DNA of 53,547 nucleotides from Acidobacteriota bacterium. Its GTDB lineage: Bacteria; Acidobacteriota; Vicinamibacteria; Vicinamibacterales; 2-12-FULL-66-21. Each line of letters opens with the position of its first letter. The first letter of the stretch is position 1. Both the position numbers and the translations under genes were made by a program. Below the pieces are notes generated by a model. That model did not search any database, had not been told where the DNA came from, and worked only from the letters and a program-made list of their open reading frames with translations. Shown here in pieces: positions 1 through 53,547 of the stretch. The DNA lies in NCBI GenBank assembly GCA_003222675.1, contig QHWT01000044.1, positions 1-53,547 of the forward strand, read 5' to 3'.

Positions 1-129
1 CAGGGTGCGGGATCCGGGGTGCGGGGTGCGGGATCCGGGGTGCGGGGTGCAGGATGCGGGAGCGGAATCCGGACAGCCATGGCGGAGGCCGAGGACGGAG
101 CGCCGGCGATCGAGGTCCGGAATCCGGGA
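1..129. repeat. Low-complexity word repeat (GGGATCCGGGGTGC type)
   Basis: The first ~60 bases are reiterations of a G-rich word (gggatccgg, ggtgcgggg) that grade into non-repetitive sequence before the MFS stop codon. An open frame crosses it on the plus strand, but its product is only an Arg/Gly-rich reading of the repeat. Similar word arrays built from other words occur at other gene boundaries in this window. I see no gene here. Confidence 0.6.
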
Positions 130-1335
130 TCACGCTGAGCGACGCGCCGCACGCATCAGCGTGGCGCTCGCGGCAAGACTGATGCACGCGATGCCGCCGA
201 ACGCGAGCAGCCACGCGGTGACGCGCGCGGTGCCGCCCCCCAGGTCGAGCAGCGCGCCAAAGATCACAGGGCCCACCAGGCCTCCGGCGAATCCAAAGAA
301 CGAGTACACCGCCATCGCCGTACCGCGCGCCGACGGATCCGTGGCTTCGACGAGACCAGCTGTCAGCGCGGCGGAGTCTGCCATGATCGCGAGCACGTAC
401 AACGCGGCGGTCGCCATGACCGCAACCCCACCAATCATTCCCGCCGCCCCGGTCGACAGCGCCAGTGCTCCCGACACCCCCATCGTCGTAGCGATGATGC
501 GAAGACGGCCCCGCGAGGCAATCTCGTTGCCCGTGATGCTGGCTGGCGGACCGAGCAGGTTCAGCAGCGCCGCGCTCGTTGACGGCGCGACTCGTGCGCC
601 CGAGGCAGCGAACGTAAAGAACGCGACGATCCACGACCGCAACGCGAACAACTCGCAGCAGTGCGCGGTATACCCCAGCACGTAGGTCCTGACGTGAGAG
701 TTCGCGAGAACGGTCTCGAACCGCGGCGGCGTCGCGATCCTTCGGCCAGGCTCAGGGCAGGTGGCATTGTCGGATGCGCGAGGACGCGGCAGCAACAGCA
801 TCAGGGCTGCGGCCACGGGCGGACCTGCCGCCGCGGCAGCGCACGCGACGCGCCACCCGGCGCGGGACGCAATCGCGCCCGCGAGATACAACGACACGCT
901 CGTGCCGATGCCATACGTCGAGGTATAAAACGCGATCGCGCGAGCCTGGCGACGACCCGTGATCCGATCGGAAAGCTCCTTCAGACCCGGCATGTAGGTG
1001 CCGGCGAGCCCCGCGCCGAGCAGTGCCTGACCCGCCATGGCCAGCGGCGGCGCATCCGCGCGCGCGAGCGCGAGCGAACCCGCCGTCAGCACGACGCACG
1101 ACCCGCCGTACACATAACGCGCGGGCCAGCGATCCGTGAGGCTGACGAGCACCGGCACGGCGACCATGTAACCAGCGAAGAATGCGCCGCTGATGGTGCC
1201 CGCGACGGTGTTGTTAATGTGCCACTCGGCCTGGAGCCCAGGCAACAATGCCGGCCACGTCGACACCCCAACCATCGTGCACACCTCCGCCAGGCACAAG
1301 ATGGCGACGATGAGCGGCGCCGTCACGCCCGGCAC
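130..1335 (-). CDS. MFS transporter
   Basis: This is a 401-residue inner-membrane protein of the usual length for the major facilitator superfamily, with about 12 hydrophobic segments. The segment after TM2 (SLTDRWPARYVYGG, residues ~64-77) matches the loop 2-3 signature, and a second half begins near residue 210 (TYVLGYTAHCCELFALRSW). The pattern of small residues resembles the CynX/NimT-like or general drug/metabolite branch, so substrate cannot be assigned. The start is a GTG only 3 bases from a REP-like element (1338-1410), and no convincing ribosome-binding site is visible, so expression or start choice may be affected by that element. It lies downstream of the PLP decarboxylase on the same strand and may be read through from it. 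Confidence 0.85.
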   Translation of the reverse strand: MPGVTAPLIVAILCLAEVCTMVGVSTWPALLPGLQAEWHINNTVAGTISGAFFAGYMVAVPVLVSLTDRWPARYVYGGSCVVLTAGSLALARADAPPLAMAGQALLGAGLAGTYMPGLKELSDRITGRRQARAIAFYTSTYGIGTSVSLYLAGAIASRAGWRVACAAAAAGPPVAAALMLLLPRPRASDNATCPEPGRRIATPPRFETVLANSHVRTYVLGYTAHCCELFALRSWIVAFFTFAASGARVAPSTSAALLNLLGPPASITGNEIASRGRLRIIATTMGVSGALALSTGAAGMIGGVAVMATAALYVLAIMADSAALTAGLVEATDPSARGTAMAVYSFFGFAGGLVGPVIFGALLDLGGGTARVTAWLLAFGGIACISLAASATLMRAARRSA

Positions 1336-1337
1336 CA

Positions 1338-1410
1338 GAAACCGTGACAGTCACAGTTCCGCCTCCTGGACCCGTCCGGATCCGGGAAGAAGTGTGAGTG
1401 TCCCCGTTTC
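1338..1410. repeat. REP-like element, family E (copy 1)
   Basis: One end reads gaaaccgtgacagtcac and the other gaagtgtgagtgtccccgtttc, so the outer ends form an imperfect inverted repeat. Related copies lie at 29848-29992 and 51451-51557. The stop codon of the PLP decarboxylase is inside the outer end, and the GTG start of the MFS gene abuts the other end. Elements with GACTGTCAC/GGTGACAGTC cores are typical of REP sequences mobilised by RAYT (TnpA-REP) transposases; no such transposase is in this window. Confidence 0.7.
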
Positions 1411-2773
1411 ATCGCGCGGCCGACAGGATCGACGCGGCGGAGCGATCAATGTCGTCCGACGTCGTCGACCAGTTCGACATTGAAATACGCATCGCCGGCT
1501 GGCCGCTCCAGGTCGTCCCGCCAACCCAGCAGACGCCGTCCTGCTGAATGCGCGCGACAACGTCGCACGTGATGGTCGCGCCGGACGGTGACCTCACACG
1601 GACCAGCACCTGATTCAGCACGACGTCGTTCAGGATCGTGATGCGTGGATGCGCGCGCAGCCTCTCGGCCATCTGGGTCGCACGGTCGCAATGGCGCGTG
1701 ACCAAATCGGAAACATCCTTCCGGCCAAGCGTCCGCAGGACGGCACAGGTCGGTACCGCCCGCGCACGGCGCGAGGCTTCGGGGGTCCAGTCCATGCCGT
1801 CGCGGCGCTCCCCTGTCGCGGGCAGGAGGTACGACGCGGTCTGCGCCATGGCCGCGCGGTGCGCCGCCGGATGCGCGACGATCGCGAGGCCGCTGTCGTG
1901 GGGCACGTTCAACCACTTGTGCGCATCGACGGCCCACGAGTCGGCGTGCTCCACTCCATCAGCGAGCGGCCGCAGGGAGGCCGCGGCCTTCGCCCAAAGG
2001 CCGAACGCGCCGTCGACGTGTACCCACGCGCCCGCGCCGCGGGCCATCCCGATCAGTTCTGGAGACGGATCGAACGCGCCGGTATTGACGTGCCCTGCCT
2101 GCAGGCACACGATCGAGGGAGGACGCACCGTGCCCAGCGCCTCGCGCAATCCATCGGATTGCATCCGCCCCTGCGCGTCGGCCGCCACGCGCACGATCCG
2201 CGCGGCTCCGAAGCCGAGCAGCCGGCACGCGGAATCAATCGCGGAACGCGCCTCCGCGCCCGCGATCATCGTCACGCGCGGCGCGCCCTGCAGGCCGTCA
2301 CGTTCCACGTCCCATCCGACGCGCCGCAGTACCTCGTCACGCGCCGCGGCGAGCGCCGTTGCGTTCGCCATCGTGGCGCCGGTCACGAACCCGATGCTGG
2401 CGTCCGGGGGCAAGCCGAACAGATCGAGCAGCCACGCCGCGGTGACGTCTTCAAGCCGCGCAATCGCCGGCGACATCACGTGGAGACCCGTGTTCTGATC
2501 CCACGCGGAGACGAGCCAGTCGGATGCGACCGCGACGGGCAGGCTCCCGCCCGTCACGAAACCGAAGTATCGCGGTCCCGGCGACGCGATGCCACCCGCC
2601 TCGATCAGCGCGTCGAGCGCATTCAGCACGTCAATGGGATCGGACGGATCGATCGGCAGACTGGCAAGTAGGGGTGGCGAGGGATCGCGCGCATTGACGT
2701 AACGCTCCAGCAGTCCGGCAAGAAAGCGCAGCGCAATTCTGTGCGCGCGGTCGAGCACCACGTCGAACGACAT
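1409..2773 (-). CDS. PLP-dependent group II decarboxylase (AADC/glutamate decarboxylase-like)
   Basis: This 454-residue protein is a fold-type I PLP enzyme of the group II amino-acid decarboxylase family. The PLP-binding lysine is in DAHKWLN (K286). The Asp that contacts the pyridine nitrogen is in VHVDGAFG (D254), and the cofactor-binding stretch GFVTGATMANATAL lies at ~128-141. Family members decarboxylate aromatic amino acids, glutamate or aspartate, but the substrate is not evident. Some relatives act on tryptophan or in secondary metabolism. The start ATG at 2773 gives a normal N-terminus for the family. The stop codon lies inside a REP-like element, so the last residues may be element-derived. 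No obvious partner gene is adjacent apart from the MFS transporter downstream, which might export the amine product (inference). Confidence 0.9.
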   Translation of the reverse strand: MSFDVVLDRAHRIALRFLAGLLERYVNARDPSPPLLASLPIDPSDPIDVLNALDALIEAGGIASPGPRYFGFVTGGSLPVAVASDWLVSAWDQNTGLHVMSPAIARLEDVTAAWLLDLFGLPPDASIGFVTGATMANATALAAARDEVLRRVGWDVERDGLQGAPRVTMIAGAEARSAIDSACRLLGFGAARIVRVAADAQGRMQSDGLREALGTVRPPSIVCLQAGHVNTGAFDPSPELIGMARGAGAWVHVDGAFGLWAKAAASLRPLADGVEHADSWAVDAHKWLNVPHDSGLAIVAHPAAHRAAMAQTASYLLPATGERRDGMDWTPEASRRARAVPTCAVLRTLGRKDVSDLVTRHCDRATQMAERLRAHPRITILNDVVLNQVLVRVRSPSGATITCDVVARIQQDGVCWVGGTTWSGQPAMRISMSNWSTTSDDIDRSAASILSAAR

Positions 2774-2797
2774 CCGCCGAGCGTATACCGCCGGCGG

Positions 2798-3012
2798 CTA
2801 TCGCGCTTCGACCAATTTCGCGGCGGCCTCGTCGGTCTTGCTCTGTGCCTTCAAGGCGAGCCACAAACAATGCGCGGCACACGTGTCATGCCGCGCGTCG
2901 TAGCGCAGGTGGTTCTTCCGCCTGAAGGCGGAAGCCACCAGAGAGAGTGGCTTCCGGCTCCGCCTTCGGGCGAAGCGCTTTGGCGGACCGCCGTAGCCTT
3001 GGCGGAGGCTGG
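2798..3012. repeat. Palindromic repeat, family A, plus possible gene remnant
   Basis: This holds a palindrome (cttccgcctgaaggcggaag and flanking gtggcttcc) followed by a second inverted segment built on ggcggaccgccgtagccttggcgg. Related sequence lies at 19101-19180 and 49903-49923. The minus-strand open frame through it gives the Arg-rich product expected of the repeat (LRQGYGGPPKRFARRR). The last ~30 codons of that frame (to 2798) look like the end of a helical TPR-type protein (KTDEAAAKLVEA) and may be the stump of a lost gene. This is weak. Confidence 0.55.
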
Positions 3013-4065
3013 TTAGCCGGAAGTCAGCGCAGGCTTCGAATTGACCAGCGGGATCACCTCGGAGGCGAAGCGCTCCATCTCCTCGTATTGAGGGCTGAAC
3101 TGCAACAGCAGCAGCTCCACGCCTGCACGTTCGAATTCGAGAACGCGTTCGGCCACCTGCTCGGGCATTCCCGTGAGGCCGCTTCGCAGGCCGCGGTTCG
3201 ATACGGAGTAATCCTCGAGGCTGACCCGCTGCTCGAGTTGCGTGTTCGCAATCCACTCCTGATAGTTCGCGTAGCCGCGCCTCGTCTGCTGCACGTCGGT
3301 AATGCGCGCCAGTTCCCGTTTGAGCTCGGAGTCCGTTGACCGCACCACCGCATAGCCGGCGCTGCCGAAGGTCATCGGCGGCAGGCCGTGCGCCTCGCGT
3401 CGCGCACGCATGTCGTCGATCTTCCCGCCGATGATGTCGGGAGGATCGCCGTGCGTCAGCCACGCGTCGCACTTCTTCGAGATCAGCTCCTTCGCGGCCG
3501 GTGACTCGCCGCCCGCATAAATCGTGGGCCGCGGCTTCCGGGCGGGTTTGGGCTCGAGGACCGCGTCCTCGATGTTGTAGTAATGCCCTTTCAGGGAATA
3601 CACCGGATGGCTCCAGAGTCCATCCACCACATCGAGCCACTCGGACGTGCGCGCGTACCGATCGTCGTGCTGATCGAAGGCGACGCCGTACATGCGTGCC
3701 TCAGACGCCCACCACGACGACACCACGTTCAGCGACAAGCGGCCGCCGCTGATCTGATCGATGTTCGCAGCCTGCTTTGCGAGAAGGGCCGGGAGGTGGA
3801 ACGTCGGCCGCACCGCGACCATGATCTCGAGCCGCTCGGTCACGGCCGCGAGCGCCGCCGCCGTGCTCCAGGCATCGAGCGACGGCGCGTCGACGCCTTT
3901 GATGTCGTTCAGATTCAGCTCCGCGACCAGCGTCAGATCGAATCCGATCTCTTCGCTTCGCCGCGCGAGCCGGCTCACGTAAGACCACGTCGGCTCCATC
4001 CCCTCGTCGTCTACGTTCCGGAGCCATCCGCCGAACACCGGAAGCCAGTAACCGAACCGCATCAC
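3013..4065 (-). CDS. LLM-class FMNH2-dependent monooxygenase (SsuD/SfnG-like)
   Basis: This 350-residue protein is a luciferase-like TIM barrel. The N-terminal FGYWLPVFGGWLRNV, the barrel motif LTLVAELNLNDIKG (~44-57), VVSSWWASEARMYGV (~114-128) and TIYAGGESPAAKELI (~185-199) match flavin monooxygenases that cleave C-S bonds of sulfonates or sulfones (alkanesulfonate, dimethylsulfone). Such enzymes take reduced FMN from a partner reductase, and a flavin reductase gene is two genes upstream in the same operon. Its start overlaps the stop of the ATP-grasp gene by 4 bases, so the two are translationally coupled. A cysteine-rich leader peptide in front of the operon supports a role in sulfur supply. 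The exact substrate is unknown, and C-C or C-H oxidation cannot be excluded. Confidence 0.88.
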   Translation of the reverse strand: MMRFGYWLPVFGGWLRNVDDEGMEPTWSYVSRLARRSEEIGFDLTLVAELNLNDIKGVDAPSLDAWSTAAALAAVTERLEIMVAVRPTFHLPALLAKQAANIDQISGGRLSLNVVSSWWASEARMYGVAFDQHDDRYARTSEWLDVVDGLWSHPVYSLKGHYYNIEDAVLEPKPARKPRPTIYAGGESPAAKELISKKCDAWLTHGDPPDIIGGKIDDMRARREAHGLPPMTFGSAGYAVVRSTDSELKRELARITDVQQTRRGYANYQEWIANTQLEQRVSLEDYSVSNRGLRSGLTGMPEQVAERVLEFERAGVELLLLQFSPQYEEMERFASEVIPLVNSKPALTSG

Positions 4066-5054
4066 ACCGCCTCCCCCGCCGGCGTTGCGACCCGCGCGAG
4101 CTCCGCCTCGAGCCAGTCCGCCAGGCGCACGAACGGATCGAAGCCGATGACGCGCGGCGCGTCCGCCACGAAATTCGACAGCGCATTGATATCGTAGAAG
4201 TACGGTCGGCCATCGCGCGGATCGATTATGTACTCGACACCGCCAATCTCGATGCCACCCGCGGCCGTGATGCGCTCGACCGCGTGAACGATTTCATCCG
4301 GCGGTGTGTAGCCTTCCACGCGCAGGTTGTTCTTCGGCGCATCGACAGGACACGCCGGCCGCGCGAGCTCAGCGCCGTCGACTCCCTGACAGACGTCCGC
4401 GGGGCACAGATTGAAACTGTCTCCTGGCGTATAGATGCGAATCGCGTACAGATATTGCCCGTTCAGCACCTCGACGCGGACGATGCGTCCAGCGTCGGCA
4501 GAGACGTATTCCTGTACGAGCGCGGTGCTGTCGATACCAAGCTGCAGCGTGCCTTCACGTGAAGCGCGCGCCAGCGTATCGGGAGAATCGAACCGGACGA
4601 TGCCGGCGCCGCTTCCGCCGATGTTCGGCTTGACCACGACGGGGAACCGCAATCCGTCTGCCGCCTGGCTCGCCTGTGATGGATGGTGAATCACCCGCGC
4701 GCGCGGATACGGAAGGCCGAGCCGCTCGAGCAGCGTGAGCTGGTACGCCTTCGAGATCTCGGTCTTCCACGCCGCATACCCGTTAATCACCCGCACTCCA
4801 AGGCGCTCGAGATGTGCGAGGTACTGCAGCGTATAGAACGTCAGGTGACCACGCCCCCGTGTGTAAGCGGAGGGACTCATGCGGTTGAAGATGACGGCGT
4901 GCGGCGGCTTCCGCTCGCAGGGGTCGTAGGTGTGCTGATCGGCATGCAGCGCATCGTACGGCACGCCGCGACGATCGAGCTCCTGAAACAGCGGCCGATA
5001 CCAGTCGGGATGTTCGTAGTAGATGCCGAGCGGCTTGCCGGTGACATGAGACAT
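4062..5054 (-). CDS. ATP-grasp ligase, RimK/glutathione-synthetase-like
   Basis: This 330-residue protein carries the ATP-grasp core. VVVKPNIGGSGAGIV (~139-153) has the nucleotide-binding Lys142 and Gly-rich loop, VQEYVSADAG (~180-189) is the adenine/hinge segment, and YFYDINALSNFV (~285-296) has the Mg-binding Asp/Asn residues. Family members form amide or peptide bonds from a carboxylate, ATP and an amine through an acyl-phosphate. The N-terminal ~100 residues (pre-ATP-grasp domain) are not recognised. It lies 6 bases downstream of the flavin reductase and overlaps the LLM monooxygenase by 4 bases. An amide-forming enzyme between a flavin reductase and a monooxygenase is not part of the textbook sulfonate pathway. 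It may make or activate the sulfur-containing substrate (inference). Confidence 0.85.
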   Translation of the reverse strand: MSHVTGKPLGIYYEHPDWYRPLFQELDRRGVPYDALHADQHTYDPCERKPPHAVIFNRMSPSAYTRGRGHLTFYTLQYLAHLERLGVRVINGYAAWKTEISKAYQLTLLERLGLPYPRARVIHHPSQASQAADGLRFPVVVKPNIGGSGAGIVRFDSPDTLARASREGTLQLGIDSTALVQEYVSADAGRIVRVEVLNGQYLYAIRIYTPGDSFNLCPADVCQGVDGAELARPACPVDAPKNNLRVEGYTPPDEIVHAVERITAAGGIEIGGVEYIIDPRDGRPYFYDINALSNFVADAPRVIGFDPFVRLADWLEAELARVATPAGEAV

Positions 5055-5060
5055 GTTCGA

Positions 5061-5615
5061 TTACCCCTTCGATGCAGCCCTGAACGGCTGCGCTGCGACT
5101 GCGGCCACATCGGCAATCCCAAGCGCTTCGGCGACCGCGCGGTCGATGCGCTGAGTAACCACGTCCTGTGGACCGTCCGCGCCGAATTGCGCGTCGGTGG
5201 CGTAGATGCCGGTCGCGACGACCTGCGCACCCACGCTCGCGAGCAACGGCCGGAGCGCGTGATCGATCACGAGCTGATGTGCGGATCCGCCGCCCGTGGC
5301 AATCGGGATCGCGACCTTCCCGTCGAGCGCATCCATCGTGAACAGATCGAAGAACACCTTCAGCATTCCGCTGTAGGACGCGCGGTAAACAGGTGTGCCG
5401 ACGATGACGATGCGCGCGGCGGACACGGCTGCCAGCGCATCCGCGATCGCCGCAGACTTCGTGCGGCCGAGCAGATCATCCGCCGGCAGATCACAAAGGT
5501 CGATCAGCCGCGTGTCCAGTCCCGCGCCCGCGCACCGCGCCAGGGCGTGCGCGAGCAGCCGCCGCGACCTCGATTCACGCGACGGACTCCCCGAGATGGC
5601 AACCGCTGACGTCAT
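5061..5615 (-). CDS. NADPH-dependent FMN reductase (SsuE-like flavodoxin fold)
   Basis: This 184-residue protein has the flavodoxin-like fold of the SsuE/MsuE family. GSPSRESRS (~9-17) is the phosphate-binding loop for FMN, TPVYRASYSGMLKVFFDL (~78-95) is the isoalloxazine contact segment, and TGGGSAHQL lies at ~110-118. Family members reduce FMN with NAD(P)H and pass FMNH2 to a two-component monooxygenase, here most likely the LLM protein two genes downstream. The ATG at 5615 follows a purine-poor spacer, and the terminator at 5630-5664 ends only about 20 bases upstream. Expression should therefore depend on read-through of that terminator. Confidence 0.9.
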   Translation of the reverse strand: MTSAVAISGSPSRESRSRRLLAHALARCAGAGLDTRLIDLCDLPADDLLGRTKSAAIADALAAVSAARIVIVGTPVYRASYSGMLKVFFDLFTMDALDGKVAIPIATGGGSAHQLVIDHALRPLLASVGAQVVATGIYATDAQFGADGPQDVVTQRIDRAVAEALGIADVAAVAAQPFRAASKG

Positions 5616-5629
5616 GTAACGGTCCCGGA

Positions 5630-5664
5630 AATGAGAAAGGCCCCGTCTCGCGTGAGAGGGGCCT
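5630..5664 (-). terminator. Rho-independent terminator in the leader of the flavin-reductase operon
   Basis: On the minus strand, GGCCCCTCTC - ACGC - GAGACGGGGCC forms a 10-pair stem with one bulged C and a 4-base loop, followed by TTTCTCATTT. It lies between a cysteine-rich leader ORF and the first structural gene, which is where an attenuator is expected rather than an end-of-operon terminator. Its 5' arm (5654-5660) is complementary over 7 bases to a leader segment at 5728-5734, a possible anti-terminator pairing. Confidence 0.8.
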
Positions 5665-5792
5665 CGAGAAACGTCGCGCTCGGCTGCTGTCGCCTTATTT
5701 GATTCGCCTGCGTGCGAGCACGCTCGTCCCTCTCTCCCTCACGGGAGTGCTACAGATGCACCAGGGACAGCAGCAGCGGAAGGGCATGCGCT
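5639..5792 (-). promoter_or_regulatory. Candidate cysteine-responsive transcription attenuator
   Basis: In transcript order it contains a leader ORF (5787-5695) with five Cys codons among its first 12. The segment GCTGCTGTC (5774-5766), over the consecutive Cys codons, is perfectly complementary to GACAGCAGC (5691-5683) just after the leader stop. The terminator (5664-5630) follows. A ribosome stalled at Cys codons would mask the first arm and leave 5728-5734 free to pair with the 5' arm of the terminator. This layout is that of amino-acid attenuators. The pairing scheme is my inference and has not been folded computationally. Confidence 0.72.
5695..5787 (-). CDS. Cysteine-rich leader peptide (30 aa)
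   Basis: A short ORF starts ATG at 5787 and ends TAA at 5695. It encodes MPFRCCCPWCIC followed by 18 mostly polar residues. Cys occupies positions 5, 6, 7, 10 and 12. The -10 hexamer lies at 5804-5799, so the transcript should begin near 5792, leaving about 5 bases before the ATG. The message is almost leaderless and has no Shine-Dalgarno sequence. Polycysteine leaderless leaders that act as cysteine attenuators are known from mycobacteria. This one is followed by complementary arms and an intrinsic terminator, and then by a sulfur-type operon. It is probably regulatory only, and the peptide itself need have no function. Confidence 0.75.
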   Translation of the reverse strand: MPFRCCCPWCICSTPVRERGTSVLARRRIK

Positions 5793-5798
5793 GACGGG

Positions 5799-5828
5799 AT
5801 CGTACCGTTCGCGCTTCGCACGTGTCAA
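5799..5828 (-). promoter_or_regulatory. Strong sigma70-type promoter of the flavin-reductase operon
   Basis: On the minus strand, a perfect -35 TTGACA (5828-5823) and a -10 TACGAT (5804-5799) are separated by 18 bases. The expected transcription start is near 5792, directly ahead of the leader ORF ATG at 5787. Confidence 0.75.
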
Positions 5829-6100
5829 ATCGGAGGACGCAGGACGGTTGTCGGAGGTCGGTTGGCTGAGGTCGGTCGGCAGAGGTCGATTGGTGGAGGT
5901 CGGTCGGCGGAGTTGTCGAAGAGGACGGCTGTGGGAGTTCGGCGGCGCCGACGGAAAACGGTTCAGGTCTTGCTTCGCGGTCCTGGCGTAGCGCGCAATC
6001 GCGTGATTCGCCGACGGCTCGGGCTACCAGTCGCAGGCACTTCGATTCTGGTTGTACTCGCCGTGCGGCTGATCTCGTAACAACCGTCAACCGGCCACCG
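5829..6100. repeat. Intergenic stretch with aggtcggt word repeats
   Basis: Between 5848 and 5915 the word (g)aggtcgg(t) recurs about seven times with different spacers. The rest, to the end of the winged-helix gene, contains no gene, promoter or RNA that I can support. A long minus-strand frame crosses it and merges with the Cys leader frame, but it has no protein-like features. Confidence 0.5.
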
Positions 6101-6107
6101 GCAACCG

Positions 6108-6419
6108 TCAAAGGATCCGCTCGCGCCTCACATATAGATGACGCGAGTCCCGGCGAATCTGTCCAGTCCTGGCCAGCGCATCGAGGATCCGCAAACAGGC
6201 CCCTTCGTCGACACCAAGCAACCGCATCGTCTGCCGTAGCGATAAGGTGAGTCCCGGCATGTCATCGAATTCAGCGACGATCCGTTGGACGAGTGCGTCG
6301 CGGCGCAGCACGTTGCGCCGTTCCGTCAAGCCCGATGGAGGCAGATGCATGCTGATTGGACGCCCTTTGACATCACCGAGTGAAACCACCGCCGATGCGG
6401 GATGCTTCGCGAGGGACAT
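6108..6419 (-). CDS. Small winged-helix-like protein (103 aa)
   Basis: Start ATG at 6419 is preceded by GGGAG six bases upstream. The C-terminal half (TLSLRQTMRLLGVDEGACLRILDAL and onward) reads as a winged helix-turn-helix, with a recognition-helix pattern around residues 60-85 and a wing ending in HLYVRRE. The N-terminal part (VVSLGDVKGRPISMHLPP) is predicted beta. It may be a regulator, but no ligand or DNA target can be named. Possible -10 TATTAT at 6467-6462 would give a ~36-base leader. It lies between the Cys-regulated operon and the YeeE/rhodanese pair, so a role in sulfur regulation is possible but unproven. Upstream codons in the same frame lack coding character. Confidence 0.6.
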   Translation of the reverse strand: MSLAKHPASAVVSLGDVKGRPISMHLPPSGLTERRNVLRRDALVQRIVAEFDDMPGLTLSLRQTMRLLGVDEGACLRILDALARTGQIRRDSRHLYVRRERIL

Positions 6420-6519
6420 GTGACACTCCCGTGTGGACGCGGTTGACGCCCGAGGGCCGCCATAATACTCCAATTCGCCGACTTTTGATCCCTCGTACGC
6501 CGTGATGCGTTTCGGTCCA

Positions 6520-7102
6520 CGTAATCTTCTGGAAGATCGCAAAATAAGACGACGAAATCGACCAGCGCCTCGTCGGAGGTGACGCGCCTCGTCAGCATCC
6601 GCGCCGCCGCATGCGCGCGACTGCCGCGTCGACGGTCGGCCGCGGCGATGTCGTTCCCGCCGTCCGCGAACGCGCACGTGAGCCGCCCGGCGCGCGACGT
6701 GTTCGTGCCGCCTTCGACTTCGCCGCGCAGCCGCCCGGCAAGTACCGCTGAGAGAAAGCCGCCAACGACGACCCCGGCGATCTCGAACAGCAGCCACTCG
6801 CGCCACGGGCCGTCAGGTGTGGACAGGTATCGACTGAAATACGGATTGGCGGCCGCGCGCGCCGGCGCCACCGCCGCCACCGTTCCCGCTGCAGTCGTCG
6901 CGAATGCACCCGACGCGCCGAGGCCGCGGCCGGTCAGCACGAATGCGGACAACAACACGAGCCCGAGCGCCACACCGGTGACGTAGGGGTCCGCGTACGG
7001 CTTGGCGCGCGTACGCGCGCCGGGTCGCGCATCTGTAGAGCGGGTCTTTAGACCCGCCGAAGCAGCGCTGAAGTCCTGCGCGATGACCTGTGTGCTGGCC
7101 AC
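6520..7102 (-). pseudogene. Broken YeeE/YedE (TsuA-like) sulfur transporter
   Basis: The first ~145 codons from GTG 7102 are in frame and match the N-terminal half of YeeE/YedE membrane proteins: PYVTGVALGLVLLSAFVLTG, GRGLGASGAF, REWLLFEIAGVVVGGFLSAV. The second half should contain an ARLARGCTSGQALTGG motif. Here it shifts frame and a GC dipeptide is directly followed by a stop, as if about 16 bases coding TSGQAL were lost. Remnants of the final helix (SSSYFAIF) continue to ~6520. Family members import thiosulfate. It starts 1 base after the rhodanese stop, so the two formed an operon. A hairpin repeat of family C (7030-7057) lies inside the N-terminal coding part. Sequencing or assembly error is an alternative to true decay. 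Confidence 0.65.
7030..7057. repeat. Palindromic repeat, family C (copy 1)
   Basis: The hairpin gcgggtctttagacccgc lies within the N-terminal coding part of the YeeE remnant. Related copies, built on ccgggtcttcagacccgg with adjoining cctac, are at 37747-37775 and 37798-37828, and there is a partial copy near 9258. Confidence 0.6.
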
Positions 7103-7103
7103 G

Positions 7104-8015
7104 TCATTTCTTCGCCGGATTGTCGATGGGCAGCCCGCGTCGGGCCCAGTCCTCGTATGAACCATCGTACAGCAGGATCGGGTGACCGAGCGAACGTGCC
7201 GCGAACAACATCGCGGTGGCCTGTTGCCCGACGTGGCAGTAGCCAATCACGGTGTCGCCGGGTCTCACGCCGGCCTTGACGAAGATCGCGTCGAGCTCGG
7301 CGGCCGGTTTCAGTTTCAAGTCGTCGCCATTGACCTGTCCAAACGGAAGGCTCTTCGAGCCCGGAATGTGACCGGGCATGTGGTGCTCCATCCGCCCACC
7401 CTCCTGCACCCCATCGTAGAACGAGGCATCGCGTGCATCGATGACGACGAACCCTGGCGCGTTCGCGTGCGACTGCACGAACGCGGCGTCGGCCAGCATG
7501 GGCTTCATTCTCAGCGGCGACAGCTTTCCCTTCGTGGCGGGTGGAATGGACGCGGTGACCTCGCGTCCATCCTTCTTCCATGCTTCCAGTCCGCCATCGA
7601 GCATCGAGACGTTCTCGAGGCCGGCGTAGAGGAACGTGAAGATGCCGCGCGCCGGGGGCGAAATCCAGTCCTTCGCGCCGTACACGATGATGCGCGAGTC
7701 ATCGGAGATGCCGATGGCCTCGAGCTGGGCGCGGAGCCTCTCCGGTGATGACATTTCGAGCGACAGCGCCCCCGGTCCCTTGTCGTCGGCGGAGATGGCG
7801 TGGAGGCTCAGGTAACGCGCCCCGGGGATGTGTTGCGCGGGATATTCCGACTCCTCCCCCACGTGGAGCAGCACGAGCTTGGAATCCTTCAAATGCTGCG
7901 CGAGCCACGCCGTGGACACGAGCATCGAGTCGCGGGGCGTTTCCGCGCGCGCGGCAGCAGGCGCGAGCGACAGCGCCAGCGCAGCGCCACACACGGACAT
8001 AAAGGATGTCTTCAC
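7104..8015 (-). CDS. Exported two-domain rhodanese / thiosulfate:sulfur transferase
   Basis: This 303-residue protein has a signal peptide (hydrophobic 6-23, AAARA cleavage site near 24) and two rhodanese domains. The first is inactive (no Cys in VYGAKDW, ~111-117). The second has the catalytic Cys260 in GYCHVGQQAT. The enzyme moves sulfane sulfur from thiosulfate or a similar donor to a thiol acceptor, in the periplasm. The start is GTG at 8015 with GGGAGG five bases upstream. The YeeE-like transporter remnant begins 1 base downstream, so the pair probably handled external thiosulfate. A 25-bp inverted repeat overlaps the predicted -10 element, so a dedicated regulator is likely. Confidence 0.9.
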   Translation of the reverse strand: MKTSFMSVCGAALALSLAPAAARAETPRDSMLVSTAWLAQHLKDSKLVLLHVGEESEYPAQHIPGARYLSLHAISADDKGPGALSLEMSSPERLRAQLEAIGISDDSRIIVYGAKDWISPPARGIFTFLYAGLENVSMLDGGLEAWKKDGREVTASIPPATKGKLSPLRMKPMLADAAFVQSHANAPGFVVIDARDASFYDGVQEGGRMEHHMPGHIPGSKSLPFGQVNGDDLKLKPAAELDAIFVKAGVRPGDTVIGYCHVGQQATAMLFAARSLGHPILLYDGSYEDWARRGLPIDNPAKK

Positions 8016-8045
8016 AGGAACCTCCCGGAAGCGTTAGACGAACAT

Positions 8046-8070
8046 TCTCTTGTCGATCTTCTACAAGAGA
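8046..8070. promoter_or_regulatory. Operator-like inverted repeat over the rhodanese promoter
   Basis: TCTCTTGT - 9 bases - ACAAGAGA is a perfect 8-bp inverted repeat. On the minus strand it overlaps a weak -10 (TAGAAG, 8063-8058) that lies 17 bases from a perfect -35 TTGACA (8086-8081). A dimeric repressor binding here would block the rhodanese promoter. The regulator is unknown. The divergent FAD-oxidoreductase gene starts 50 bases away and may share the site. Confidence 0.6.
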
Positions 8071-8120
8071 CACGCGGTATTGTCAATTGGTCGAGGCCGG
8101 CTGAAGCGGGCCACCACACC

Positions 8121-9213
8121 ATGGCGCAATCGATCCTCATCGTCGGGGCCGGCGTATTCGGACTGACTGCCGCGTGGGAGCTGCGCGCACGCGGGTGGGA
8201 CGTCGAGATCATCGACCCCGGTCCGATTCCGCGAGCGACGGCCGCGTCAACCGACATCAGCAAAGTGATCCGCATGGACTACGGATCCGACGAGCATTAC
8301 ACACGCATGGCCGAAGGGGCGCTCGCCGGATGGGACGCCTGGAATGCGCGCTGGTCGCCGCCGCTGTACCACGAGGCCGGATTCCTCGTGCTGTCCTCTG
8401 GCATCATGCGGCCAGGCGGCTTCGAGCGCGACAGCTTCGATCTGCTGCGGACGAGAGGGCACGACCTGCAGCGCATCGGCTCGACGTACGCGCGTGCGCG
8501 CTTCGCCGCGTGGTCGAGCCGCCAGTATCAGAGTGGGAAGGTCGTCGCGCGCATTGCCGACGAGGCGCGCACCGCCGGCGTACGGCTGACGGAAGGCGCG
8601 GCGTTCGGCGAGGTCATTGATGAACGCGGCCGCCCGGCTGGCGTAAGGACCGCGGATGGCGGGGTGCTGTACGCGGATGCCGTCCTGATTGCGGCGGGCG
8701 CGTGGACGCCGCTGCTGCTGCCACAGCTTGAAAACGTCATGTGGACGACAGGGCAACCGGTCGTGCATTTCGTGGTCGACGATCCGTCGGCGTGGCAGGC
8801 GCCCCGCTTCCCGGTCTGGGCTGCCGACATCGCGCATTCAGGTTGGTACGGCTTCCCTGCGCTTCCAGATGGAACGCTGAAGATCGGACATCACGGCCGG
8901 GGCCGGCGCGTCGACCCCGATGCGCCGCGCACGGTGCTGGCCGAAGAGGAGGACCAATTCCGCCAGTTCGTACGACGTCATCTTCCGCGGCTGGGGGACG
9001 CACGGATCCGACTGACGCGGCTGTGCCTCTACTGCGACACGTTCGATGGCGATTTCTGGATCGATGAAGATCCTTCGCGACCGGGACTGTTCGTCGCCCG
9101 ATGTCATTGAACGGAAGCCGAACGCGTGGAAGGACAGGTTCAAGTGGCGAACGCGTGTGCGCGACGGGAAGGAAGCGGCGCGAGCGCTGAACTCGTCGGC
9201 TCACGGGATATGA
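8121..9213 (+). pseudogene. FAD-dependent oxidoreductase (sarcosine-oxidase/DAO family), disrupted near the C-terminus
   Basis: The product begins with the Rossmann FAD motif GAGVFG (residues 9-14) and runs as a DAO-family flavoenzyme. The covalent-flavin Cys of sarcosine oxidases is probably kept in LCLYCDT (~300). The frame stops at 9110 immediately after GLFVA, where the family has a GGSGHGFKF segment. The family C-terminus then continues in another frame (DVIERKPNAWKDRFKWRTR) to 9213. About 15-20 codons including the conserved FAD/substrate-site Gly-rich motif are therefore missing, with a frameshift. The product is probably inactive unless this is an assembly error. ATG at 8121 is chosen because the Rossmann motif must be near the start. 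It is divergent from the rhodanese gene. Confidence 0.8.
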
Positions 9214-9260
9214 CGGCGGACCTGAAGGTCCGCCCTGCACGTGAACTACACAATAGACCG
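9212..9260. repeat. Palindromic repeat, family B (copy 1)
   Basis: GGCGGACC - TGAA - GGTCCGCC is a perfect 8-bp hairpin, flanked by tgac on one side and ctgcac on the other. The same 29-base unit occurs inverted at 37838-37868. It directly follows the last codon of the broken oxidoreductase and may act as a terminator-like hairpin, but no T tract follows. Confidence 0.7.
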
Positions 9261-9418
9261 GGTCTTCAGCAGGCTGCTGAAGAAGAAGACAGCCCTGCGG
9301 GATTTGGTGATTTCTGGATTGGGTAATCTGGTGATTGTGCTTCGCACGCGTTCCCGCGCGTGCGTTCTTTCTAGAGAGACCCGGCGGCGTGAGCTACGAC
9401 TCCTGAGCCGTAAGCCGC
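9261..9418. other. Intergenic, no gene seen
   Basis: This contains a partial family-C hairpin (cttcagcaggctgctgaag, 9263-9281). Nothing in the remainder is recognised before the stop of the histidine kinase gene. Confidence 0.4.
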
Positions 9419-10408
9419 TCATGCGGCCGGCAGCCGCAGGCGGGCCTCCACGCCGCCCGTGCCCGAGCCGGCGAGCGCGATCGAACCGCCATACAGCTCC
9501 GCGAGGTCGCGCACGATCGCGAGGCCGAGTCCCGAACCGGGCGCCGCTTCATCGGCGCGCACGCCCCGCTGCAACACCGCTTTCCGCATCGACTCCGCGA
9601 GTCCCGGCCCATCATCTTCCACAGCAATGTCAACAGCGCCGTTGACCTGCGACGAAGCGATCCGCACCTGCGACCGGGCCCACTTGCAGGCATTGTCGAG
9701 AAGGTTCCCGAGCATCTCGTCCAGATCCTCGCGCTGGCACCTGACGGCGTGATCGGCGGGCACGTCCACGTCGATCGTCAGGCCGCGGCCATCGTGCAGG
9801 CGCAACATCGTGCGGGTCAGCGGCTCGGCGGATGCCACAACCGCGCAGCGGGCGCCGGATGTTGCACCCGATGCCGCGGCGCGGGCGTGTGCGAGGTGGT
9901 AGTCGACCTGCCGGCGCATGCGTTCGACCTGGCTATGGATCGCGTCGGCGACGTCCGCGTGTCCCTCGCCCGCGGCACGTTCCGCTTCGTGCGTCAGCAC
10001 GGCAAGCGGAGTTTTGAGTCCATGTGCGAGATCTCCTGCTTTCGCCAGCGCGCGACGCACCATCTGCTCACGGTGCGCAAGCAGCCCGTTGAGATCGTCG
10101 ACGAGCGGCTGGATCTCGCTGGGATACGTCCCCTCGACGCGGCCGTCATGCCCCTGGTGCACGGCGCCCAGCCGCGCGCGCAACTGGTTGATGGGCGTCA
10201 CGCCGCGGCGGACCTGCGCGACGCCGACGGCAAGACACACGAGCGCAGCAATCGTGAGTGGGACCGGATGCGTGAAAAATCCATGAAACTTCTGCGGCGC
10301 GCCCGGATGGCGCACCATGTACGCGGTGATCACGACGAGCGTGACGATGAACAGCCCGATCGTCCACAGCACGGCGCCGAGCAGCAGGCGCGAGCGCAAC
10401 GACACCAT
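9419..10408 (-). CDS. PhoQ-like sensor histidine kinase
   Basis: This 329-residue inner-membrane kinase has TM1 at ~9-31, a short periplasmic loop of ~15-20 residues, TM2 at ~50-66 and a HAMP-like linker. The H-box is LAHGLKTPLAVL (H129), the N-box NLLDNACKWA, and the G-boxes DDGPGL and GSGLGLAIV. The HGLKTPL H-box is characteristic of the PhoQ/PmrB-type group, although the periplasmic sensor domain is far shorter than in PhoQ. ATG at 10408 overlaps the response-regulator stop (TAATG), which fixes the start; the frame upstream is a shadow of the regulator gene. With such a small outer loop, it probably senses the membrane or a small membrane partner. Confidence 0.92.
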   Translation of the reverse strand: MVSLRSRLLLGAVLWTIGLFIVTLVVITAYMVRHPGAPQKFHGFFTHPVPLTIAALVCLAVGVAQVRRGVTPINQLRARLGAVHQGHDGRVEGTYPSEIQPLVDDLNGLLAHREQMVRRALAKAGDLAHGLKTPLAVLTHEAERAAGEGHADVADAIHSQVERMRRQVDYHLAHARAAASGATSGARCAVVASAEPLTRTMLRLHDGRGLTIDVDVPADHAVRCQREDLDEMLGNLLDNACKWARSQVRIASSQVNGAVDIAVEDDGPGLAESMRKAVLQRGVRADEAAPGSGLGLAIVRDLAELYGGSIALAGSGTGGVEARLRLPAA

Positions 10409-11070
10409 TACCCTGGTTCCTCGATGCGGTATCCCATGCCCCGCACCGTTTCGATATACGGCACTCCCAGCTTCCGCCTCAGACGTCCGATGAAGACCTC
10501 CACCGTGTTCGAGTCGCGGTCGGATCCTTCGGCGTAAATGTGATCGGTCAACTCGGTTTGCGAGACGACGCGGCCGCGGTGGTGCATCAGATAGGAGAGC
10601 ACGCGGAACTCGTGGCTGGTCAGCTTCACCGGAACGCCATTGACCGTCACCTTCGCCGCGCGCGGATCGAGCGCAAGCGCGCCGCAGCGGAGATCCGTGG
10701 TGACGTGCCCGCTTGCCCGGCGGATGAGGGCACGCAGCCGTGCCAGCACTTCTTCCATGCGAAACGGCTTCGCAACGTAGTCGTCCGCGCCTCCGTCGAT
10801 GCCCTGCACCTTCTCGTGCCAGCTGCCGCGCGCGGTCAGGATCAGCACGGGCACGTCGACCCCCGCGTCGCGCCACCGCCGCAGCAATGTGAGCCCGTCG
10901 ATCTTGGGCAGACCGAGGTCCAGGACGATTGCATCATAGCGTTCCGTTTGCGCGAGGAAATCACCGCGCTCGCCGTCAGCCGCGCAGTCGACAGCGTAGC
11001 CGCCCTCTTTCAGCGCCGTCGCCAGCTGGCGTGACAGCGCGCCTTCATCCTCCACGATCAGTATTCGCAT
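10408..11070 (-). CDS. OmpR/PhoP-family response regulator
   Basis: This 220-residue protein has an N-terminal receiver domain (acidic pocket EDE at 7-9, phosphorylated D51 in LDLGLP, conserved K in YVAKPF) and a C-terminal OmpR-type winged helix (LTSHEFRVLSYL through VRGMGYRIEEPG). It works as a transcription factor downstream of the kinase gene with which it overlaps by 1 base. Tandem half-sites at 11110-11148 in its own promoter region have the 11-bp spacing used by OmpR-family dimers, so autoregulation is likely. Confidence 0.93.
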   Translation of the reverse strand: MRILIVEDEGALSRQLATALKEGGYAVDCAADGERGDFLAQTERYDAIVLDLGLPKIDGLTLLRRWRDAGVDVPVLILTARGSWHEKVQGIDGGADDYVAKPFRMEEVLARLRALIRRASGHVTTDLRCGALALDPRAAKVTVNGVPVKLTSHEFRVLSYLMHHRGRVVSQTELTDHIYAEGSDRDSNTVEVFIGRLRRKLGVPYIETVRGMGYRIEEPG

Positions 11071-11109
11071 GAAGCGTCAAGCTCGAGTCCCTTTATAGCT
11101 CACTCCTTC

Positions 11110-11148
11110 CTGAACGGCAGCTGAACGCGTCGTTCACGGGCCGTTCAG
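11110..11148. promoter_or_regulatory. Four-half-site operator between the two-component pair and a small membrane protein
   Basis: CTGAACG at 11110-11116 and again at 11121-11127 (11-bp period) is followed by CGTTCAC at 11131-11137 and CGTTCAG at 11142-11148 (11-bp period). The whole is two direct-repeat pairs in inverted orientation around a 3-bp centre. An 11-bp direct-repeat period is the known spacing for OmpR/PhoB-family dimers. Placement between divergent genes suggests one dimer directs each promoter. Confidence 0.72.
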
Positions 11149-11171
11149 CGCCATGTTCATACCATCGGGTC

Positions 11172-11297
11172 ATGCGCAATCGAACACTCGTCGCCGTTGT
11201 TGTCGCCGCTGCCCTGATCGTGTGCGTGGCACTGTCGATGCGTGCCCAGGGGGGCGGCGCGCTGCACCGCTGGTTTTCCGCGATTCACGGCCGCTAA
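11172..11297 (+). CDS. Small single-span membrane protein (41 aa)
   Basis: ATG at 11172 to TAA at 11295-11297 encodes a short basic N-terminus (MRNRT), one hydrophobic helix (LVAVVVAAALIVCVALSM) and a ~18-residue polar tail ending RWFSAIHGR. It would sit in the inner membrane with the tail outside. It is divergent from a PhoP-like regulator and immediately follows the four-half-site operator, so it is probably a target of that regulator. Small membrane proteins next to PhoQ-type kinases (MgrB, SafA) modulate the kinase. The resemblance here is in position and architecture only. The protein is not similar in sequence to those, as far as I can see. Confidence 0.62.
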   Translation: MRNRTLVAVVVAAALIVCVALSMRAQGGGALHRWFSAIHGR

Positions 11298-11386
11298 TGA
11301 GGCGCACGGAATACAGCCTGCGTGTCAATGCTGAATGCCAAATTGCTGAATGCCGAGTGTCCATTCAATTCGGCAAGGAGATACAT

Positions 11387-11779
11387 ATGAAGAGATTCGC
11401 TGCACTCATCGCGATCGCTGTGCTCGTGGTCCCACCGCTCGCGGCGCAGGAGAAGAAGGCATCGACACCAAGCGTCACGGGCACGTGGACGATGACGGTT
11501 GATGCGGCGCCGCACGGCGTCGCGACCATGGGGCTCGTGCTCGAGCAGAAGGGAACCGCCGTGACCGGCACGTTCGCGAGCCCGCACGGCGACATGCCGG
11601 TCGAAGGGGAATTCGTCGACGGCACGTTAAAGCTCGTGACGACGATGAAAGACGCCGATTCCCAGATCACGTTCGAAGCACGGTTGAAGAACGAGCGCCT
11701 GACTGGCTCCCTATCGAGCCAGATGGGGGACATGCAGTGGACCGCTGAGCGCGTCACGCCATTGAACAACCGCCACTGA
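11387..11779 (+). CDS. Small secreted beta-rich protein
   Basis: ATG at 11387 has AAGGAG six bases upstream. The product is 130 residues: a signal peptide (FAALIAIAVLVVPPLAAQ), then a repetitive beta pattern (VTGTWTMTVD, VTGTFASPHGDMPVEGEF, LTGSLSSQMGDMQWTAERV). Acidobacterial genomes encode many exported proteins with this G-x-W / G-x-F beta-strand signature, and no function is known to me. Its distance from the 41-aa gene (about 90 bases, with tgaatgcc word repeats between) leaves open whether both are on one transcript. Confidence 0.75.
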   Translation: MKRFAALIAIAVLVVPPLAAQEKKASTPSVTGTWTMTVDAAPHGVATMGLVLEQKGTAVTGTFASPHGDMPVEGEFVDGTLKLVTTMKDADSQITFEARLKNERLTGSLSSQMGDMQWTAERVTPLNNRH

Positions 11780-11881
11780 ACAACTGCCACTGAAGGACAC
11801 AGAACACACAGCGCGGCTGCGCCGCAACCAAACCCGTGGCGCATCAGCGCTAGCGGCAGGACCCGTGGGCCCGCCGATCTC

Positions 11882-11934
11882 GTAGAACAAACGCATTCTT
11901 GTCAGGAAAACACGTTTTCGCGCGTTTGTTCTAC
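11882..11934. repeat. Nested hairpin element
   Basis: GTAGAACAAACGC (11882-11894) pairs perfectly with GCGTTTGTTCTAC (11922-11934). A smaller perfect palindrome GAAAAC-AC-GTTTTC (11906-11919) lies in the loop. A second imperfect inverted repeat (acaccgagaa / ttctcggtgt) flanks it out to ~12016. It is MITE-like, AT-richer than its surroundings, and sits 90 bases upstream of the ADOP permease. Confidence 0.65.
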
Positions 11935-12023
11935 AGAGAAGGTCAGAGAAACACCGAGAAACAACAATCATGAAAGCTATCGCTGACGGCGTTGTTCAGT
12001 GTTCTCGGTGTTGTTCTGTGGCC

Positions 12024-14438
12024 ATGACTAGAGACATCGTTTTCGCGTGGCGCACCATCGTGCGCATGCCGGCACTCGCGGTCGTCGTGATTCTGTCGCT
12101 CGGCGTCGGTATCGGCGTCAACACGGTTGTCTTTTCGTGGATGCAGTCGGTGCTGTTCCGCCCGATCGCTGGCGTGCGGCACGCGGGGGATTTCCACCTC
12201 GTTGAGCCGCGCACCGACAGCGGCATTTATCCGGCCGCATCGTGGCTCGAATACCGAGATCTGGCCGAGCGGCTCCGCACGATGGAGGCGCTGATCGCGT
12301 TCCGGATGGTGCCGCTCTACGTCGGCGAATCGGGACGCGTCGAACGCGGGAACGGTCTGCTCGTCTCCGGCAACTACTTCACCGCACTCGGCCTGCAACC
12401 AGCGCTTGGCCGCTTCCTGCTCCCGGCTGAAGCGGCAACGCCAGGCTCGGCACGCCTCGTCGTGATCTCGCACGACTACTGGCAGGCGCGGTTCGCCGGG
12501 GCGCCGGCGGTTGTCGGCAAATCCATTCGCCTGAATGGCATCGACGTCACGGTGATCGGCGTCGCGCCGCGCGGCTTCCAGGGCACGATTATGCGCCTCA
12601 GCTTCGATCTGTTCCTTCCAGCGACGATCGCGCCGGTCATCTTCAGCGGATCGCAAGAGCTCGAGGACAGGAGCGTCCGCGGCTATTCGATGATGGGACG
12701 CCTGGCGCATGGCGCCACACGCACGCTCGCCCAGACGGAGCTCGACACCGTCATGCGCGATCTGGCGCGCGCCTATCCCAAATCCAATGCCGCGGTCGCT
12801 GCCGAAGTGCGTTCGTTCTGGGAATCACCACGAGGGCCGCAACGGCTGCTCGCGGCGTCGCTCGCGTTTCTGCAGGCCATCATGCTGCTGCTGTTGCTTG
12901 CAGTCTGCGGCAACGCGGCAAACCTTGTGATGGCGCGTGCCAGCGCGCGTCAGCGGGAAATGAGTGTCCGGCTTGCGCTCGGCGCGGGCCGGTGGCGAGT
13001 CGTGCGCCTGCTGCTCACCGAGAGCGTGCTGCTCTCACTGATCGGCGCGACGTTGGGCGCAGCGATTGCCTTCTGGGGCACGAACGCGCTGACCGCCGCG
13101 CCGCCGATGCGCGTCCGTGGAATTCCCATCACGTTCTCAACCGACGTCGACAGCATGGGTCTCGCCTTTGCAATGTCGCTCGGGATTGCCTGCGGCATCA
13201 TCTTTGGCCTCGGGCCTGCCCTGCAGCTCGCGCGGCTCGACCCGCAGCAGATCCTGCGCGGCGGCGTCAGCACGCCCCGGCGCAGCCGGATGCGCAACAC
13301 GCTGATGGCGCTCGAAGTTGCGCTCGCGATCGTGGTGCTCCTCGCCGCGGGTCTCTTCTTCCGCAGCTTCATCGAGACGCGCGAAACCGATCCTGGATTC
13401 CGTCGCGACGGCGTGCTGCTGGCGGCGTACGATCTCACCGAACGCCGCGTCGACGCGTCGGGCGCGCGCTGGTTTGCGACCCGCCTTCTGGATCGGCTGC
13501 ATGCCGTTCCTGGAGCCGAAGCGGTCGCCATTGCGGGCGCCGTTCCGCTCGACATTCATGGCATGCCCACGCGCTTCTTCACCCTCGACGGACGCGCGCG
13601 CGACGATGGAATGCCGGACGAGGCGCTCGCAAACACCGTGACGCCTGGCTACTTCGCGGTGATGGGGATCCCGCTGCTCGCGGGCACGGATTTCGCGAGC
13701 CTCGCGGACACGGCTACCTCGCCGCAGGTGATCGTCAACGAGGAGTTCGTGCGGCGATATCTCGAGCGCGCAGACCCACTCGGCCGACGACTCGAACTCG
13801 GCGGCCGCGCGTATTCGATCGTCGGCGTGGCACGCAATGCTCTATACAACGCATTCGGCGAGCCGCCCACGCCCATTATCTATCTGTCATATCGCGACCG
13901 TCCGTCGCCTCTCGGTGAAATTCACATGCGCACGCGCGCCGGCGCGGAAACAGCGGTCGCGTCCGACGTGCGACGCATCGTCCGCGACCTCGACGCGGAC
14001 CTTCCGATCTTCGATGTGCGCACGCTGAACGATCACATCGAATCGAATCTCATCCTGCGTCGTATTCCCGCGCGCATGTTCGCTGTGCTCGCACCATTGC
14101 TGCTGCTGATGGCGGCGATCGGGATTTATGCGGTGGTGTCGTACACCGTCTCGCTCCGAACGGCGGAGATCGGCGTGCGGCTCGCGCTGGGCGCGACGGG
14201 CCGTCGCATCGTTCGGGAGTTCGTCGCCGACAGTCTGCGCGTGATTGTGGTGGGCGCCATCGCAGGATGGATCGTCGCCTTCGTGCTCGCCGTGGATATC
14301 CTGTCGGGTGGACCGATCGACGTCGCCGTGTTTGCTGCGGTGCCGGCAATTCTCCTCAGCGTCGCCGCGATCGCCGCCTGGCTACCCGCCCGGCGCGCGA
14401 CGACGGTGGATCCCGCCGTGGCGCTGCGAGAGGCGTGA
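12024..14438 (+). CDS. ADOP-type permease (MacB_PCD-FtsX-MacB_PCD-FtsX)
   Basis: The product is 804 residues. It begins with TM1 (MPALAVVVILSLGVGIGVNTVVF), then an extracytoplasmic MacB-type domain (~40-270), an FtsX cassette of three helices (~285-425), a further helix (NTLMALEVALAIVVLLAAG), a second periplasmic domain (~470-680) and a closing FtsX cassette ending in LPARRATTVDPAVALREA. This is the 'acidobacterial duplicated orphan permease' layout. It has no ATPase of its own and is thought to be related to MacB efflux or lipoprotein-handling permeases. ATG at 12024 is chosen because TM1 follows at once; an upstream in-frame ATG at 11970 lies in the repeat region. It lacks the N-terminal ADOP extension seen in the second copy, and no PadR gene adjoins it. 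Confidence 0.88.
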   Translation: MTRDIVFAWRTIVRMPALAVVVILSLGVGIGVNTVVFSWMQSVLFRPIAGVRHAGDFHLVEPRTDSGIYPAASWLEYRDLAERLRTMEALIAFRMVPLYVGESGRVERGNGLLVSGNYFTALGLQPALGRFLLPAEAATPGSARLVVISHDYWQARFAGAPAVVGKSIRLNGIDVTVIGVAPRGFQGTIMRLSFDLFLPATIAPVIFSGSQELEDRSVRGYSMMGRLAHGATRTLAQTELDTVMRDLARAYPKSNAAVAAEVRSFWESPRGPQRLLAASLAFLQAIMLLLLLAVCGNAANLVMARASARQREMSVRLALGAGRWRVVRLLLTESVLLSLIGATLGAAIAFWGTNALTAAPPMRVRGIPITFSTDVDSMGLAFAMSLGIACGIIFGLGPALQLARLDPQQILRGGVSTPRRSRMRNTLMALEVALAIVVLLAAGLFFRSFIETRETDPGFRRDGVLLAAYDLTERRVDASGARWFATRLLDRLHAVPGAEAVAIAGAVPLDIHGMPTRFFTLDGRARDDGMPDEALANTVTPGYFAVMGIPLLAGTDFASLADTATSPQVIVNEEFVRRYLERADPLGRRLELGGRAYSIVGVARNALYNAFGEPPTPIIYLSYRDRPSPLGEIHMRTRAGAETAVASDVRRIVRDLDADLPIFDVRTLNDHIESNLILRRIPARMFAVLAPLLLLMAAIGIYAVVSYTVSLRTAEIGVRLALGATGRRIVREFVADSLRVIVVGAIAGWIVAFVLAVDILSGGPIDVAVFAAVPAILLSVAAIAAWLPARRATTVDPAVALREA

Positions 14439-14439
14439 G

Positions 14440-14494
14440 AACGGGCTCATGACTCAGGACTGAGGACTCATGCTGGCTCGTGGCTGGGTACCCG
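14440..14494. repeat. Short word repeat (actcatgactcaggactgagg)
   Basis: This is a small low-complexity spacer between two convergent ADOP permease genes, built of ctcatg / gactcagg / actgagg words. No terminator with a T tract is visible. Confidence 0.4.
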
Positions 14495-15318
14495 TTATGT
14501 ATCACGCAGCGCGACACTGGGATCGACATTCATCGCGCGTCGCGCGGGCAGGTAGCACGCGAGCAGCGCGACGAGGGCAAGAATGCACGGGACGATTGCA
14601 AACGTCGACTGATGACCGCGGCCGGATGCGCACCCGGCGTCAGATCGTCGGCTGTCGAGAGGAGCCGTCCGCGCTCGGCGCTGACACCGAGCACATCGAA
14701 GAAGTTGCCCGTGACGATCGCGCCGCTCAGCAGATCCGTTTCGCCATCCGCATTGAGACTGGCCGAGATCCCGCCCCACGCGGCAAGAGCGTCGAGCAGC
14801 CGATTGCCGTCGCGAAGTGCTGCGTAAGCTGGATACGAGAAGACGCCTCCGACCGGCCCCCTGAATGCGTAGACGAGCCGATCGCGATTGTTGACCGGGA
14901 GGTGCTGCAACAGCGTCGCGTTGACGAGACTGAAGATCGCGGTGTTCGCGCCGATGCCAAGCGCGAGCGTAAGAATGGCGGCGACGGCAAAGCCGCGACT
15001 CTTCCACAACGATCGCGCGGCGTACACGAGATCTCTCCAGAGATCGCTCAGCAAGTGACCCCGCGGCGCCCCCGCCGCAATCGGCTCGCGCGCGAACGAT
15101 TGCCTCAGCGTCCGCATCTCGCGGTCGAACAGGTCTTCATCGTCGATCTCGTCGATCGCGAGCCGCATGGCCTCGTCGTGACCGGCGCCCGCTGCGCGCA
15201 GCTCCTGGTAACGATCGTCGAGATGCTGGGATAACTCGTCGACAATCTCCCGCTCACGCGGCGGACGCAACCGGAGCCTGACCAGCCGTGCGATGAGCAC
15301 CGCTTTCCATTCAGGCAT
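14495..15318 (-). pseudogene. ADOP-type permease with large internal deletion
   Basis: From ATG 15318 the frame encodes the ADOP N-terminal extension (EREIVDELSQHLDDRYQEL), TM1 (GFAVAAILTLALGIGANTAIF) and the start of the first MacB domain, up to TPGAHPAAVIS near 14600. The sequence then jumps, out of frame, to the last FtsX helix and the family C-terminus (LALVALLACYLPARRAMN to VALRDT) ending at 14495. Roughly 550 codons of a ~830-codon gene are missing. The ATG overlaps the PadR stop by 8 bases, the usual PadR-ADOP arrangement, so this was a functional operon. The product can only be a membrane-anchored stump. The neighbouring intact ADOP gene, in the opposite orientation, may have been involved in the loss by recombination, or this may be an assembly collapse. 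Confidence 0.82.
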
Positions 15319-15661
15319 GCTCGTCTCCAGTGATGCGGCGAATGGCCTCGACGAACTCGCGCCAGTTGTCGCGCTGCGCGGCCAGCACCTGTCTGCCGGT
15401 GGCCGTGAGTCGATAGAGGCGGCGACGGCGCTCGCCGGCTTTCTCGATCCATTTCCCCTGGATCCATCCACGCTCCTCGAGGCGATAGAGCAATGGATAG
15501 AGCGATGCGACCTTGAAGCGGACACGGCCGCCAGAGCGACTCTCGATCAATTTGCTGATCTCGTACCCGTGGCGCGCGCGGGCCTCCACGAGCGACAGGA
15601 TCAGCAGTTCGGCGCTGCCCTTCTTCAGCTCGCGATCCAGTGTCCGAGAGATATGCTTCAT
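15311..15661 (-). CDS. PadR-family transcriptional regulator
   Basis: This 116-residue protein is a short PadR (subfamily-2 type): winged helix at ~15-90 ([20 protein letters not shown] then [11 protein letters not shown]-type wing residues) and a short C-terminal dimerisation helix ([17 protein letters not shown]). In acidobacteria such genes commonly precede ADOP permeases and are presumed to repress them. Here it overlaps the deleted ADOP gene by 8 bases. The target is therefore partly lost, although the regulator looks intact. Confidence 0.9.
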
Positions 15662-15797
15662 AGAGACATATGATACAGCAGCCTACGAGAAGGTTCCAAG
15701 GGGTTGTCGGTTGCCGGTTGTCGGACCTCGAATCTCGAACCTCGGACCTCGAACCTCGGATCGCGTCAATACTCCGGGTATGGTACGCTCCGACGCC
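15662..15797. repeat. Intergenic word repeat (tcggacctcgaatctcgaacctcgg)
   Basis: Between divergent PadR and TonB-receptor genes, the first part (ttgtcggttgccgg; acctcgaa/acctcgg words, 15706-15762) is low complexity. A stretch from 15763 to 15797 may hold the receptor promoter, but no clear -35/-10 pair is seen. Confidence 0.4.
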
Positions 15798-15809
15798 GGG
15801 AGGATATCA

Positions 15810-18800
15810 ATGATCGGCAAGATCCCGGTTACAGACGTATTCCGCCGAGGGCTGTTGATAGTCGCCGCGGCGCTGCTCCTGCCCACCACGGCCGTCGCGC
15901 AGTTCGACGCGGCCACGGTGCTCGGCACGGTTCGAGATTCATCCGGCGCGATCGTTCCGGGCGCCACGGTGACGCTGACGAACGCCGGCACCGGAATCAC
16001 GGCGAGCGCCGTCAGCGACGAGCACGGGAACTACCAGTTCCTGAACGTCCGCATCGGCACCTACAGCGTCCGCGCGGAGCTGCAGGGCTTCTCGATTGCG
16101 AAGACGCAAGACGTGGACGTCACCGTCAATGCGCGCCTCAGAGTGGACCTGATGCTCAAGGTCGGCGACCTCGGCGAGACCGTGACGGTCACCGGCGCCG
16201 CGAAGCTCCTCGAAACGGAATCGAGCGATCGCGGGCAGGTCATCGCAAAGGAACAGATCGTCAATCTCCCGCTCAACGGGCGCGCTTACGCGGACCTCGC
16301 GCTGCTCAGCCCGGGCGTGCGCCGTTCGGCGATTTCCGATTCGCGCGACGCATCATTCAACGTGCACGGCCTGCGAAGCGCGCTCAACAGCTTCATTCTC
16401 GACGGCGTCGACAACAACTCCTACGGAACGAGCAATCAGGGCTTCTCGAACCAGGTGGTCCAGGTCTCGCCTGACGCGGTCGAACAGTTCAAGGTGCAGA
16501 CCAATAACTTCAGCGCGGAGTTCGGCCGCACGGGCGGCGCGGTCGTGAACGCGACGATGCGGAGCGGCACAAACGCGTTCCAGGGCACCGCCTGGGAGTT
16601 CCATCGCAATGACGCCTTGAACGCGGTCGGCTTCTTCAAACCCTCGTCCGGTGTGAAGCCGAAACTCGTGCGCAATCAGTTCGGGTTCGTCTTCGGCGGA
16701 CCCGTGATTCGCAATCGCACGTTCTTCTTCGTCGACTACGAGGGCTTCCGTCAGATCTCCAAGACCACGACCTTTGCGAGCATCCCGACGCTCGAGCAGC
16801 GCCAGGGCATCCTCGGCAAGCCGATTCTGAATCCGCTGACGGGTGAGGTGTACGCGAATGGCGTCATCCCCGCGAGCGCAATCACGGCGTTCGCTCGAAA
16901 GGTCCTCGCCGATCTTCCTGCCCCGACGCTGCCGGGCATCTCCAACAACTTCGACTCGCTGCCGCGCCGGCAGGACTTCAACAACAAGTTCGACGTGAAG
17001 GTCGATCACCAGTTCGGGCCCGGCATGACGGCGTTCGTACGCGTCAGCCATCGCAAGGTCGACAACTTCGAGCCGTCGCCGATCCCCGGCGACACAGGTA
17101 GCCCCAGCAACGCGTTCGTCCACGTCCTGAACGATCAGGTTGCCGGCGGCTACACCTACTCGCCCACTGCGAACTCGCTGCTCGAAATGCGCCTCGGCTG
17201 GTCGCACACCGATGCCGGCAAGCAGCCTCCAGGAGTCGGCGGACCGACGATGCTGGAGCTCTATGGGATTCCCGGGCTGCCCAGCGATCCGCGCTTTGCC
17301 GGCGGATTGACCGAACAGGGCATCACCGGATGGACGACGTTGGGGCGGCAGAACAGCAATCCGCAGTTCCAGAATCCGTCAGTGTTCAATCCACGCATCA
17401 ACTACTCCTGGGTACGCGGGCGACAGAGCTTCAAGAGCGGCTATGAGTACCAGGCGATCGCGACCGAGATCGACGACTTCCATCCGAAATACGGCCGCGA
17501 CACGTATGGCGGACAGTTCAGCCGGCCGGCCGGTGCGCCGGCGGATCCCGCCACGTACAACCTCGCGGACTTCATGTTCGGCGCACGCAACGCGTACTCG
17601 ATCGTCAATTCGTTCATCGCGAATCTGCGCCAGCGCATGCACTTCGCGTATGTCCAGGACGACGTCAAGGTGAATCAACGGCTGACGCTGAACCTCGGTC
17701 TTCGCTATGAGTTCGCGACACCGCAGTGGGAGAAAGACAATTTCCTGACGAACTTCGACCCCGCGACGAACACGCTGATCCAGGCGAAGGATGGATCGAT
17801 TGACGATCGCGCGTTGGTCAATCCCGATCGCAACAATTTCGCGCCGCGGCTCGGGCTCGCCTATTCGATCAACGAAAAGACGATCCTGCGCGCCGGGTAC
17901 GGCATGAGCTACATCCACTTCAACCGGCTCGGCGGCGAGAACCTCCTCTCCTTCAACGGCCCGCACGTCGTTGCGCTGAACGTGACGCAGCAGCCGTCGC
18001 AGGGCGTGTGCGGCCCCACGACCGCCCCGACGTCGTGTTTCCGCACGACGCAGGAGGGATACCCGGAAGGGCTGAACGTGCCGTCCGCGTTCAACACGCT
18101 CAACGCGCGCGTGAACTACATTCCGCGCGACAATCCGACCGGGAATGTCACAAGCTGGCACGCGTCAGTGCAGCGCGAGCTGCTGCCGAATCTCCTCGTG
18201 GATGTCGGCTACGTCGGCAACAAGAGCCGCGACATCATGATCCTCGCCGACTACAATCAGGCGCGGCCGAACGCGCCGAACGAGAACACCGCGCTGCAGG
18301 CGCGCCGGCCGATTCCGGGCTTCCAGGAAATCCAGATCGCCTATGGCGGCGGAAAGGGGGACTACCACGCGCTGCAGATGAAGGTCGAGCGGCGCTACAC
18401 GCGCGGGCTCTACCTGCTGAACTCGTTCACCTGGTCACGCGCGCGCGACAACGCGTCGGGGCATCTCGAAGTGCAGAACGGCGACAACAGCCGCGTGAAC
18501 TTCCGCGATCTCGACTCGGAGTTCGGCACGTCGGGATACGACCAGCCGCTGAACAACACGACGAGCTTCGTCTGGGAGCTGCCCTTCGGCAGGGATCGAC
18601 GCTACGCCAACAGCCTGAACCCGATCATCGAAGGGGTGCTCGGTGGCTGGCGCGTGGTGGGCATCAACACGATGACGAGCGGCGTGCCGATCAACCTGTC
18701 GTACTCGCCGGCGGCGGCCTTCCAGGTCAGCGGCCTTCCGACCTATCGTCCGAACCTGACCGGCAATCCGCTCACGCCAGAGGATCAGCGCACCATCAGT

Positions 18801-19097
18801 AATTACCTGAATCCGGCGACCGTCGAGATCCCGACCGACCGTTCGCAGCCGTTCGGCAACGCGCCGCGCAACGTCGTCCGCAGCAACGCGTTCTATCAGT
18901 TCGATCTCGGCCTGCACAAGACGTTCGGCCTCTGGCGCGAACAGACGAGGCTCGAGGCGCGCATCGAGGCGTTCAATCTGTTCAACACGACGAACTTCGG
19001 TCCGGCAAACGGCAACCGGTCCGCGAGCTCGTTCGGCGCAATCAGCACCACATTCCCGGCGCGGCAGATTCAGCTGGGGATGAAGGTGTACTTCTAG
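15810..19097 (+). CDS. Oar-like TonB-dependent receptor
   Basis: ATG at 15810 with GGGAGG six bases upstream gives a 1095-residue outer-membrane protein. It has a signal peptide ([17 protein letters not shown], cut near 31), a carboxypeptidase-regulatory-like beta domain (~35-120: [20 protein letters not shown]), a plug domain ([21 protein letters not shown] at ~150-170, then [10 protein letters not shown]) and a long barrel ending in an aromatic terminus (LGMKVYF) typical of BAM substrates. This class is expanded in Acidobacteria and Bacteroidetes-like lifestyles and is thought to import oligomers or large substrates. No TonB box is obvious. A hairpin (19113-19132) follows the stop. Confidence 0.93.
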
Positions 19098-19100
19098 AAG

Positions 19101-19190
19101 CCCATCTCGTGGCTTCCGGCATTAGCCGGAAGATTTCGCGCGAAGGTGGAAGGCGGAAGCCACGAGAGTGGATGGAGCCGGAAGCCACGA
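19101..19190. repeat. Palindromic repeat, family A (copy 2), with possible terminator
   Basis: CTTCCGGC-ATTA-GCCGGAAG (19113-19132) is an 8-bp hairpin followed by atttcg, a weak terminator for the upstream receptor. Further on, gtggcttccg and cggaagccac words alternate to 19190. Same family as 2905-2965 and 49903-49923. Confidence 0.6.
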
Positions 19191-19226
19191 GATTGATTTT
19201 CAGGACTGCCGTACTATAGTGACCTG

Positions 19227-19973
19227 ATGGATCGACCCGGGTTCGACCTGATCGCGTTCGACGGCGACGACACCCTCTGGCACAACGAACGGAGCTACCG
19301 GCATGCGCGGGAGCGGTTCCGACGGCTGCTCTCCTCCGCCGGCGTGGACCTGAGCGACGACGAGATCGAAGCGTGCGTCAACCGCACGGAGCTCGAAAAC
19401 ATCGACTACTACGGTTACGGGGTGTCGAGCTTCACGCTGTCGCTCATCGAGACTGCCATCGACCTCACGGGCGGCCGCGTGGGCGGGAGCGATTTGGCAG
19501 GATTGATCGAGCTCGCGAAAGAGATGCTGAGCGAGGAAATCGAGCTGTTCGAGAGCGCGCGCGGTGCGCTGGCCGCGCTCTCGGCGACGCACCCCCTGAT
19601 GCTGATCACCAAGGGAGACCTGCTCCATCAGACCTCGAAGCTCGAACGCTCCGGTCTTCAGCCGTTTTTCAAGTACGTGGAGGTCGTGAGCCACAAGACG
19701 CCGCGCGTCTATGCATCCATCCTCGCTCGGCACGGCGTAGATCCGGAGCGGTTCCTGATGATCGGCAATTCCCTCAGGTCCGACGTGCTGCCGGTGATCG
19801 AGATCGGGGCGCGCGCCGTACACGTGCCCGCCGCCCTCAGCTGGGCGCACGAACACGCCGACGTCCCTGAAGAGGCGAAGGATCGGTTCATCGAGCTGCC
19901 CTCTCTCGAAAGCCTCGCGGAGCTCGTTGCATCGCTCGAGAGCCCCGCGAGCTCGTCGTCTGCTAGAAAGTAA
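19227..19973 (+). CDS. HAD-superfamily hydrolase
   Basis: This 248-residue phosphatase-type protein has all four HAD motifs: FDGDDTLW (nucleophile and acid Asp at ~12 and 14), T in LITKGD (~128), K in HKTP (~154) and GNSLRSD (~175). A helical cap lies between motifs I and II (~30-110), subfamily I. The substrate is unknown; relatives include phosphoglycolate phosphatase-like and nucleotidase enzymes. It sits between two TonB-receptor genes, and its 3' end overlaps the 3' end of the convergent receptor gene by 11 bases. No terminator is therefore possible between them, and antisense read-through is likely. Confidence 0.9.
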   Translation: MDRPGFDLIAFDGDDTLWHNERSYRHARERFRRLLSSAGVDLSDDEIEACVNRTELENIDYYGYGVSSFTLSLIETAIDLTGGRVGGSDLAGLIELAKEMLSEEIELFESARGALAALSATHPLMLITKGDLLHQTSKLERSGLQPFFKYVEVVSHKTPRVYASILARHGVDPERFLMIGNSLRSDVLPVIEIGARAVHVPAALSWAHEHADVPEEAKDRFIELPSLESLAELVASLESPASSSSARK

Positions 19974-22900
19974 ACTTCACAGCCAGCTGCACCTGGCGCG
20001 GATCGCCCACGCCCTGCCGCAGGAATCCATCGAAGTTGAACAGCGCCGGCGTCGTCAGCGGATTGACGTTGTTGGCGTTGTTGAACGTATTGAACATCTC
20101 GATGCTGGGAACGACCTGGTAGGTCCCGAACCGGAATGCACGCTGCAGCCGCCAGTCCAGCGAGAAGTACTTGTTGTCCTTCCTATCCCAGTTGCGGCCG
20201 CGATCGTTGCCGTCCAGCACGCGAGGCGACGTGGTGATCGGCTGCGCCGTGCGCGCCTGCATGCGAACGTTCGCCAGGAAGCCGTGCGGCAGCTGCACGT
20301 ACGTATAGAAGTTGAATTTGTGACGGATGTCCCGGTCCGACGGTCCGTAGTCGAGGCTCAGGTCGTAGAAGTTGAACGAGCGCTCCGTGAACGGATCGCG
20401 TTCGTTTGAATCGTCGTCTTCATCCTTGGCCAGCACGTAATTCGCTTCGAGCTGGTAATTCCGCGAGAAGCGCTTGCGCACGCCGAATGTCGCCCCGCGA
20501 TAGCTGGAGCGGCCGACGCTGCTCGCGACGAACACATCGCCCAACTGCGGCTCGAACGGATTGGCGCCAGTGTAAACGGTGGCGTCGCGCGACGGCGGCT
20601 GGACCGCCGCGGCGGCTGTGCCGTGCACGTTGATGTTCAGGAAGCGCGTCAGGTGCTGCCCCTTCGCATAGGTGAAGTCGGCGTACACACCGAGGCTCGG
20701 CGCCAATGCGCGCTCGAATCCCGCATTGAAGCTGTAGATGCGCGGGTTTCGATAGTTTCGATCGAACACGCGCACGCCGCTGAAGAACGGGAACGTACCT
20801 GCTGGAACGGCGCTCGGCGCGAGCAGGTTCGGCCACACGGGCATGTCGGCGAAATAGGCGAACGAGGTGTTCCGGAAGTCGCTCTTCTGCTGGATGCCGT
20901 TGGTCGTTACGGAGCCGACCTGGCTCAGCATGTTCTGCCTCGCATAGAACACGCCGGCGCTTGCGCGAATCACCGTCTGCCCTTTTTCGCCGACGTCCCA
21001 CGCGAAGCCGACGCGTGGCTGGAACTGCTTCCACTGATCGGGGATAGTGCCGTCGGACGGGAATCGCGGATCGGTCAGGAACGGCGCATACGCCGTCTGC
21101 TGCGGATCGACGGTCTTCGGCATGACCTGCGCGTCCCAGCGCAGGCCATAATCGAGCGTCAGGCCGCGGCCGGCCTGCCAGCGATCCTGGATGAACAGTG
21201 CGAACTCGTCATTGTTGATATCGGAAGCGCCAGCCGCATCGCGCGCGATGCCGTCGGGGCTGCTGCTCTGCAGGTAGAAATACAGCGGTCCTCCAGTCGG
21301 GGTCGTTCCTGCCGGACACGTCGCCGGGGCCGTGACATATGTGCCATCCGAGCAGCCGACGGCGTTCGGCCCGAAGCCTGCGGCCGCGGGAGCCGACGTG
21401 TAGCGCAGGAAGTCGACCACGCTGCCAAACAGGTAACGTCCTTCGAAGAACCCGCGAAACACCTGAGTGTTGTTCGTGCGCAGCCACTCGCCGCCTGTCT
21501 TGATCGTGTGACGCCCCGTTACGATCGAAAAGTTGTCTTTGAGCTGGAACCGCTTCACCAGCTCGTCGACATTCGGCGCGAGGAAGAACGGATTGCCAAA
21601 GCGGAACGAAGGGCTGAACCCCACGCCGGTGTCCGGTGGAATCGAGGAGGGAGTCGCCGATCGCGGGCGATCCTCGCGCGAATACGTGAGGTGGAACTCG
21701 TTCAGCTGGTTGGAGGTCACCGTGCTGAACAGGTTCACGTTCATGATGTGGATCTTGGAGGGTCCCTCGGTGCCATTTGCTGACGACCCGTAGGTGGGCA
21801 CATCGAAGGTCTGGTTCGCATTTTTCGAATAGTCGAAGTTGTAAGAGACCGAGAGGGTGTTCGCGGGATTGACGTTCATGTCGATCTTCGCGAGCAGCGC
21901 GTCGTTGTGGATGGTGTGCTTGACCGGCTGCCCTTCATCGCTTCCGCGGGTGGTCTTGAAGAAGTTGAGCAGCGCAAGGCGTTGACAGTCTGCGCTGCCG
22001 TTGATCAGAGCGTCGTTGGCGAGCGTCGGCGCGGCAACGGGACACGGCGTCCCGATCCCTTCCGACAGGTTGGGCCGAAGGAGATTCTCGCGGATGCCTT
22101 CGAGCGCCACGAAGTAGAACGTCCGGTCCTTCACGAGCGGGCCGCCAATCGTTCCGCCGAACTGCTCGCGGCGAAAGTCCGTGAGAGGTTTATCGTCGGA
22201 GGTGTGCGAGGTCAGCCCCTCGAGGCGCTGGTAGTGAAACAGGCTGCCCCTCACGTCGTTGGTGCCGGACTTCGTGATGACGTTCACGACGCCGCCCGCC
22301 GTGCGCCCGAACTCCGCGTTCGCGCCGGTCGCGACGACCTGGAATTCCTTCACGGCTTCGAGCGTGATGTCGATCGCGGCGCGCTGGCCGCCCATCTGCT
22401 CGCCGAAGAAGCCGTTGTTGTAGTCGCCACCGTCCAGGCTGATGTTGTTGAACACCCCCCGCTGTCCGGCAAACGTGATCTCGTCGCCGTCCGGCCCCTG
22501 CACCACGCTGACGCCAGGCGTCAACGTGAGCAGATCCTCGAACTTGCGGCCCAGGATCGGCGTCGTCTCGATCGTGCGCTCGTTGAGCGTGCTCGCGGCG
22601 GCAACACGCGTCGCGTCGACGGTCGCGGCCTGGGTCGACACCGTTACCGTCTCGGCGACGCCGGACAGCTTCATCGTCGGATTCACGCGGACCGCTTCGC
22701 CGATGGTCACGCGTACGTTCTCCTGCACGACGGTGGCGAAGTTCTGGAGGGTGAACGTCAGCGTGTAAAGACCGGACGGCAATTGAAGCGCCGCGAACCG
22801 GCCCTCGCGATCGGTCGTGAGCGTGCGCCTGAAGTTGGTGTCCACATTGCGGACCTCCACTTCGACGCCGGGCAGCACCGCGCCACTGGTATCGACGACG

Positions 22901-23001
22901 ACGCCCTCGATCACCGCGGTCGTGATCTGCGTCTGGGCCGCTGCCGGGATGGTGAGCACCATCGAGGCGGCCACTGCGAGGAGCATGTCCCTGGTCCGCA
23001 T
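19963..23001 (-). CDS. Oar-like TonB-dependent receptor
   Basis: The product is 1012 residues: signal peptide (MLLAVAASMVLTIPAAAQ), carboxypeptidase-regulatory-like domain (~30-115: IEGVVVDTSGAVLPGVEVEV), plug (FEDLLTLTPGVSVVQGPDG; FNNISLDGGDYNN; AGGVVNVITKSGTN at ~240) and a barrel ending in VQLAVKFTF. ATG at 23001 has AAGAAGG seven bases upstream. It is a second, independent receptor rather than a copy of the first, since the plug and barrel sequences differ. The substrate is unknown. It is convergent and overlapping with the HAD gene. Confidence 0.93.
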   Translation of the reverse strand: MRTRDMLLAVAASMVLTIPAAAQTQITTAVIEGVVVDTSGAVLPGVEVEVRNVDTNFRRTLTTDREGRFAALQLPSGLYTLTFTLQNFATVVQENVRVTIGEAVRVNPTMKLSGVAETVTVSTQAATVDATRVAAASTLNERTIETTPILGRKFEDLLTLTPGVSVVQGPDGDEITFAGQRGVFNNISLDGGDYNNGFFGEQMGGQRAAIDITLEAVKEFQVVATGANAEFGRTAGGVVNVITKSGTNDVRGSLFHYQRLEGLTSHTSDDKPLTDFRREQFGGTIGGPLVKDRTFYFVALEGIRENLLRPNLSEGIGTPCPVAAPTLANDALINGSADCQRLALLNFFKTTRGSDEGQPVKHTIHNDALLAKIDMNVNPANTLSVSYNFDYSKNANQTFDVPTYGSSANGTEGPSKIHIMNVNLFSTVTSNQLNEFHLTYSREDRPRSATPSSIPPDTGVGFSPSFRFGNPFFLAPNVDELVKRFQLKDNFSIVTGRHTIKTGGEWLRTNNTQVFRGFFEGRYLFGSVVDFLRYTSAPAAAGFGPNAVGCSDGTYVTAPATCPAGTTPTGGPLYFYLQSSSPDGIARDAAGASDINNDEFALFIQDRWQAGRGLTLDYGLRWDAQVMPKTVDPQQTAYAPFLTDPRFPSDGTIPDQWKQFQPRVGFAWDVGEKGQTVIRASAGVFYARQNMLSQVGSVTTNGIQQKSDFRNTSFAYFADMPVWPNLLAPSAVPAGTFPFFSGVRVFDRNYRNPRIYSFNAGFERALAPSLGVYADFTYAKGQHLTRFLNINVHGTAAAAVQPPSRDATVYTGANPFEPQLGDVFVASSVGRSSYRGATFGVRKRFSRNYQLEANYVLAKDEDDDSNERDPFTERSFNFYDLSLDYGPSDRDIRHKFNFYTYVQLPHGFLANVRMQARTAQPITTSPRVLDGNDRGRNWDRKDNKYFSLDWRLQRAFRFGTYQVVPSIEMFNTFNNANNVNPLTTPALFNFDGFLRQGVGDPRQVQLAVKFTF

Positions 23002-23140
23002 CGTTCGACCTTCTTTGGCGGGGAGAAGTGAGTCCCGCCGCGCGCATCATCCGGCATTCCGGACCGCGCGACAAGAGGAAACACCAATCGTCAATCCCTA
23101 ATCCCTGATCCGGGATCCCTCATCCTCAATCGCTAATCAC
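23002..23140. other. Intergenic, upstream of TonB receptor
   Basis: This carries the ribosome-binding site of the receptor and words of the adjoining repeat (aatccctgatccgggatccctcatcc). No gene or clear promoter was found. Confidence 0.4.
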
Positions 23141-23270
23141 GAATCCCTGATCCGAATCCCTGATCCGAATCCCTGATCCGAATCCCTGATCCGAATCCCT
23201 GATCCGAATCCCTGATCCGAATCCCTGATCCGAGTCCCTGATCCGAATCCCTGATCCGAGTCCCTGATCC
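23141..23270. repeat. 13-bp tandem repeat, ten units (VNTR)
   Basis: The unit GAATCCCTGATCC repeats ten times head to tail. Units 1-7 and 9 are identical; units 8 and 10 have GAG for GAA. A partial unit and degenerate words continue to ~23300 and again at 23370-23400. Because 13 is not a multiple of 3, all frames are open and give the same 39-base period peptide, so the open frames here are not genes. There are no spacers, so it is not CRISPR. Confidence 0.95.
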
Positions 23271-23384
23271 GAATCCCAGATCTCGAAGCCTGATCCCGAA
23301 GCGTGACTCGCCCACGAAACGGCACGTGCGTTCGGGAACGGATTAAAGATTGACGATCGGCGATTGGCGATCAGGGATTCCGGA
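23271..23384. other. Intergenic, degenerate flank of the tandem repeat
   Basis: Degenerate gatc/gaatccc words and a short cgattggcgatcaggg stretch. No gene is seen before the stop of the aspartyl protease gene. Confidence 0.4.
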
Positions 23385-24263
23385 TCAGGGATCTCGGGAT
23401 GAACGATTGATTTGTGCTGGCTGCAGCAGCAGTCGCTTCCGCGGATAGTCAACGAACAGTGTGAATCGCGACAACAAGGTGTTGCCGATGAGACCATCGG
23501 CCGCGGCATCCGCGCCGGAGCCGCGCGGCTCCGCGTGCGCCAGGACGGAGGGCCGATCGAACGTCCATGCGGCGAGCTTCACCTGCTCGATCGGTACTTC
23601 CAGGAGACGGAGCTCACCATTCGCGAGGCTGGGCGCGGTCGTCTCCTTCTGCCCAGCGACGTCGAGGAGACCGTGCGCGTTCGCAAAGCGATAGCGCAGG
23701 ATGATCCCCTGCGACGCGCCGGTGTCCACCGCCAGTTGCAGGGGCCACTTCACGCGATCCGACAGCGCCAGTACCGCATCGACGACGGGCAACCGACCCG
23801 CGAACGTGATGGGCACGGAGACGACCCCCTTCGGCGCGCGAAAGGCAGCAGGTTCCCAGACCGTAAGCGCGCGCCCGCGAAAATCAATGCTGACGGTAAA
23901 CCGCGAGAAGAGGTCGTAGCCTATCAGCCCGTCAATCGCCCGGCCGCGCGCATAGTAGGTCTCGAAGGGCATCACCATCACGCGCTGGTGAAGGAGTTTC
24001 ACCTCCCGGACATCGATCTCTACGTCTTCGGCAAAGTCGCGCCCATGTTCGCGCGATGTCTGAAGGCCGAGCTGTCCCGCCAGGCGCGAGCTGACGACAG
24101 AGAATTCGGAACCGGTGTCGAGAAGGAAAGTCGCGGAAGCACCATTCACGCGGACGGCCAGTTCGATTTGACCGGGCGTCCACACGAAGGGCAGGCGAGT
24201 GGCGGCCGGCGCGCCCGCAGCGGCAAGAAATGCGATGGACGTCAGGACAAACAGGCTGCGCAC
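23385..24263 (-). CDS. Exported retropepsin-like aspartyl protease (two DTG motifs)
   Basis: From GTG 24263 the product is 292 residues with a signal peptide (LFVLTSIAFLAAAGAPA). Two pepsin/retropepsin active-site motifs follow: LLDTGSEFSVV (~48-58) and LAVDTGASQGI (~185-195). Each is followed by the hydrophobic flap or psi-loop strand (IDGLIGYDLFSRF; ADGLIGNTLLSRF). Two complete half-domains in one chain suggest an intramolecular dimer, or else a PDZ-less relative of acidobacterial 'aspartyl protease family' proteins. The start was chosen so that the signal peptide begins the protein; the frame upstream overlaps the DUF2007 gene. It lies 24 bases downstream of that gene and is probably co-transcribed with it. 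Confidence 0.82.
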   Translation of the reverse strand: MRSLFVLTSIAFLAAAGAPAATRLPFVWTPGQIELAVRVNGASATFLLDTGSEFSVVSSRLAGQLGLQTSREHGRDFAEDVEIDVREVKLLHQRVMVMPFETYYARGRAIDGLIGYDLFSRFTVSIDFRGRALTVWEPAAFRAPKGVVSVPITFAGRLPVVDAVLALSDRVKWPLQLAVDTGASQGIILRYRFANAHGLLDVAGQKETTAPSLANGELRLLEVPIEQVKLAAWTFDRPSVLAHAEPRGSGADAAADGLIGNTLLSRFTLFVDYPRKRLLLQPAQINRSSRDP

Positions 24264-24286
24264 GTCAGCACACGCGGCGTTCTCGA

Positions 24287-24535
24287 TTATTCCTGCGGCG
24301 TGTCGTTCTCCGCGGCAGGTCGCGCCACGGTGTCCAGGACGCTTGCAGCCTCGCTTGCATCCTCCGGCCGCACGAGCAGTTCGACCCCGCCGAGCCAGAG
24401 ATGTGGCCGTGTGCCGCCGCAATCGTCGCTCTTGATCATCGATTCGATCCCGGCCGCGTCCAATGCGGTCTTGGCGACGTCGGCTTCGAAGTGATTCACG
24501 TATGTGCGGATGGCAACGAGTGCTGAATCGTTCAT
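24287..24535 (-). CDS. DUF2007-type small protein (82 aa)
   Basis: ATG at 24535 to TAA at 24287 encodes a small alpha/beta protein: VAIRTYVNHFEADVAKTALDAAGI (strand-helix), then WLGGVELLVRPEDASEAASVLD. This matches the DUF2007 (putative signal-transducing) ferredoxin-like fold, in which the second strand carries the LLV/RPED segment. Function is unknown. The C-terminal tail PAAENDTPQE is disordered. It precedes the aspartyl protease gene on the same strand. The region upstream is a 304-bp imperfect palindrome, so no promoter can be picked out with confidence. Confidence 0.8.
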   Translation of the reverse strand: MNDSALVAIRTYVNHFEADVAKTALDAAGIESMIKSDDCGGTRPHLWLGGVELLVRPEDASEAASVLDTVARPAAENDTPQE

Positions 24536-24574
24536 TGAAATGGCCTCAGCCACGATTACGGAGGAACACGGAGA

Positions 24575-24878
24575 CAACGGATCTTTAACACGAAGCAACG
24601 AAGGAAACGAAGACGAACGAAGGCTGTCACGCTGCCTAAGGCGCTGACCGGGTGCGCGCCGCGGGCCGGCCCTGAGTGTCACGTGGCCGGCCACAGGGAG
24701 GTCATGCGAATCACGAATACGAGCAACGCAAGTCGCGGACGTTGTTCGTATTCGTGAACTCGCATGACCTCCAGCCGCGCGAAGCGCGGCGCGACGCACA
24801 CCCGCTCCGCGCCTTCCGGTCTCCGCGTGACATGCATCTCTCCGTTGCCTTCGTTGCTTCGTTTCTTGTGATCCGTTG
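24575..24878. repeat. 304-bp imperfect palindrome (MITE-like)
   Basis: The two arms match in order. Outer: caacggatc 24575-24583 with gatccgttg 24870-24878. Then cgaagcaacgaagg 24591-24604 with ccttcgttgcttcg 24848-24861, and tgtcacgc 24625-24632 with gcgtgaca 24825-24832. Core: ggaggtcatgcga... 24697-24728 with ...tcgcatgacctcc 24740-24772 (about 31 of 33 paired), with an 11-base loop. It fills the whole gap between the EF-P-like gene and the DUF2007 gene. I see no coding sequence in it. It could be a mobile MITE-like element or a long structured RNA. Confidence 0.75.
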
Positions 24879-24894
24879 CCTTCGTACCCCTTCG

Positions 24895-25470
24895 TTACGC
24901 TCTGCCGGCGAACTCCCGCGTCTCCGTATGCACCTTCACCTTCTCCCCTTCCTTGATGAAGAGCGGGACACGAATCGACAGGCCGGTCTCGAGCGTCGCC
25001 TGCTTGGTGACGCCGCCGCTGGCCGTGTCTCCGCGCACGCCGGGCTCGGTGTCGGTCACCATCAATTCGACATGGGGAGGAAACTGCACGCCGATCGGAT
25101 TGCCATTGTACTTCTGGATCTGCACGGCGAGGTTATCGACGAGGAGCTCGCGATCGTCGCCGATGGTGTCGGCGCGGAGCGTGAGCGTCTCGAACGTCTC
25201 CTGATCCATGAAGTGATAGCCGTCGCTGTCCGCATAAAGATACGTGGCAGATATCACGGCGAGATCGGGTTCGCTGAACTTCTCCCCCGCCTTGAAGGTC
25301 TTGTCGAAGACCGCGCGCGTCAGCAGGTTGCGCATCTTGATCCGCACCAGCGTCTGCCCGCCGCGGGCCGTCGGCTTCGACACATCCACATCGACGCAGT
25401 GATACGGGGCGCCTTCGAACTCGAAGAACATCTTGCGCTTGATTTCAATCGCTTCGATCAGAACCGCCAT
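24895..25470 (-). CDS. EF-P family protein, EfpL/YeiP-like (PTARG loop)
   Basis: From ATG 25470 the product is 191 residues: an N-terminal KOW-like domain and two OB domains as in elongation factor P. The loop that reaches the peptidyl-transferase centre reads SKPTARGGQ (31-39), with Arg36 at the tip where classical EF-P has Lys34. PTARG, FMDQETF and the C-terminal ATLETGLSIRVPLFIKEGEK (~160-179) match the EfpL/YeiP subgroup more than EF-P itself. EF-P and EfpL relieve ribosomes stalled at polyproline and related motifs. Canonical EF-P is presumably encoded elsewhere. The start is chosen because the N-terminal residues (MAVLIEAIEIKRK) fit the family. Confidence 0.88.
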   Translation of the reverse strand: MAVLIEAIEIKRKMFFEFEGAPYHCVDVDVSKPTARGGQTLVRIKMRNLLTRAVFDKTFKAGEKFSEPDLAVISATYLYADSDGYHFMDQETFETLTLRADTIGDDRELLVDNLAVQIQKYNGNPIGVQFPPHVELMVTDTEPGVRGDTASGGVTKQATLETGLSIRVPLFIKEGEKVKVHTETREFAGRA

Positions 25471-25660
25471 ACGGTGATTGTATCGCCGATGTCCGAGGAC
25501 CGGGGCCCGAGGACCGACGCTCGGGCGCAATCAACGCTCAGGCCTTATTGTGAGCCCCGCCCCGCAGCTCGAATCTCTCGACGTCGAACCCTCGGACCTC
25601 GGACCCCGCAGTTCGCGCGCATCGCACATCGCACATCGCATATGGACGCGGTGCTATCCT
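25471..25660. other. Divergent intergenic region with word repeats
   Basis: gaggaccg, acctcgga and atcgcaca words recur (25495-25640). The promoters of the divergent EF-P-like and DUF523 genes must lie here, but no consensus pair is convincing. Confidence 0.4.
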
Positions 25661-25666
25661 CGGCCG

Positions 25667-26197
25667 ATGGAGAAGGTCCTCGTCAGCGCGTGCCTGCTTG
25701 GTGCGAAGGTGCGCTACCACGGCGGTGACGCCCGTTCAGAACATCCCGTGCTCCGCCGCTGGCAGCAGGAAGGACGGCTCGTGGCCGTCTGCCCCGAGCG
25801 TGACGGCGGGCTCCCGACACCACGGCCGCCCGCGGAGATCGTTGGCGACGAGGGAGGACGTGGTGTGTTGAAGACGATCGCGCTGGTGCGGACGCGGGAA
25901 GGGGCGGACGTGACCAACGCGTTCGTGCACGGCGCCGAGGACGCGCTGGCAGCGGTACGCGCGCAACATATCCGCGTCGCAGTGCTGAAGGATGGCAGCC
26001 CATCGTGCGGCACGACCTTTACCTACGACGGCACGTTCACGGGCGCGCGGCGCGCTGCTCCGGGGGTTACGGCCGCGCTCCTCGAGCAGCACGGCATCCG
26101 CGTCTTCAACGAGTCGCAAATCGATGCCGCCGAGGCCGCTGTCCTTTCAATCGAAGGAAGCGAAGGAAGACTCGAAGGCTCGAAGGAGCACACCTGA
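25667..26197 (+). CDS. DUF523 protein (TudS-like desulfidase family)
   Basis: From ATG 25667 the product is 176 residues. Three conserved cysteines lie in SACLLG (C9), VCPE (C42) and SPSCG (C114), with YHGG (17-20) and PTPRPPAEI (50-58). This is the pattern of DUF523 proteins, of which TudS binds a [4Fe-4S] cluster by three Cys and removes sulfur from thiouracil. The present protein may act on thiouracil or a tRNA-derived thionucleobase (inference from family). The C-terminus carries an extra ~16 polar residues (EGSEGRLEGSKEHT) that look like read-out of a low-complexity sequence. It is monocistronic and convergent with the esterase gene. Confidence 0.85.
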   Translation: MEKVLVSACLLGAKVRYHGGDARSEHPVLRRWQQEGRLVAVCPERDGGLPTPRPPAEIVGDEGGRGVLKTIALVRTREGADVTNAFVHGAEDALAAVRAQHIRVAVLKDGSPSCGTTFTYDGTFTGARRAAPGVTAALLEQHGIRVFNESQIDAAEAAVLSIEGSEGRLEGSKEHT

Positions 26198-26287
26198 AAA
26201 TGTTCGAACGGACATCCCTGAAGGATCGAAGACGCTTCGGTCGACCAAAATTCTAGAATGCTGCTCCGACGCTGTGGGGTCCTTCGA

Positions 26288-28546
26288 CTACTTCGATTGA
26301 AAATATTTCCCTAGAAACTGCAGGAACGCCTTCCAATCCTCCGGCGTCGCCGCGTGTCCACCGGCGTGGTAATGCCAGCCGAGTTCGCCGGCGATGACCG
26401 GCGTATCGAGCGGCGGCAACTCGGTGACGCCGAGATCCTTCTTCCCGAGCAACCGGTACACCGGCCCCGCCGCAACTTCCGCAAGGAACATTCCCTTCGG
26501 GTCGGCCCACTGATCCTTCGTCCCACCGGTGACGAACACCGGCCGCGGTGCGCTCAGCGCGATCAGCATGTGCGCATCGACGGGCATATCGTTCCATCGC
26601 CCCGCCCACTGCTGGAAGTTGCCAGCGAACCAGTAAGGAAAGTTCTGCGCCATGTCGTCGACGGTCTCGCCCCAGTCTCGTCGCGCGAGCGCGGCGCCCA
26701 TTTCACCCGAGCAGCTCGCGTAGACGGCGGCAATCCGTTCGTCGAGCGCCGACGCCCAGAGGGCGGTCTTGCCCAGACGCGAATGACCGAACACGGCAAT
26801 CTGCTTCGCGTCGACTGACTTGTCCGTCTCGAGATAATCAATGATGCGGCTGACGCCCCACGCCCAGGCGCCAATCGTCCCCCACTCCTCCGGCGCGGGC
26901 TGCTGCTGACTGGAAGCGAGCGTCGCGCCAATCACCCCCTGATTGAACGTGTTCTTCCGATCCGGCTGGATGTCCTGGTAAACGACCATGGCATAGCCCC
27001 AGCCGCGCGCGATGATGTCAGCCGCCACCGGCGGATCGCCTGGCGGAGCATTCGCGGGCGGCGTGGCCGCGTCGCCGCCGAAATTCACGAGCAGAATCAG
27101 CGGCACCGGCATCTTCGCGTTCGACGGCGTGTAGACGGTCAGGTTCACGCGCGGCGCGTCCGCCGCGTCTCCGACCGTGCCGACGATCCGCTTCTTCACC
27201 GCAGTCCCCTCGCGCGCGGCGGTGTCGGTCTCACTGACCTGCCATTTGACCTTCGGCGTTTTGCCGGGAATACGACCGTAGATGTCCCGCTCGTACATGT
27301 GGATGATTTCCGGCCGCCGCGTCTTCGTCCATGTCGCGGCGTCGCCGACGGGCACACCATTCGACATCACGAGCGGATCGGGCAGCGTGTAAGGCCGCAC
27401 TTTCGACTCGTCGTAGTTGGAGACGTGGCCGGTCTTGATCGCCCGGCGCAACGGATTGCCGTTCGCATCCGATCCCAGGTTCGACGCGGAGGTCTGTGAT
27501 GAGAAGGCGAAGCGCGCGGGATCGAGCACCACGTGCTTGATGCGCTCGCGCTTCCACGTGTACGTCACGTGGACAGATCCGTCACCCGCCTGGATCATCG
27601 CCGGATAGGAGTACTCGCCGGCCGCGTCCTCGAGGACTGCGACAGAGCTCCACGCCTTGCCATCGGCCGACACCGCGATCTCCAGTTTTCCTCGCGACGT
27701 CGGCGAAGGGTTGGACACCAGCAGAAAACGTCCGTCCCTCAGCCGAATGCTGTCGATCCCGGCACTCGGATTCGGAAGCGCGGTCGCGGTCATGCGTCCC
27801 CACGTCCGTCCCGCGTCCTCGGACCACGCCTGCGTGATCACGCCCTGGCGACTGCGGCAGAGAATCTCGATGGAGGATGAGGAATGCAGGAGGATCGTCG
27901 GCTGAATCGCGCCGAACTCCTTCGCATCGTTCAGCGCGCCAGTCTTCTCCCATGACGACAGAGAGCCGAGCGATTCCGGCGTCCACGATCCCGTGAAGCG
28001 CTCGATGTGCACGACCCAGCCGTCGTGTTCCGTGCTCGATCCGGCCAGGACCACGCCGGGACGGAGCTCTATGGGCTTCGCGCGGATCGGTCCAAGGATC
28101 CCCGACGGCAATTTCGTCGCGGCTGACCACGTGCTCCCCGCGTCGGCGGACGTGCGGACCATCCCCCACCACTCGGATGGACTGGGACCCACCTTGTAGA
28201 ACAGAACCAGCGGTCCGCTCGAAGGCTGGAAGAGCACGGGATTCCAGCACGGGTACCGCGTTCCATCCGGCTGCACGCCGTTTGCGACTTCGATGGGCGG
28301 CGACCATTCGCTGTGGTCGCGTCGTGACAGCCAGATCCCGACGTCAGGATCGCGCTCCTTCGTGCCGCCAAACCACGCCGCAACCAGCGTGTCACCTGTC
28401 TCGACAATCGTCGACGCGTGCGACGAGGGAAACGGCGCACGCTCGAAGATGAATTCGGATCGGACGATAGGTGACGCGGTGGGGGGAGCAGTTTGCAGTG
28501 CCGCCGTCATCAGCGCCAGCAGCGGAAGGAGGACGAATGTGATCAT
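26288..28546 (-). CDS. BNR sialidase-like domain fused to CE15 glucuronoyl esterase
   Basis: The product is 752 residues. A signal peptide (~1-18) is followed by a six-bladed BNR/sialidase-like propeller (~28-345) with Asp-box-like motifs SADAGSTW (133-140) and SEDAGRTW (242-249). A short linker leads to a CE15 esterase (~365-752) with the nucleophile motif GHSRLGKTALW (Ser589), an acid Glu near SCSGEMGAAL (E615) and the His in GGHAATPEDW (H731). CE15 enzymes cut ester links between 4-O-methyl-glucuronate of xylan and lignin alcohols. The N-terminal family includes exo-sialidases and non-catalytic glycan-binding relatives. It overlaps the MFS gene by 4 bases (ATGA). The linking of these two folds in one chain is unusual, and a fusion by loss of a stop codon between two genes is possible. 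Confidence 0.85.
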   Translation of the reverse strand: MITFVLLPLLALMTAALQTAPPTASPIVRSEFIFERAPFPSSHASTIVETGDTLVAAWFGGTKERDPDVGIWLSRRDHSEWSPPIEVANGVQPDGTRYPCWNPVLFQPSSGPLVLFYKVGPSPSEWWGMVRTSADAGSTWSAATKLPSGILGPIRAKPIELRPGVVLAGSSTEHDGWVVHIERFTGSWTPESLGSLSSWEKTGALNDAKEFGAIQPTILLHSSSSIEILCRSRQGVITQAWSEDAGRTWGRMTATALPNPSAGIDSIRLRDGRFLLVSNPSPTSRGKLEIAVSADGKAWSSVAVLEDAAGEYSYPAMIQAGDGSVHVTYTWKRERIKHVVLDPARFAFSSQTSASNLGSDANGNPLRRAIKTGHVSNYDESKVRPYTLPDPLVMSNGVPVGDAATWTKTRRPEIIHMYERDIYGRIPGKTPKVKWQVSETDTAAREGTAVKKRIVGTVGDAADAPRVNLTVYTPSNAKMPVPLILLVNFGGDAATPPANAPPGDPPVAADIIARGWGYAMVVYQDIQPDRKNTFNQGVIGATLASSQQQPAPEEWGTIGAWAWGVSRIIDYLETDKSVDAKQIAVFGHSRLGKTALWASALDERIAAVYASCSGEMGAALARRDWGETVDDMAQNFPYWFAGNFQQWAGRWNDMPVDAHMLIALSAPRPVFVTGGTKDQWADPKGMFLAEVAAGPVYRLLGKKDLGVTELPPLDTPVIAGELGWHYHAGGHAATPEDWKAFLQFLGKYFQSK

Positions 28547-29784
28547 GGATAAGCCTCTGCGCGAGGTTCGGAGACGTTACGCATGAATGTGCGAATGCCG
28601 AACACGAGGAGTAGCCCTACGACGAGATAAATGATCGAGCTGGCGCTGATCGACGCGCTCATGCCGAAGCGCTGAGATGCCAGGGCGATCGCGATCGGCG
28701 CCATGCCTCCGCCGACCCATCCCACCGCGTTCATCGCGCCAACCGCCGTGGCCCGCCGCGCGGTCGGGACAACGTCGTGCAGCGAGGCCCAGATGTTGGC
28801 GTCGTAGAAGCCCTTGAAGTATCCAAAGCCGGCCATCGCGAGGATAAGGACAGGAATCGACACGGTCCACCCAGTCATGAAGATGAATGGGACTCCCGCG
28901 ATAAGCCCGATCGCCTGCGTCAGCATGCGGCCGGCGCGCTGGCGGCGCACCAGACGATCCGCGAGCACGCCGCCGCTCAGCACACCGAGCACCGAGGCCA
29001 CCTGCAGATAGGCCGTGCTGCTGAACCCCGCAGCCGCGAGGCTCATTCCGAACTTGCGATACAGAAAGGATGGCATCCACGTCAGCACGATGGCCGCCAC
29101 GAAGTTCGCGCCGACGAATACCGTCATCAGGATCAGCACCATCGGCCGATTCGTCCCCGCATTCTGGCGGCTTCCGCCTCGAGGGGGAAATTTTCCTTGC
29201 ACCGGAGCGTCCGCCACCTCTGCCTGCCCCCGCACCGGCTCCTTCAAGAAGAGCATCAGCACGAGACCCAGAAGCGCGCCAAGAATACCAAGAAGGTAAA
29301 AGCTCGAGCGCCACCCGAACGACTGACCCATCGCACCCGCGATGGTGCCGCCCGCAATCGTGCCCGCGTACACGCTGGACTGGTGCAGCGACATCGCCCG
29401 AGACCGCGTGTCACGCCCGTGATAGTCGCTGAGCATCGACATCGATGCCGGGAAGTAGAAGGCTTCGCCAAGCCCTTCGAGCGCGCGGAACAGCACGAGC
29501 TGCCAGTACATCTTCGACAGAGCCGTCGCGATGGTGATGAACGACCAGAAGATCAGCCCACCGATGATCAAGGTCTTGCGGCTGAATCGATCGCCGATGA
29601 TGCCGGCGAGCGGCGCCGACATCGCGTAGACCCACATGAACGACGCGCCGATGATGCCGAGCTGCACGTCGGTCAAGCCCATCTCTGTCTTGAGCAGGGG
29701 AAACACCGAGTAGATCGCCTGCCGATCGGCGTAGTTGAACAGACACACGAACCACAGCATCCCGACGACGGACCATTTGTACAT
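28543..29784 (-). CDS. MFS transporter (ACS/hexuronate-like)
   Basis: The start ATG at 29784 gives a 413-residue, 12-TM protein beginning YKWSVVGMLWFVCLFNYADRQ. That pattern, the loop signature GIIGDRFSRKTLIIGG (~60-75) and the acidic/aromatic residues of TM1 (NYADR) resemble the anion:cation symporter family that takes up hexuronates, glucarate, sialic acid or aryl acids. Its stop overlaps the start of the sialidase/glucuronoyl esterase gene, so it probably imports the sugar acid released by that enzyme (inference). The long upstream open frame runs into a REP-like element and is not coding. Confidence 0.9.
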   Translation of the reverse strand: MYKWSVVGMLWFVCLFNYADRQAIYSVFPLLKTEMGLTDVQLGIIGASFMWVYAMSAPLAGIIGDRFSRKTLIIGGLIFWSFITIATALSKMYWQLVLFRALEGLGEAFYFPASMSMLSDYHGRDTRSRAMSLHQSSVYAGTIAGGTIAGAMGQSFGWRSSFYLLGILGALLGLVLMLFLKEPVRGQAEVADAPVQGKFPPRGGSRQNAGTNRPMVLILMTVFVGANFVAAIVLTWMPSFLYRKFGMSLAAAGFSSTAYLQVASVLGVLSGGVLADRLVRRQRAGRMLTQAIGLIAGVPFIFMTGWTVSIPVLILAMAGFGYFKGFYDANIWASLHDVVPTARRATAVGAMNAVGWVGGGMAPIAIALASQRFGMSASISASSIIYLVVGLLLVFGIRTFMRNVSEPRAEAYP

Positions 29785-29847
29785 GTGTAAAACCCGCCGC
29801 AAGGTAAGGTCCCCTCGGCCGCAGCAGGCCGCGCCGCGAGGCCTGAG

Positions 29848-29992
29848 ATGACACTCACAGTTCGTCCCATCAGCGGTCAGTCCGAGCTGCGGAACTGTGA
29901 CAGTCACCGTTTCCGACGCCCGAACGGTGACTGTCACCGTTTCCGTCCGCCGAGTGTCCGCCTGCGGGAAGAACTGTGAGTGTCCCCGTTTC
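29848..29992. repeat. REP-like element, family E (copy 2, extended)
   Basis: Half-sites tgacactcacagttc (29850-29864), ctgtgacagtcaccgtttc (29895-29913), cggtgactgtcaccgtttc (29925-29943) and gaactgtgagtgtccccgtttc (29971-29992) alternate in orientation. This is two or three overlapping REP units between divergent MFS and sugar-isomerase genes, only 28 bases from the start of the latter. Confidence 0.75.
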
Positions 29993-30019
29993 TGAGCCGC
30001 CTATGCTAGTCTCGCCCGC

Positions 30020-30871
30020 ATGAGCGCACCTTACTCGATCTCCCGTCGAACGTTCCTGGCCATGGCCGGCGCGATGCCGTTCGCGACACGCGCGTTCGCG
30101 GCGCTGAAGGACGTGCCCGTCGGCCTCGAACTCTACTCGGTCCGCGACGAGTTGGCGAAGGATCTGAAAGGCACCGTCACCGCTGTCGCGAAGATGGGCT
30201 ATCAGGTCGTCGAGTTCTACTCGCCCTACTTCGACTGGACACCCGATCAGGCGAAGGACGTCCGCAAGCTCCTCGACGATCTCGGCATCCAGTGCCGCTC
30301 CACGCACAATGGCTCTCCATCGTTCACCGCCGACGGACTGCAGAAGGCGATCGAGCTGAACCGGATCATCGGCAGCAAGTACATCATCATGGCAAGCGCG
30401 GGACGCGTTACGGGCCTCGACGGGTGGAAGACGGTCGCTGACAGGCTCACGGCCGCCGCCGAGCAACTCAGGCCGATGGGCCTCGCGACCGGCTATCACA
30501 ATCACCAGCCGGAGTGGACGCCGGTCGATGGCAAGCGCCCGATGGACGTGATCGCTGCGGGCACGCCGAAGGACGTGGTGCTGCAGTTCGACGTTGGCAC
30601 GTGCCTCGAGGTGGGCGCTGACCCCATCGCGTGGATCAACGCGAACCCGGGACGCATCCGCAGCATGCACTGCAAGGAATGGTCGAAGACGAACGGCTAC
30701 GGCGCGGCGTTCGGCGAAGGAGACGCGCCGTGGAAGCAGATTCTGAACGCGGCTGAAAGCACCGGCGGCATCGAGTACTACCTCATCGAACAGGAGCAGA
30801 GCGGGCCGGGAGGGCAATTCGCCATGGCCCAGCGCTGCCTCGAGAACTGGAAGAAGCTGCGCGCCGCATGA
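30020..30871 (+). CDS. Tat-exported xylose-isomerase-like TIM-barrel protein
   Basis: This 283-residue protein has a twin-arginine signal (SRRTFLAMAGAMPFATRAFA) and a sugar phosphate isomerase/epimerase barrel. GLELYSVRDEL begins strand 1 (~35), followed by FYSPYFDW (~69-76), YHNHQPEWTP (~156-165, metal-binding His/Glu region), LQFDVGTCLEVG (~190-201, metal Asp) and MHCKEW (~216-221). Exported relatives in acidobacteria/planctomycetes are annotated as isomerases, but some may be 3-keto-sugar enzymes. It overlaps nagA by 4 bases. A Tat-exported cofactor or metal enzyme here suggests periplasmic processing of a sugar before uptake by the downstream symporter. Confidence 0.88.
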   Translation: MSAPYSISRRTFLAMAGAMPFATRAFAALKDVPVGLELYSVRDELAKDLKGTVTAVAKMGYQVVEFYSPYFDWTPDQAKDVRKLLDDLGIQCRSTHNGSPSFTADGLQKAIELNRIIGSKYIIMASAGRVTGLDGWKTVADRLTAAAEQLRPMGLATGYHNHQPEWTPVDGKRPMDVIAAGTPKDVVLQFDVGTCLEVGADPIAWINANPGRIRSMHCKEWSKTNGYGAAFGEGDAPWKQILNAAESTGGIEYYLIEQEQSGPGGQFAMAQRCLENWKKLRAA

Positions 30872-31839
30872 GACTCGAGCTGCCGGGACTGTTCGACCTG
30901 CAGGTGAACGGCTTCGGCGGCATCGATTTCAACGCGCCCGGCCTGACCGACGATCGCGTCGACGCCGCGCTCGCCCGCATGCGCGCGACCGGCGTCACGC
31001 GCTGCCTTCCGACGCTCATCACCTCGTCTTTCGATCGGTTTGCCGCCAGCGCGCGCATCCTCGCGCGGATGTCGCGCGACGCGATTGCCGGAATCCACAT
31101 GGAAGGGCCGTACATCTCACCTGAGGACGGTGCGCGCGGCGCTCATCCGAAGGAACACGTCACGTGCGCGAGCGTTGACGACCTCAAGCGCCGCCAGGAC
31201 GCGGCGGGCGGACGCATCGCGCTCGTAACGCTCGCGCCCGAAGTGCCCGGCGCGATCGCGCTCATCGAACATCTCGTCGCGTCGGCTGTTCGCGTCGCGA
31301 TCGGTCACAGCGCGGCGAGCCCGTCGCAAATTGCCGATGCCATCTCGGCGGGGGCCACGCTCGCCACGCATCTTGGGAACGGCTGCGCGCAGATGCTGCC
31401 GCGCCACCCCAATGTCATCTGGGAGCTCCTCGCCGCCGATGCCATCACCGCCAGCTTCATCGTCGACGGTCACCATCTTCCATCCGCGACCGTGAAGGCG
31501 ATGGTGCGGGCGAAGGGATCGGAACGGACGGTGCTCGTGACGGATGCGATCGCGGCGGCCGGCTGCGCGCCGGGACCGTACACGATCGGCGGCGTCGAGT
31601 GCGAGCTCCGCGCCGATGGACGCGTGTCGCTGCCGGGCACTCCGTATCTGGCGGGCTCGAGCCTCACGATGGATCGCGCGATTGCCAACACGGTGCGGTT
31701 CACGGGACTGCCGATCGACGTGGTGATCCCGATGGCTACCACGAATCCTGCACGCTATCTCGGAACGAACACCGCCGGCACGGTAATGGCGGACTGGAAC
31801 CCGGACACGCACGACTTCCGGATCCTCGCGACGTCATGA
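30868..31839 (+). CDS. nagA: N-acetylglucosamine-6-phosphate deacetylase
   Basis: This 323-residue amidohydrolase has a compact N-terminal domain and the barrel motifs IHMEGPYIS (~78-86), GHSAASPSQIADAI (~148-161, metal His), ATHLGNGC (~170-177, with His) and VLVTDAIAAAG (~225-235, catalytic Asp). It converts GlcNAc-6-P to GlcN-6-P and acetate in the cytoplasm. It is shorter than E. coli NagA (382), lacking part of the N-terminal beta-sandwich. Overlap with the exported isomerase gene (ATGA) shows one operon. It is followed by a GC-rich intercistronic element and a symporter gene, so the operon looks dedicated to an amino sugar. Confidence 0.88.
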   Translation: MRLELPGLFDLQVNGFGGIDFNAPGLTDDRVDAALARMRATGVTRCLPTLITSSFDRFAASARILARMSRDAIAGIHMEGPYISPEDGARGAHPKEHVTCASVDDLKRRQDAAGGRIALVTLAPEVPGAIALIEHLVASAVRVAIGHSAASPSQIADAISAGATLATHLGNGCAQMLPRHPNVIWELLAADAITASFIVDGHHLPSATVKAMVRAKGSERTVLVTDAIAAAGCAPGPYTIGGVECELRADGRVSLPGTPYLAGSSLTMDRAIANTVRFTGLPIDVVIPMATTNPARYLGTNTAGTVMADWNPDTHDFRILATS

Positions 31840-31841
31840 AG

Positions 31842-31941
31842 GCGAACGAGCGAGAGCGAGTGAGCCACGCGAGCGGAGCGGGGCCTGGGGCCCCCGCGAG
31901 CGAGCGTGTGAGGGGGTCCGGCGGGGCGAAGCCCCCCGGAA
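31842..31941. repeat. GC-rich intercistronic element, family D (copy 1)
   Basis: On the coding strand the order is GCGGAGCGGGGC, ggggccccc, CGCGAGCGAGCG, then GGCGGGGCGAAGCCCCCC just before the symporter start. The segments form two or three GC hairpins. Copies 2 (38209-38297) and 3 (44504-44640) have the same order and the same orientation relative to transcription, each between two co-oriented genes. Confidence 0.75.
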
Positions 31942-31945
31942 AGCG

Positions 31946-33586
31946 ATGAACATCACCGCGCTCGACTGGGCCGTCCTCATCGCTTACCTGATCGTCATCA
32001 CCGCCATCGGCCTGATCGCTGGCTATCGCGTGCGCAAGAGCGGAGAGTTCTTTCTCGGCGGCCGCCGCTTCGGACCGTGGCTCATGATCGGTCAGAGCTT
32101 CGGCGTCGGCACGCACGCCGAAATGCCGGTCGCGCTCGCCGGCGCGGTGTACAGCCTCGGCGCCTCCGCGATCTGGTTTCAGTGGAAGAACCTGTTCATC
32201 ACGCCGTTCTACTGGATCATGGCGCCGGTCTTCCGCCGCATCCGCCGGACGACGCTTGCCGAGTTCACCGAGGATCGCTATGGCCCCTGGATGTCGGGCA
32301 TATACATCGTATTCGCCGTGTGCTTTTTCATCATCAACACGGGAAGCATGTTGAAAGGGGCCGGCAAGGTGATCAGCCAGGCGACGGGCGGCATGCTCGC
32401 CGTGAACGAGATCGTCGTCGCGATGACGGTCTTGTTCATCCTCTACAGCTTCGTCGGCGGGCTCGTTGCGGCCGCCTGGACCGACCTGTTCCAGGGCATC
32501 CTCATCATTGTCCTGTCATTCATGCTGATCCCGCTTGGATGGGGCGTGGTCGGCGGCCTTCACGGAATGAAGGCGTCCCTCGAGCCATTCCGATTCTCGC
32601 TCGCCACGCCGTCCGGTATCGGTCCGTGGATGATCGCGATGCTGACGATCAACGGGTTGGTCGGGATCATGGCGCAGCCACAGATGTTGGCCACGGTCGG
32701 GACGGGCCGGGACGAGCGGACGTGCCGCGTCGGCATGCTTTACGGCAACCTTGTGAAACGCGTATGCACCGTCGGCTGGGCGATCGTGGGACTCGTCGTC
32801 GCCGCGATGATTGCGCAGGGACGAGCGGACCGGACGCTGCTCGGCGACGCGGAAGACGCATTCGGCTTTGCGTGCCGGCGCCTGCTCTTTCCGGGCGCGC
32901 TGGGCTTGATGATCGCATCGGTGCTGGCGGCGAACATGTCCACGTGCTCCGCATTTCTCGTCGACAGCGGCGCGCTGTTCACCGAAGGGCTGTATCGCCG
33001 GCTGAGGCCACATCGCCCTGACGCCCACTATCTCTGGGTCGGGCGGATCAGCGGCTTTGCGATCACGATGCTCGGCGTGTTCTACGCGGTGTATCTGATC
33101 CAGAGCGTGCTCTATACGTTCCTGCTGACGGAAACGCTCGCGACCTTTGTCGGGGTTAACGTGCTCGGCGGACTGCTGTGGCGGCGGGCGAACCGGTGGG
33201 GAGCGCTCGCGTCGCTGCTGAGCGCGCTCGCCACGAATTTCCTGCTCTACTACGTCAAGCGCGAGCGCCTCGATTACTGGGACCCGAACGTGTTCCTTGC
33301 CGCGCTGCTCGTTGGGATCACCGCTCTCGTCGCCGTCAGTCTCCTGACCGCGGCCGAACCGGCCGCCAGGATGGACTCGTTCTACTCGCGGCTGGAGACC
33401 TCGAGCGATGAATCCGCCAAGACCACAGATCGTCCGTTGCTGCTGGTCAACGCGCTGAACCCCGCCCGCGCCGCCGCCGGACGCGGATGGCGCGCGTATC
33501 GCGAAGATCTCGGCGGCTTCACGCTCGGCTGGGTCCTGGTCGTGGTGCTCATCGTGGCAACCGCGCTGTTGCTGCGCATGACCTAG
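31946..33586 (+). CDS. Sodium:solute symporter (SSS family)
   Basis: This 546-residue protein has 13 predicted TM helices. ITALDWAVLIAYLIVITAIG begins TM1, and GEFFLGGRRFGPWLMIGQSF (~32-51) is the SSS family signature region (F-L-G-G-R). Later segments include AMTVLFILYSFVGGLVAAAWTD (~155-175, carrying the conserved helix-5 GG-AAxWTD motif). It would use the sodium gradient to import a sugar or small acid. The proteins encoded next to it (exported isomerase, NagA) point to an amino sugar or derivative. The start at ATG 31946 follows a GC-rich element and has GGAAAGCG upstream. It is possibly the last gene of the operon. Confidence 0.9.
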   Translation: MNITALDWAVLIAYLIVITAIGLIAGYRVRKSGEFFLGGRRFGPWLMIGQSFGVGTHAEMPVALAGAVYSLGASAIWFQWKNLFITPFYWIMAPVFRRIRRTTLAEFTEDRYGPWMSGIYIVFAVCFFIINTGSMLKGAGKVISQATGGMLAVNEIVVAMTVLFILYSFVGGLVAAAWTDLFQGILIIVLSFMLIPLGWGVVGGLHGMKASLEPFRFSLATPSGIGPWMIAMLTINGLVGIMAQPQMLATVGTGRDERTCRVGMLYGNLVKRVCTVGWAIVGLVVAAMIAQGRADRTLLGDAEDAFGFACRRLLFPGALGLMIASVLAANMSTCSAFLVDSGALFTEGLYRRLRPHRPDAHYLWVGRISGFAITMLGVFYAVYLIQSVLYTFLLTETLATFVGVNVLGGLLWRRANRWGALASLLSALATNFLLYYVKRERLDYWDPNVFLAALLVGITALVAVSLLTAAEPAARMDSFYSRLETSSDESAKTTDRPLLLVNALNPARAAAGRGWRAYREDLGGFTLGWVLVVVLIVATALLLRMT

Positions 33587-33623
33587 CTTGATAAAAAGAG
33601 AGCCGCGTCAATCGCGTCAATAA

Positions 33624-33701
33624 CGAATGCCAAATGCCGAATGCCAAAGCCGCCGACACATTTCGAGAATTTCGGCATTCGGCCATTCAGCATTTAGCAT
33701 T
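33624..33701. repeat. Imperfect inverted repeat of aatgcc words
   Basis: gaatgccaaatgccgaatgcc (33625-33646, in two parts) is complementary to ggcattcggccattcagcatttagcatt (33673-33700). It forms a ~22-pair hairpin just upstream of the S9 peptidase ribosome-binding site. Similar words occur at 11327-11360. Confidence 0.55.
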
Positions 33702-33723
33702 GACCAGCAGCATGGAGGATGTG

Positions 33724-35796
33724 ATGCCCGTTCGATGCTTTCGCGCGCTGTTCCTCGCCGTCGGTCTTGCCGTCGCGGCCGTGCACACGAGCGCCGTGCA
33801 CGCGCAGCCCACGCCGAAGGTGCTGAAGGTCGAAGACTTTCTGAACTACGAAACCGTCGCCGATCCGCAGCTCGCTCCCGACGGGACGCAAGTCGTCTAT
33901 ACGCGCCGCTGGGTCAATCAGATGGACGACAAGATCGAAGCGGCGCTCTGGGTGATGAGTGCGGATGGATCGAAGAACCGCTTCCTGACCAAGGGATCGG
34001 ATGCCGAGTGGTCACCCGACGGCACCCGGCTCGCCTACATCGCGGATGGTGAACCCAAGGGCGCGCAGATCTTCGTGCGATGGATGGCCGAAGGCGCGTC
34101 GACGCAAATCACCCACGTGGAGCACGCGCCGTCGAACGTGACCTGGTCGCGCGACGGGAAGCAGCTCGCGTTCAGCATGCTCGTGCCGAAGCCCACGAAG
34201 TGGGATATCGCGATGCCGAAGGAGCCCGAGGGCGCGAAATGGACCAAGGCGCCCGCCGTCATCGACAAGCTGCACTATCGCCAGGATCGCATCGGGTACA
34301 CCGAGCCAGGCTTCACTCATCTCTTCACCGTGCCCGCCGACGGCGGAACGCCGCGCGCGATCACCTCGGGCGACTGGAATGTCGGCGCTCGCTTCGATGC
34401 GCTGGCCGGCGCGGTTGATCTCGACTGGTCACCCGACGGACGCACGATCATCGTCGACGGTCTCGATGTGCCCGATGCCGACCTGCGCTACCGCGATTCC
34501 GACATCTTCGCGATCGACGTCGCAACGGGTAATCGGCGAAAGCTGGTCACCGAGCGCGGGAACTGGTCGAATCCGAGGATCTCGCCGGACGGGAAGCTCG
34601 TGGCGTTCGTCGGCTACCCGTTCACGAAGGCAAGCTACAAGACCGAGGAACTGTACCTCGTCGGCATCGATGGAGCGGGTTTGAAGAAGATCTCCGGATC
34701 GTTCGATCGCGACGCGACGGACCTGCACTGGGCCACCGATGGTTCCGGCGTCTATTTCGCCGCCGGCGACCGCGGCGCCTCGAACATTCACTTCGCCTCG
34801 ATATCGGGCGCGATGCGGGATGTCACGACGGGCACCGCGATGATTTCGTTGACGGGCCTCAGCTCGAAGGCCGTCGGCGTGGGCATTCGTTCCACCGCAC
34901 AGCAACCGCCGGATGTCGTTCGCGTGAACCTCGCACAGGCCGGGCAGGTCACCGAGCTCACACATGTGAATGAGGATCTCCTCACCGGCACCACGCTCGG
35001 CGGGGTCGAAGAGATCTGGTACGAGTCGACGGGCGGCGCGAAAGTGCAAGGCTGGCTGGTGAAGCCTCCGTTCTTCGACCGGACGAAGCGTTATCCGCTC
35101 ATTTTCGAGATTCACGGCGGGCCGCACGGGATGTACAACGGCGCTTTCAGCTTCATGTTTCAGACGTTCGCGGCGAACGGCTACGTCGTGCTGTACACGA
35201 ATCCGCGTGGAAGCACGGGATACGGATCCTCGTTCGGCAACGCCATCGAGCGCGCATATCCGGGCGTTGATTACGACGACCTGATGGCGGGTGTCGACGC
35301 GGCAATCGCGAAGGGGAACGTCGACAGCCGCAACATGTTCGTTGGAGGCTGCAGCGGCGGCGGCGTGCTTTCGAGCTGGGTGATCGGTCACACCGATCGA
35401 TTCGCGGCGGCCGCGGTGCGGTGTCCGGTCATCGACTGGCTCAGTTTCATGGGGCACACCGATATCCCGCTCTTTACGGCGAACTTCTTCGACGCGCCGT
35501 TCTGGGAGAAGCCGGAGCAGTGGTTGAAGCAGTCGCCGCTGATGTATGTGGGCAACGTGAAGACGCCAACGCTGCTGATGACGGGCGTGCTCGACATGCG
35601 GACGCCCATTCCCCAAAGCGAGGAGTTCTACACGGCGCTGAAGATGCGCGGCGTGGAAGCGAAGCTCCTGCGCTTCGAAGGGGAATATCACGGCACCACA
35701 TCAAAGCCCTCCAATTACATGCGGACGATCCTCTACATGCTGAGTTGGTACAAGGATCACAGCCGCGCGGCGGCGCCGACCGAGGCGTCGCGGTAA
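33724..35796 (+). CDS. S9-family (prolyl oligopeptidase) exported peptidase
   Basis: ATG at 33724 has GGAGG five bases upstream. The product is 690 residues: signal peptide (ALFLAVGLAVAAVHTSAVHA), an N-terminal seven-bladed propeller of WD40/TolB-type repeats (~40-410: DAEWSPDGTRLAYI, VDLDWSPDGRTII) and a C-terminal alpha/beta hydrolase. It has the nucleophile loop GGCSGGGVLSSW (Ser near 540), Asp in GVLDMRTP and His in EGEYHGT. This is an acylaminoacyl/dipeptidyl-peptidase-like serine peptidase, probably periplasmic. GCSGG replaces the more common GGSYGG loop, as in some S9C members. Monocistronic. Confidence 0.9.
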   Translation: MPVRCFRALFLAVGLAVAAVHTSAVHAQPTPKVLKVEDFLNYETVADPQLAPDGTQVVYTRRWVNQMDDKIEAALWVMSADGSKNRFLTKGSDAEWSPDGTRLAYIADGEPKGAQIFVRWMAEGASTQITHVEHAPSNVTWSRDGKQLAFSMLVPKPTKWDIAMPKEPEGAKWTKAPAVIDKLHYRQDRIGYTEPGFTHLFTVPADGGTPRAITSGDWNVGARFDALAGAVDLDWSPDGRTIIVDGLDVPDADLRYRDSDIFAIDVATGNRRKLVTERGNWSNPRISPDGKLVAFVGYPFTKASYKTEELYLVGIDGAGLKKISGSFDRDATDLHWATDGSGVYFAAGDRGASNIHFASISGAMRDVTTGTAMISLTGLSSKAVGVGIRSTAQQPPDVVRVNLAQAGQVTELTHVNEDLLTGTTLGGVEEIWYESTGGAKVQGWLVKPPFFDRTKRYPLIFEIHGGPHGMYNGAFSFMFQTFAANGYVVLYTNPRGSTGYGSSFGNAIERAYPGVDYDDLMAGVDAAIAKGNVDSRNMFVGGCSGGGVLSSWVIGHTDRFAAAAVRCPVIDWLSFMGHTDIPLFTANFFDAPFWEKPEQWLKQSPLMYVGNVKTPTLLMTGVLDMRTPIPQSEEFYTALKMRGVEAKLLRFEGEYHGTTSKPSNYMRTILYMLSWYKDHSRAAAPTEASR

Positions 35797-35876
35797 ACGG
35801 ACACAGACATACACAGAACAACACGCGGCCACAGAAAAACACGGAAGAACACAGATACGGGAAACACACGAATATC

Positions 35877-36581
35877 GTGTCGATTGATCTGCTGGTATTC
35901 GGGCCGCACGCGGATGACATTGAAATCGGCCTGGGCGGCACCGTCGCACGTCACACGGCTGCGGGACACCGCGTCGGCCTTTGCGATCTCACGCGGGCTG
36001 AGCTGTCGAGCAACGGCACGCCTGACACCCGCGCCGCAGAAGCGGCGGCGGCGGCGCGGGTGCTGGGAGCGGCGTGGCGCGAAAATCTTGGATGGCCCGA
36101 CGGCGGAATCGCCGAAACGCCTTCGATCATTCGGTCGGCCGTCGACCTGATTCGAGGTCATCGCCCGCGCGCGATTGCCGTTCCCTACTGGGACGACCGG
36201 CATCCGGACCATGTCGCGGCGAGCCAGGTGCTGCGCCGCGCGGCCTTCACAAGCGCGCTGCGGCGGTATGAAACGCAAGACGACGCGTGGCGACCCGATT
36301 GGATCTGTTACTACTTCATCAATGACGGCACGACCCCCTCGTTCGTCATCGACGTGTCGGACTACTACCAGCAGAAGCGCGACGCGCTCGACTGCTATCG
36401 AAGCCAGTTCACGCCTGATGGTGCGGAATCGGTCTCCACGCGCCTGACGGCCTCCACATTTCGTCAATTGGTTGAGAGCCGGGACGCGCAGTTCGGCGCG
36501 CTCGCCGGCGTGGCGTTCGCCGAAGGGCTCGTGGTGCGCGAACCGCTGCAGCGTTCGGGGCTGCTGAAACACGTGCCATGA
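35877..36581 (+). CDS. bshB1: PIG-L/LmbE deacetylase, BshB1-like (bacillithiol biosynthesis)
   Basis: From GTG 35877 the product is 234 residues, the usual BshB1 length. Signature residues are GPHADDIEIG (His10-Ala-Asp-Asp, zinc site; HADD in place of HPDD), RAELSSNGT, RENLGWPDGGI and HPDHVAASQVLRRA (second zinc His). BshB1 removes the acetyl group from GlcNAc-malate to give GlcN-malate, the second step of bacillithiol synthesis. The gene overlaps bshA by 4 bases, which supports this assignment over other PIG-L deacetylases. Longer upstream frames run through a low-complexity ACACAGAA stretch and into the peptidase gene, so they are rejected. Confidence 0.88.
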   Translation: MSIDLLVFGPHADDIEIGLGGTVARHTAAGHRVGLCDLTRAELSSNGTPDTRAAEAAAAARVLGAAWRENLGWPDGGIAETPSIIRSAVDLIRGHRPRAIAVPYWDDRHPDHVAASQVLRRAAFTSALRRYETQDDAWRPDWICYYFINDGTTPSFVIDVSDYYQQKRDALDCYRSQFTPDGAESVSTRLTASTFRQLVESRDAQFGALAGVAFAEGLVVREPLQRSGLLKHVP

Positions 36582-37720
36582 ACATCGGGATGGTGTGCTA
36601 CGCGTCGGTCGGCGGGAGCGGCGTGGTCGCCACCGAGCTCGCGCATGCGCTGGCGTTGCGGGGGCACCAGGTCTGCCTGATCAGCAGCGAGCCCCCATTT
36701 CGCTGGCGCGAAGGGGTCGCCGGACTCACCTTCGAACGCGTCGAGATTCCATCGTATCCGCTGTTCAGGGAACCGCAATATCTGCTCGCGCTCACCAACA
36801 CGATCGTGCGCGTCGCGGAGGAGCGGCGGCTCGACGTCGTGCACGCGCATTACGCCGTTCCACACGCCGCCGCCGCATACATGGCGCGCGAGATGCTCGC
36901 CGCGGCCCCGGGCGTCGCAACGCCGAGAACCGTCACGACCCTGCACGGCACCGACATCACGCTCGTGGGCAGCGACCCGTCGTACGCGCGGGTCGTCGCG
37001 TTCTGCATCGAGCGATCCGATCGTGTGACCGCCGTCTCCCAGAGCCTGAAGGCGGACACGATCGGCGCACTCGGCATCGAGCACGACATCCGCGTCATCC
37101 CGAACTTCCTCGATTGCGGCGAGTATCGGCGGCGCACGGATCCATATCTCCGTACGAGGTTCTGCCCGCGCGGCCACTGCGACGCGATCGTCCTGCACGT
37201 GTCGAACTTCCGGGCCGTCAAGCGCGTCGACGTGGCGCTCGAGGTATTCCGCCGCATTCATCGCCGGGTGCGGGCAAGATTCGTGCTCGTGGGCGATGGT
37301 CCTGTCCGCGAGGATGTCGAACGGCGGGCTTCGGAGTACGGACTCGCGGAGGACGTGACGTTCGTGGGAGAGCAGCAGGATCTCGTCGCGTGGCTGTCGA
37401 TCGGCGACCTGTTTCTGCTGCCGTCCGCAAAGGAAAGCTTCGGCCTCGCGGCGCTCGAGGCGATGGCGTGCGAAGTCCCTGTGGTCGCGTCTGACGTGGG
37501 CGGCCTTCCCGAGATCATCGAGGACGGCGTCACTGGATTCGCGTGTCCGCCCGGAGACGTGAATCTGATGGCGGAGCGCGGCACCGCGCTTCTGACCGAT
37601 CCAGCGCTGCGCGCGGCGATCACGCAGGCCGCCGTCGAGATGGTGCGCACGCACTACTGCACGGACCGCATCGTCCCCTTATACGAAGCCGAATACCGCG
37701 AAGTGCAAGCGATGGCGTAG
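36578..37720 (+). CDS. bshA: N-acetyl-alpha-D-glucosaminyl L-malate synthase
   Basis: This 380-residue GT4 glycosyltransferase starts with NIGMVCYASVGGSGVVATEL (residues 2-21; the GGSG donor loop). It carries HAHYAVPHA (~90-98), TTLHGTDITLVGSDPSY (~123-139), VSNFRAVKRVD (~210-220) and the UDP-sugar site SFGLAALEAMACEVPVVAS (~290-308). It joins GlcNAc from UDP-GlcNAc to L-malate, the first step of bacillithiol synthesis. Overlap with bshB1 and the matched family motifs make this specific. bshC, the cysteine ligase, is not in the window. Confidence 0.92.
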   Translation: MNIGMVCYASVGGSGVVATELAHALALRGHQVCLISSEPPFRWREGVAGLTFERVEIPSYPLFREPQYLLALTNTIVRVAEERRLDVVHAHYAVPHAAAAYMAREMLAAAPGVATPRTVTTLHGTDITLVGSDPSYARVVAFCIERSDRVTAVSQSLKADTIGALGIEHDIRVIPNFLDCGEYRRRTDPYLRTRFCPRGHCDAIVLHVSNFRAVKRVDVALEVFRRIHRRVRARFVLVGDGPVREDVERRASEYGLAEDVTFVGEQQDLVAWLSIGDLFLLPSAKESFGLAALEAMACEVPVVASDVGGLPEIIEDGVTGFACPPGDVNLMAERGTALLTDPALRAAITQAAVEMVRTHYCTDRIVPLYEAEYREVQAMA

Positions 37721-37746
37721 GTCTCATCAGTCAGGGCCGCGTGCGG

Positions 37747-37868
37747 CGCCGGGTCTGAAGACCCGGCCTACAGTGCGGTGCAAGTTGTAGGCCTTACGGC
37801 ACCGGGTCTTACAGACCCGGCCTACCGTGCGGGGCTGTTGTAGGGCGGACCTTCAGGTCCGCCGTCAT
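37747..37868. repeat. Repeat cluster: two family-C and one family-B hairpins
   Basis: ccgggtctgaagacccgg followed by cctac (37750-37772), ccgggtcttacagacccgg followed by cctac (37801-37825), then gtagggcggacc-ttca-ggtccgcc (37840-37863) and tcatgagccatgagtc words. The last is the inverted copy of the family-B element at 9212. They may serve as bidirectional terminators between the convergent bshA and the stress operon. Confidence 0.75.
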
Positions 37869-37897
37869 GAGCCATGAGTCCGAAGTCATGAGCCGAG

Positions 37898-38191
37898 TCA
37901 CGCCTTGCCGAACGCCAGACGCGCGCGCTCGGTCTGCAGCTCGTGCAGCAGCCGCATGATGTTATAGGCCGTGAGCTCCACGAGGACGGTCGTGACCTTC
38001 GCGTGCAGGTCGTCGCTCAATTCCCCTTCCAGCTTATTCATCGCGGCGACGAGCCGCTGCTCCTGGCCGGTAACCTCCTGCTTCGAGACGATGCCGTCGG
38101 CCATGGCGGCGGTGAACGATTCGAGCTTCGTCACCTGCTCCTGCACGAGGGGATGTTCCGCCTTCTCATCGAACCAGCTCGTTCTCGCCAC
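37898..38191 (-). CDS. Small all-helical protein (97 aa), last gene of the PspA/AAA operon
   Basis: GTG at 38191 follows AAGGAGGT, the best Shine-Dalgarno in the window, six bases upstream. The product is predicted almost entirely helical: FDEKAEHPLVQEQVTKLESFTAAMADGIV, then EGELSDDLHAKVTTVLVELTAYNIMRLLHELQTERARL. Heptad-like hydrophobic spacing suggests a coiled-coil or helical-bundle partner. I do not recognise the family. It follows the AAA+ gene with only a GC-rich family-D element between, so it probably belongs to the same transcript and may be an adaptor of the AAA+ protein (inference). Confidence 0.75.
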   Translation of the reverse strand: MARTSWFDEKAEHPLVQEQVTKLESFTAAMADGIVSKQEVTGQEQRLVAAMNKLEGELSDDLHAKVTTVLVELTAYNIMRLLHELQTERARLAFGKA

Positions 38192-38208
38192 GGTGACCTC
38201 CTTCTTAG

Positions 38209-38297
38209 CCGGGGCTCCGCCCCGGACCCGGCTCGGTCGCTCGCGGGGCCCCGGCGCCCCGCTCCGCTTCCTCGCGGGCGCGCTGTGCGCGCCCCCG
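38209..38297. repeat. GC-rich intercistronic element, family D (copy 2)
   Basis: Read on the minus (coding) strand: GCGCGCacaGCGCGC, GAGGAAGCGGAGCGGGGC, CCCCGCGAGCGACCGAGC, then CGGGGCGGAGCCCCG directly ahead of the Shine-Dalgarno of the 97-aa gene. Same order and orientation as copies 1 and 3. Confidence 0.75.
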
Positions 38298-38359
38298 TTA
38301 TGCGATAACCGGGGACAGAATGCTCGTTAAAGCGCCGCATAACGGTCCAAAGAGCCGCC

Positions 38360-40138
38360 CTACAGCTCTTTCACCAACTGCTTCAGCGCGGTGAGCCGCG
38401 CCTGCAACGCGGCGCGGCCGCCATCCGCGCTCGTCTTCTGAAGCATCGCGGCCGGCAGGAACTGCCGGTCGGTGCACTCGAGGATCGCGGCGGTCTCCTG
38501 CAATTCGCGCTCGAGCCCCTCGGTGGACGGCATGAACTGCTCCACGACCGACGCGAGCGCCTGGCGCGTGATGTGATCCGTCCCGGCAAGAAGCGACGTC
38601 CGCCACGCGCGGCCGACCATGCCTTCGATGTCAGCGCCCGAGAGGTGCCCGCGCTGCGGCACGGGAGGCACGTCCTCGACGGCCAGTTTCGACCCGAGCT
38701 TCTTCGCGAGAATCACGAACATCTGCCGGATCTCCGCCTCGTCGGTCGGATAGAACAGTGGAATGTGGACTTCCGCGCGTCCCTGCCGCTTCAAGTCGAT
38801 CGGCAGCAGATCCGGACGCGCCGTCAGCAGCATCCAGATGATCCGGCCGCGATACTGCGTGTCTCCCATCTGCGCCGCGATCATCGCGAACACACGGCTC
38901 GACGTCCCCGAATCTCCTTCCGCTTCACGGCTGCCCAGCGCGGCGTCCGCTTCATCGACGACGACCACCACCGGTCCCATCGCGCGCAGGACGGAGAGCA
39001 CGCGCTCGAGATTACCCTCGGTCTCCCCCACGTACTTCGACCTGAAATTCTTGAGGATCACGCACGGCACGCCGATCTCGCCGCTGACGCACTGCGCGAG
39101 AAACGATTTGCCGGTCCCTACCGGACCGCACAGGAGGTACCCCATCGGCAGGCTGTCGAGCGCGCCGCGCTTGAGCAGCGCCGCGTCTTCGCGCAGGCGC
39201 GCCTTGGCCGCGTCGTGCCCCACGACCGTGTCGAGCGCCCACCGCGGCTCGATGAACTCGAGCAGCCCGTGGCACTGGCGTTCGAGCAGACGCTTCTTCA
39301 ACGATCGGAAGACGCCGGCGTCGAGGCGCTTGCCACTTTCGCGCGCGGACTGGATCAGCACGTTGAGATCCGTCAGCGAGATGCCCGCCGTCAGCTTCGC
39401 GAGCCCCGGCGCGTCGAAGTCGGAGAAGTCCTTGATCGCCGTCGTGCCGGTCGTCCCCGTCGTAACGACGATGAACGCCTCGCGCGCCTTCTCGTCCGGC
39501 AATGGAACTTCGAGCGTCGCGACATGCGGATTGCCCGTCAGGCGATCGCTCATGTCCGCGAGCTTCTCGTCAACCATGACGAATGCCATGTTGAGGCGTT
39601 TGACGTGCGGGCTCATCGCCCAGTTCAACATCGTTACGAGCTGCGACGAGGCCTGGGTGTTGAGACGGCCCGGTTCCGCCGAGGGAAACACGTAGGAGGC
39701 CTGCTCCATGATCACTGCCACGCTCAGCCGATCGTCTTCCGCCGCCATGATGTTGTTGCGCACCAGCCGATCCAGAACCGCAAATGCGGCGGCGGGGTCC
39801 TTCTGCAGCGCGCTCAAATCGCCGAGCCTCTTGTTGACGAGGGTCACCATCTCTTTCAGGCGCTGCTCGTCACGTCCCGCGGATGCGCGCAAGCCGCGGC
39901 CCAGGTCGTAGTGCAGCACGAGCGACCAGCGGCCGAACAGCTGTTCCGCCAGGAATTCCGCGAGCACGCCGTACCTGGAGCTGTCGTCGCCGCCGATCGG
40001 GAACAAATCATAGGTGTTGCCGTGCAAGACGAACGCCGCCGTGGTTCCCGAAAAATACAGGTCGGCCAGCTGCGACGCCCACGCGGGAAACCACGGCGGA
40101 AGATCGGACGGACGGCGCCGCGTTTGATCAGCGCTCAT
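38360..40138 (-). CDS. Two-module AAA+ ATPase (degenerate N-module, active C-module)
   Basis: The product is 592 residues. Residues ~15-215 resemble a AAA module that has lost its Walker A (AAFVLHGNTYDLFPI in its place) but keeps alpha/beta order (LSVAVIMEQASYVF; LNMAFVMVDEKL). Residues ~295-530 are a full AAA+ module: Walker A GPVGTGKS (338-345), Walker B VVVVDEAD (391-398), pore-loop-like KYVGETEGN (368-376), sensor-1 region WMLLTARPDLL and candidate Arg finger in KRQGRAE (R451/R454). Fold and motifs recall FtsH/Vps4-like unfoldases, but there is no protease domain. It overlaps the upstream membrane/coiled-coil gene by 11 bases. It probably remodels a complex of the neighbouring membrane and PspA-like proteins (inference). 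Confidence 0.88.
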   Translation of the reverse strand: MSADQTRRRPSDLPPWFPAWASQLADLYFSGTTAAFVLHGNTYDLFPIGGDDSSRYGVLAEFLAEQLFGRWSLVLHYDLGRGLRASAGRDEQRLKEMVTLVNKRLGDLSALQKDPAAAFAVLDRLVRNNIMAAEDDRLSVAVIMEQASYVFPSAEPGRLNTQASSQLVTMLNWAMSPHVKRLNMAFVMVDEKLADMSDRLTGNPHVATLEVPLPDEKAREAFIVVTTGTTGTTAIKDFSDFDAPGLAKLTAGISLTDLNVLIQSARESGKRLDAGVFRSLKKRLLERQCHGLLEFIEPRWALDTVVGHDAAKARLREDAALLKRGALDSLPMGYLLCGPVGTGKSFLAQCVSGEIGVPCVILKNFRSKYVGETEGNLERVLSVLRAMGPVVVVVDEADAALGSREAEGDSGTSSRVFAMIAAQMGDTQYRGRIIWMLLTARPDLLPIDLKRQGRAEVHIPLFYPTDEAEIRQMFVILAKKLGSKLAVEDVPPVPQRGHLSGADIEGMVGRAWRTSLLAGTDHITRQALASVVEQFMPSTEGLERELQETAAILECTDRQFLPAAMLQKTSADGGRAALQARLTALKQLVKEL

Positions 40139-41105
40139 TCCGCAGCACCTCGCGCAGGTCCGTTTCCAGGATCGCGGGAGGCTCCTCGAGTTGATCGGCG
40201 AGCCCGGTCAGGTGCTGCAGTTCGCTGACCGCCTTCTCGGTCTGCCGCATGCTCTCGGCCGCCGAATCGACCTGGCTGCTGAGGAAGTCGGGGTCCTGCC
40301 GATTCACGGCCATCTCCGCGAGCGCCTGGATCTTTCCTTCGATCCGATCGAGCTCGATCGAGACGAACTCCGCGTTCTTCTTCGCGCGCCCGAAGTTGTC
40401 GAGACGCAACTCCCCCATCGCGATGCTGTCCTGCAGCGATCGAATCACGCGTTCGTCCTTCGCGCTCTGCGCACCCGCCAGCGTCTTCCGCAGCTCCGCG
40501 ACGCGTGACGTGATTTCCTGCTCGTTCAGCGTCCGCAGGAATCGATCGAGCGCCGCCTTCGACAGCAGCAGCCGCAGAAACAACCACAGCAGCCGATCGA
40601 GACCCGGCGTCCTGATTTCCTCGGCGCTGCTGCCCTGGTCCCCTGCGGCGCCGCGCACGCCGGCCGCGATGCCGCGCATCTCGACGCAGCGCGCGTGCAG
40701 GCGCTCGAATCGCGATCGCGCATCCGACGGGAGTCCCGCGAGCATCGAGACGAGGGAGACGGCCGGCGCCTGAGGAGCGGAGGCGTTCTCGCCCGGGGCC
40801 CGGCCTGCGGCATGGACCTTCGCGTCGATGGCGGCGCGGAACCGGGGAACCGAGACGAGGCCGGCGAGATAGGCGAGCTCTGCCGCCCCCACGAGCGGCA
40901 GCAGCACCGGCGCGAGCGGCGTCAGCACCGCGGCCGCCGTGCCGCCGAGAAAGAGCAGCAGGTTCCAGCGGAAGAAAAACGCCTCCTTGAGATAGTCCGG
41001 CATCCCGGCCGGTGTAACCCCACGACCGGGGTCTGACCCCGCTGCCCGGTTCCGGACACTGGGGTCTGACCCCGCACGCGGATCTTCCATCGGGGCCTTA
41101 GTCAT
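40128..41105 (-). CDS. Membrane-anchored coiled-coil protein of unknown function
   Basis: From ATG 41105 the product is 325 residues; from ATG 41003 it is 291. The first 34 residues of the longer form contain two GSDP segments coded by a GGGGTCTGACCCC repeat, so the shorter start (MPDYLKEAFFFRWN) may be the true one. Two close hydrophobic spans lie at ~48-66 and ~67-83. After that come ~230 mostly helical, charged residues, including a long coiled coil near the C-terminus (VDSAAESMRQTEKAVSELQHL). I do not recognise the family. The gene overlaps both the ABC ATPase (8 bases, long form) and the AAA+ gene (11 bases), so production is tightly coupled. A tether that recruits the AAA+ ATPase to the membrane would fit. 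Confidence 0.78.
   Translation of the reverse strand: MTKAPMEDPRAGSDPSVRNRAAGSDPGRGVTPAGMPDYLKEAFFFRWNLLLFLGGTAAAVLTPLAPVLLPLVGAAELAYLAGLVSVPRFRAAIDAKVHAAGRAPGENASAPQAPAVSLVSMLAGLPSDARSRFERLHARCVEMRGIAAGVRGAAGDQGSSAEEIRTPGLDRLLWLFLRLLLSKAALDRFLRTLNEQEITSRVAELRKTLAGAQSAKDERVIRSLQDSIAMGELRLDNFGRAKKNAEFVSIELDRIEGKIQALAEMAVNRQDPDFLSSQVDSAAESMRQTEKAVSELQHLTGLADQLEEPPAILETDLREVLRNER
41026..41080. repeat. Two GGGGTCTGACCCC palindromes in the gene start
   Basis: ggggtctgaccccg occurs at 41028-41041 and 41062-41075. Both fall in the first 34 codons of the coiled-coil gene if its ATG is at 41105, or just upstream if it starts at 41003. Confidence 0.7.
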
Positions 41106-41931
41106 CGCCCGCCCGCGTGGAGGAGGCGAGCGCGTCGATCAGATCGCGGATCTCGAACACACGCTCGACGAACGCCGGCTCGCGCTGCATGTCCTTCGGC
41201 GGCCGATCAGGCGGCGGCACCTCCATCTCGCGCAGGATAGTACCCGGAGCGGAGGAAAACACGTAAACACGATCCCCGAGGTACACCGCCTCCTCGATCG
41301 AATGCGTCACGAAGAACACGGTCGCCTGCGCTTCCTTCCAGAGGTCCACCAGCAGCGCCTGCATATGCAGCCGCGTGGTGGGATCGAGCGCGCCAAAGGG
41401 CTCGTCCATGAGAATGATGCGCGGCGACAGAATGAGCGTCCGGGCAATGGCCACACGCTGGCGCATGCCGCCGGACAGCTCGCTCGGATACTTGTTCGCA
41501 TCGCGCGTGACGTCGAGGCCGACCTTCGCAATCCATTCACGCGCGCGGTCGCGCCGTTCCTTCGCCGGAACACCGCGGCACTCGAGGCCGAACGCGACGT
41601 TGTCGGCGACCGTCCGATTGTCGAACGACGTGTAGTCCTGGAAGACCATGCTGCGATCCGATCCCGGCGGCCCAACGGGGTTGCCGCCGACCAGCACGGT
41701 GCCCTCGCTCGGCGGATGATGCGGCCGGAGGCCCGCGATCAGGCGCAGCACCGTGGATTTGCCGCAGCCCGATGGACCGAGGATCGCGATGAACTCTCCC
41801 TTGTTCGGCAGATCCTTCACCGAGAACGTCACGTCGCGAATGATGGTCACTCTGCCGAACCGCTTGGTCACGTGTTCGAAGTCGACGATGTTCGGAGCGC
41901 GTGGCGGCGCCGGCGCCGTGAGCTCGGTCAC
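41098..41931 (-). CDS. ABC transporter ATP-binding protein (SsuB/TauB/NrtD-like)
   Basis: From GTG 41931 (GGAGG eight bases upstream, overlapping the permease end) the product is 277 residues. It has Walker A GPSGCGKS (52-59), Q-loop FQDYTSFDN, signature LSGGMRQRVAIAR, Walker B ILMDEPFGALD and the H-loop VTHSIEEA. The family is the nitrate/sulfonate/taurine group. The residue count to the signature is normal. It is coupled to the permease (41934-42755) and to the OmpA-fused substrate-binding protein. Its genomic partners (PspA-like, vWA, AAA+) are not those of a nutrient importer. Confidence 0.93.
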   Translation of the reverse strand: MTELTAPAPPRAPNIVDFEHVTKRFGRVTIIRDVTFSVKDLPNKGEFIAILGPSGCGKSTVLRLIAGLRPHHPPSEGTVLVGGNPVGPPGSDRSMVFQDYTSFDNRTVADNVAFGLECRGVPAKERRDRAREWIAKVGLDVTRDANKYPSELSGGMRQRVAIARTLILSPRIILMDEPFGALDPTTRLHMQALLVDLWKEAQATVFFVTHSIEEAVYLGDRVYVFSSAPGTILREMEVPPPDRPPKDMQREPAFVERVFEIRDLIDALASSTRAGDD

Positions 41932-41933
41932 GC

Positions 41934-42755
41934 TCAGTCCTCCACCGTCCGGTGCGGAAAGAGTCCCCGCTGGAACCAGAACAGCACGCGGTCGATGGCG
42001 TACGCGAGCAGCCCGATGATGATCAGGATCAGGATGATGTGTTCCGACATGCCGCGGCGCTGGCTGGCCATCAGCAGGTAGCCGAGGCCGTGCTGCGCGT
42101 TGATCAACTCGGCGAGCATGATGTAGCCGAACGCGAGTCCAAACAGGTGACGCAGGCTGTTGTAGATGTCGGGAATCGCAAGCGCCACCAGCACTTTCCT
42201 GACGATCTGTCCCGACGAGGCGCCAAGCGTCTGCGCCGTCTCGACGTAGCGATCGGGCACGGCGGCAATCGCCGCGACCGTGTCGGCATAGACGAACGGC
42301 ACGCACGCGATGAAGATGAACATGACCTTCTGCGTCTCGTCGATGCCGAACCAGAGAATGGTCAGCGGAATGAGCGCAGCGACTGGCAGGTTACGACCGA
42401 AGAGCGCGAGTGGCGCGCCGGCGGCCTCGATCACGCGCCAGGCGCCCGCGATGATCCCGAGCGGCACGCCGATCATCGCGGCGAGACCAAAGCCCACCAG
42501 CACGCGACGAAGCGTCGCGGCGATGCTCTGGATCAGCGCACGCTCCTTCAGCAGGCTGGGAAAGCTGCGGATGACTTCCGCCGGGCTCGGCAGGATGACG
42601 GGCGAGATCCAGCGATCCTCCGAGCCGAGCCCTGACGTCGCGAGCCACCAGAACAGCACCACAATCCCCATCGCCCCGACACCCACCAGCCGTCGCGTAT
42701 TCGGCGACGGCGGCTGGCGAAGCGCGAACAGCGATCGCGGCGATTCGCGGGGCAT
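41934..42755 (-). CDS. ABC transporter permease (SsuC/TauC-like)
   Basis: The product is 273 residues with six TM helices and the EAA loop (YVETAQTLGASSGQIVRKVLVALAIPDIY, ~172-200). The ATG follows the TAG stop of the substrate-binding gene without a gap. TM1 (GVGAMGIVVLFWWLATSGLG) and the periplasmic-side segment (WISPVILPSPAEVIRSFPSLL) match the BPD-transport family for sulfonates/nitrate. Importers of this family normally pair with a soluble or lipid-anchored binding protein. Here the binding protein is fused to OmpA. Confidence 0.92.
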   Translation of the reverse strand: MPRESPRSLFALRQPPSPNTRRLVGVGAMGIVVLFWWLATSGLGSEDRWISPVILPSPAEVIRSFPSLLKERALIQSIAATLRRVLVGFGLAAMIGVPLGIIAGAWRVIEAAGAPLALFGRNLPVAALIPLTILWFGIDETQKVMFIFIACVPFVYADTVAAIAAVPDRYVETAQTLGASSGQIVRKVLVALAIPDIYNSLRHLFGLAFGYIMLAELINAQHGLGYLLMASQRRGMSEHIILILIIIGLLAYAIDRVLFWFQRGLFPHRTVED

Positions 42756-44486
42756 CTATTTGGCGGCCGGCGCCGCTTCCGCCGGGTACACCTTCACTTC
42801 CACGCGACGGTTCTTTGCGTTGTTGTCCGGGTCCGACGCGTCCGCCGGACGATCCCACCCGAGGCCCGCCGTTGAGAACTGGTTCGGCTGCAACGACGAG
42901 AACTTGCGCAGGATCGCCTCCTTCACAGAATTCGCGCGATTGAGCGACAGCTCCTGCACGAGGCTCTTCGGCACCGAGGCCTTCATCGTTCCGTCCGTGT
43001 GTCCCTCGATGACAATGCGCGCAGCGCCGTACTGCCCGGCGAGCTTCCCGATCTCTTCAACGACGAAGCCGACGTTTGGATCGTACAGCTCCTCGACGTC
43101 CTTTCCGTCGGTCGAGCGCGTGACCTTCTTGTTCAGGTCCCACGAATTCGGGAAGAAGTGGATCACGACCGTCTTCGTCAGGATCTCGTCCTTCTCCCCC
43201 TGTACAGTGCCGGCGCTCGCGGGCGCGAACTGGATGTCGTACTCGTTTTTCTGGCTCGCGTACTTCTGCTCCGAGCCGAGCTTCTGGATGATCGAGAAGT
43301 CCATCACCTGATCGAACGGCGTCTGCTGCGTGACGGCGTTGATCTTCTTGTAAAGGAAGTAGGCGGTGCTCCACGTCCGCTCGAAGCTGGTCGGATTGTT
43401 CTGATTGAGGAAGAAGTCGCGGTTCTCCGCGTAGTTCGTCGAGTGCGCGTCCCCCAGCATGCCGAGCGCGTCGCTCTCCGGGATCGAGTAGCCGGTCGCC
43501 ATCAGCTTCGCGACTTTCTGCTTGGCGTCCTGCGCCTTGAGGTCCTGCATCGCGTCGAAGATGCCGCGCGTCAGCCCTTCGACGACCTCCGGATTGTCCT
43601 TCGCGAAGTCGGCGCGCGCGAACCACACGTCGGCGATCAGCTTGTTGGCTGTGGACGTGGTCACCAGCAGCTTGTTGCCTCTGACCTTCTCGAGGTTGTA
43701 GATGTCGGGCGCCCAGCTCACGCACCCGGCGAGGCTCTTGTCCGCGTTGAACGCTGCGGCCGCCTGGAACGCGTCCTGCGTGAACTTGAACTGCACTTCC
43801 GCCGGCTGCACACCCGCGTTGATCAGCGCATTCAGAATGAAAAAGTGTGATGGCGAGTTCTGCGCGAGCACCACCGTCTTGCCGCGCAGATCCGCCATCG
43901 TCTTGATCGTGTCGCGCACGACGATGCCGTCGCCGCCGTTCGACCAGTCGACCTGCTGATAGACACGGGGCATGACGCGCGAGTCCTTGCGCAACCCTTC
44001 GAGGAACAGCGGCACCATGTCGAGCGTGCCCCAGCCGACCTGGATGTTGCCGGATGCGTATGCATCGCGCATCGCGATCGGGTCGTCAATCAGCACGAGC
44101 TCGACCTTGAAGTCTTTGCCGCCCGGCGCCTTCCACACTTTGCCGGGCTTGAATCCGTTGTTGGCGTAAATGATCGGACTCCAGCCGGCCCACACGTTGA
44201 TCGCGAAGCGAACGGTGCGGTCCGCCATCGGGTTGTAGTTGGAGATGCCCTTCACTTCGGGCAAGCGCGTCGCGGCGACGTAGTTGTACTCCTTGACCGT
44301 GGTGATCCCGGAGCTGTCGGGGGCCTCGGCGCCCTTCTGCATCTGCTTCAGCTCGTCGCTCGAGAACTGCCCGCCTTGGCCACCCGGTCCGATCGCGCCG
44401 TACCTGTACAACGCCAGGCCGACGAGGCCGAGCACCACGAGCAGGACTGCGACGTAAAACGCGGGTCTGGGCTGTCCGTTCGCCAT
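42756..44486 (-). CDS. Substrate-binding protein fused to an OmpA peptidoglycan-binding domain
   Basis: ATG at 44486 with GAGGAG upstream gives 576 residues. An uncleaved N-terminal TM anchor lies at ~10-28, with a short acidic/Gly linker. An NMT1/SsuA-type two-lobed binding domain spans ~75-400 (RFAINVWAGWSPIIYANNGF; IQVGWGTLDMVPLF; LRGKTVVLAQNSPSHFF). The C-terminal OmpA domain (~430-565) has the IEGHTDGT motif and NRANSVKEAIL. The OmpA part should bind peptidoglycan diaminopimelate. Thus one protein links inner membrane, a ligand-binding lobe pair and the cell wall. I know of no well-studied example of this arrangement. It may sense rather than feed a transporter. Confidence 0.88.
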   Translation of the reverse strand: MANGQPRPAFYVAVLLVVLGLVGLALYRYGAIGPGGQGGQFSSDELKQMQKGAEAPDSSGITTVKEYNYVAATRLPEVKGISNYNPMADRTVRFAINVWAGWSPIIYANNGFKPGKVWKAPGGKDFKVELVLIDDPIAMRDAYASGNIQVGWGTLDMVPLFLEGLRKDSRVMPRVYQQVDWSNGGDGIVVRDTIKTMADLRGKTVVLAQNSPSHFFILNALINAGVQPAEVQFKFTQDAFQAAAAFNADKSLAGCVSWAPDIYNLEKVRGNKLLVTTSTANKLIADVWFARADFAKDNPEVVEGLTRGIFDAMQDLKAQDAKQKVAKLMATGYSIPESDALGMLGDAHSTNYAENRDFFLNQNNPTSFERTWSTAYFLYKKINAVTQQTPFDQVMDFSIIQKLGSEQKYASQKNEYDIQFAPASAGTVQGEKDEILTKTVVIHFFPNSWDLNKKVTRSTDGKDVEELYDPNVGFVVEEIGKLAGQYGAARIVIEGHTDGTMKASVPKSLVQELSLNRANSVKEAILRKFSSLQPNQFSTAGLGWDRPADASDPDNNAKNRRVEVKVYPAEAAPAAK

Positions 44487-44503
44487 GTATGAACGCTCCT
44501 CCT

Positions 44504-44640
44504 CACGTGGGGCTCCGCCCCACACCCGGGCCCCCCGCGCGGCTGCCGCGCGTGGGACCCGCACCCCGGCTCGGTCGCTCGCGGGGACCGCTTCGCCCCG
44601 CTCCGCTTCCTCTCCACCCCGGTCGCAGGCGCGCCGTGCG
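44504..44640. repeat. GC-rich intercistronic element, family D (copy 3, extended)
   Basis: Coding-strand order: GGCGCGCacgGCGCGCC, GAGGAAGCGGAGCGGGGC, CCCCGCGAGCGACCGAGC, an extra CGCGCGGcagCCGCGCG hairpin, then GTGGGGCGGAGCCCCAC just before the Shine-Dalgarno of the substrate-binding gene. It separates the PspA-like gene from the transporter part of the operon. Confidence 0.75.
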
Positions 44641-44643
44641 CGC

Positions 44644-45402
44644 CTAGTTCGTCTGCTTCTCGGCTGTCTTCTCGACTGCCGGCCCGAGATCCTTGGCCGC
44701 CTGCGAGACCGGTGACGTCTCCGGCGACTTCAACCCGAGCTCGACCTCGAAATCGCTGAGCGCCTGCTCCGCGAGCTGCGTCTGCATGCGCTCTTCCGCG
44801 TTGATTTCCGCGATCCCCTTCTCGGAGAGATCGGCGGCCACGCGCGACCGGCCGCGGTTCTGATCGATTTTCTGCTGGATGACGCTTTCGATCTCGCCGA
44901 AGTCGGTGGTCAGGTTCATGTCGAACGACTCGGAAAGCTTGGCGATCTCCGCTTCCGCGGCGCTCATCTTCAGCTCGGCGTCGTACTTCGTGATCTTCTG
45001 GCGAAGTTCAATCAGCTTCTCGTTCGCGTGCTGAATCTTCTTCAGGTTGTTGCCGTACGCGGTCTCGTGCATCTGGAGCTGGTTGTCGTTCGTCGCGAGC
45101 TCCCCCTTGGCCTTCTGCAGCTCCAGGGCGAACTTGGAGGCCGTCGCGCGATCGCCCGCCTTCAGGTAGGCTTTCGTCTCCGCCTCGAGCTTCTGCACGT
45201 GCGACTTGTTGGCGGAGACCTGGCGCGAGACGCGCTCCACGAGGCCTCGGTACTGCTCCAGTCCAATCCGTCCTTCCTTGAGCTGCTCGACCGAACGGTC
45301 GTACTCGTAGCGCATCTGCGCGACGGGATCCGCTTCCCAGAACAGGTTTGCAACCTTATTGATTTGCGCAACGAACGCGGACCAGAACTTGTGAAGAATC
45401 AA
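44644..45402 (-). CDS. PspA/IM30-like coiled-coil protein
   Basis: A TTG start at 45402 follows AAGGAGA seven bases upstream, and the Shine-Dalgarno overlaps the vWA stop. The 252-residue product is almost wholly helical. The amphipathic start (LHKFWSAFVAQINKVANLF) is followed by long coiled coils (LEQYRGLVERVSRQVSANKSH; ASKFALELQKAKGEL; NANEKLIELRQKITKYDAEL). Length and helix layout match PspA/IM30 (ESCRT-III-like) proteins, which bind stressed inner membranes and assemble into rods or rings. The acidic, disordered tail (residues ~225-252) is extra. Sequence similarity to PspA is by pattern only; another coiled-coil family is possible. With the AAA+ gene in the operon, the pair recalls ESCRT-III/Vps4. 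Confidence 0.75.
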   Translation of the reverse strand: MILHKFWSAFVAQINKVANLFWEADPVAQMRYEYDRSVEQLKEGRIGLEQYRGLVERVSRQVSANKSHVQKLEAETKAYLKAGDRATASKFALELQKAKGELATNDNQLQMHETAYGNNLKKIQHANEKLIELRQKITKYDAELKMSAAEAEIAKLSESFDMNLTTDFGEIESVIQQKIDQNRGRSRVAADLSEKGIAEINAEERMQTQLAEQALSDFEVELGLKSPETSPVSQAAKDLGPAVEKTAEKQTN

Positions 45403-45413
45403 GAGATCTCTCC

Positions 45414-46202
45414 TTACTTCTTGACCGGCTGGTCCCGTTCCACGTCGGGCGCCTCGGCCAGAATCTTTCCCTGGTAAATGCCGTCGAGCGCGGTGCGCAG
45501 TTCAGGGCCGGTGCCCGCGCCGATCACGTCGCCGCCAACCTCTTTAAGAAATGCAAACTTCTCCGGGCTCGTGTCGAACGCGACGAAGTACACCTGCACG
45601 GCCCCTGCACTCTTCTGAAAGATCTCGCGCGAGACCTTCTCGGGATCGCGGCCACTCGTGTTCTCGCCGTCGGTGACGACGAGCAGGTACTTGCGGAAGA
45701 CGCCGGCGCGATACAGGTCAGGCCGCGCTTCGTGGAGCGCCTCGCCGATCGCAGTCCCGCCGCCCGGGCGCGGCAGGCTGGAGAGCGCCGCGCGGATCGC
45801 GGCACGATCGTAGGCGGCGATCGGACGCAGCGTTCTCACGTTGCTTGAAAAGCTGTAGAGGCCGATTTTGATCGGGAAGTCGGGCCGGCGGGCGATGAAC
45901 GCGTCGGTCGCGTCGAGCATCGACTCAATCGCTTCTTGCGCCACCATGTACTTGGGACGTGAGTCGCCGGGTGCGGTTTCGCGCATGGAACCGGACGTAT
46001 CGACCAGGATCGCCACGGCGGCGCCGAGCCCTTCCTCCACTGTTGCTTGATACGGGGCGCTGGATTCAGCGGTTCGGGCGTTCCGGCGATCGGCGGTCCT
46101 GTGCCGGCGACTGCCGTCGTCGCACCCGATCAGCCAGGGCACGAAAATGAGCGCAGCGCAGGCCGTCCGAAAAGATATCCGGGCGGTCGTGATGTGTGTC
46201 AA
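45414..46202 (-). CDS. vWA-domain lipoprotein
   Basis: The best start is TTG at 46202: it gives a lipoprotein signal with lipobox LIGC (Cys27), and an ATG farther upstream would overlap the previous gene by ~90 bases. The 262-residue protein has a von Willebrand A domain (~60-240) with a complete MIDAS: DTSGS (D68, S70, S72), the Thr in GGTAIGEAL and the Asp in VVTDGENTSG. Such domains bind protein ligands through a divalent metal. It lies 11 bases upstream of the PspA-like gene. In bacteria, vWA proteins are commonly paired with AAA+ ATPases (MoxR/TerY type). A 14-bp palindrome sits just ahead of the start. Confidence 0.8.
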   Translation of the reverse strand: MTHITTARISFRTACAALIFVPWLIGCDDGSRRHRTADRRNARTAESSAPYQATVEEGLGAAVAILVDTSGSMRETAPGDSRPKYMVAQEAIESMLDATDAFIARRPDFPIKIGLYSFSSNVRTLRPIAAYDRAAIRAALSSLPRPGGGTAIGEALHEARPDLYRAGVFRKYLLVVTDGENTSGRDPEKVSREIFQKSAGAVQVYFVAFDTSPEKFAFLKEVGGDVIGAGTGPELRTALDGIYQGKILAEAPDVERDQPVKK

Positions 46203-46208
46203 CGTCGT

Positions 46209-46222
46209 CTCAACCGGTTGAG
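46209..46222. promoter_or_regulatory. 14-bp perfect palindrome ahead of the vWA/PspA/AAA operon
   Basis: CTCAACCGGTTGAG lies 6 bases upstream of the TTG start of the vWA gene and 16 bases after the stop of the preceding gene. It could be an operator for the stress operon, or part of a short hairpin in the message. The following TTGACA (46202-46197) can be read as a -35 hexamer with a weak -10 about 18 bases on, in conflict with the start codon choice. Confidence 0.5.
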
Positions 46223-46237
46223 TCGTCCGAGAGTGTA

Positions 46238-47119
46238 TCAAAAGTGCAGGGCGCGCTTCGCCTTGAGGAACTCGACCGATCGTCCGATCTCGTCGAGCCC
46301 TTCCAGGCCGGCCTCGACGGAAATCCATCCGTCGAACTGCACCTCGGCAAGCAGTCGAAAGATGGCGTCGTAATCGTTGAGGCCCTTGCCCGTCTCGCCG
46401 TGCCGCAGGGCCGCGGCATAACCGGTGGTGCCATCGGCGGTTCGCAGGTCCTCCAGCGTCGCGCCCGGCGCCAGATAACGGTCCGATGCGTGCATCGTCA
46501 CCACACGATGACGCACCTTCGCGAGGAAGCGGACGGGATCGAAGCCGCCGACGGTCGCGTTGGATGGATCGTATTGAACGCCGAAGAACGGTGAATCGAT
46601 CCGCTCGATGATCTCGAGAAAGATATCTTCAGGCTGCGCGAATTCCGGGTAGCGCCAGGTGCCGTCCTTGTAGTGGTTTTCCATGCACAGCGTGACGCCC
46701 CGTCGCTCCGCGCACTCGAGCGATCGGCGAATGCCATCGACGGTGCGCGCGATGCCTTCCTTGCGCGTCAGATCCGGGTAGCGCTGGCCGCTCAATGTGC
46801 GGCAATGCCGCGCGCCCAGCCGCGCGGTGAGATCGATCGCGGCCTTCTGACGTTCGACCTGACGCCGGCGCTCCTCCGCGTCAGGGTGCGTGAAGTCGGG
46901 CGAGAAACAGATCATCGACGTGACTTGCCGCGTCTCGGCCATCGCGCGCTTGATCGGATCGACATCCTCGGGCGCCAGACTCCGGAAGAAACCGTCGTAG
47001 TGTTCGACACCTTCCCCTCCGAGATCCGCTGCGTCGCGGATCCACCGCTCGAAGGACATGCGGCCGTCGACGAGCTCGTCGAAGAAACATTTCGGGAAGA
47101 CGCTGATGCGTGGAGGCAT
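46238..47119 (-). CDS. Xylose-isomerase-like sugar epimerase/isomerase
   Basis: This 293-residue cytoplasmic TIM barrel starts RISVFPKCFFDELVDGRMSF and carries CMENHYKDG (~145-153; metal Glu), FFGVQYDPSNATVGG (~172-186; metal Asp) and VVTMHASDRYLAPG (~204-217; metal His). It resembles hydroxypyruvate isomerase / D-tagatose-epimerase-like proteins, with no signal peptide, unlike the Tat-exported relative at 30020. It is downstream of the SDR, dehydrogenase and OMPDC-superfamily genes on the same strand, which points to a sugar acid or polyol degradation path. The precise substrate is open. It ends 36 bases before the vWA gene, so the stress operon might also receive read-through from here. Confidence 0.88.
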   Translation of the reverse strand: MPPRISVFPKCFFDELVDGRMSFERWIRDAADLGGEGVEHYDGFFRSLAPEDVDPIKRAMAETRQVTSMICFSPDFTHPDAEERRRQVERQKAAIDLTARLGARHCRTLSGQRYPDLTRKEGIARTVDGIRRSLECAERRGVTLCMENHYKDGTWRYPEFAQPEDIFLEIIERIDSPFFGVQYDPSNATVGGFDPVRFLAKVRHRVVTMHASDRYLAPGATLEDLRTADGTTGYAAALRHGETGKGLNDYDAIFRLLAEVQFDGWISVEAGLEGLDEIGRSVEFLKAKRALHF

Positions 47120-47160
47120 GCGGTTTGCGGTTCGCGGTTCGCGGTCTGCCGACTGCGAGC

Positions 47161-47937
47161 CTACCAGTTTGGCGGGGCGCCGATTGGATACTGCTCCATA
47201 TCCATGATCGTGCCGGTGACGGCTTCGCTTGCGTCGCTGGCGAAGTACTCGGCCGCCACGGCGACATCGCGCGGCGTGAGCAGGCGTCCAAACGGGCGCG
47301 TCGCGACCGCCTTATCGAGCCAGTCCGGGTCGTGCTCCTCTTCGCGCTTGACGCGCTCCTCCCCTTCCGTCAGGGTCCACCCGACGTTGATCTGGTTCAC
47401 GCGGATCCGATAGCGGTTCAGCGTCGCGGCCGCGTTGCGCGTCAGCGTCATCAACCCACCCTTCGAGACCGAATACGGCCCGAGCTTCGGCTCGCCGATG
47501 TACGCGTTGACCGATCCGATGTTGACAATCGCGCCGCCGCCGCGCGTCTTCATCGATCGCACCGCCTCCTGCAGGCACAGGAATGGCGCGCGGAGATTGA
47601 CGTGCATCACCCTGTCCCACAGCTCGACGGGCGCGTTTTCGAGATACCCGCGGGACGTGAGCGCGGCATTGTTCACCAGGACGTCGATGCCGCCGTAATG
47701 GTCGATCGTAAAGCGGACGGCGCGCCGGCAATCGTCGACCTGCTCGAGATCGGCCGCTACGAACACCGCGTCGTGGCCCGCCGCACGGAGCGCTTCAGCA
47801 ATCTCCGCCGCCTGTGGCTCGCGACGGCCGTGGACGACGACGCGCGCGCCAAGCGATGCGAAATGTTCGGCGATGCCGCGGCCGATCCCGGAGGTTGAGC
47901 CGGTGACCAGCGCGATCCTGTTTGCGAGAGCTGTCAT
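47161..47937 (-). CDS. SDR-family oxidoreductase
   Basis: The 258-residue classical SDR has TGSTSGIG (12-19) for NAD(P), NNAA (89-92), Ser142, Tyr155 and Lys159 (YSVSK) as catalytic residues, and HGRRE after strand 2. The Arg residues there suggest NADP preference. The family includes gluconate-5-dehydrogenase, glucose-1-dehydrogenase and other sugar alcohol dehydrogenases. Context (zinc dehydrogenase, isomerase, OMPDC enzyme) suggests oxidation of a sugar acid or polyol. Monomer length is typical. A 66-bp palindromic spacer separates it from the zinc-dependent dehydrogenase. Confidence 0.9.
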   Translation of the reverse strand: MTALANRIALVTGSTSGIGRGIAEHFASLGARVVVHGRREPQAAEIAEALRAAGHDAVFVAADLEQVDDCRRAVRFTIDHYGGIDVLVNNAALTSRGYLENAPVELWDRVMHVNLRAPFLCLQEAVRSMKTRGGGAIVNIGSVNAYIGEPKLGPYSVSKGGLMTLTRNAAATLNRYRIRVNQINVGWTLTEGEERVKREEEHDPDWLDKAVATRPFGRLLTPRDVAVAAEYFASDASEAVTGTIMDMEQYPIGAPPNW

Positions 47938-47943
47938 TTTTTT

Positions 47944-48010
47944 CAGAGGCCACGGAGGCCACAGAGAAAATAAATCATTGTATTTCTCTCCGTGGTCTCC
48001 GTGCCCTCTG
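47944..48010. repeat. Imperfect inverted repeat (cagaggccacggagg)
   Basis: cagaggccacggaggccac (47944-47962, continuing agagaaa) pairs with tttctctccgtggtctccgtgccctctg (47983-48010). About 24 of 28 positions pair, around a 13-base AT-rich loop. A further gtggcctc word follows to 48045. It resembles the ccacggaggcc words common in intergenic regions of such genomes. Confidence 0.6.
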
Positions 48011-48038
48011 AGTAGATCGGTCCGTGGCCTCTCTTTTC

Positions 48039-49085
48039 TCAGTGGCCTCCCGGGACGAGCACCGACTTGATCACCCGGCCCTCGTGCATGGCATCGAATG
48101 CGTCACGCCATCCTTCCAGCGGCGCGCGCAGTCCAATGATCTTCTCGGGCCTGGTCAGACGACGATCGAGCAGGTGGATCACCTTTTCCCAGATCGGATA
48201 GTTGTGGCTGAACGAGCCCTGCAGCCGGACGTTGCGCTGCACGAGCGGGTTGATATCTGTGGCAACCGTCTGCGGCGACCAGCCGACTTTTGTGACCTGT
48301 CCATCGGGGCGTGCGAGCCGCAGCGCGAGCTCGAGCGTGCGGCTCGATCCGGACGCATCGCAGACGAGATCGGCTCCAAGCGGCGCATGGCCGCGGACGA
48401 TCTCGTCGATGTTCTCCGTCTGGATATCGACCGTGTGACTCGCGCCGAGATCGCGCGCCGCCTGTAGCCGCGGCGCATCGGCCGTCAGCCCCGCGACGAT
48501 CAGCGGATCCGCGCCCGCGAGAGCCGCCATCCGCGCGCACAGCAACCCGATTGGGCCAGGACCGAGCACCACCACCGCGTCGCCCGGACGGATCGTCGAG
48601 TTCACGCACATCGCGTTGTAGGCCACTGCGTGCGGCTCCGAGAGACACGCGATGTCGAACGGGAGCGTGTCGGGGATCTGATGAAGGCAGCGGCCGGGCA
48701 CGCGCACCCACTGAGCCATTGCGCCATCGATCCCGTATCCGAACCCCTTACGCGAGGGACACAGATTGTATCGTCCCGTCCGGCAGAGGACGCACTCGCC
48801 GCAGATTTGCGCGGCGGTCTCGCTGACCACGCGATCGCCCTCCTTCACACCGTGCACCGCGCGTCCACGCTTCGCAACCGTGCCACCGAACTCATGTCCG
48901 AGCACGACCGGCACGTTGACGGGCCACGAGTGCGTATTCCGCGCCTGGTGCACGTCGGATCCGCACACCGACACCGCTCCCACCTGCAGGAGCACCTGAT
49001 CGTCGGCGATCTCGGGAATCGTAATTTCGCGCAATTCAACCGCGCCCGGCTCGAGCGCGTAGTGGACGACGGCGGGCATCTTCAT
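48039..49085 (-). CDS. Zinc-dependent medium-chain dehydrogenase (sorbitol/threonine-type)
   Basis: The 348-residue MDR protein has the catalytic zinc ligands C41 (VCGSDVH), H64 and E65 (GHEFGG), and the structural-zinc cysteines 95, 98, 101 and 109 (CGECVLCRTGRYNLC). The Rossmann motif VVVLGPGPIGLL lies at ~170-181. It oxidises a secondary alcohol, probably of a sugar acid or polyol, with NAD(P). It is one of three redox or isomerase genes on the same strand, downstream of the OMPDC-superfamily gene. Confidence 0.93.
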   Translation of the reverse strand: MKMPAVVHYALEPGAVELREITIPEIADDQVLLQVGAVSVCGSDVHQARNTHSWPVNVPVVLGHEFGGTVAKRGRAVHGVKEGDRVVSETAAQICGECVLCRTGRYNLCPSRKGFGYGIDGAMAQWVRVPGRCLHQIPDTLPFDIACLSEPHAVAYNAMCVNSTIRPGDAVVVLGPGPIGLLCARMAALAGADPLIVAGLTADAPRLQAARDLGASHTVDIQTENIDEIVRGHAPLGADLVCDASGSSRTLELALRLARPDGQVTKVGWSPQTVATDINPLVQRNVRLQGSFSHNYPIWEKVIHLLDRRLTRPEKIIGLRAPLEGWRDAFDAMHEGRVIKSVLVPGGH

Positions 49086-49131
49086 AGGCTTCGGGCTTCA
49101 GGCTTCAGGTCGGACCTCGGACCTCGGACGA

Positions 49132-49848
49132 TCATCTTAGTCTCACCTCATGAATGTCATCGCAGATCTTCTTCAGCGTGGGAAACAGATTCGAGTCCGC
49201 TGGACGGAAGGCGGCGCCGTCGATCACGAGCGGCGCCCCGACAACAACCAGCGGCGCACCGCGTTTCGCGCACTCGACAGCTTGCTGAATCGAAAGACCG
49301 CCGACGGCCTGCACCGGGATCGAGACCGCGGCGACGACCTCGTCGATCTCGTCGAGGGGGCTGAGTCCGCGGACCAGGCCGCGCTCGTCGAAGCCGATAT
49401 GGTGGACGATCACGTCGACGCCAAGGCCCTCCATCCACTCCGCGGACGTGACGCGGTCGCTTGCGCCGAGATTGTCTCCCATGATGTGGATCCCGAATTC
49501 GCGTCCCGCGTCGACCACGCGACGGATCGTGGCCTCGTGCGCGCGTCCCATGACCACGACGAAGTCAGCGCCCGCCTTCGCCATCATCTCGGCTTCGAGA
49601 TATCCGCCGTCCATGGTCTTGAGGTCCGCGACGATTGGATGGTCGGGGAAGCGCGCGCGCAGCTTCTCGACCGCGTGCAGCCCCTCGGCCAGCAGCAGCG
49701 GTGTTCCCGCTTCGAGCCAGTCGACGCCGGCCTCAACGCCGATCGCGGCGGTCTCGATGGCTTCGTCGATGGATGTGAGGTCGAGCGAGAGCTGAACGAT
49801 CGGCTGGGTCAGTCGATCGAGTCTCAGGCGAGGCGGTTTATCCGACAC
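49132..49848 (-). CDS. OMPDC-superfamily enzyme (3-hexulose-6-phosphate synthase / KGPDC-like)
   Basis: The 238-residue TIM barrel has the superfamily Asp/Lys signature VADLKTMDGG (~67-76: D-x-K-x-x-D), LSLDL near the start (~19-23) and EAGTPLLLAEG (~46-56), close to HPS and 3-keto-L-gulonate-6-phosphate decarboxylase rather than OMP decarboxylase. VVVGAPLVIDG (phosphate-binding loop) is near the C-terminus. The reaction could be aldol synthesis from formaldehyde and Ru5P, or decarboxylation of a 3-keto acid phosphate. With an isomerase and two dehydrogenases downstream, decarboxylation of a 3-keto-gulonate-type intermediate seems more likely (inference). Confidence 0.85.
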   Translation of the reverse strand: MSDKPPRLRLDRLTQPIVQLSLDLTSIDEAIETAAIGVEAGVDWLEAGTPLLLAEGLHAVEKLRARFPDHPIVADLKTMDGGYLEAEMMAKAGADFVVVMGRAHEATIRRVVDAGREFGIHIMGDNLGASDRVTSAEWMEGLGVDVIVHHIGFDERGLVRGLSPLDEIDEVVAAVSIPVQAVGGLSIQQAVECAKRGAPLVVVGAPLVIDGAAFRPADSNLFPTLKKICDDIHEVRLR

Positions 49849-49902
49849 CGTTCCACTCTACACTCACCCAAGGATCTCGTCGCTTCCGCGCAGTCTCGAG
49901 TC

Positions 49903-49923
49903 TCGTGGCTTCCGCCTTCAGGC
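49903..49923. repeat. Palindromic repeat, family A (copy 3, partial)
   Basis: tcgtggcttccgccttcagg: half of the family-A palindrome, ending at the stop of the following gene (49918), so the final codons of that gene may derive from the element. Confidence 0.5.
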
Positions 49924-50499
49924 TGAAGAGATCTGTTTGACAGGACGCTCGGTCAGCAAGTACTCGCTCACCGCGACGAGCACGAAGAGTCCGACGAGCA
50001 TTGCGACCCAGGCAACCGCAACCAGACTGCCGAATCGAGCGGTGCGCTCCTCGTTTTCACGCAGCGAGCGGCCGGCGAGCACGAACCCGGCACCGTTGTC
50101 CGGCTGACGGACCACTGCCGCGATGCGGACGTTCGGTTCCGGCTGCAACGTCACACGCTCTTCGCCATGCCGGCGCACGTGGTCCAGCACCCCGGGCGGA
50201 ACAACGGGCGCCAGGCCGTGCAGCTTTCCTGAAGACGCCAGCGGCGCTCCCTCGTCGTTGTAGACCGTGACGAACGACGCGAGGCTGCCGCCTATATCAA
50301 TCTGCCCGGCGGGGATCGCCGATGCCGGAGGAACGCCAACCGCCAACATACGGCCCGTGTCTCTCGCGATCTGAACCTGCGGGTCGTTCGCTGATTGACG
50401 CCACACCTGCTGGACAGCCAGGTAGACGAGCAGGCACATGGCCGTCGCGAGACCCGCGAACGGCAGCCAGCGAAGCAGGATTCGTGAGGCGAAGGTCAC
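49918..50499 (-). CDS. Two-TM protein with an extracytoplasmic domain
   Basis: The 193-residue protein has an N-terminal TM (LPFAGLATAMCLLVYLAV, ~13-30), an outer domain of about 110 residues and a second TM (GSLVAVAWVAMLVGLFVLVAV, ~157-177), leaving a short cytoplasmic tail. The outer domain pattern (ARDTGRMLAVGV; SFVTVYNDEGAPLASSGKLHGLAP; GAGFVLAGRSLRENE) resembles PAS/CACHE-like sensor regions of chemoreceptors or kinases, but no kinase or methyl-accepting part follows. It is either a truncated sensor or a stand-alone protein of a type I do not recognise. The last residues (ISSA) come from a repeat element. Confidence 0.7.
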   Translation of the reverse strand: MTFASRILLRWLPFAGLATAMCLLVYLAVQQVWRQSANDPQVQIARDTGRMLAVGVPPASAIPAGQIDIGGSLASFVTVYNDEGAPLASSGKLHGLAPVVPPGVLDHVRRHGEERVTLQPEPNVRIAAVVRQPDNGAGFVLAGRSLRENEERTARFGSLVAVAWVAMLVGLFVLVAVSEYLLTERPVKQISSA

Positions 50500-50575
50500 A
50501 GCGGGATCGTCGATCGCACGAGAGATGCGCGACCTCTGCTTTGTAACATAAAGCTACGACCCATGCAAGCGCCGA

Positions 50576-51058
50576 TCAGCCGATGAACGGCACCACTCCC
50601 CACGTTCGAGTCTTGTATTCAGCGTACTCGGGATAGTGAATCAGCAGGAGCGTCTCTTCGAACCGCGCCTTCAGGATGAGGAAACCAGTGACAACGAATG
50701 CGCCAATCGCGACGGCCGCCGTCGGCTTGCGGAGGAACAGTCCAATCGCGAGCATCAGGATGGCCGTGTAGATGGGATGTCGGAGACGGCTGTAGATGCC
50801 GCCCGTCACCAGGTGACCGCCGGCGCGGGGTTCGGGAGCAATCTGAATCACGCCACGGATCGCCGCGAATGCGGCACCCATCAGCACGAATCCCGCCGCG
50901 CACAGCACGAGGCCGATGGTCCCCGCGACTTCCGGCGCGAGCAACCGCGGACCGGTGTCGAGCATGAAGACTCCGGCAAACGCGCAGAGGACCAGCGTCT
51001 GCGCGATCCCGTAGTTCCTGCTTTTGCGCTCGAGCGGTCGGGGAGTCGACGCGGTCAT
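50576..51058 (-). CDS. Isoprenylcysteine-methyltransferase-like membrane protein
   Basis: The 160-residue protein has four hydrophobic spans and the family motif GGIYSRLRHPIYTAILM (~86-102) followed by EETLLLIHYPEYAEYKTRT (~133-151). This is the ICMT/PEMT-like pattern (R-H-P-x-Y ... E-E ... P-x-Y-x-x-Y) that binds S-adenosylmethionine. Bacterial members methylate unknown substrates or lipids. It follows the DUF488 gene with a 4-base gap on the same strand, so the pair is probably co-transcribed. Confidence 0.87.
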   Translation of the reverse strand: MTASTPRPLERKSRNYGIAQTLVLCAFAGVFMLDTGPRLLAPEVAGTIGLVLCAAGFVLMGAAFAAIRGVIQIAPEPRAGGHLVTGGIYSRLRHPIYTAILMLAIGLFLRKPTAAVAIGAFVVTGFLILKARFEETLLLIHYPEYAEYKTRTWGVVPFIG

Positions 51059-51062
51059 GGCA

Positions 51063-51452
51063 CTATCGAAGTATCTTCGCCCCGTGCTCCCGAAGAATCT
51101 CCCGCAGCACGGACCGGTGGCATCGCTGCTCGTTCTCGCAATAACACCCCACGGAGAAATTCACATGATGCGAGAGCGCGGCAAGCGCGTCCAGCACGCG
51201 ACTCGCATCCGGCCGCGCCATCTCGGAGCGAAACCGCGCGGCGAAGCGGCGCCACTGCTGCGGGTTCTCGATATTATGTGCGGAGCGCACCAGCCCCGCG
51301 CTTGGCGCGAGATTAGGCAGCCAGACGTCGAACCAGTGTCCCGCCGAATAGTCGCCTTTACGAACTCCGCGCGGCGGACGGCGAACCGTGCCGAGCCGGA
51401 TCCCTTCGCCGCGCTGCTTTCGGGTGCCGAACCGCACGATGCGAATAGTCAA
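51063..51452 (-). CDS. DUF488 family protein
   Basis: The 129-residue product from TTG 51452 begins TIRIVRFGTRK, as expected for the family (usually M-T-I-R-I-V-R). A GTG nine bases upstream (51461) lies inside a REP-like element and adds only three residues. The conserved Cys-rich end is present: GCYCENEQRCHRSVL (~102-116). Tryptophans in HWFDVWLPNLAPS (~40-52) are typical. Function is unknown; family members bind metals. The REP element abuts the start codon, so the native 5' untranslated region seems replaced. Confidence 0.82.
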   Translation of the reverse strand: MTIRIVRFGTRKQRGEGIRLGTVRRPPRGVRKGDYSAGHWFDVWLPNLAPSAGLVRSAHNIENPQQWRRFAARFRSEMARPDASRVLDALAALSHHVNFSVGCYCENEQRCHRSVLREILREHGAKILR

Positions 51453-51557
51453 CGGGGACACTCACACTTCTTCCCATATCCGGGCACTCAGGCGACAAAA
51501 ACCGTGACTGTCACACTTCGTCTCGAAAGTGGGACGAAGTGTGAGTGTCCCCGTTTC
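51451..51557. repeat. REP-like element, family E (copy 3)
   Basis: aacggggacactcacacttc (51451-51470) and gaagtgtgagtgtccccgtt (51536-51555) are perfect inverted ends of 20 bases. Between them is accgtgactgtcacacttcgtc (51500-51521, given in part). It is the cleanest copy of the family. The terminal A-A-C overlaps the DUF488 start. Confidence 0.82.
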
Positions 51558-51603
51558 AGTGCGCGCCTTCATTTCCGCATCATGATAAAAGTCCGGCCAG
51601 TGC

Positions 51604-52491
51604 TCAATCGAATTGATGGCGCTCGAGGAACGCCCTTAGTGCGGCGACGAAGGCCTCTGGCGCGGACGAGGGGGAGCTGTGTCCGCCTGGCAGCTCGACC
51701 CGTTCCACGATCGGAAGATGGGTGGCGAGCAGATCGTTGATGCGCCGGTGAAAAGAAACGGTATCGGCGCCGGTCATGAGGAGCACGGGACGACGGAACG
51801 TCTTGAGTCGATCGGGGTCGTCGGAATGTTCGACAACCGCGGAGAGCCCCCGCAGCGCCGAGCGCCGCCGAGCCCAGTCGTCCCAGCGCGCCTCACCGGG
51901 GCGCGGGGGCGTCTCACCGCAGGTGCCGAGCGCGCAGCGAAAACGCGTGAGTTGGTCATCGGTGGGTGCGCGATCCGGACGCAATTCGCGAGTCAGCTCG
52001 ATCATCGTCCGCATGTCCGTGGATTGCTGAAGCTCCGCCGCAGGCACGACCCAGAACGCCGGCGGCTCCATCAAGGTGAGCGTGTGAATCCGGTGTGGAT
52101 GATCCAGCGCGTAATCCAGCGCGACGAGCGCACCAAGCGAATGGCCGACGAGATCGATCGGACTGTCGATCGTCAACCGATCGAGCGTCCGGGACATCGC
52201 GGCGCTCTCCGTTCTGATCGAGTAGCCGCCAGGAAGCGGCTCCTGGGTCTGCGATCGCTCGACATTGATGGTCTGCAGCCTGATGACCCGATAGTCTTCG
52301 GCCAGCACGTGCGCGTGCGGCTCGAATTCAGCCGCGCCCACCGTTCCGCCGCCGAGCATCACCAGCGGTGGTCCACGGCCTTCGAGCATCGCCTGCAAAT
52401 ATGCCGGTGCGGCCTGCGGCCGAACGACGGGGCCGAGGCCGGCACAGGCGAACAGCGACATGACGAGCCCGAGCGCCTGACGCGCCGTCAC
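51604..52491 (-). CDS. Alpha/beta hydrolase
   Basis: GTG at 52491 overlaps the radical SAM stop by 4 bases (GTGA) and gives 295 residues. The start VTARQALGLVMSLFACAG reads as a lipoprotein signal with lipobox LFAC (Cys15), so the protein may be exported. The hydrolase core has GGGTVGAAEFEPH (oxyanion region), the nucleophile GHSLGALVALDYAL (Ser ~112), Asp in LLMTGADTV and His in GGHSSPS. The substrate is unknown (esterase or peptidase). Co-transcription with the radical SAM gene is implied by the overlap, but no functional link is evident. Confidence 0.85.
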   Translation of the reverse strand: MTARQALGLVMSLFACAGLGPVVRPQAAPAYLQAMLEGRGPPLVMLGGGTVGAAEFEPHAHVLAEDYRVIRLQTINVERSQTQEPLPGGYSIRTESAAMSRTLDRLTIDSPIDLVGHSLGALVALDYALDHPHRIHTLTLMEPPAFWVVPAAELQQSTDMRTMIELTRELRPDRAPTDDQLTRFRCALGTCGETPPRPGEARWDDWARRRSALRGLSAVVEHSDDPDRLKTFRRPVLLMTGADTVSFHRRINDLLATHLPIVERVELPGGHSSPSSAPEAFVAALRAFLERHQFD

Positions 52492-53547
52492 CAGCCCTCC
52501 TGCCGCGCCTCGCCAGGCAGCGCGGTATACGGTTTGACGTAGGGCGTGAGATAGCGCAGGTCGCCGGGACGTCTTCGCGATCGTCCCCACGTGTGCGCGA
52601 AGTCGAACCAAATCGGCACGCCAAGCTCCTCCGCCATCGCGATCGCCCGCTTCAATTGATCGTCGCGATCGTTCCAGCGGAAGACCACGTACTGCCAGAT
52701 GACGCGAATGCCAGTCCCCGCGGCGCGACGATGAAAGCGCGCCAGGTTAGCGAACGCCGTCTCGAACCGGCCGCGGATCCGATAGCGGCAATAGCTGTCC
52801 TCGTCGCAGCCGTCGATCGAAAAGATCAGCCAGTCGAGCAGCCGCTCCGAGACGATGACGTCTTCGATCTGCGGGCGAACCTGCATACCGTCGGTCGAGA
52901 TGGCAATCGCCGTCGCCGGCGATACCAGGCGGATGTGGCGCAGCGCGTCGACGAGATGCCGATAGACGAACGGCTCGCCATAGTTGAACAGATCGATGCG
53001 CTCGACGCCCGGACCCGCGTCGGTCACGACCTGCTGGAGCAGCCCGATCGGCAATGTGCCCGTTCGGGTTTTCGGGATCCGCCCGCGGAGGAGCAGCGCG
53101 CCGAGGCGTCCTCGATCGCCAGCCGTGGTGCCGCGCAGCATCGGCAGCGCCTGAAGCACGCCGTCGGCGGCATGCTGCTTCGCGCGCCGGACCCCATCCC
53201 AGAGCGCGAACGATGCGCCGCCGTCACGAAACGCATTTCCCCATGTGATGTCGCCGGAGAAGTCTCGCACCGGACACGACAGGCAGCGCAGGTCGCACGC
53301 GGTGGTAGGCTCGATCGAGAGAAACCGGAGCCGCGTCGACACCTCTTCCGTTGGGTCGACAGGGATGTTCTTCAGCGGACATCGCTTTCCTATCGCCGCG
53401 CAGTACGCGTCGGGCGTCGACAGCATGAGATGCCGCAGCTCGCGCCGCCGCGGACCCGCCAGAATCTCGGCAAGCGATTGGTCGTGCACGTTGCCGAGCA
53501 CGAAATCACCGCGGCCGTCGATGATGCTGCAGACGACCTCGCCGTTC
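52488..53547 (-). CDS. Radical SAM protein with N-terminal SPASM-like cysteines (5' end outside the window)
   Basis: The gene runs off the window end; at least 353 codons are visible. The N-terminal visible part has a SPASM-like segment (VCSIIDGRGDFVLGNVHDQ, then LAEILAGPRRREL with a Cys-containing tail CAAIGKRCPLK). It is followed by the radical SAM motif CDLRCLSC (C-x3-C-x2-C), GEPFVYRHLVDALRHI, TDGMQVRPQI and SIDGCDEDSYCRYRI. SPASM domains normally follow the SAM core; here an SPASM-like unit precedes it. An upstream full module may be cut off. Maturases of peptides or sugar-modifying enzymes have this set of domains. No precursor peptide was found in the window. Confidence 0.8.
   Translation of the reverse strand, partial: NGEVVCSIIDGRGDFVLGNVHDQSLAEILAGPRRRELRHLMLSTPDAYCAAIGKRCPLKNIPVDPTEEVSTRLRFLSIEPTTACDLRCLSCPVRDFSGDITWGNAFRDGGASFALWDGVRRAKQHAADGVLQALPMLRGTTAGDRGRLGALLLRGRIPKTRTGTLPIGLLQQVVTDAGPGVERIDLFNYGEPFVYRHLVDALRHIRLVSPATAIAISTDGMQVRPQIEDVIVSERLLDWLIFSIDGCDEDSYCRYRIRGRFETAFANLARFHRRAAGTGIRVIWQYVVFRWNDRDDQLKRAIAMAEELGVPIWFDFAHTWGRSRRRPGDLRYLTPYVKPYTALPGEARQEGW

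Follow-up and report, generated by a model that had tools for sequence, protein, structure and literature searches.

How might a soil bacterium decide when to scavenge sulfur? The question is raised by a three-gene operon in a 53,547-nucleotide contig of an Acidobacteriota bacterium, the whole stretch of DNA analysed here and called the window below. The sequence-only reading had proposed that a near-leaderless, Cys-rich leader peptide and a terminator form a cysteine attenuator in front of this operon. Using profile searches, related loci with shuffled controls and RNA folding, we find that the feature is genuine and that reading right in the main: as judged from sequence, the locus belongs to a recurrent family of probable leaderless Cys attenuators in front of sulfur genes. 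The switch would probably let the bacterium turn on its sulfur-scavenging genes only on cysteine shortage, and candidate switches of this type precede sulfur genes in several relatives as well as in another phylum.

The operon and its leader region

All features of the window locus lie on the minus strand. The operon encodes an SsuE-like NADPH-dependent FMN reductase (5061–5615; SsuE/FMN_red profile), a RimK-like ATP-grasp enzyme (4062–5054; profile match) and a luciferase-like monooxygenase nearest to the sulfone and alkanesulfonate enzymes SfnG and SsuD (3013–4065; Bac_luciferase profile). All three families named from the translations were thus recovered by profile, and the NCBIfam SsuE and SfnG matches of the window genes fall below the curated cut-offs. 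From these enzyme families we infer that the operon scavenges sulfur. As a marker in relatives, SsuE matched 11 of 60 genomes, strongly in the window's own genome only. In several phyla the ATP-grasp enzyme and an SfnG/SsuD-like monooxygenase are closely linked (window 4062–5054, L019–L097), and in Deinococcus deserti (L017) a related monooxygenase adjoins an annotated D-cysteine desulfhydrase and an amino acid racemase.

Upstream of the operon, a sigma70-like promoter is predicted at 5799–5828, with TTGACA (5828–5823), an 18-nt spacer and TACGAT (5804–5799). The −35 element is perfect (6/6) and the −10 element matches at 4/6 positions, 10/12 in all, so that the description of both elements as perfect was overstated; because one promoter of such quality was found against 0.3 expected in 2 kb, it is by itself weak evidence. 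Transcription is predicted to start at ~5792 (the −10 end plus 7), ~5 nt upstream of the ATG at 5787, in agreement with the distance first proposed. The leader ORF (5695–5787) encodes MPFRCCCPWCICSTPVRERGTSVLARRRIK in 30 codons before its stop codon, and the putative regulatory Cys codons, all five within the first 12 as originally read, are codons 5, 6, 7, 10 and 12 (5752–5775). The exact leader matched two of 396 genomes in a sample of the phylum, the window itself and one out-of-frame match; the latter lies inside a long ORF, cobD-like by reading, and was rejected as evidence of conservation. An Rfam search of the window returned no match.

Between the leader ORF and the first gene (5615) lies a predicted intrinsic terminator (5629–5665), a GC-rich hairpin with one bulge (5665–5637; −20.6 kcal/mol) followed by an interrupted U-rich tail (5636–5629). 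The hairpin of the "strong intrinsic terminator" first placed at 5664–5630 therefore stands, but the tail is interrupted and a strict terminator scan of 4500–6500 found none. The second half of the leader holds a candidate antiterminator strand (5728–5743), parts of which are paired to the 5′ arm and the loop of the terminator when truncated transcripts with a stalled ribosome are folded; the pairing of the 5′ arm with 5734–5728 noticed at the outset is possible (GAGAGGG:CCCTCTC), and pairing of the whole strand with the terminator is no better than in shuffles at this locus. A further pairing had been seen between the Cys codons (5774–5766) and a stretch just past the leader stop (5691–5683). 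The perfect 9-bp complement is present, a length reached by 0.2% of 2000 mononucleotide shuffles, but it is absent from the minimum-free-energy fold, and as a family feature we rejected it: 4 of 62 leaders score at or below 0.05, about as expected by chance.

Recurrence of Cys leaders before sulfur genes

Is this arrangement a peculiarity of one contig? In a scan of species genomes, relatives of the ATP-grasp enzyme turned up at 79 loci. Most belong to records labelled Gemmatimonadetes or Acidobacteria, and the rest include some Bacteroidetes. With L016 from a plasmid search and the window itself, they make up a set of 81 upstream regions, from which L017 and L018 had been excluded beforehand as they lack an ATP-grasp match. 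In most related loci a monooxygenase gene lies 3′ of the ATP-grasp gene, and in 12 an SsuE gene also stands in front. We call a leader strict if its ORF spans 7–60 codons, has 4 or more Cys within 9 codons and lies no more than 300 nt upstream of the first operon gene. Of the 81 regions, 23 have such a leader, the window included, whereas 100 dinucleotide-shuffled sets average 0.3 (maximum 4) and the reverse strands give 2. The other 58 regions have no strict leader. They include 9 of the 12 related loci in which the three genes come in the window's order; one of these 9, L025, has a weaker leader. Apart from Cys the leader peptides diverge among loci, and the Cys spacing is not conserved either. 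Weaker leaders (2–3 Cys) with terminators occur at L025, L041, L053, L058 and L068, and at L028 a leader lies ~730 nt upstream.

Behind the stop codon, 21 of the 23 strict leaders have a terminator, which bears out at family level the claim that a terminator follows the leader; none was detected behind those of L022 and L050. When 1.91 Mb, counting both strands, was scanned for leader plus terminator, 21 separate sites lay before an ATP-grasp operon and 6 elsewhere. An Rfam search of 11 related loci gave one match, a SAM riboswitch upstream of the ATP-grasp/monooxygenase operon of L066 (5479–5577; Salinimicrobium), a locus without a strict leader; it represents another sulfur-related sensor ahead of the same operon type.

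The position of the start codon also recurs. We took the best sigma70-like promoter at most 85 nt before the first Cys codon, using approximate sigma70 weights, in 53 of 54 hand-picked leaders (L057 was missed, and L033, a near copy of L031, was not included). In 43 of the 53, a start codon in frame falls between −3 and +7 nt relative to the predicted transcription start, and the other two frames give 2 and 0, a count somewhat favoured because the leaders were picked from scans requiring an in-frame start. In L038, L047 and L092 the distance is 14–22 nt instead. Near-leaderless initiation is thus supported by predicted geometry across the leader family, and with it the near-leaderless start proposed for the window leader. 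The Cys codons themselves are biased: TGT:TGC is 81:44 in leaders of ATP-grasp operons versus 24:121 in the operon genes of leader-bearing loci (Fisher p = 2e-16). Slower decoding of TGT is a possible reason for this bias, and pairing constraints could contribute.

The window's own genome (G000) carries three further leaders. On contig C60 (L100, 15187, minus strand), VIVKALRAACCRPGHMCLRACAILATSMIS and a terminator precede a TonB-type receptor, downstream of which lie TauE/SafE, cysD and cysH (PAPS-reductase-family) and cysN genes; the receptor may import a sulfur compound. At 11483 of L100 (minus strand), MCCSGMASTRCRCVCRLPATRV precedes TauE/SafE-cysD-cysN-cysH, with no terminator by the test applied. 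The TauE/SafE, cysD, cysH and cysN genes of this genome, and cysG below, were identified by Pfam. The third, MGCCSCTATKTSMRNRTMRIRVSGGVCVYAP (G000:C152; L255, reverse complement, ~464–614), mixes Cys, Thr and Met codons, with TTGACG-17-TATACT just ahead of its ATG and a strong terminator behind; it is perhaps a multi-amino-acid attenuator. By reading of translations, the genes that follow it encode aspartokinase, homoserine dehydrogenase, threonine synthase and siroheme synthase. In 100 genomes searched for peptides similar to the second own leader, nothing but the leader itself stood out.

In other genomes, we examined cysD upstream stretches from the best 20 of 45 matching genomes (100 searched), to which G000 was added. 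A leader (4 Cys in 9 codons) with a terminator lies within 2 kb of the cysD end in 10 of these 21 stretches, and in 13 when 3 Cys suffice. The reverse strands, intended as a control, gave 4 matches, which stand before cysG-like (3) and TauE/SafE-like (1) genes; the siroheme synthase identity at L188 is backed by the profile match at L235, and the other reverse-strand genes were called by reading. A siroheme synthase profile yielded 30 loci counted as cysG (L249 weak among them), of which 10 carry a 4-Cys leader with terminator on one or both strands, versus 0 of 35 other loci in the same scan, 5 of these being cysD stretches. The leader stands before cysG itself in 8 of the 10. At L194, which shares its genome with L020 (a Gemmatimonadetes record), it precedes a cysteine-synthase-like gene; L235 has an additional leader before a cysK-like gene, and at L232 leader and terminator precede a gene not assigned to cysG. 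Used as a marker in 19 leader-bearing genomes, cysD was discarded: it matched two (L253, L254), neither with leader and terminator. A lack of Cys codons upstream of orthologues would have spoken against the proposal; they are found there in 23 of 81 regions, and before cysD, cysG, TauE/SafE and cysK-like genes as well.

Leaders at L170 and L171 have no detected terminator. The two share a C-terminal motif, CRC(V/I)C..PAT, with L177 and with the leader at 11483 of L100 in G000; three of the four lack a terminator and that of L177 is weak, so another mode of control is possible in this subset. By reading, Cys leaders with terminators also stand before a porin-like gene (L181; ..GAGCCCCCRG..) and a gene with a thioredoxin-like stretch (L186; MGRRSAATCACCPGFC..), which are candidate further members. 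Together, Cys leaders and terminators form a candidate regulon of sulfur genes in the relatives.

Proposed stall-dependent antitermination and its alternatives

How could such a leader control transcription? We propose transcription attenuation mediated by the ribosome, with charged tRNA-Cys as the signal. The transcript would begin ~5 nt upstream of the leader ATG, and a ribosome would load at its 5′ end without a Shine-Dalgarno site. When cysteine is ample, the ribosome would move past the Cys codons and, in the second half of the ORF, cover the antiterminator strand, so that hairpin 5665–5637 forms and transcription ends ~20 nt short of the FMN reductase gene. Under a shortage of Cys-tRNA, the ribosome would stall at the Cys codons, and the strand behind them would capture the hairpin 5′ arm before the 3′ arm is made; the polymerase would then read into the operon of FMN reductase, ATP-grasp enzyme and monooxygenase, the last presumably of sulfonate or sulfone type. 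The same design may serve other sulfur genes in relatives.

At equilibrium, the window terminator forms in all ribosome states (0.94–0.98). Among 27 leaders, comprising 21 of the 23 strict ones (without L022 and L050) and the six weaker L025, L041, L053, L057, L058 and L068, terminator probability is lower by more than 0.1 with the ribosome at the Cys codons than at the stop codon in 11, and the window is not one of them. A duplex between the second half of the leader and the terminator arm was tried as a test and set aside (12/27 at p < 0.05; window p = 0.40). As an antiterminator can work only until the 3′ arm has been made, transcripts were folded when cut before that arm, and capture of the 5′ arm with the ribosome at the Cys codons minus capture at the stop was taken as a proxy for switching. 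In these cut folds, mean upstream capture of the 5′ arm is 0.70 at the Cys codons versus 0.27 at the stop, and the difference exceeds 0.2 in 23 of the 27. The proxy is 0.42 versus 0.19 ± 0.04 in shuffles (maximum 0.28 in 40 sets); as the shuffled controls show (0.19), the longer free stretch yields part of the difference by itself. For a second set, 34 sulfur-gene leaders were taken, and the 31 that have a terminator by a tail rule laxer than that of the 21/23 count (those of L177 and L182 are weak) give 0.50 versus 0.21 ± 0.035 (maximum 0.26).

For the window leader the proxy is −0.05 (0.32 at the Cys codons, 0.37 at the stop), a value reached by 72% of its shuffles; the proxy likewise fails for L020 and L188, and the genome's own TonB-receptor leader does no better than shuffles. 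By ribosome position, capture of the window 5′ arm is 0.56 at Cys12, 0.72 at codon 13 and 0.01 at codon 14. Against shuffles, the proxy stands out in both leader sets and does not do so in the window leader. Stall-dependent antitermination across the leader family appears well supported by these predicted folds, and it joins the recurrence of leaders, their position before sulfur genes, the near-leaderless geometry, the terminators and the TGT bias of the Cys codons in favour of the cysteine-attenuator reading. We regard it as probable, on this comparative evidence, that the window locus is controlled by Cys-responsive transcription termination.

Could the leaders act in another way? A leaderless poly-Cys ORF might act mainly on translation of the next gene, as in mycobacteria, with leader occupancy altering access to the FMN reductase start and the hairpin incidental. 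The leaderless Cys-rich ORF does resemble mycobacterial ones, some family leaders lack a detected terminator and the window antiterminator is weak; however, the terminators behind 21 of the 23 strict leaders and a proxy above shuffles in two leader sets make this mode improbable. The high Cys density might instead reflect a functional peptide, for example a metal-binding or arrest peptide, with regulation following its ligand and not cysteine. Such a precedent exists in the copper-responsive upstream ORF system of Bordetella, but neither the peptide sequence beyond Cys nor the Cys spacing is conserved, the leaders precede sulfur-assimilation genes and their Cys codons are TGT-biased, and we consider this explanation very improbable.

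Least credible, and hardly to be entertained, is a chance ORF over a GC-rich leader followed by the ordinary terminator of an upstream unit. The exact leader is not conserved, and the window U-tract and antiterminator are weak, as this explanation would have it, but chance accounts neither for strict leaders in 23 of 81 regions, versus 0.3 in shuffles, nor for the start-to-promoter geometry. With cysteine attenuation as the preferred reading, a wider picture may be drawn: the window lineage of Acidobacteria and the Gemmatimonadetes may hold a broad cysteine regulon governed by numerous leaderless poly-Cys transcription attenuators that evolved separately. In these, 70S ribosomes would initiate at the bare 5′ end, which would stand in for the Shine-Dalgarno site and the pause hairpin found in classical systems, and some leaders would carry Thr and Met codons besides Cys. 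We hold this picture tentatively, at a little under an even chance.

For abundant soil bacteria, the proposed switch names the amino acid that is sensed, the genes concerned and a mechanism open to testing, and it would tie leaderless translation to transcription attenuation at the scale of a regulon. Its signature, a promoter, a start codon at the transcription start, dense Cys codons and a terminator, could be used to find sulfur genes such as that of the window ATP-grasp enzyme.

Relation to known attenuators

The classical transcription attenuators with amino-acid leader peptides are those of the trp, his, thr and ilv type. The window system resembles them in its short ORF rich in codons for the regulated amino acid, its candidate overlapping alternative pairings and its predicted terminator before the first gene; of the features of the ribosome-mediated class, it has a Cys ORF predicted to be translated, a hairpin with a U-rich tail and putative sulfur-pathway genes. 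Unlike the classical systems, it involves cysteine, a near-leaderless start, and Acidobacteria and Gemmatimonadetes.

Cys-rich leaders occur in Mycobacterium and others (PMC1262725). The leaderless polycysteine attenuators of mycobacteria, rightly named at the outset as known, are described in papers citing Canestrari 2020 as cysteine-responsive and acting on translation. Both groups have Cys-rich leaderless upstream ORFs before cysteine or sulfur operons; in those accounts, however, the mycobacterial leaders have no conserved terminator hairpin and are called translational, whereas here predicted intrinsic terminators with candidate alternative pairings are found. Because of these terminators, we do not assign the leader family to the mycobacterial attenuators.

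The expectation that no terminator-based case had been described in Acidobacteria agrees with the open-licence literature, where we found none; a predicted terminator-type Cys attenuator, the uORFC-8-2 motif, is placed upstream of cysS in Rhodobacterales (PMC8632094). Cys codons in an upstream ORF, an intrinsic terminator and predicted attenuation are common to both. The uORFC-8-2 motif usually has tandem Cys at codons 14–15 and stands before cysS only, within a single bacterial order, whereas dense Cys codons precede several sulfur genes here; with another gene and other Cys positions, the window leader is not uORFC-8-2. No description of leaderless start, Cys codons and terminator together was found in the open-licence literature, nor any Cys leader in Acidobacteria or Gemmatimonadetes, phyla that few of the searches named.

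Leaderless leader peptides with terminator-type attenuation are reported for leuL2, trpL1 and ilvL of Streptomyces lividans (PMC8079986) and trpL of Sinorhizobium meliloti (PMC7298713). These share with the window system a leader ORF at the transcript 5′ end and a terminator, and differ from it in amino acid and phylum. Each pair among leaderless start, Cys codons and terminator thus has a precedent.
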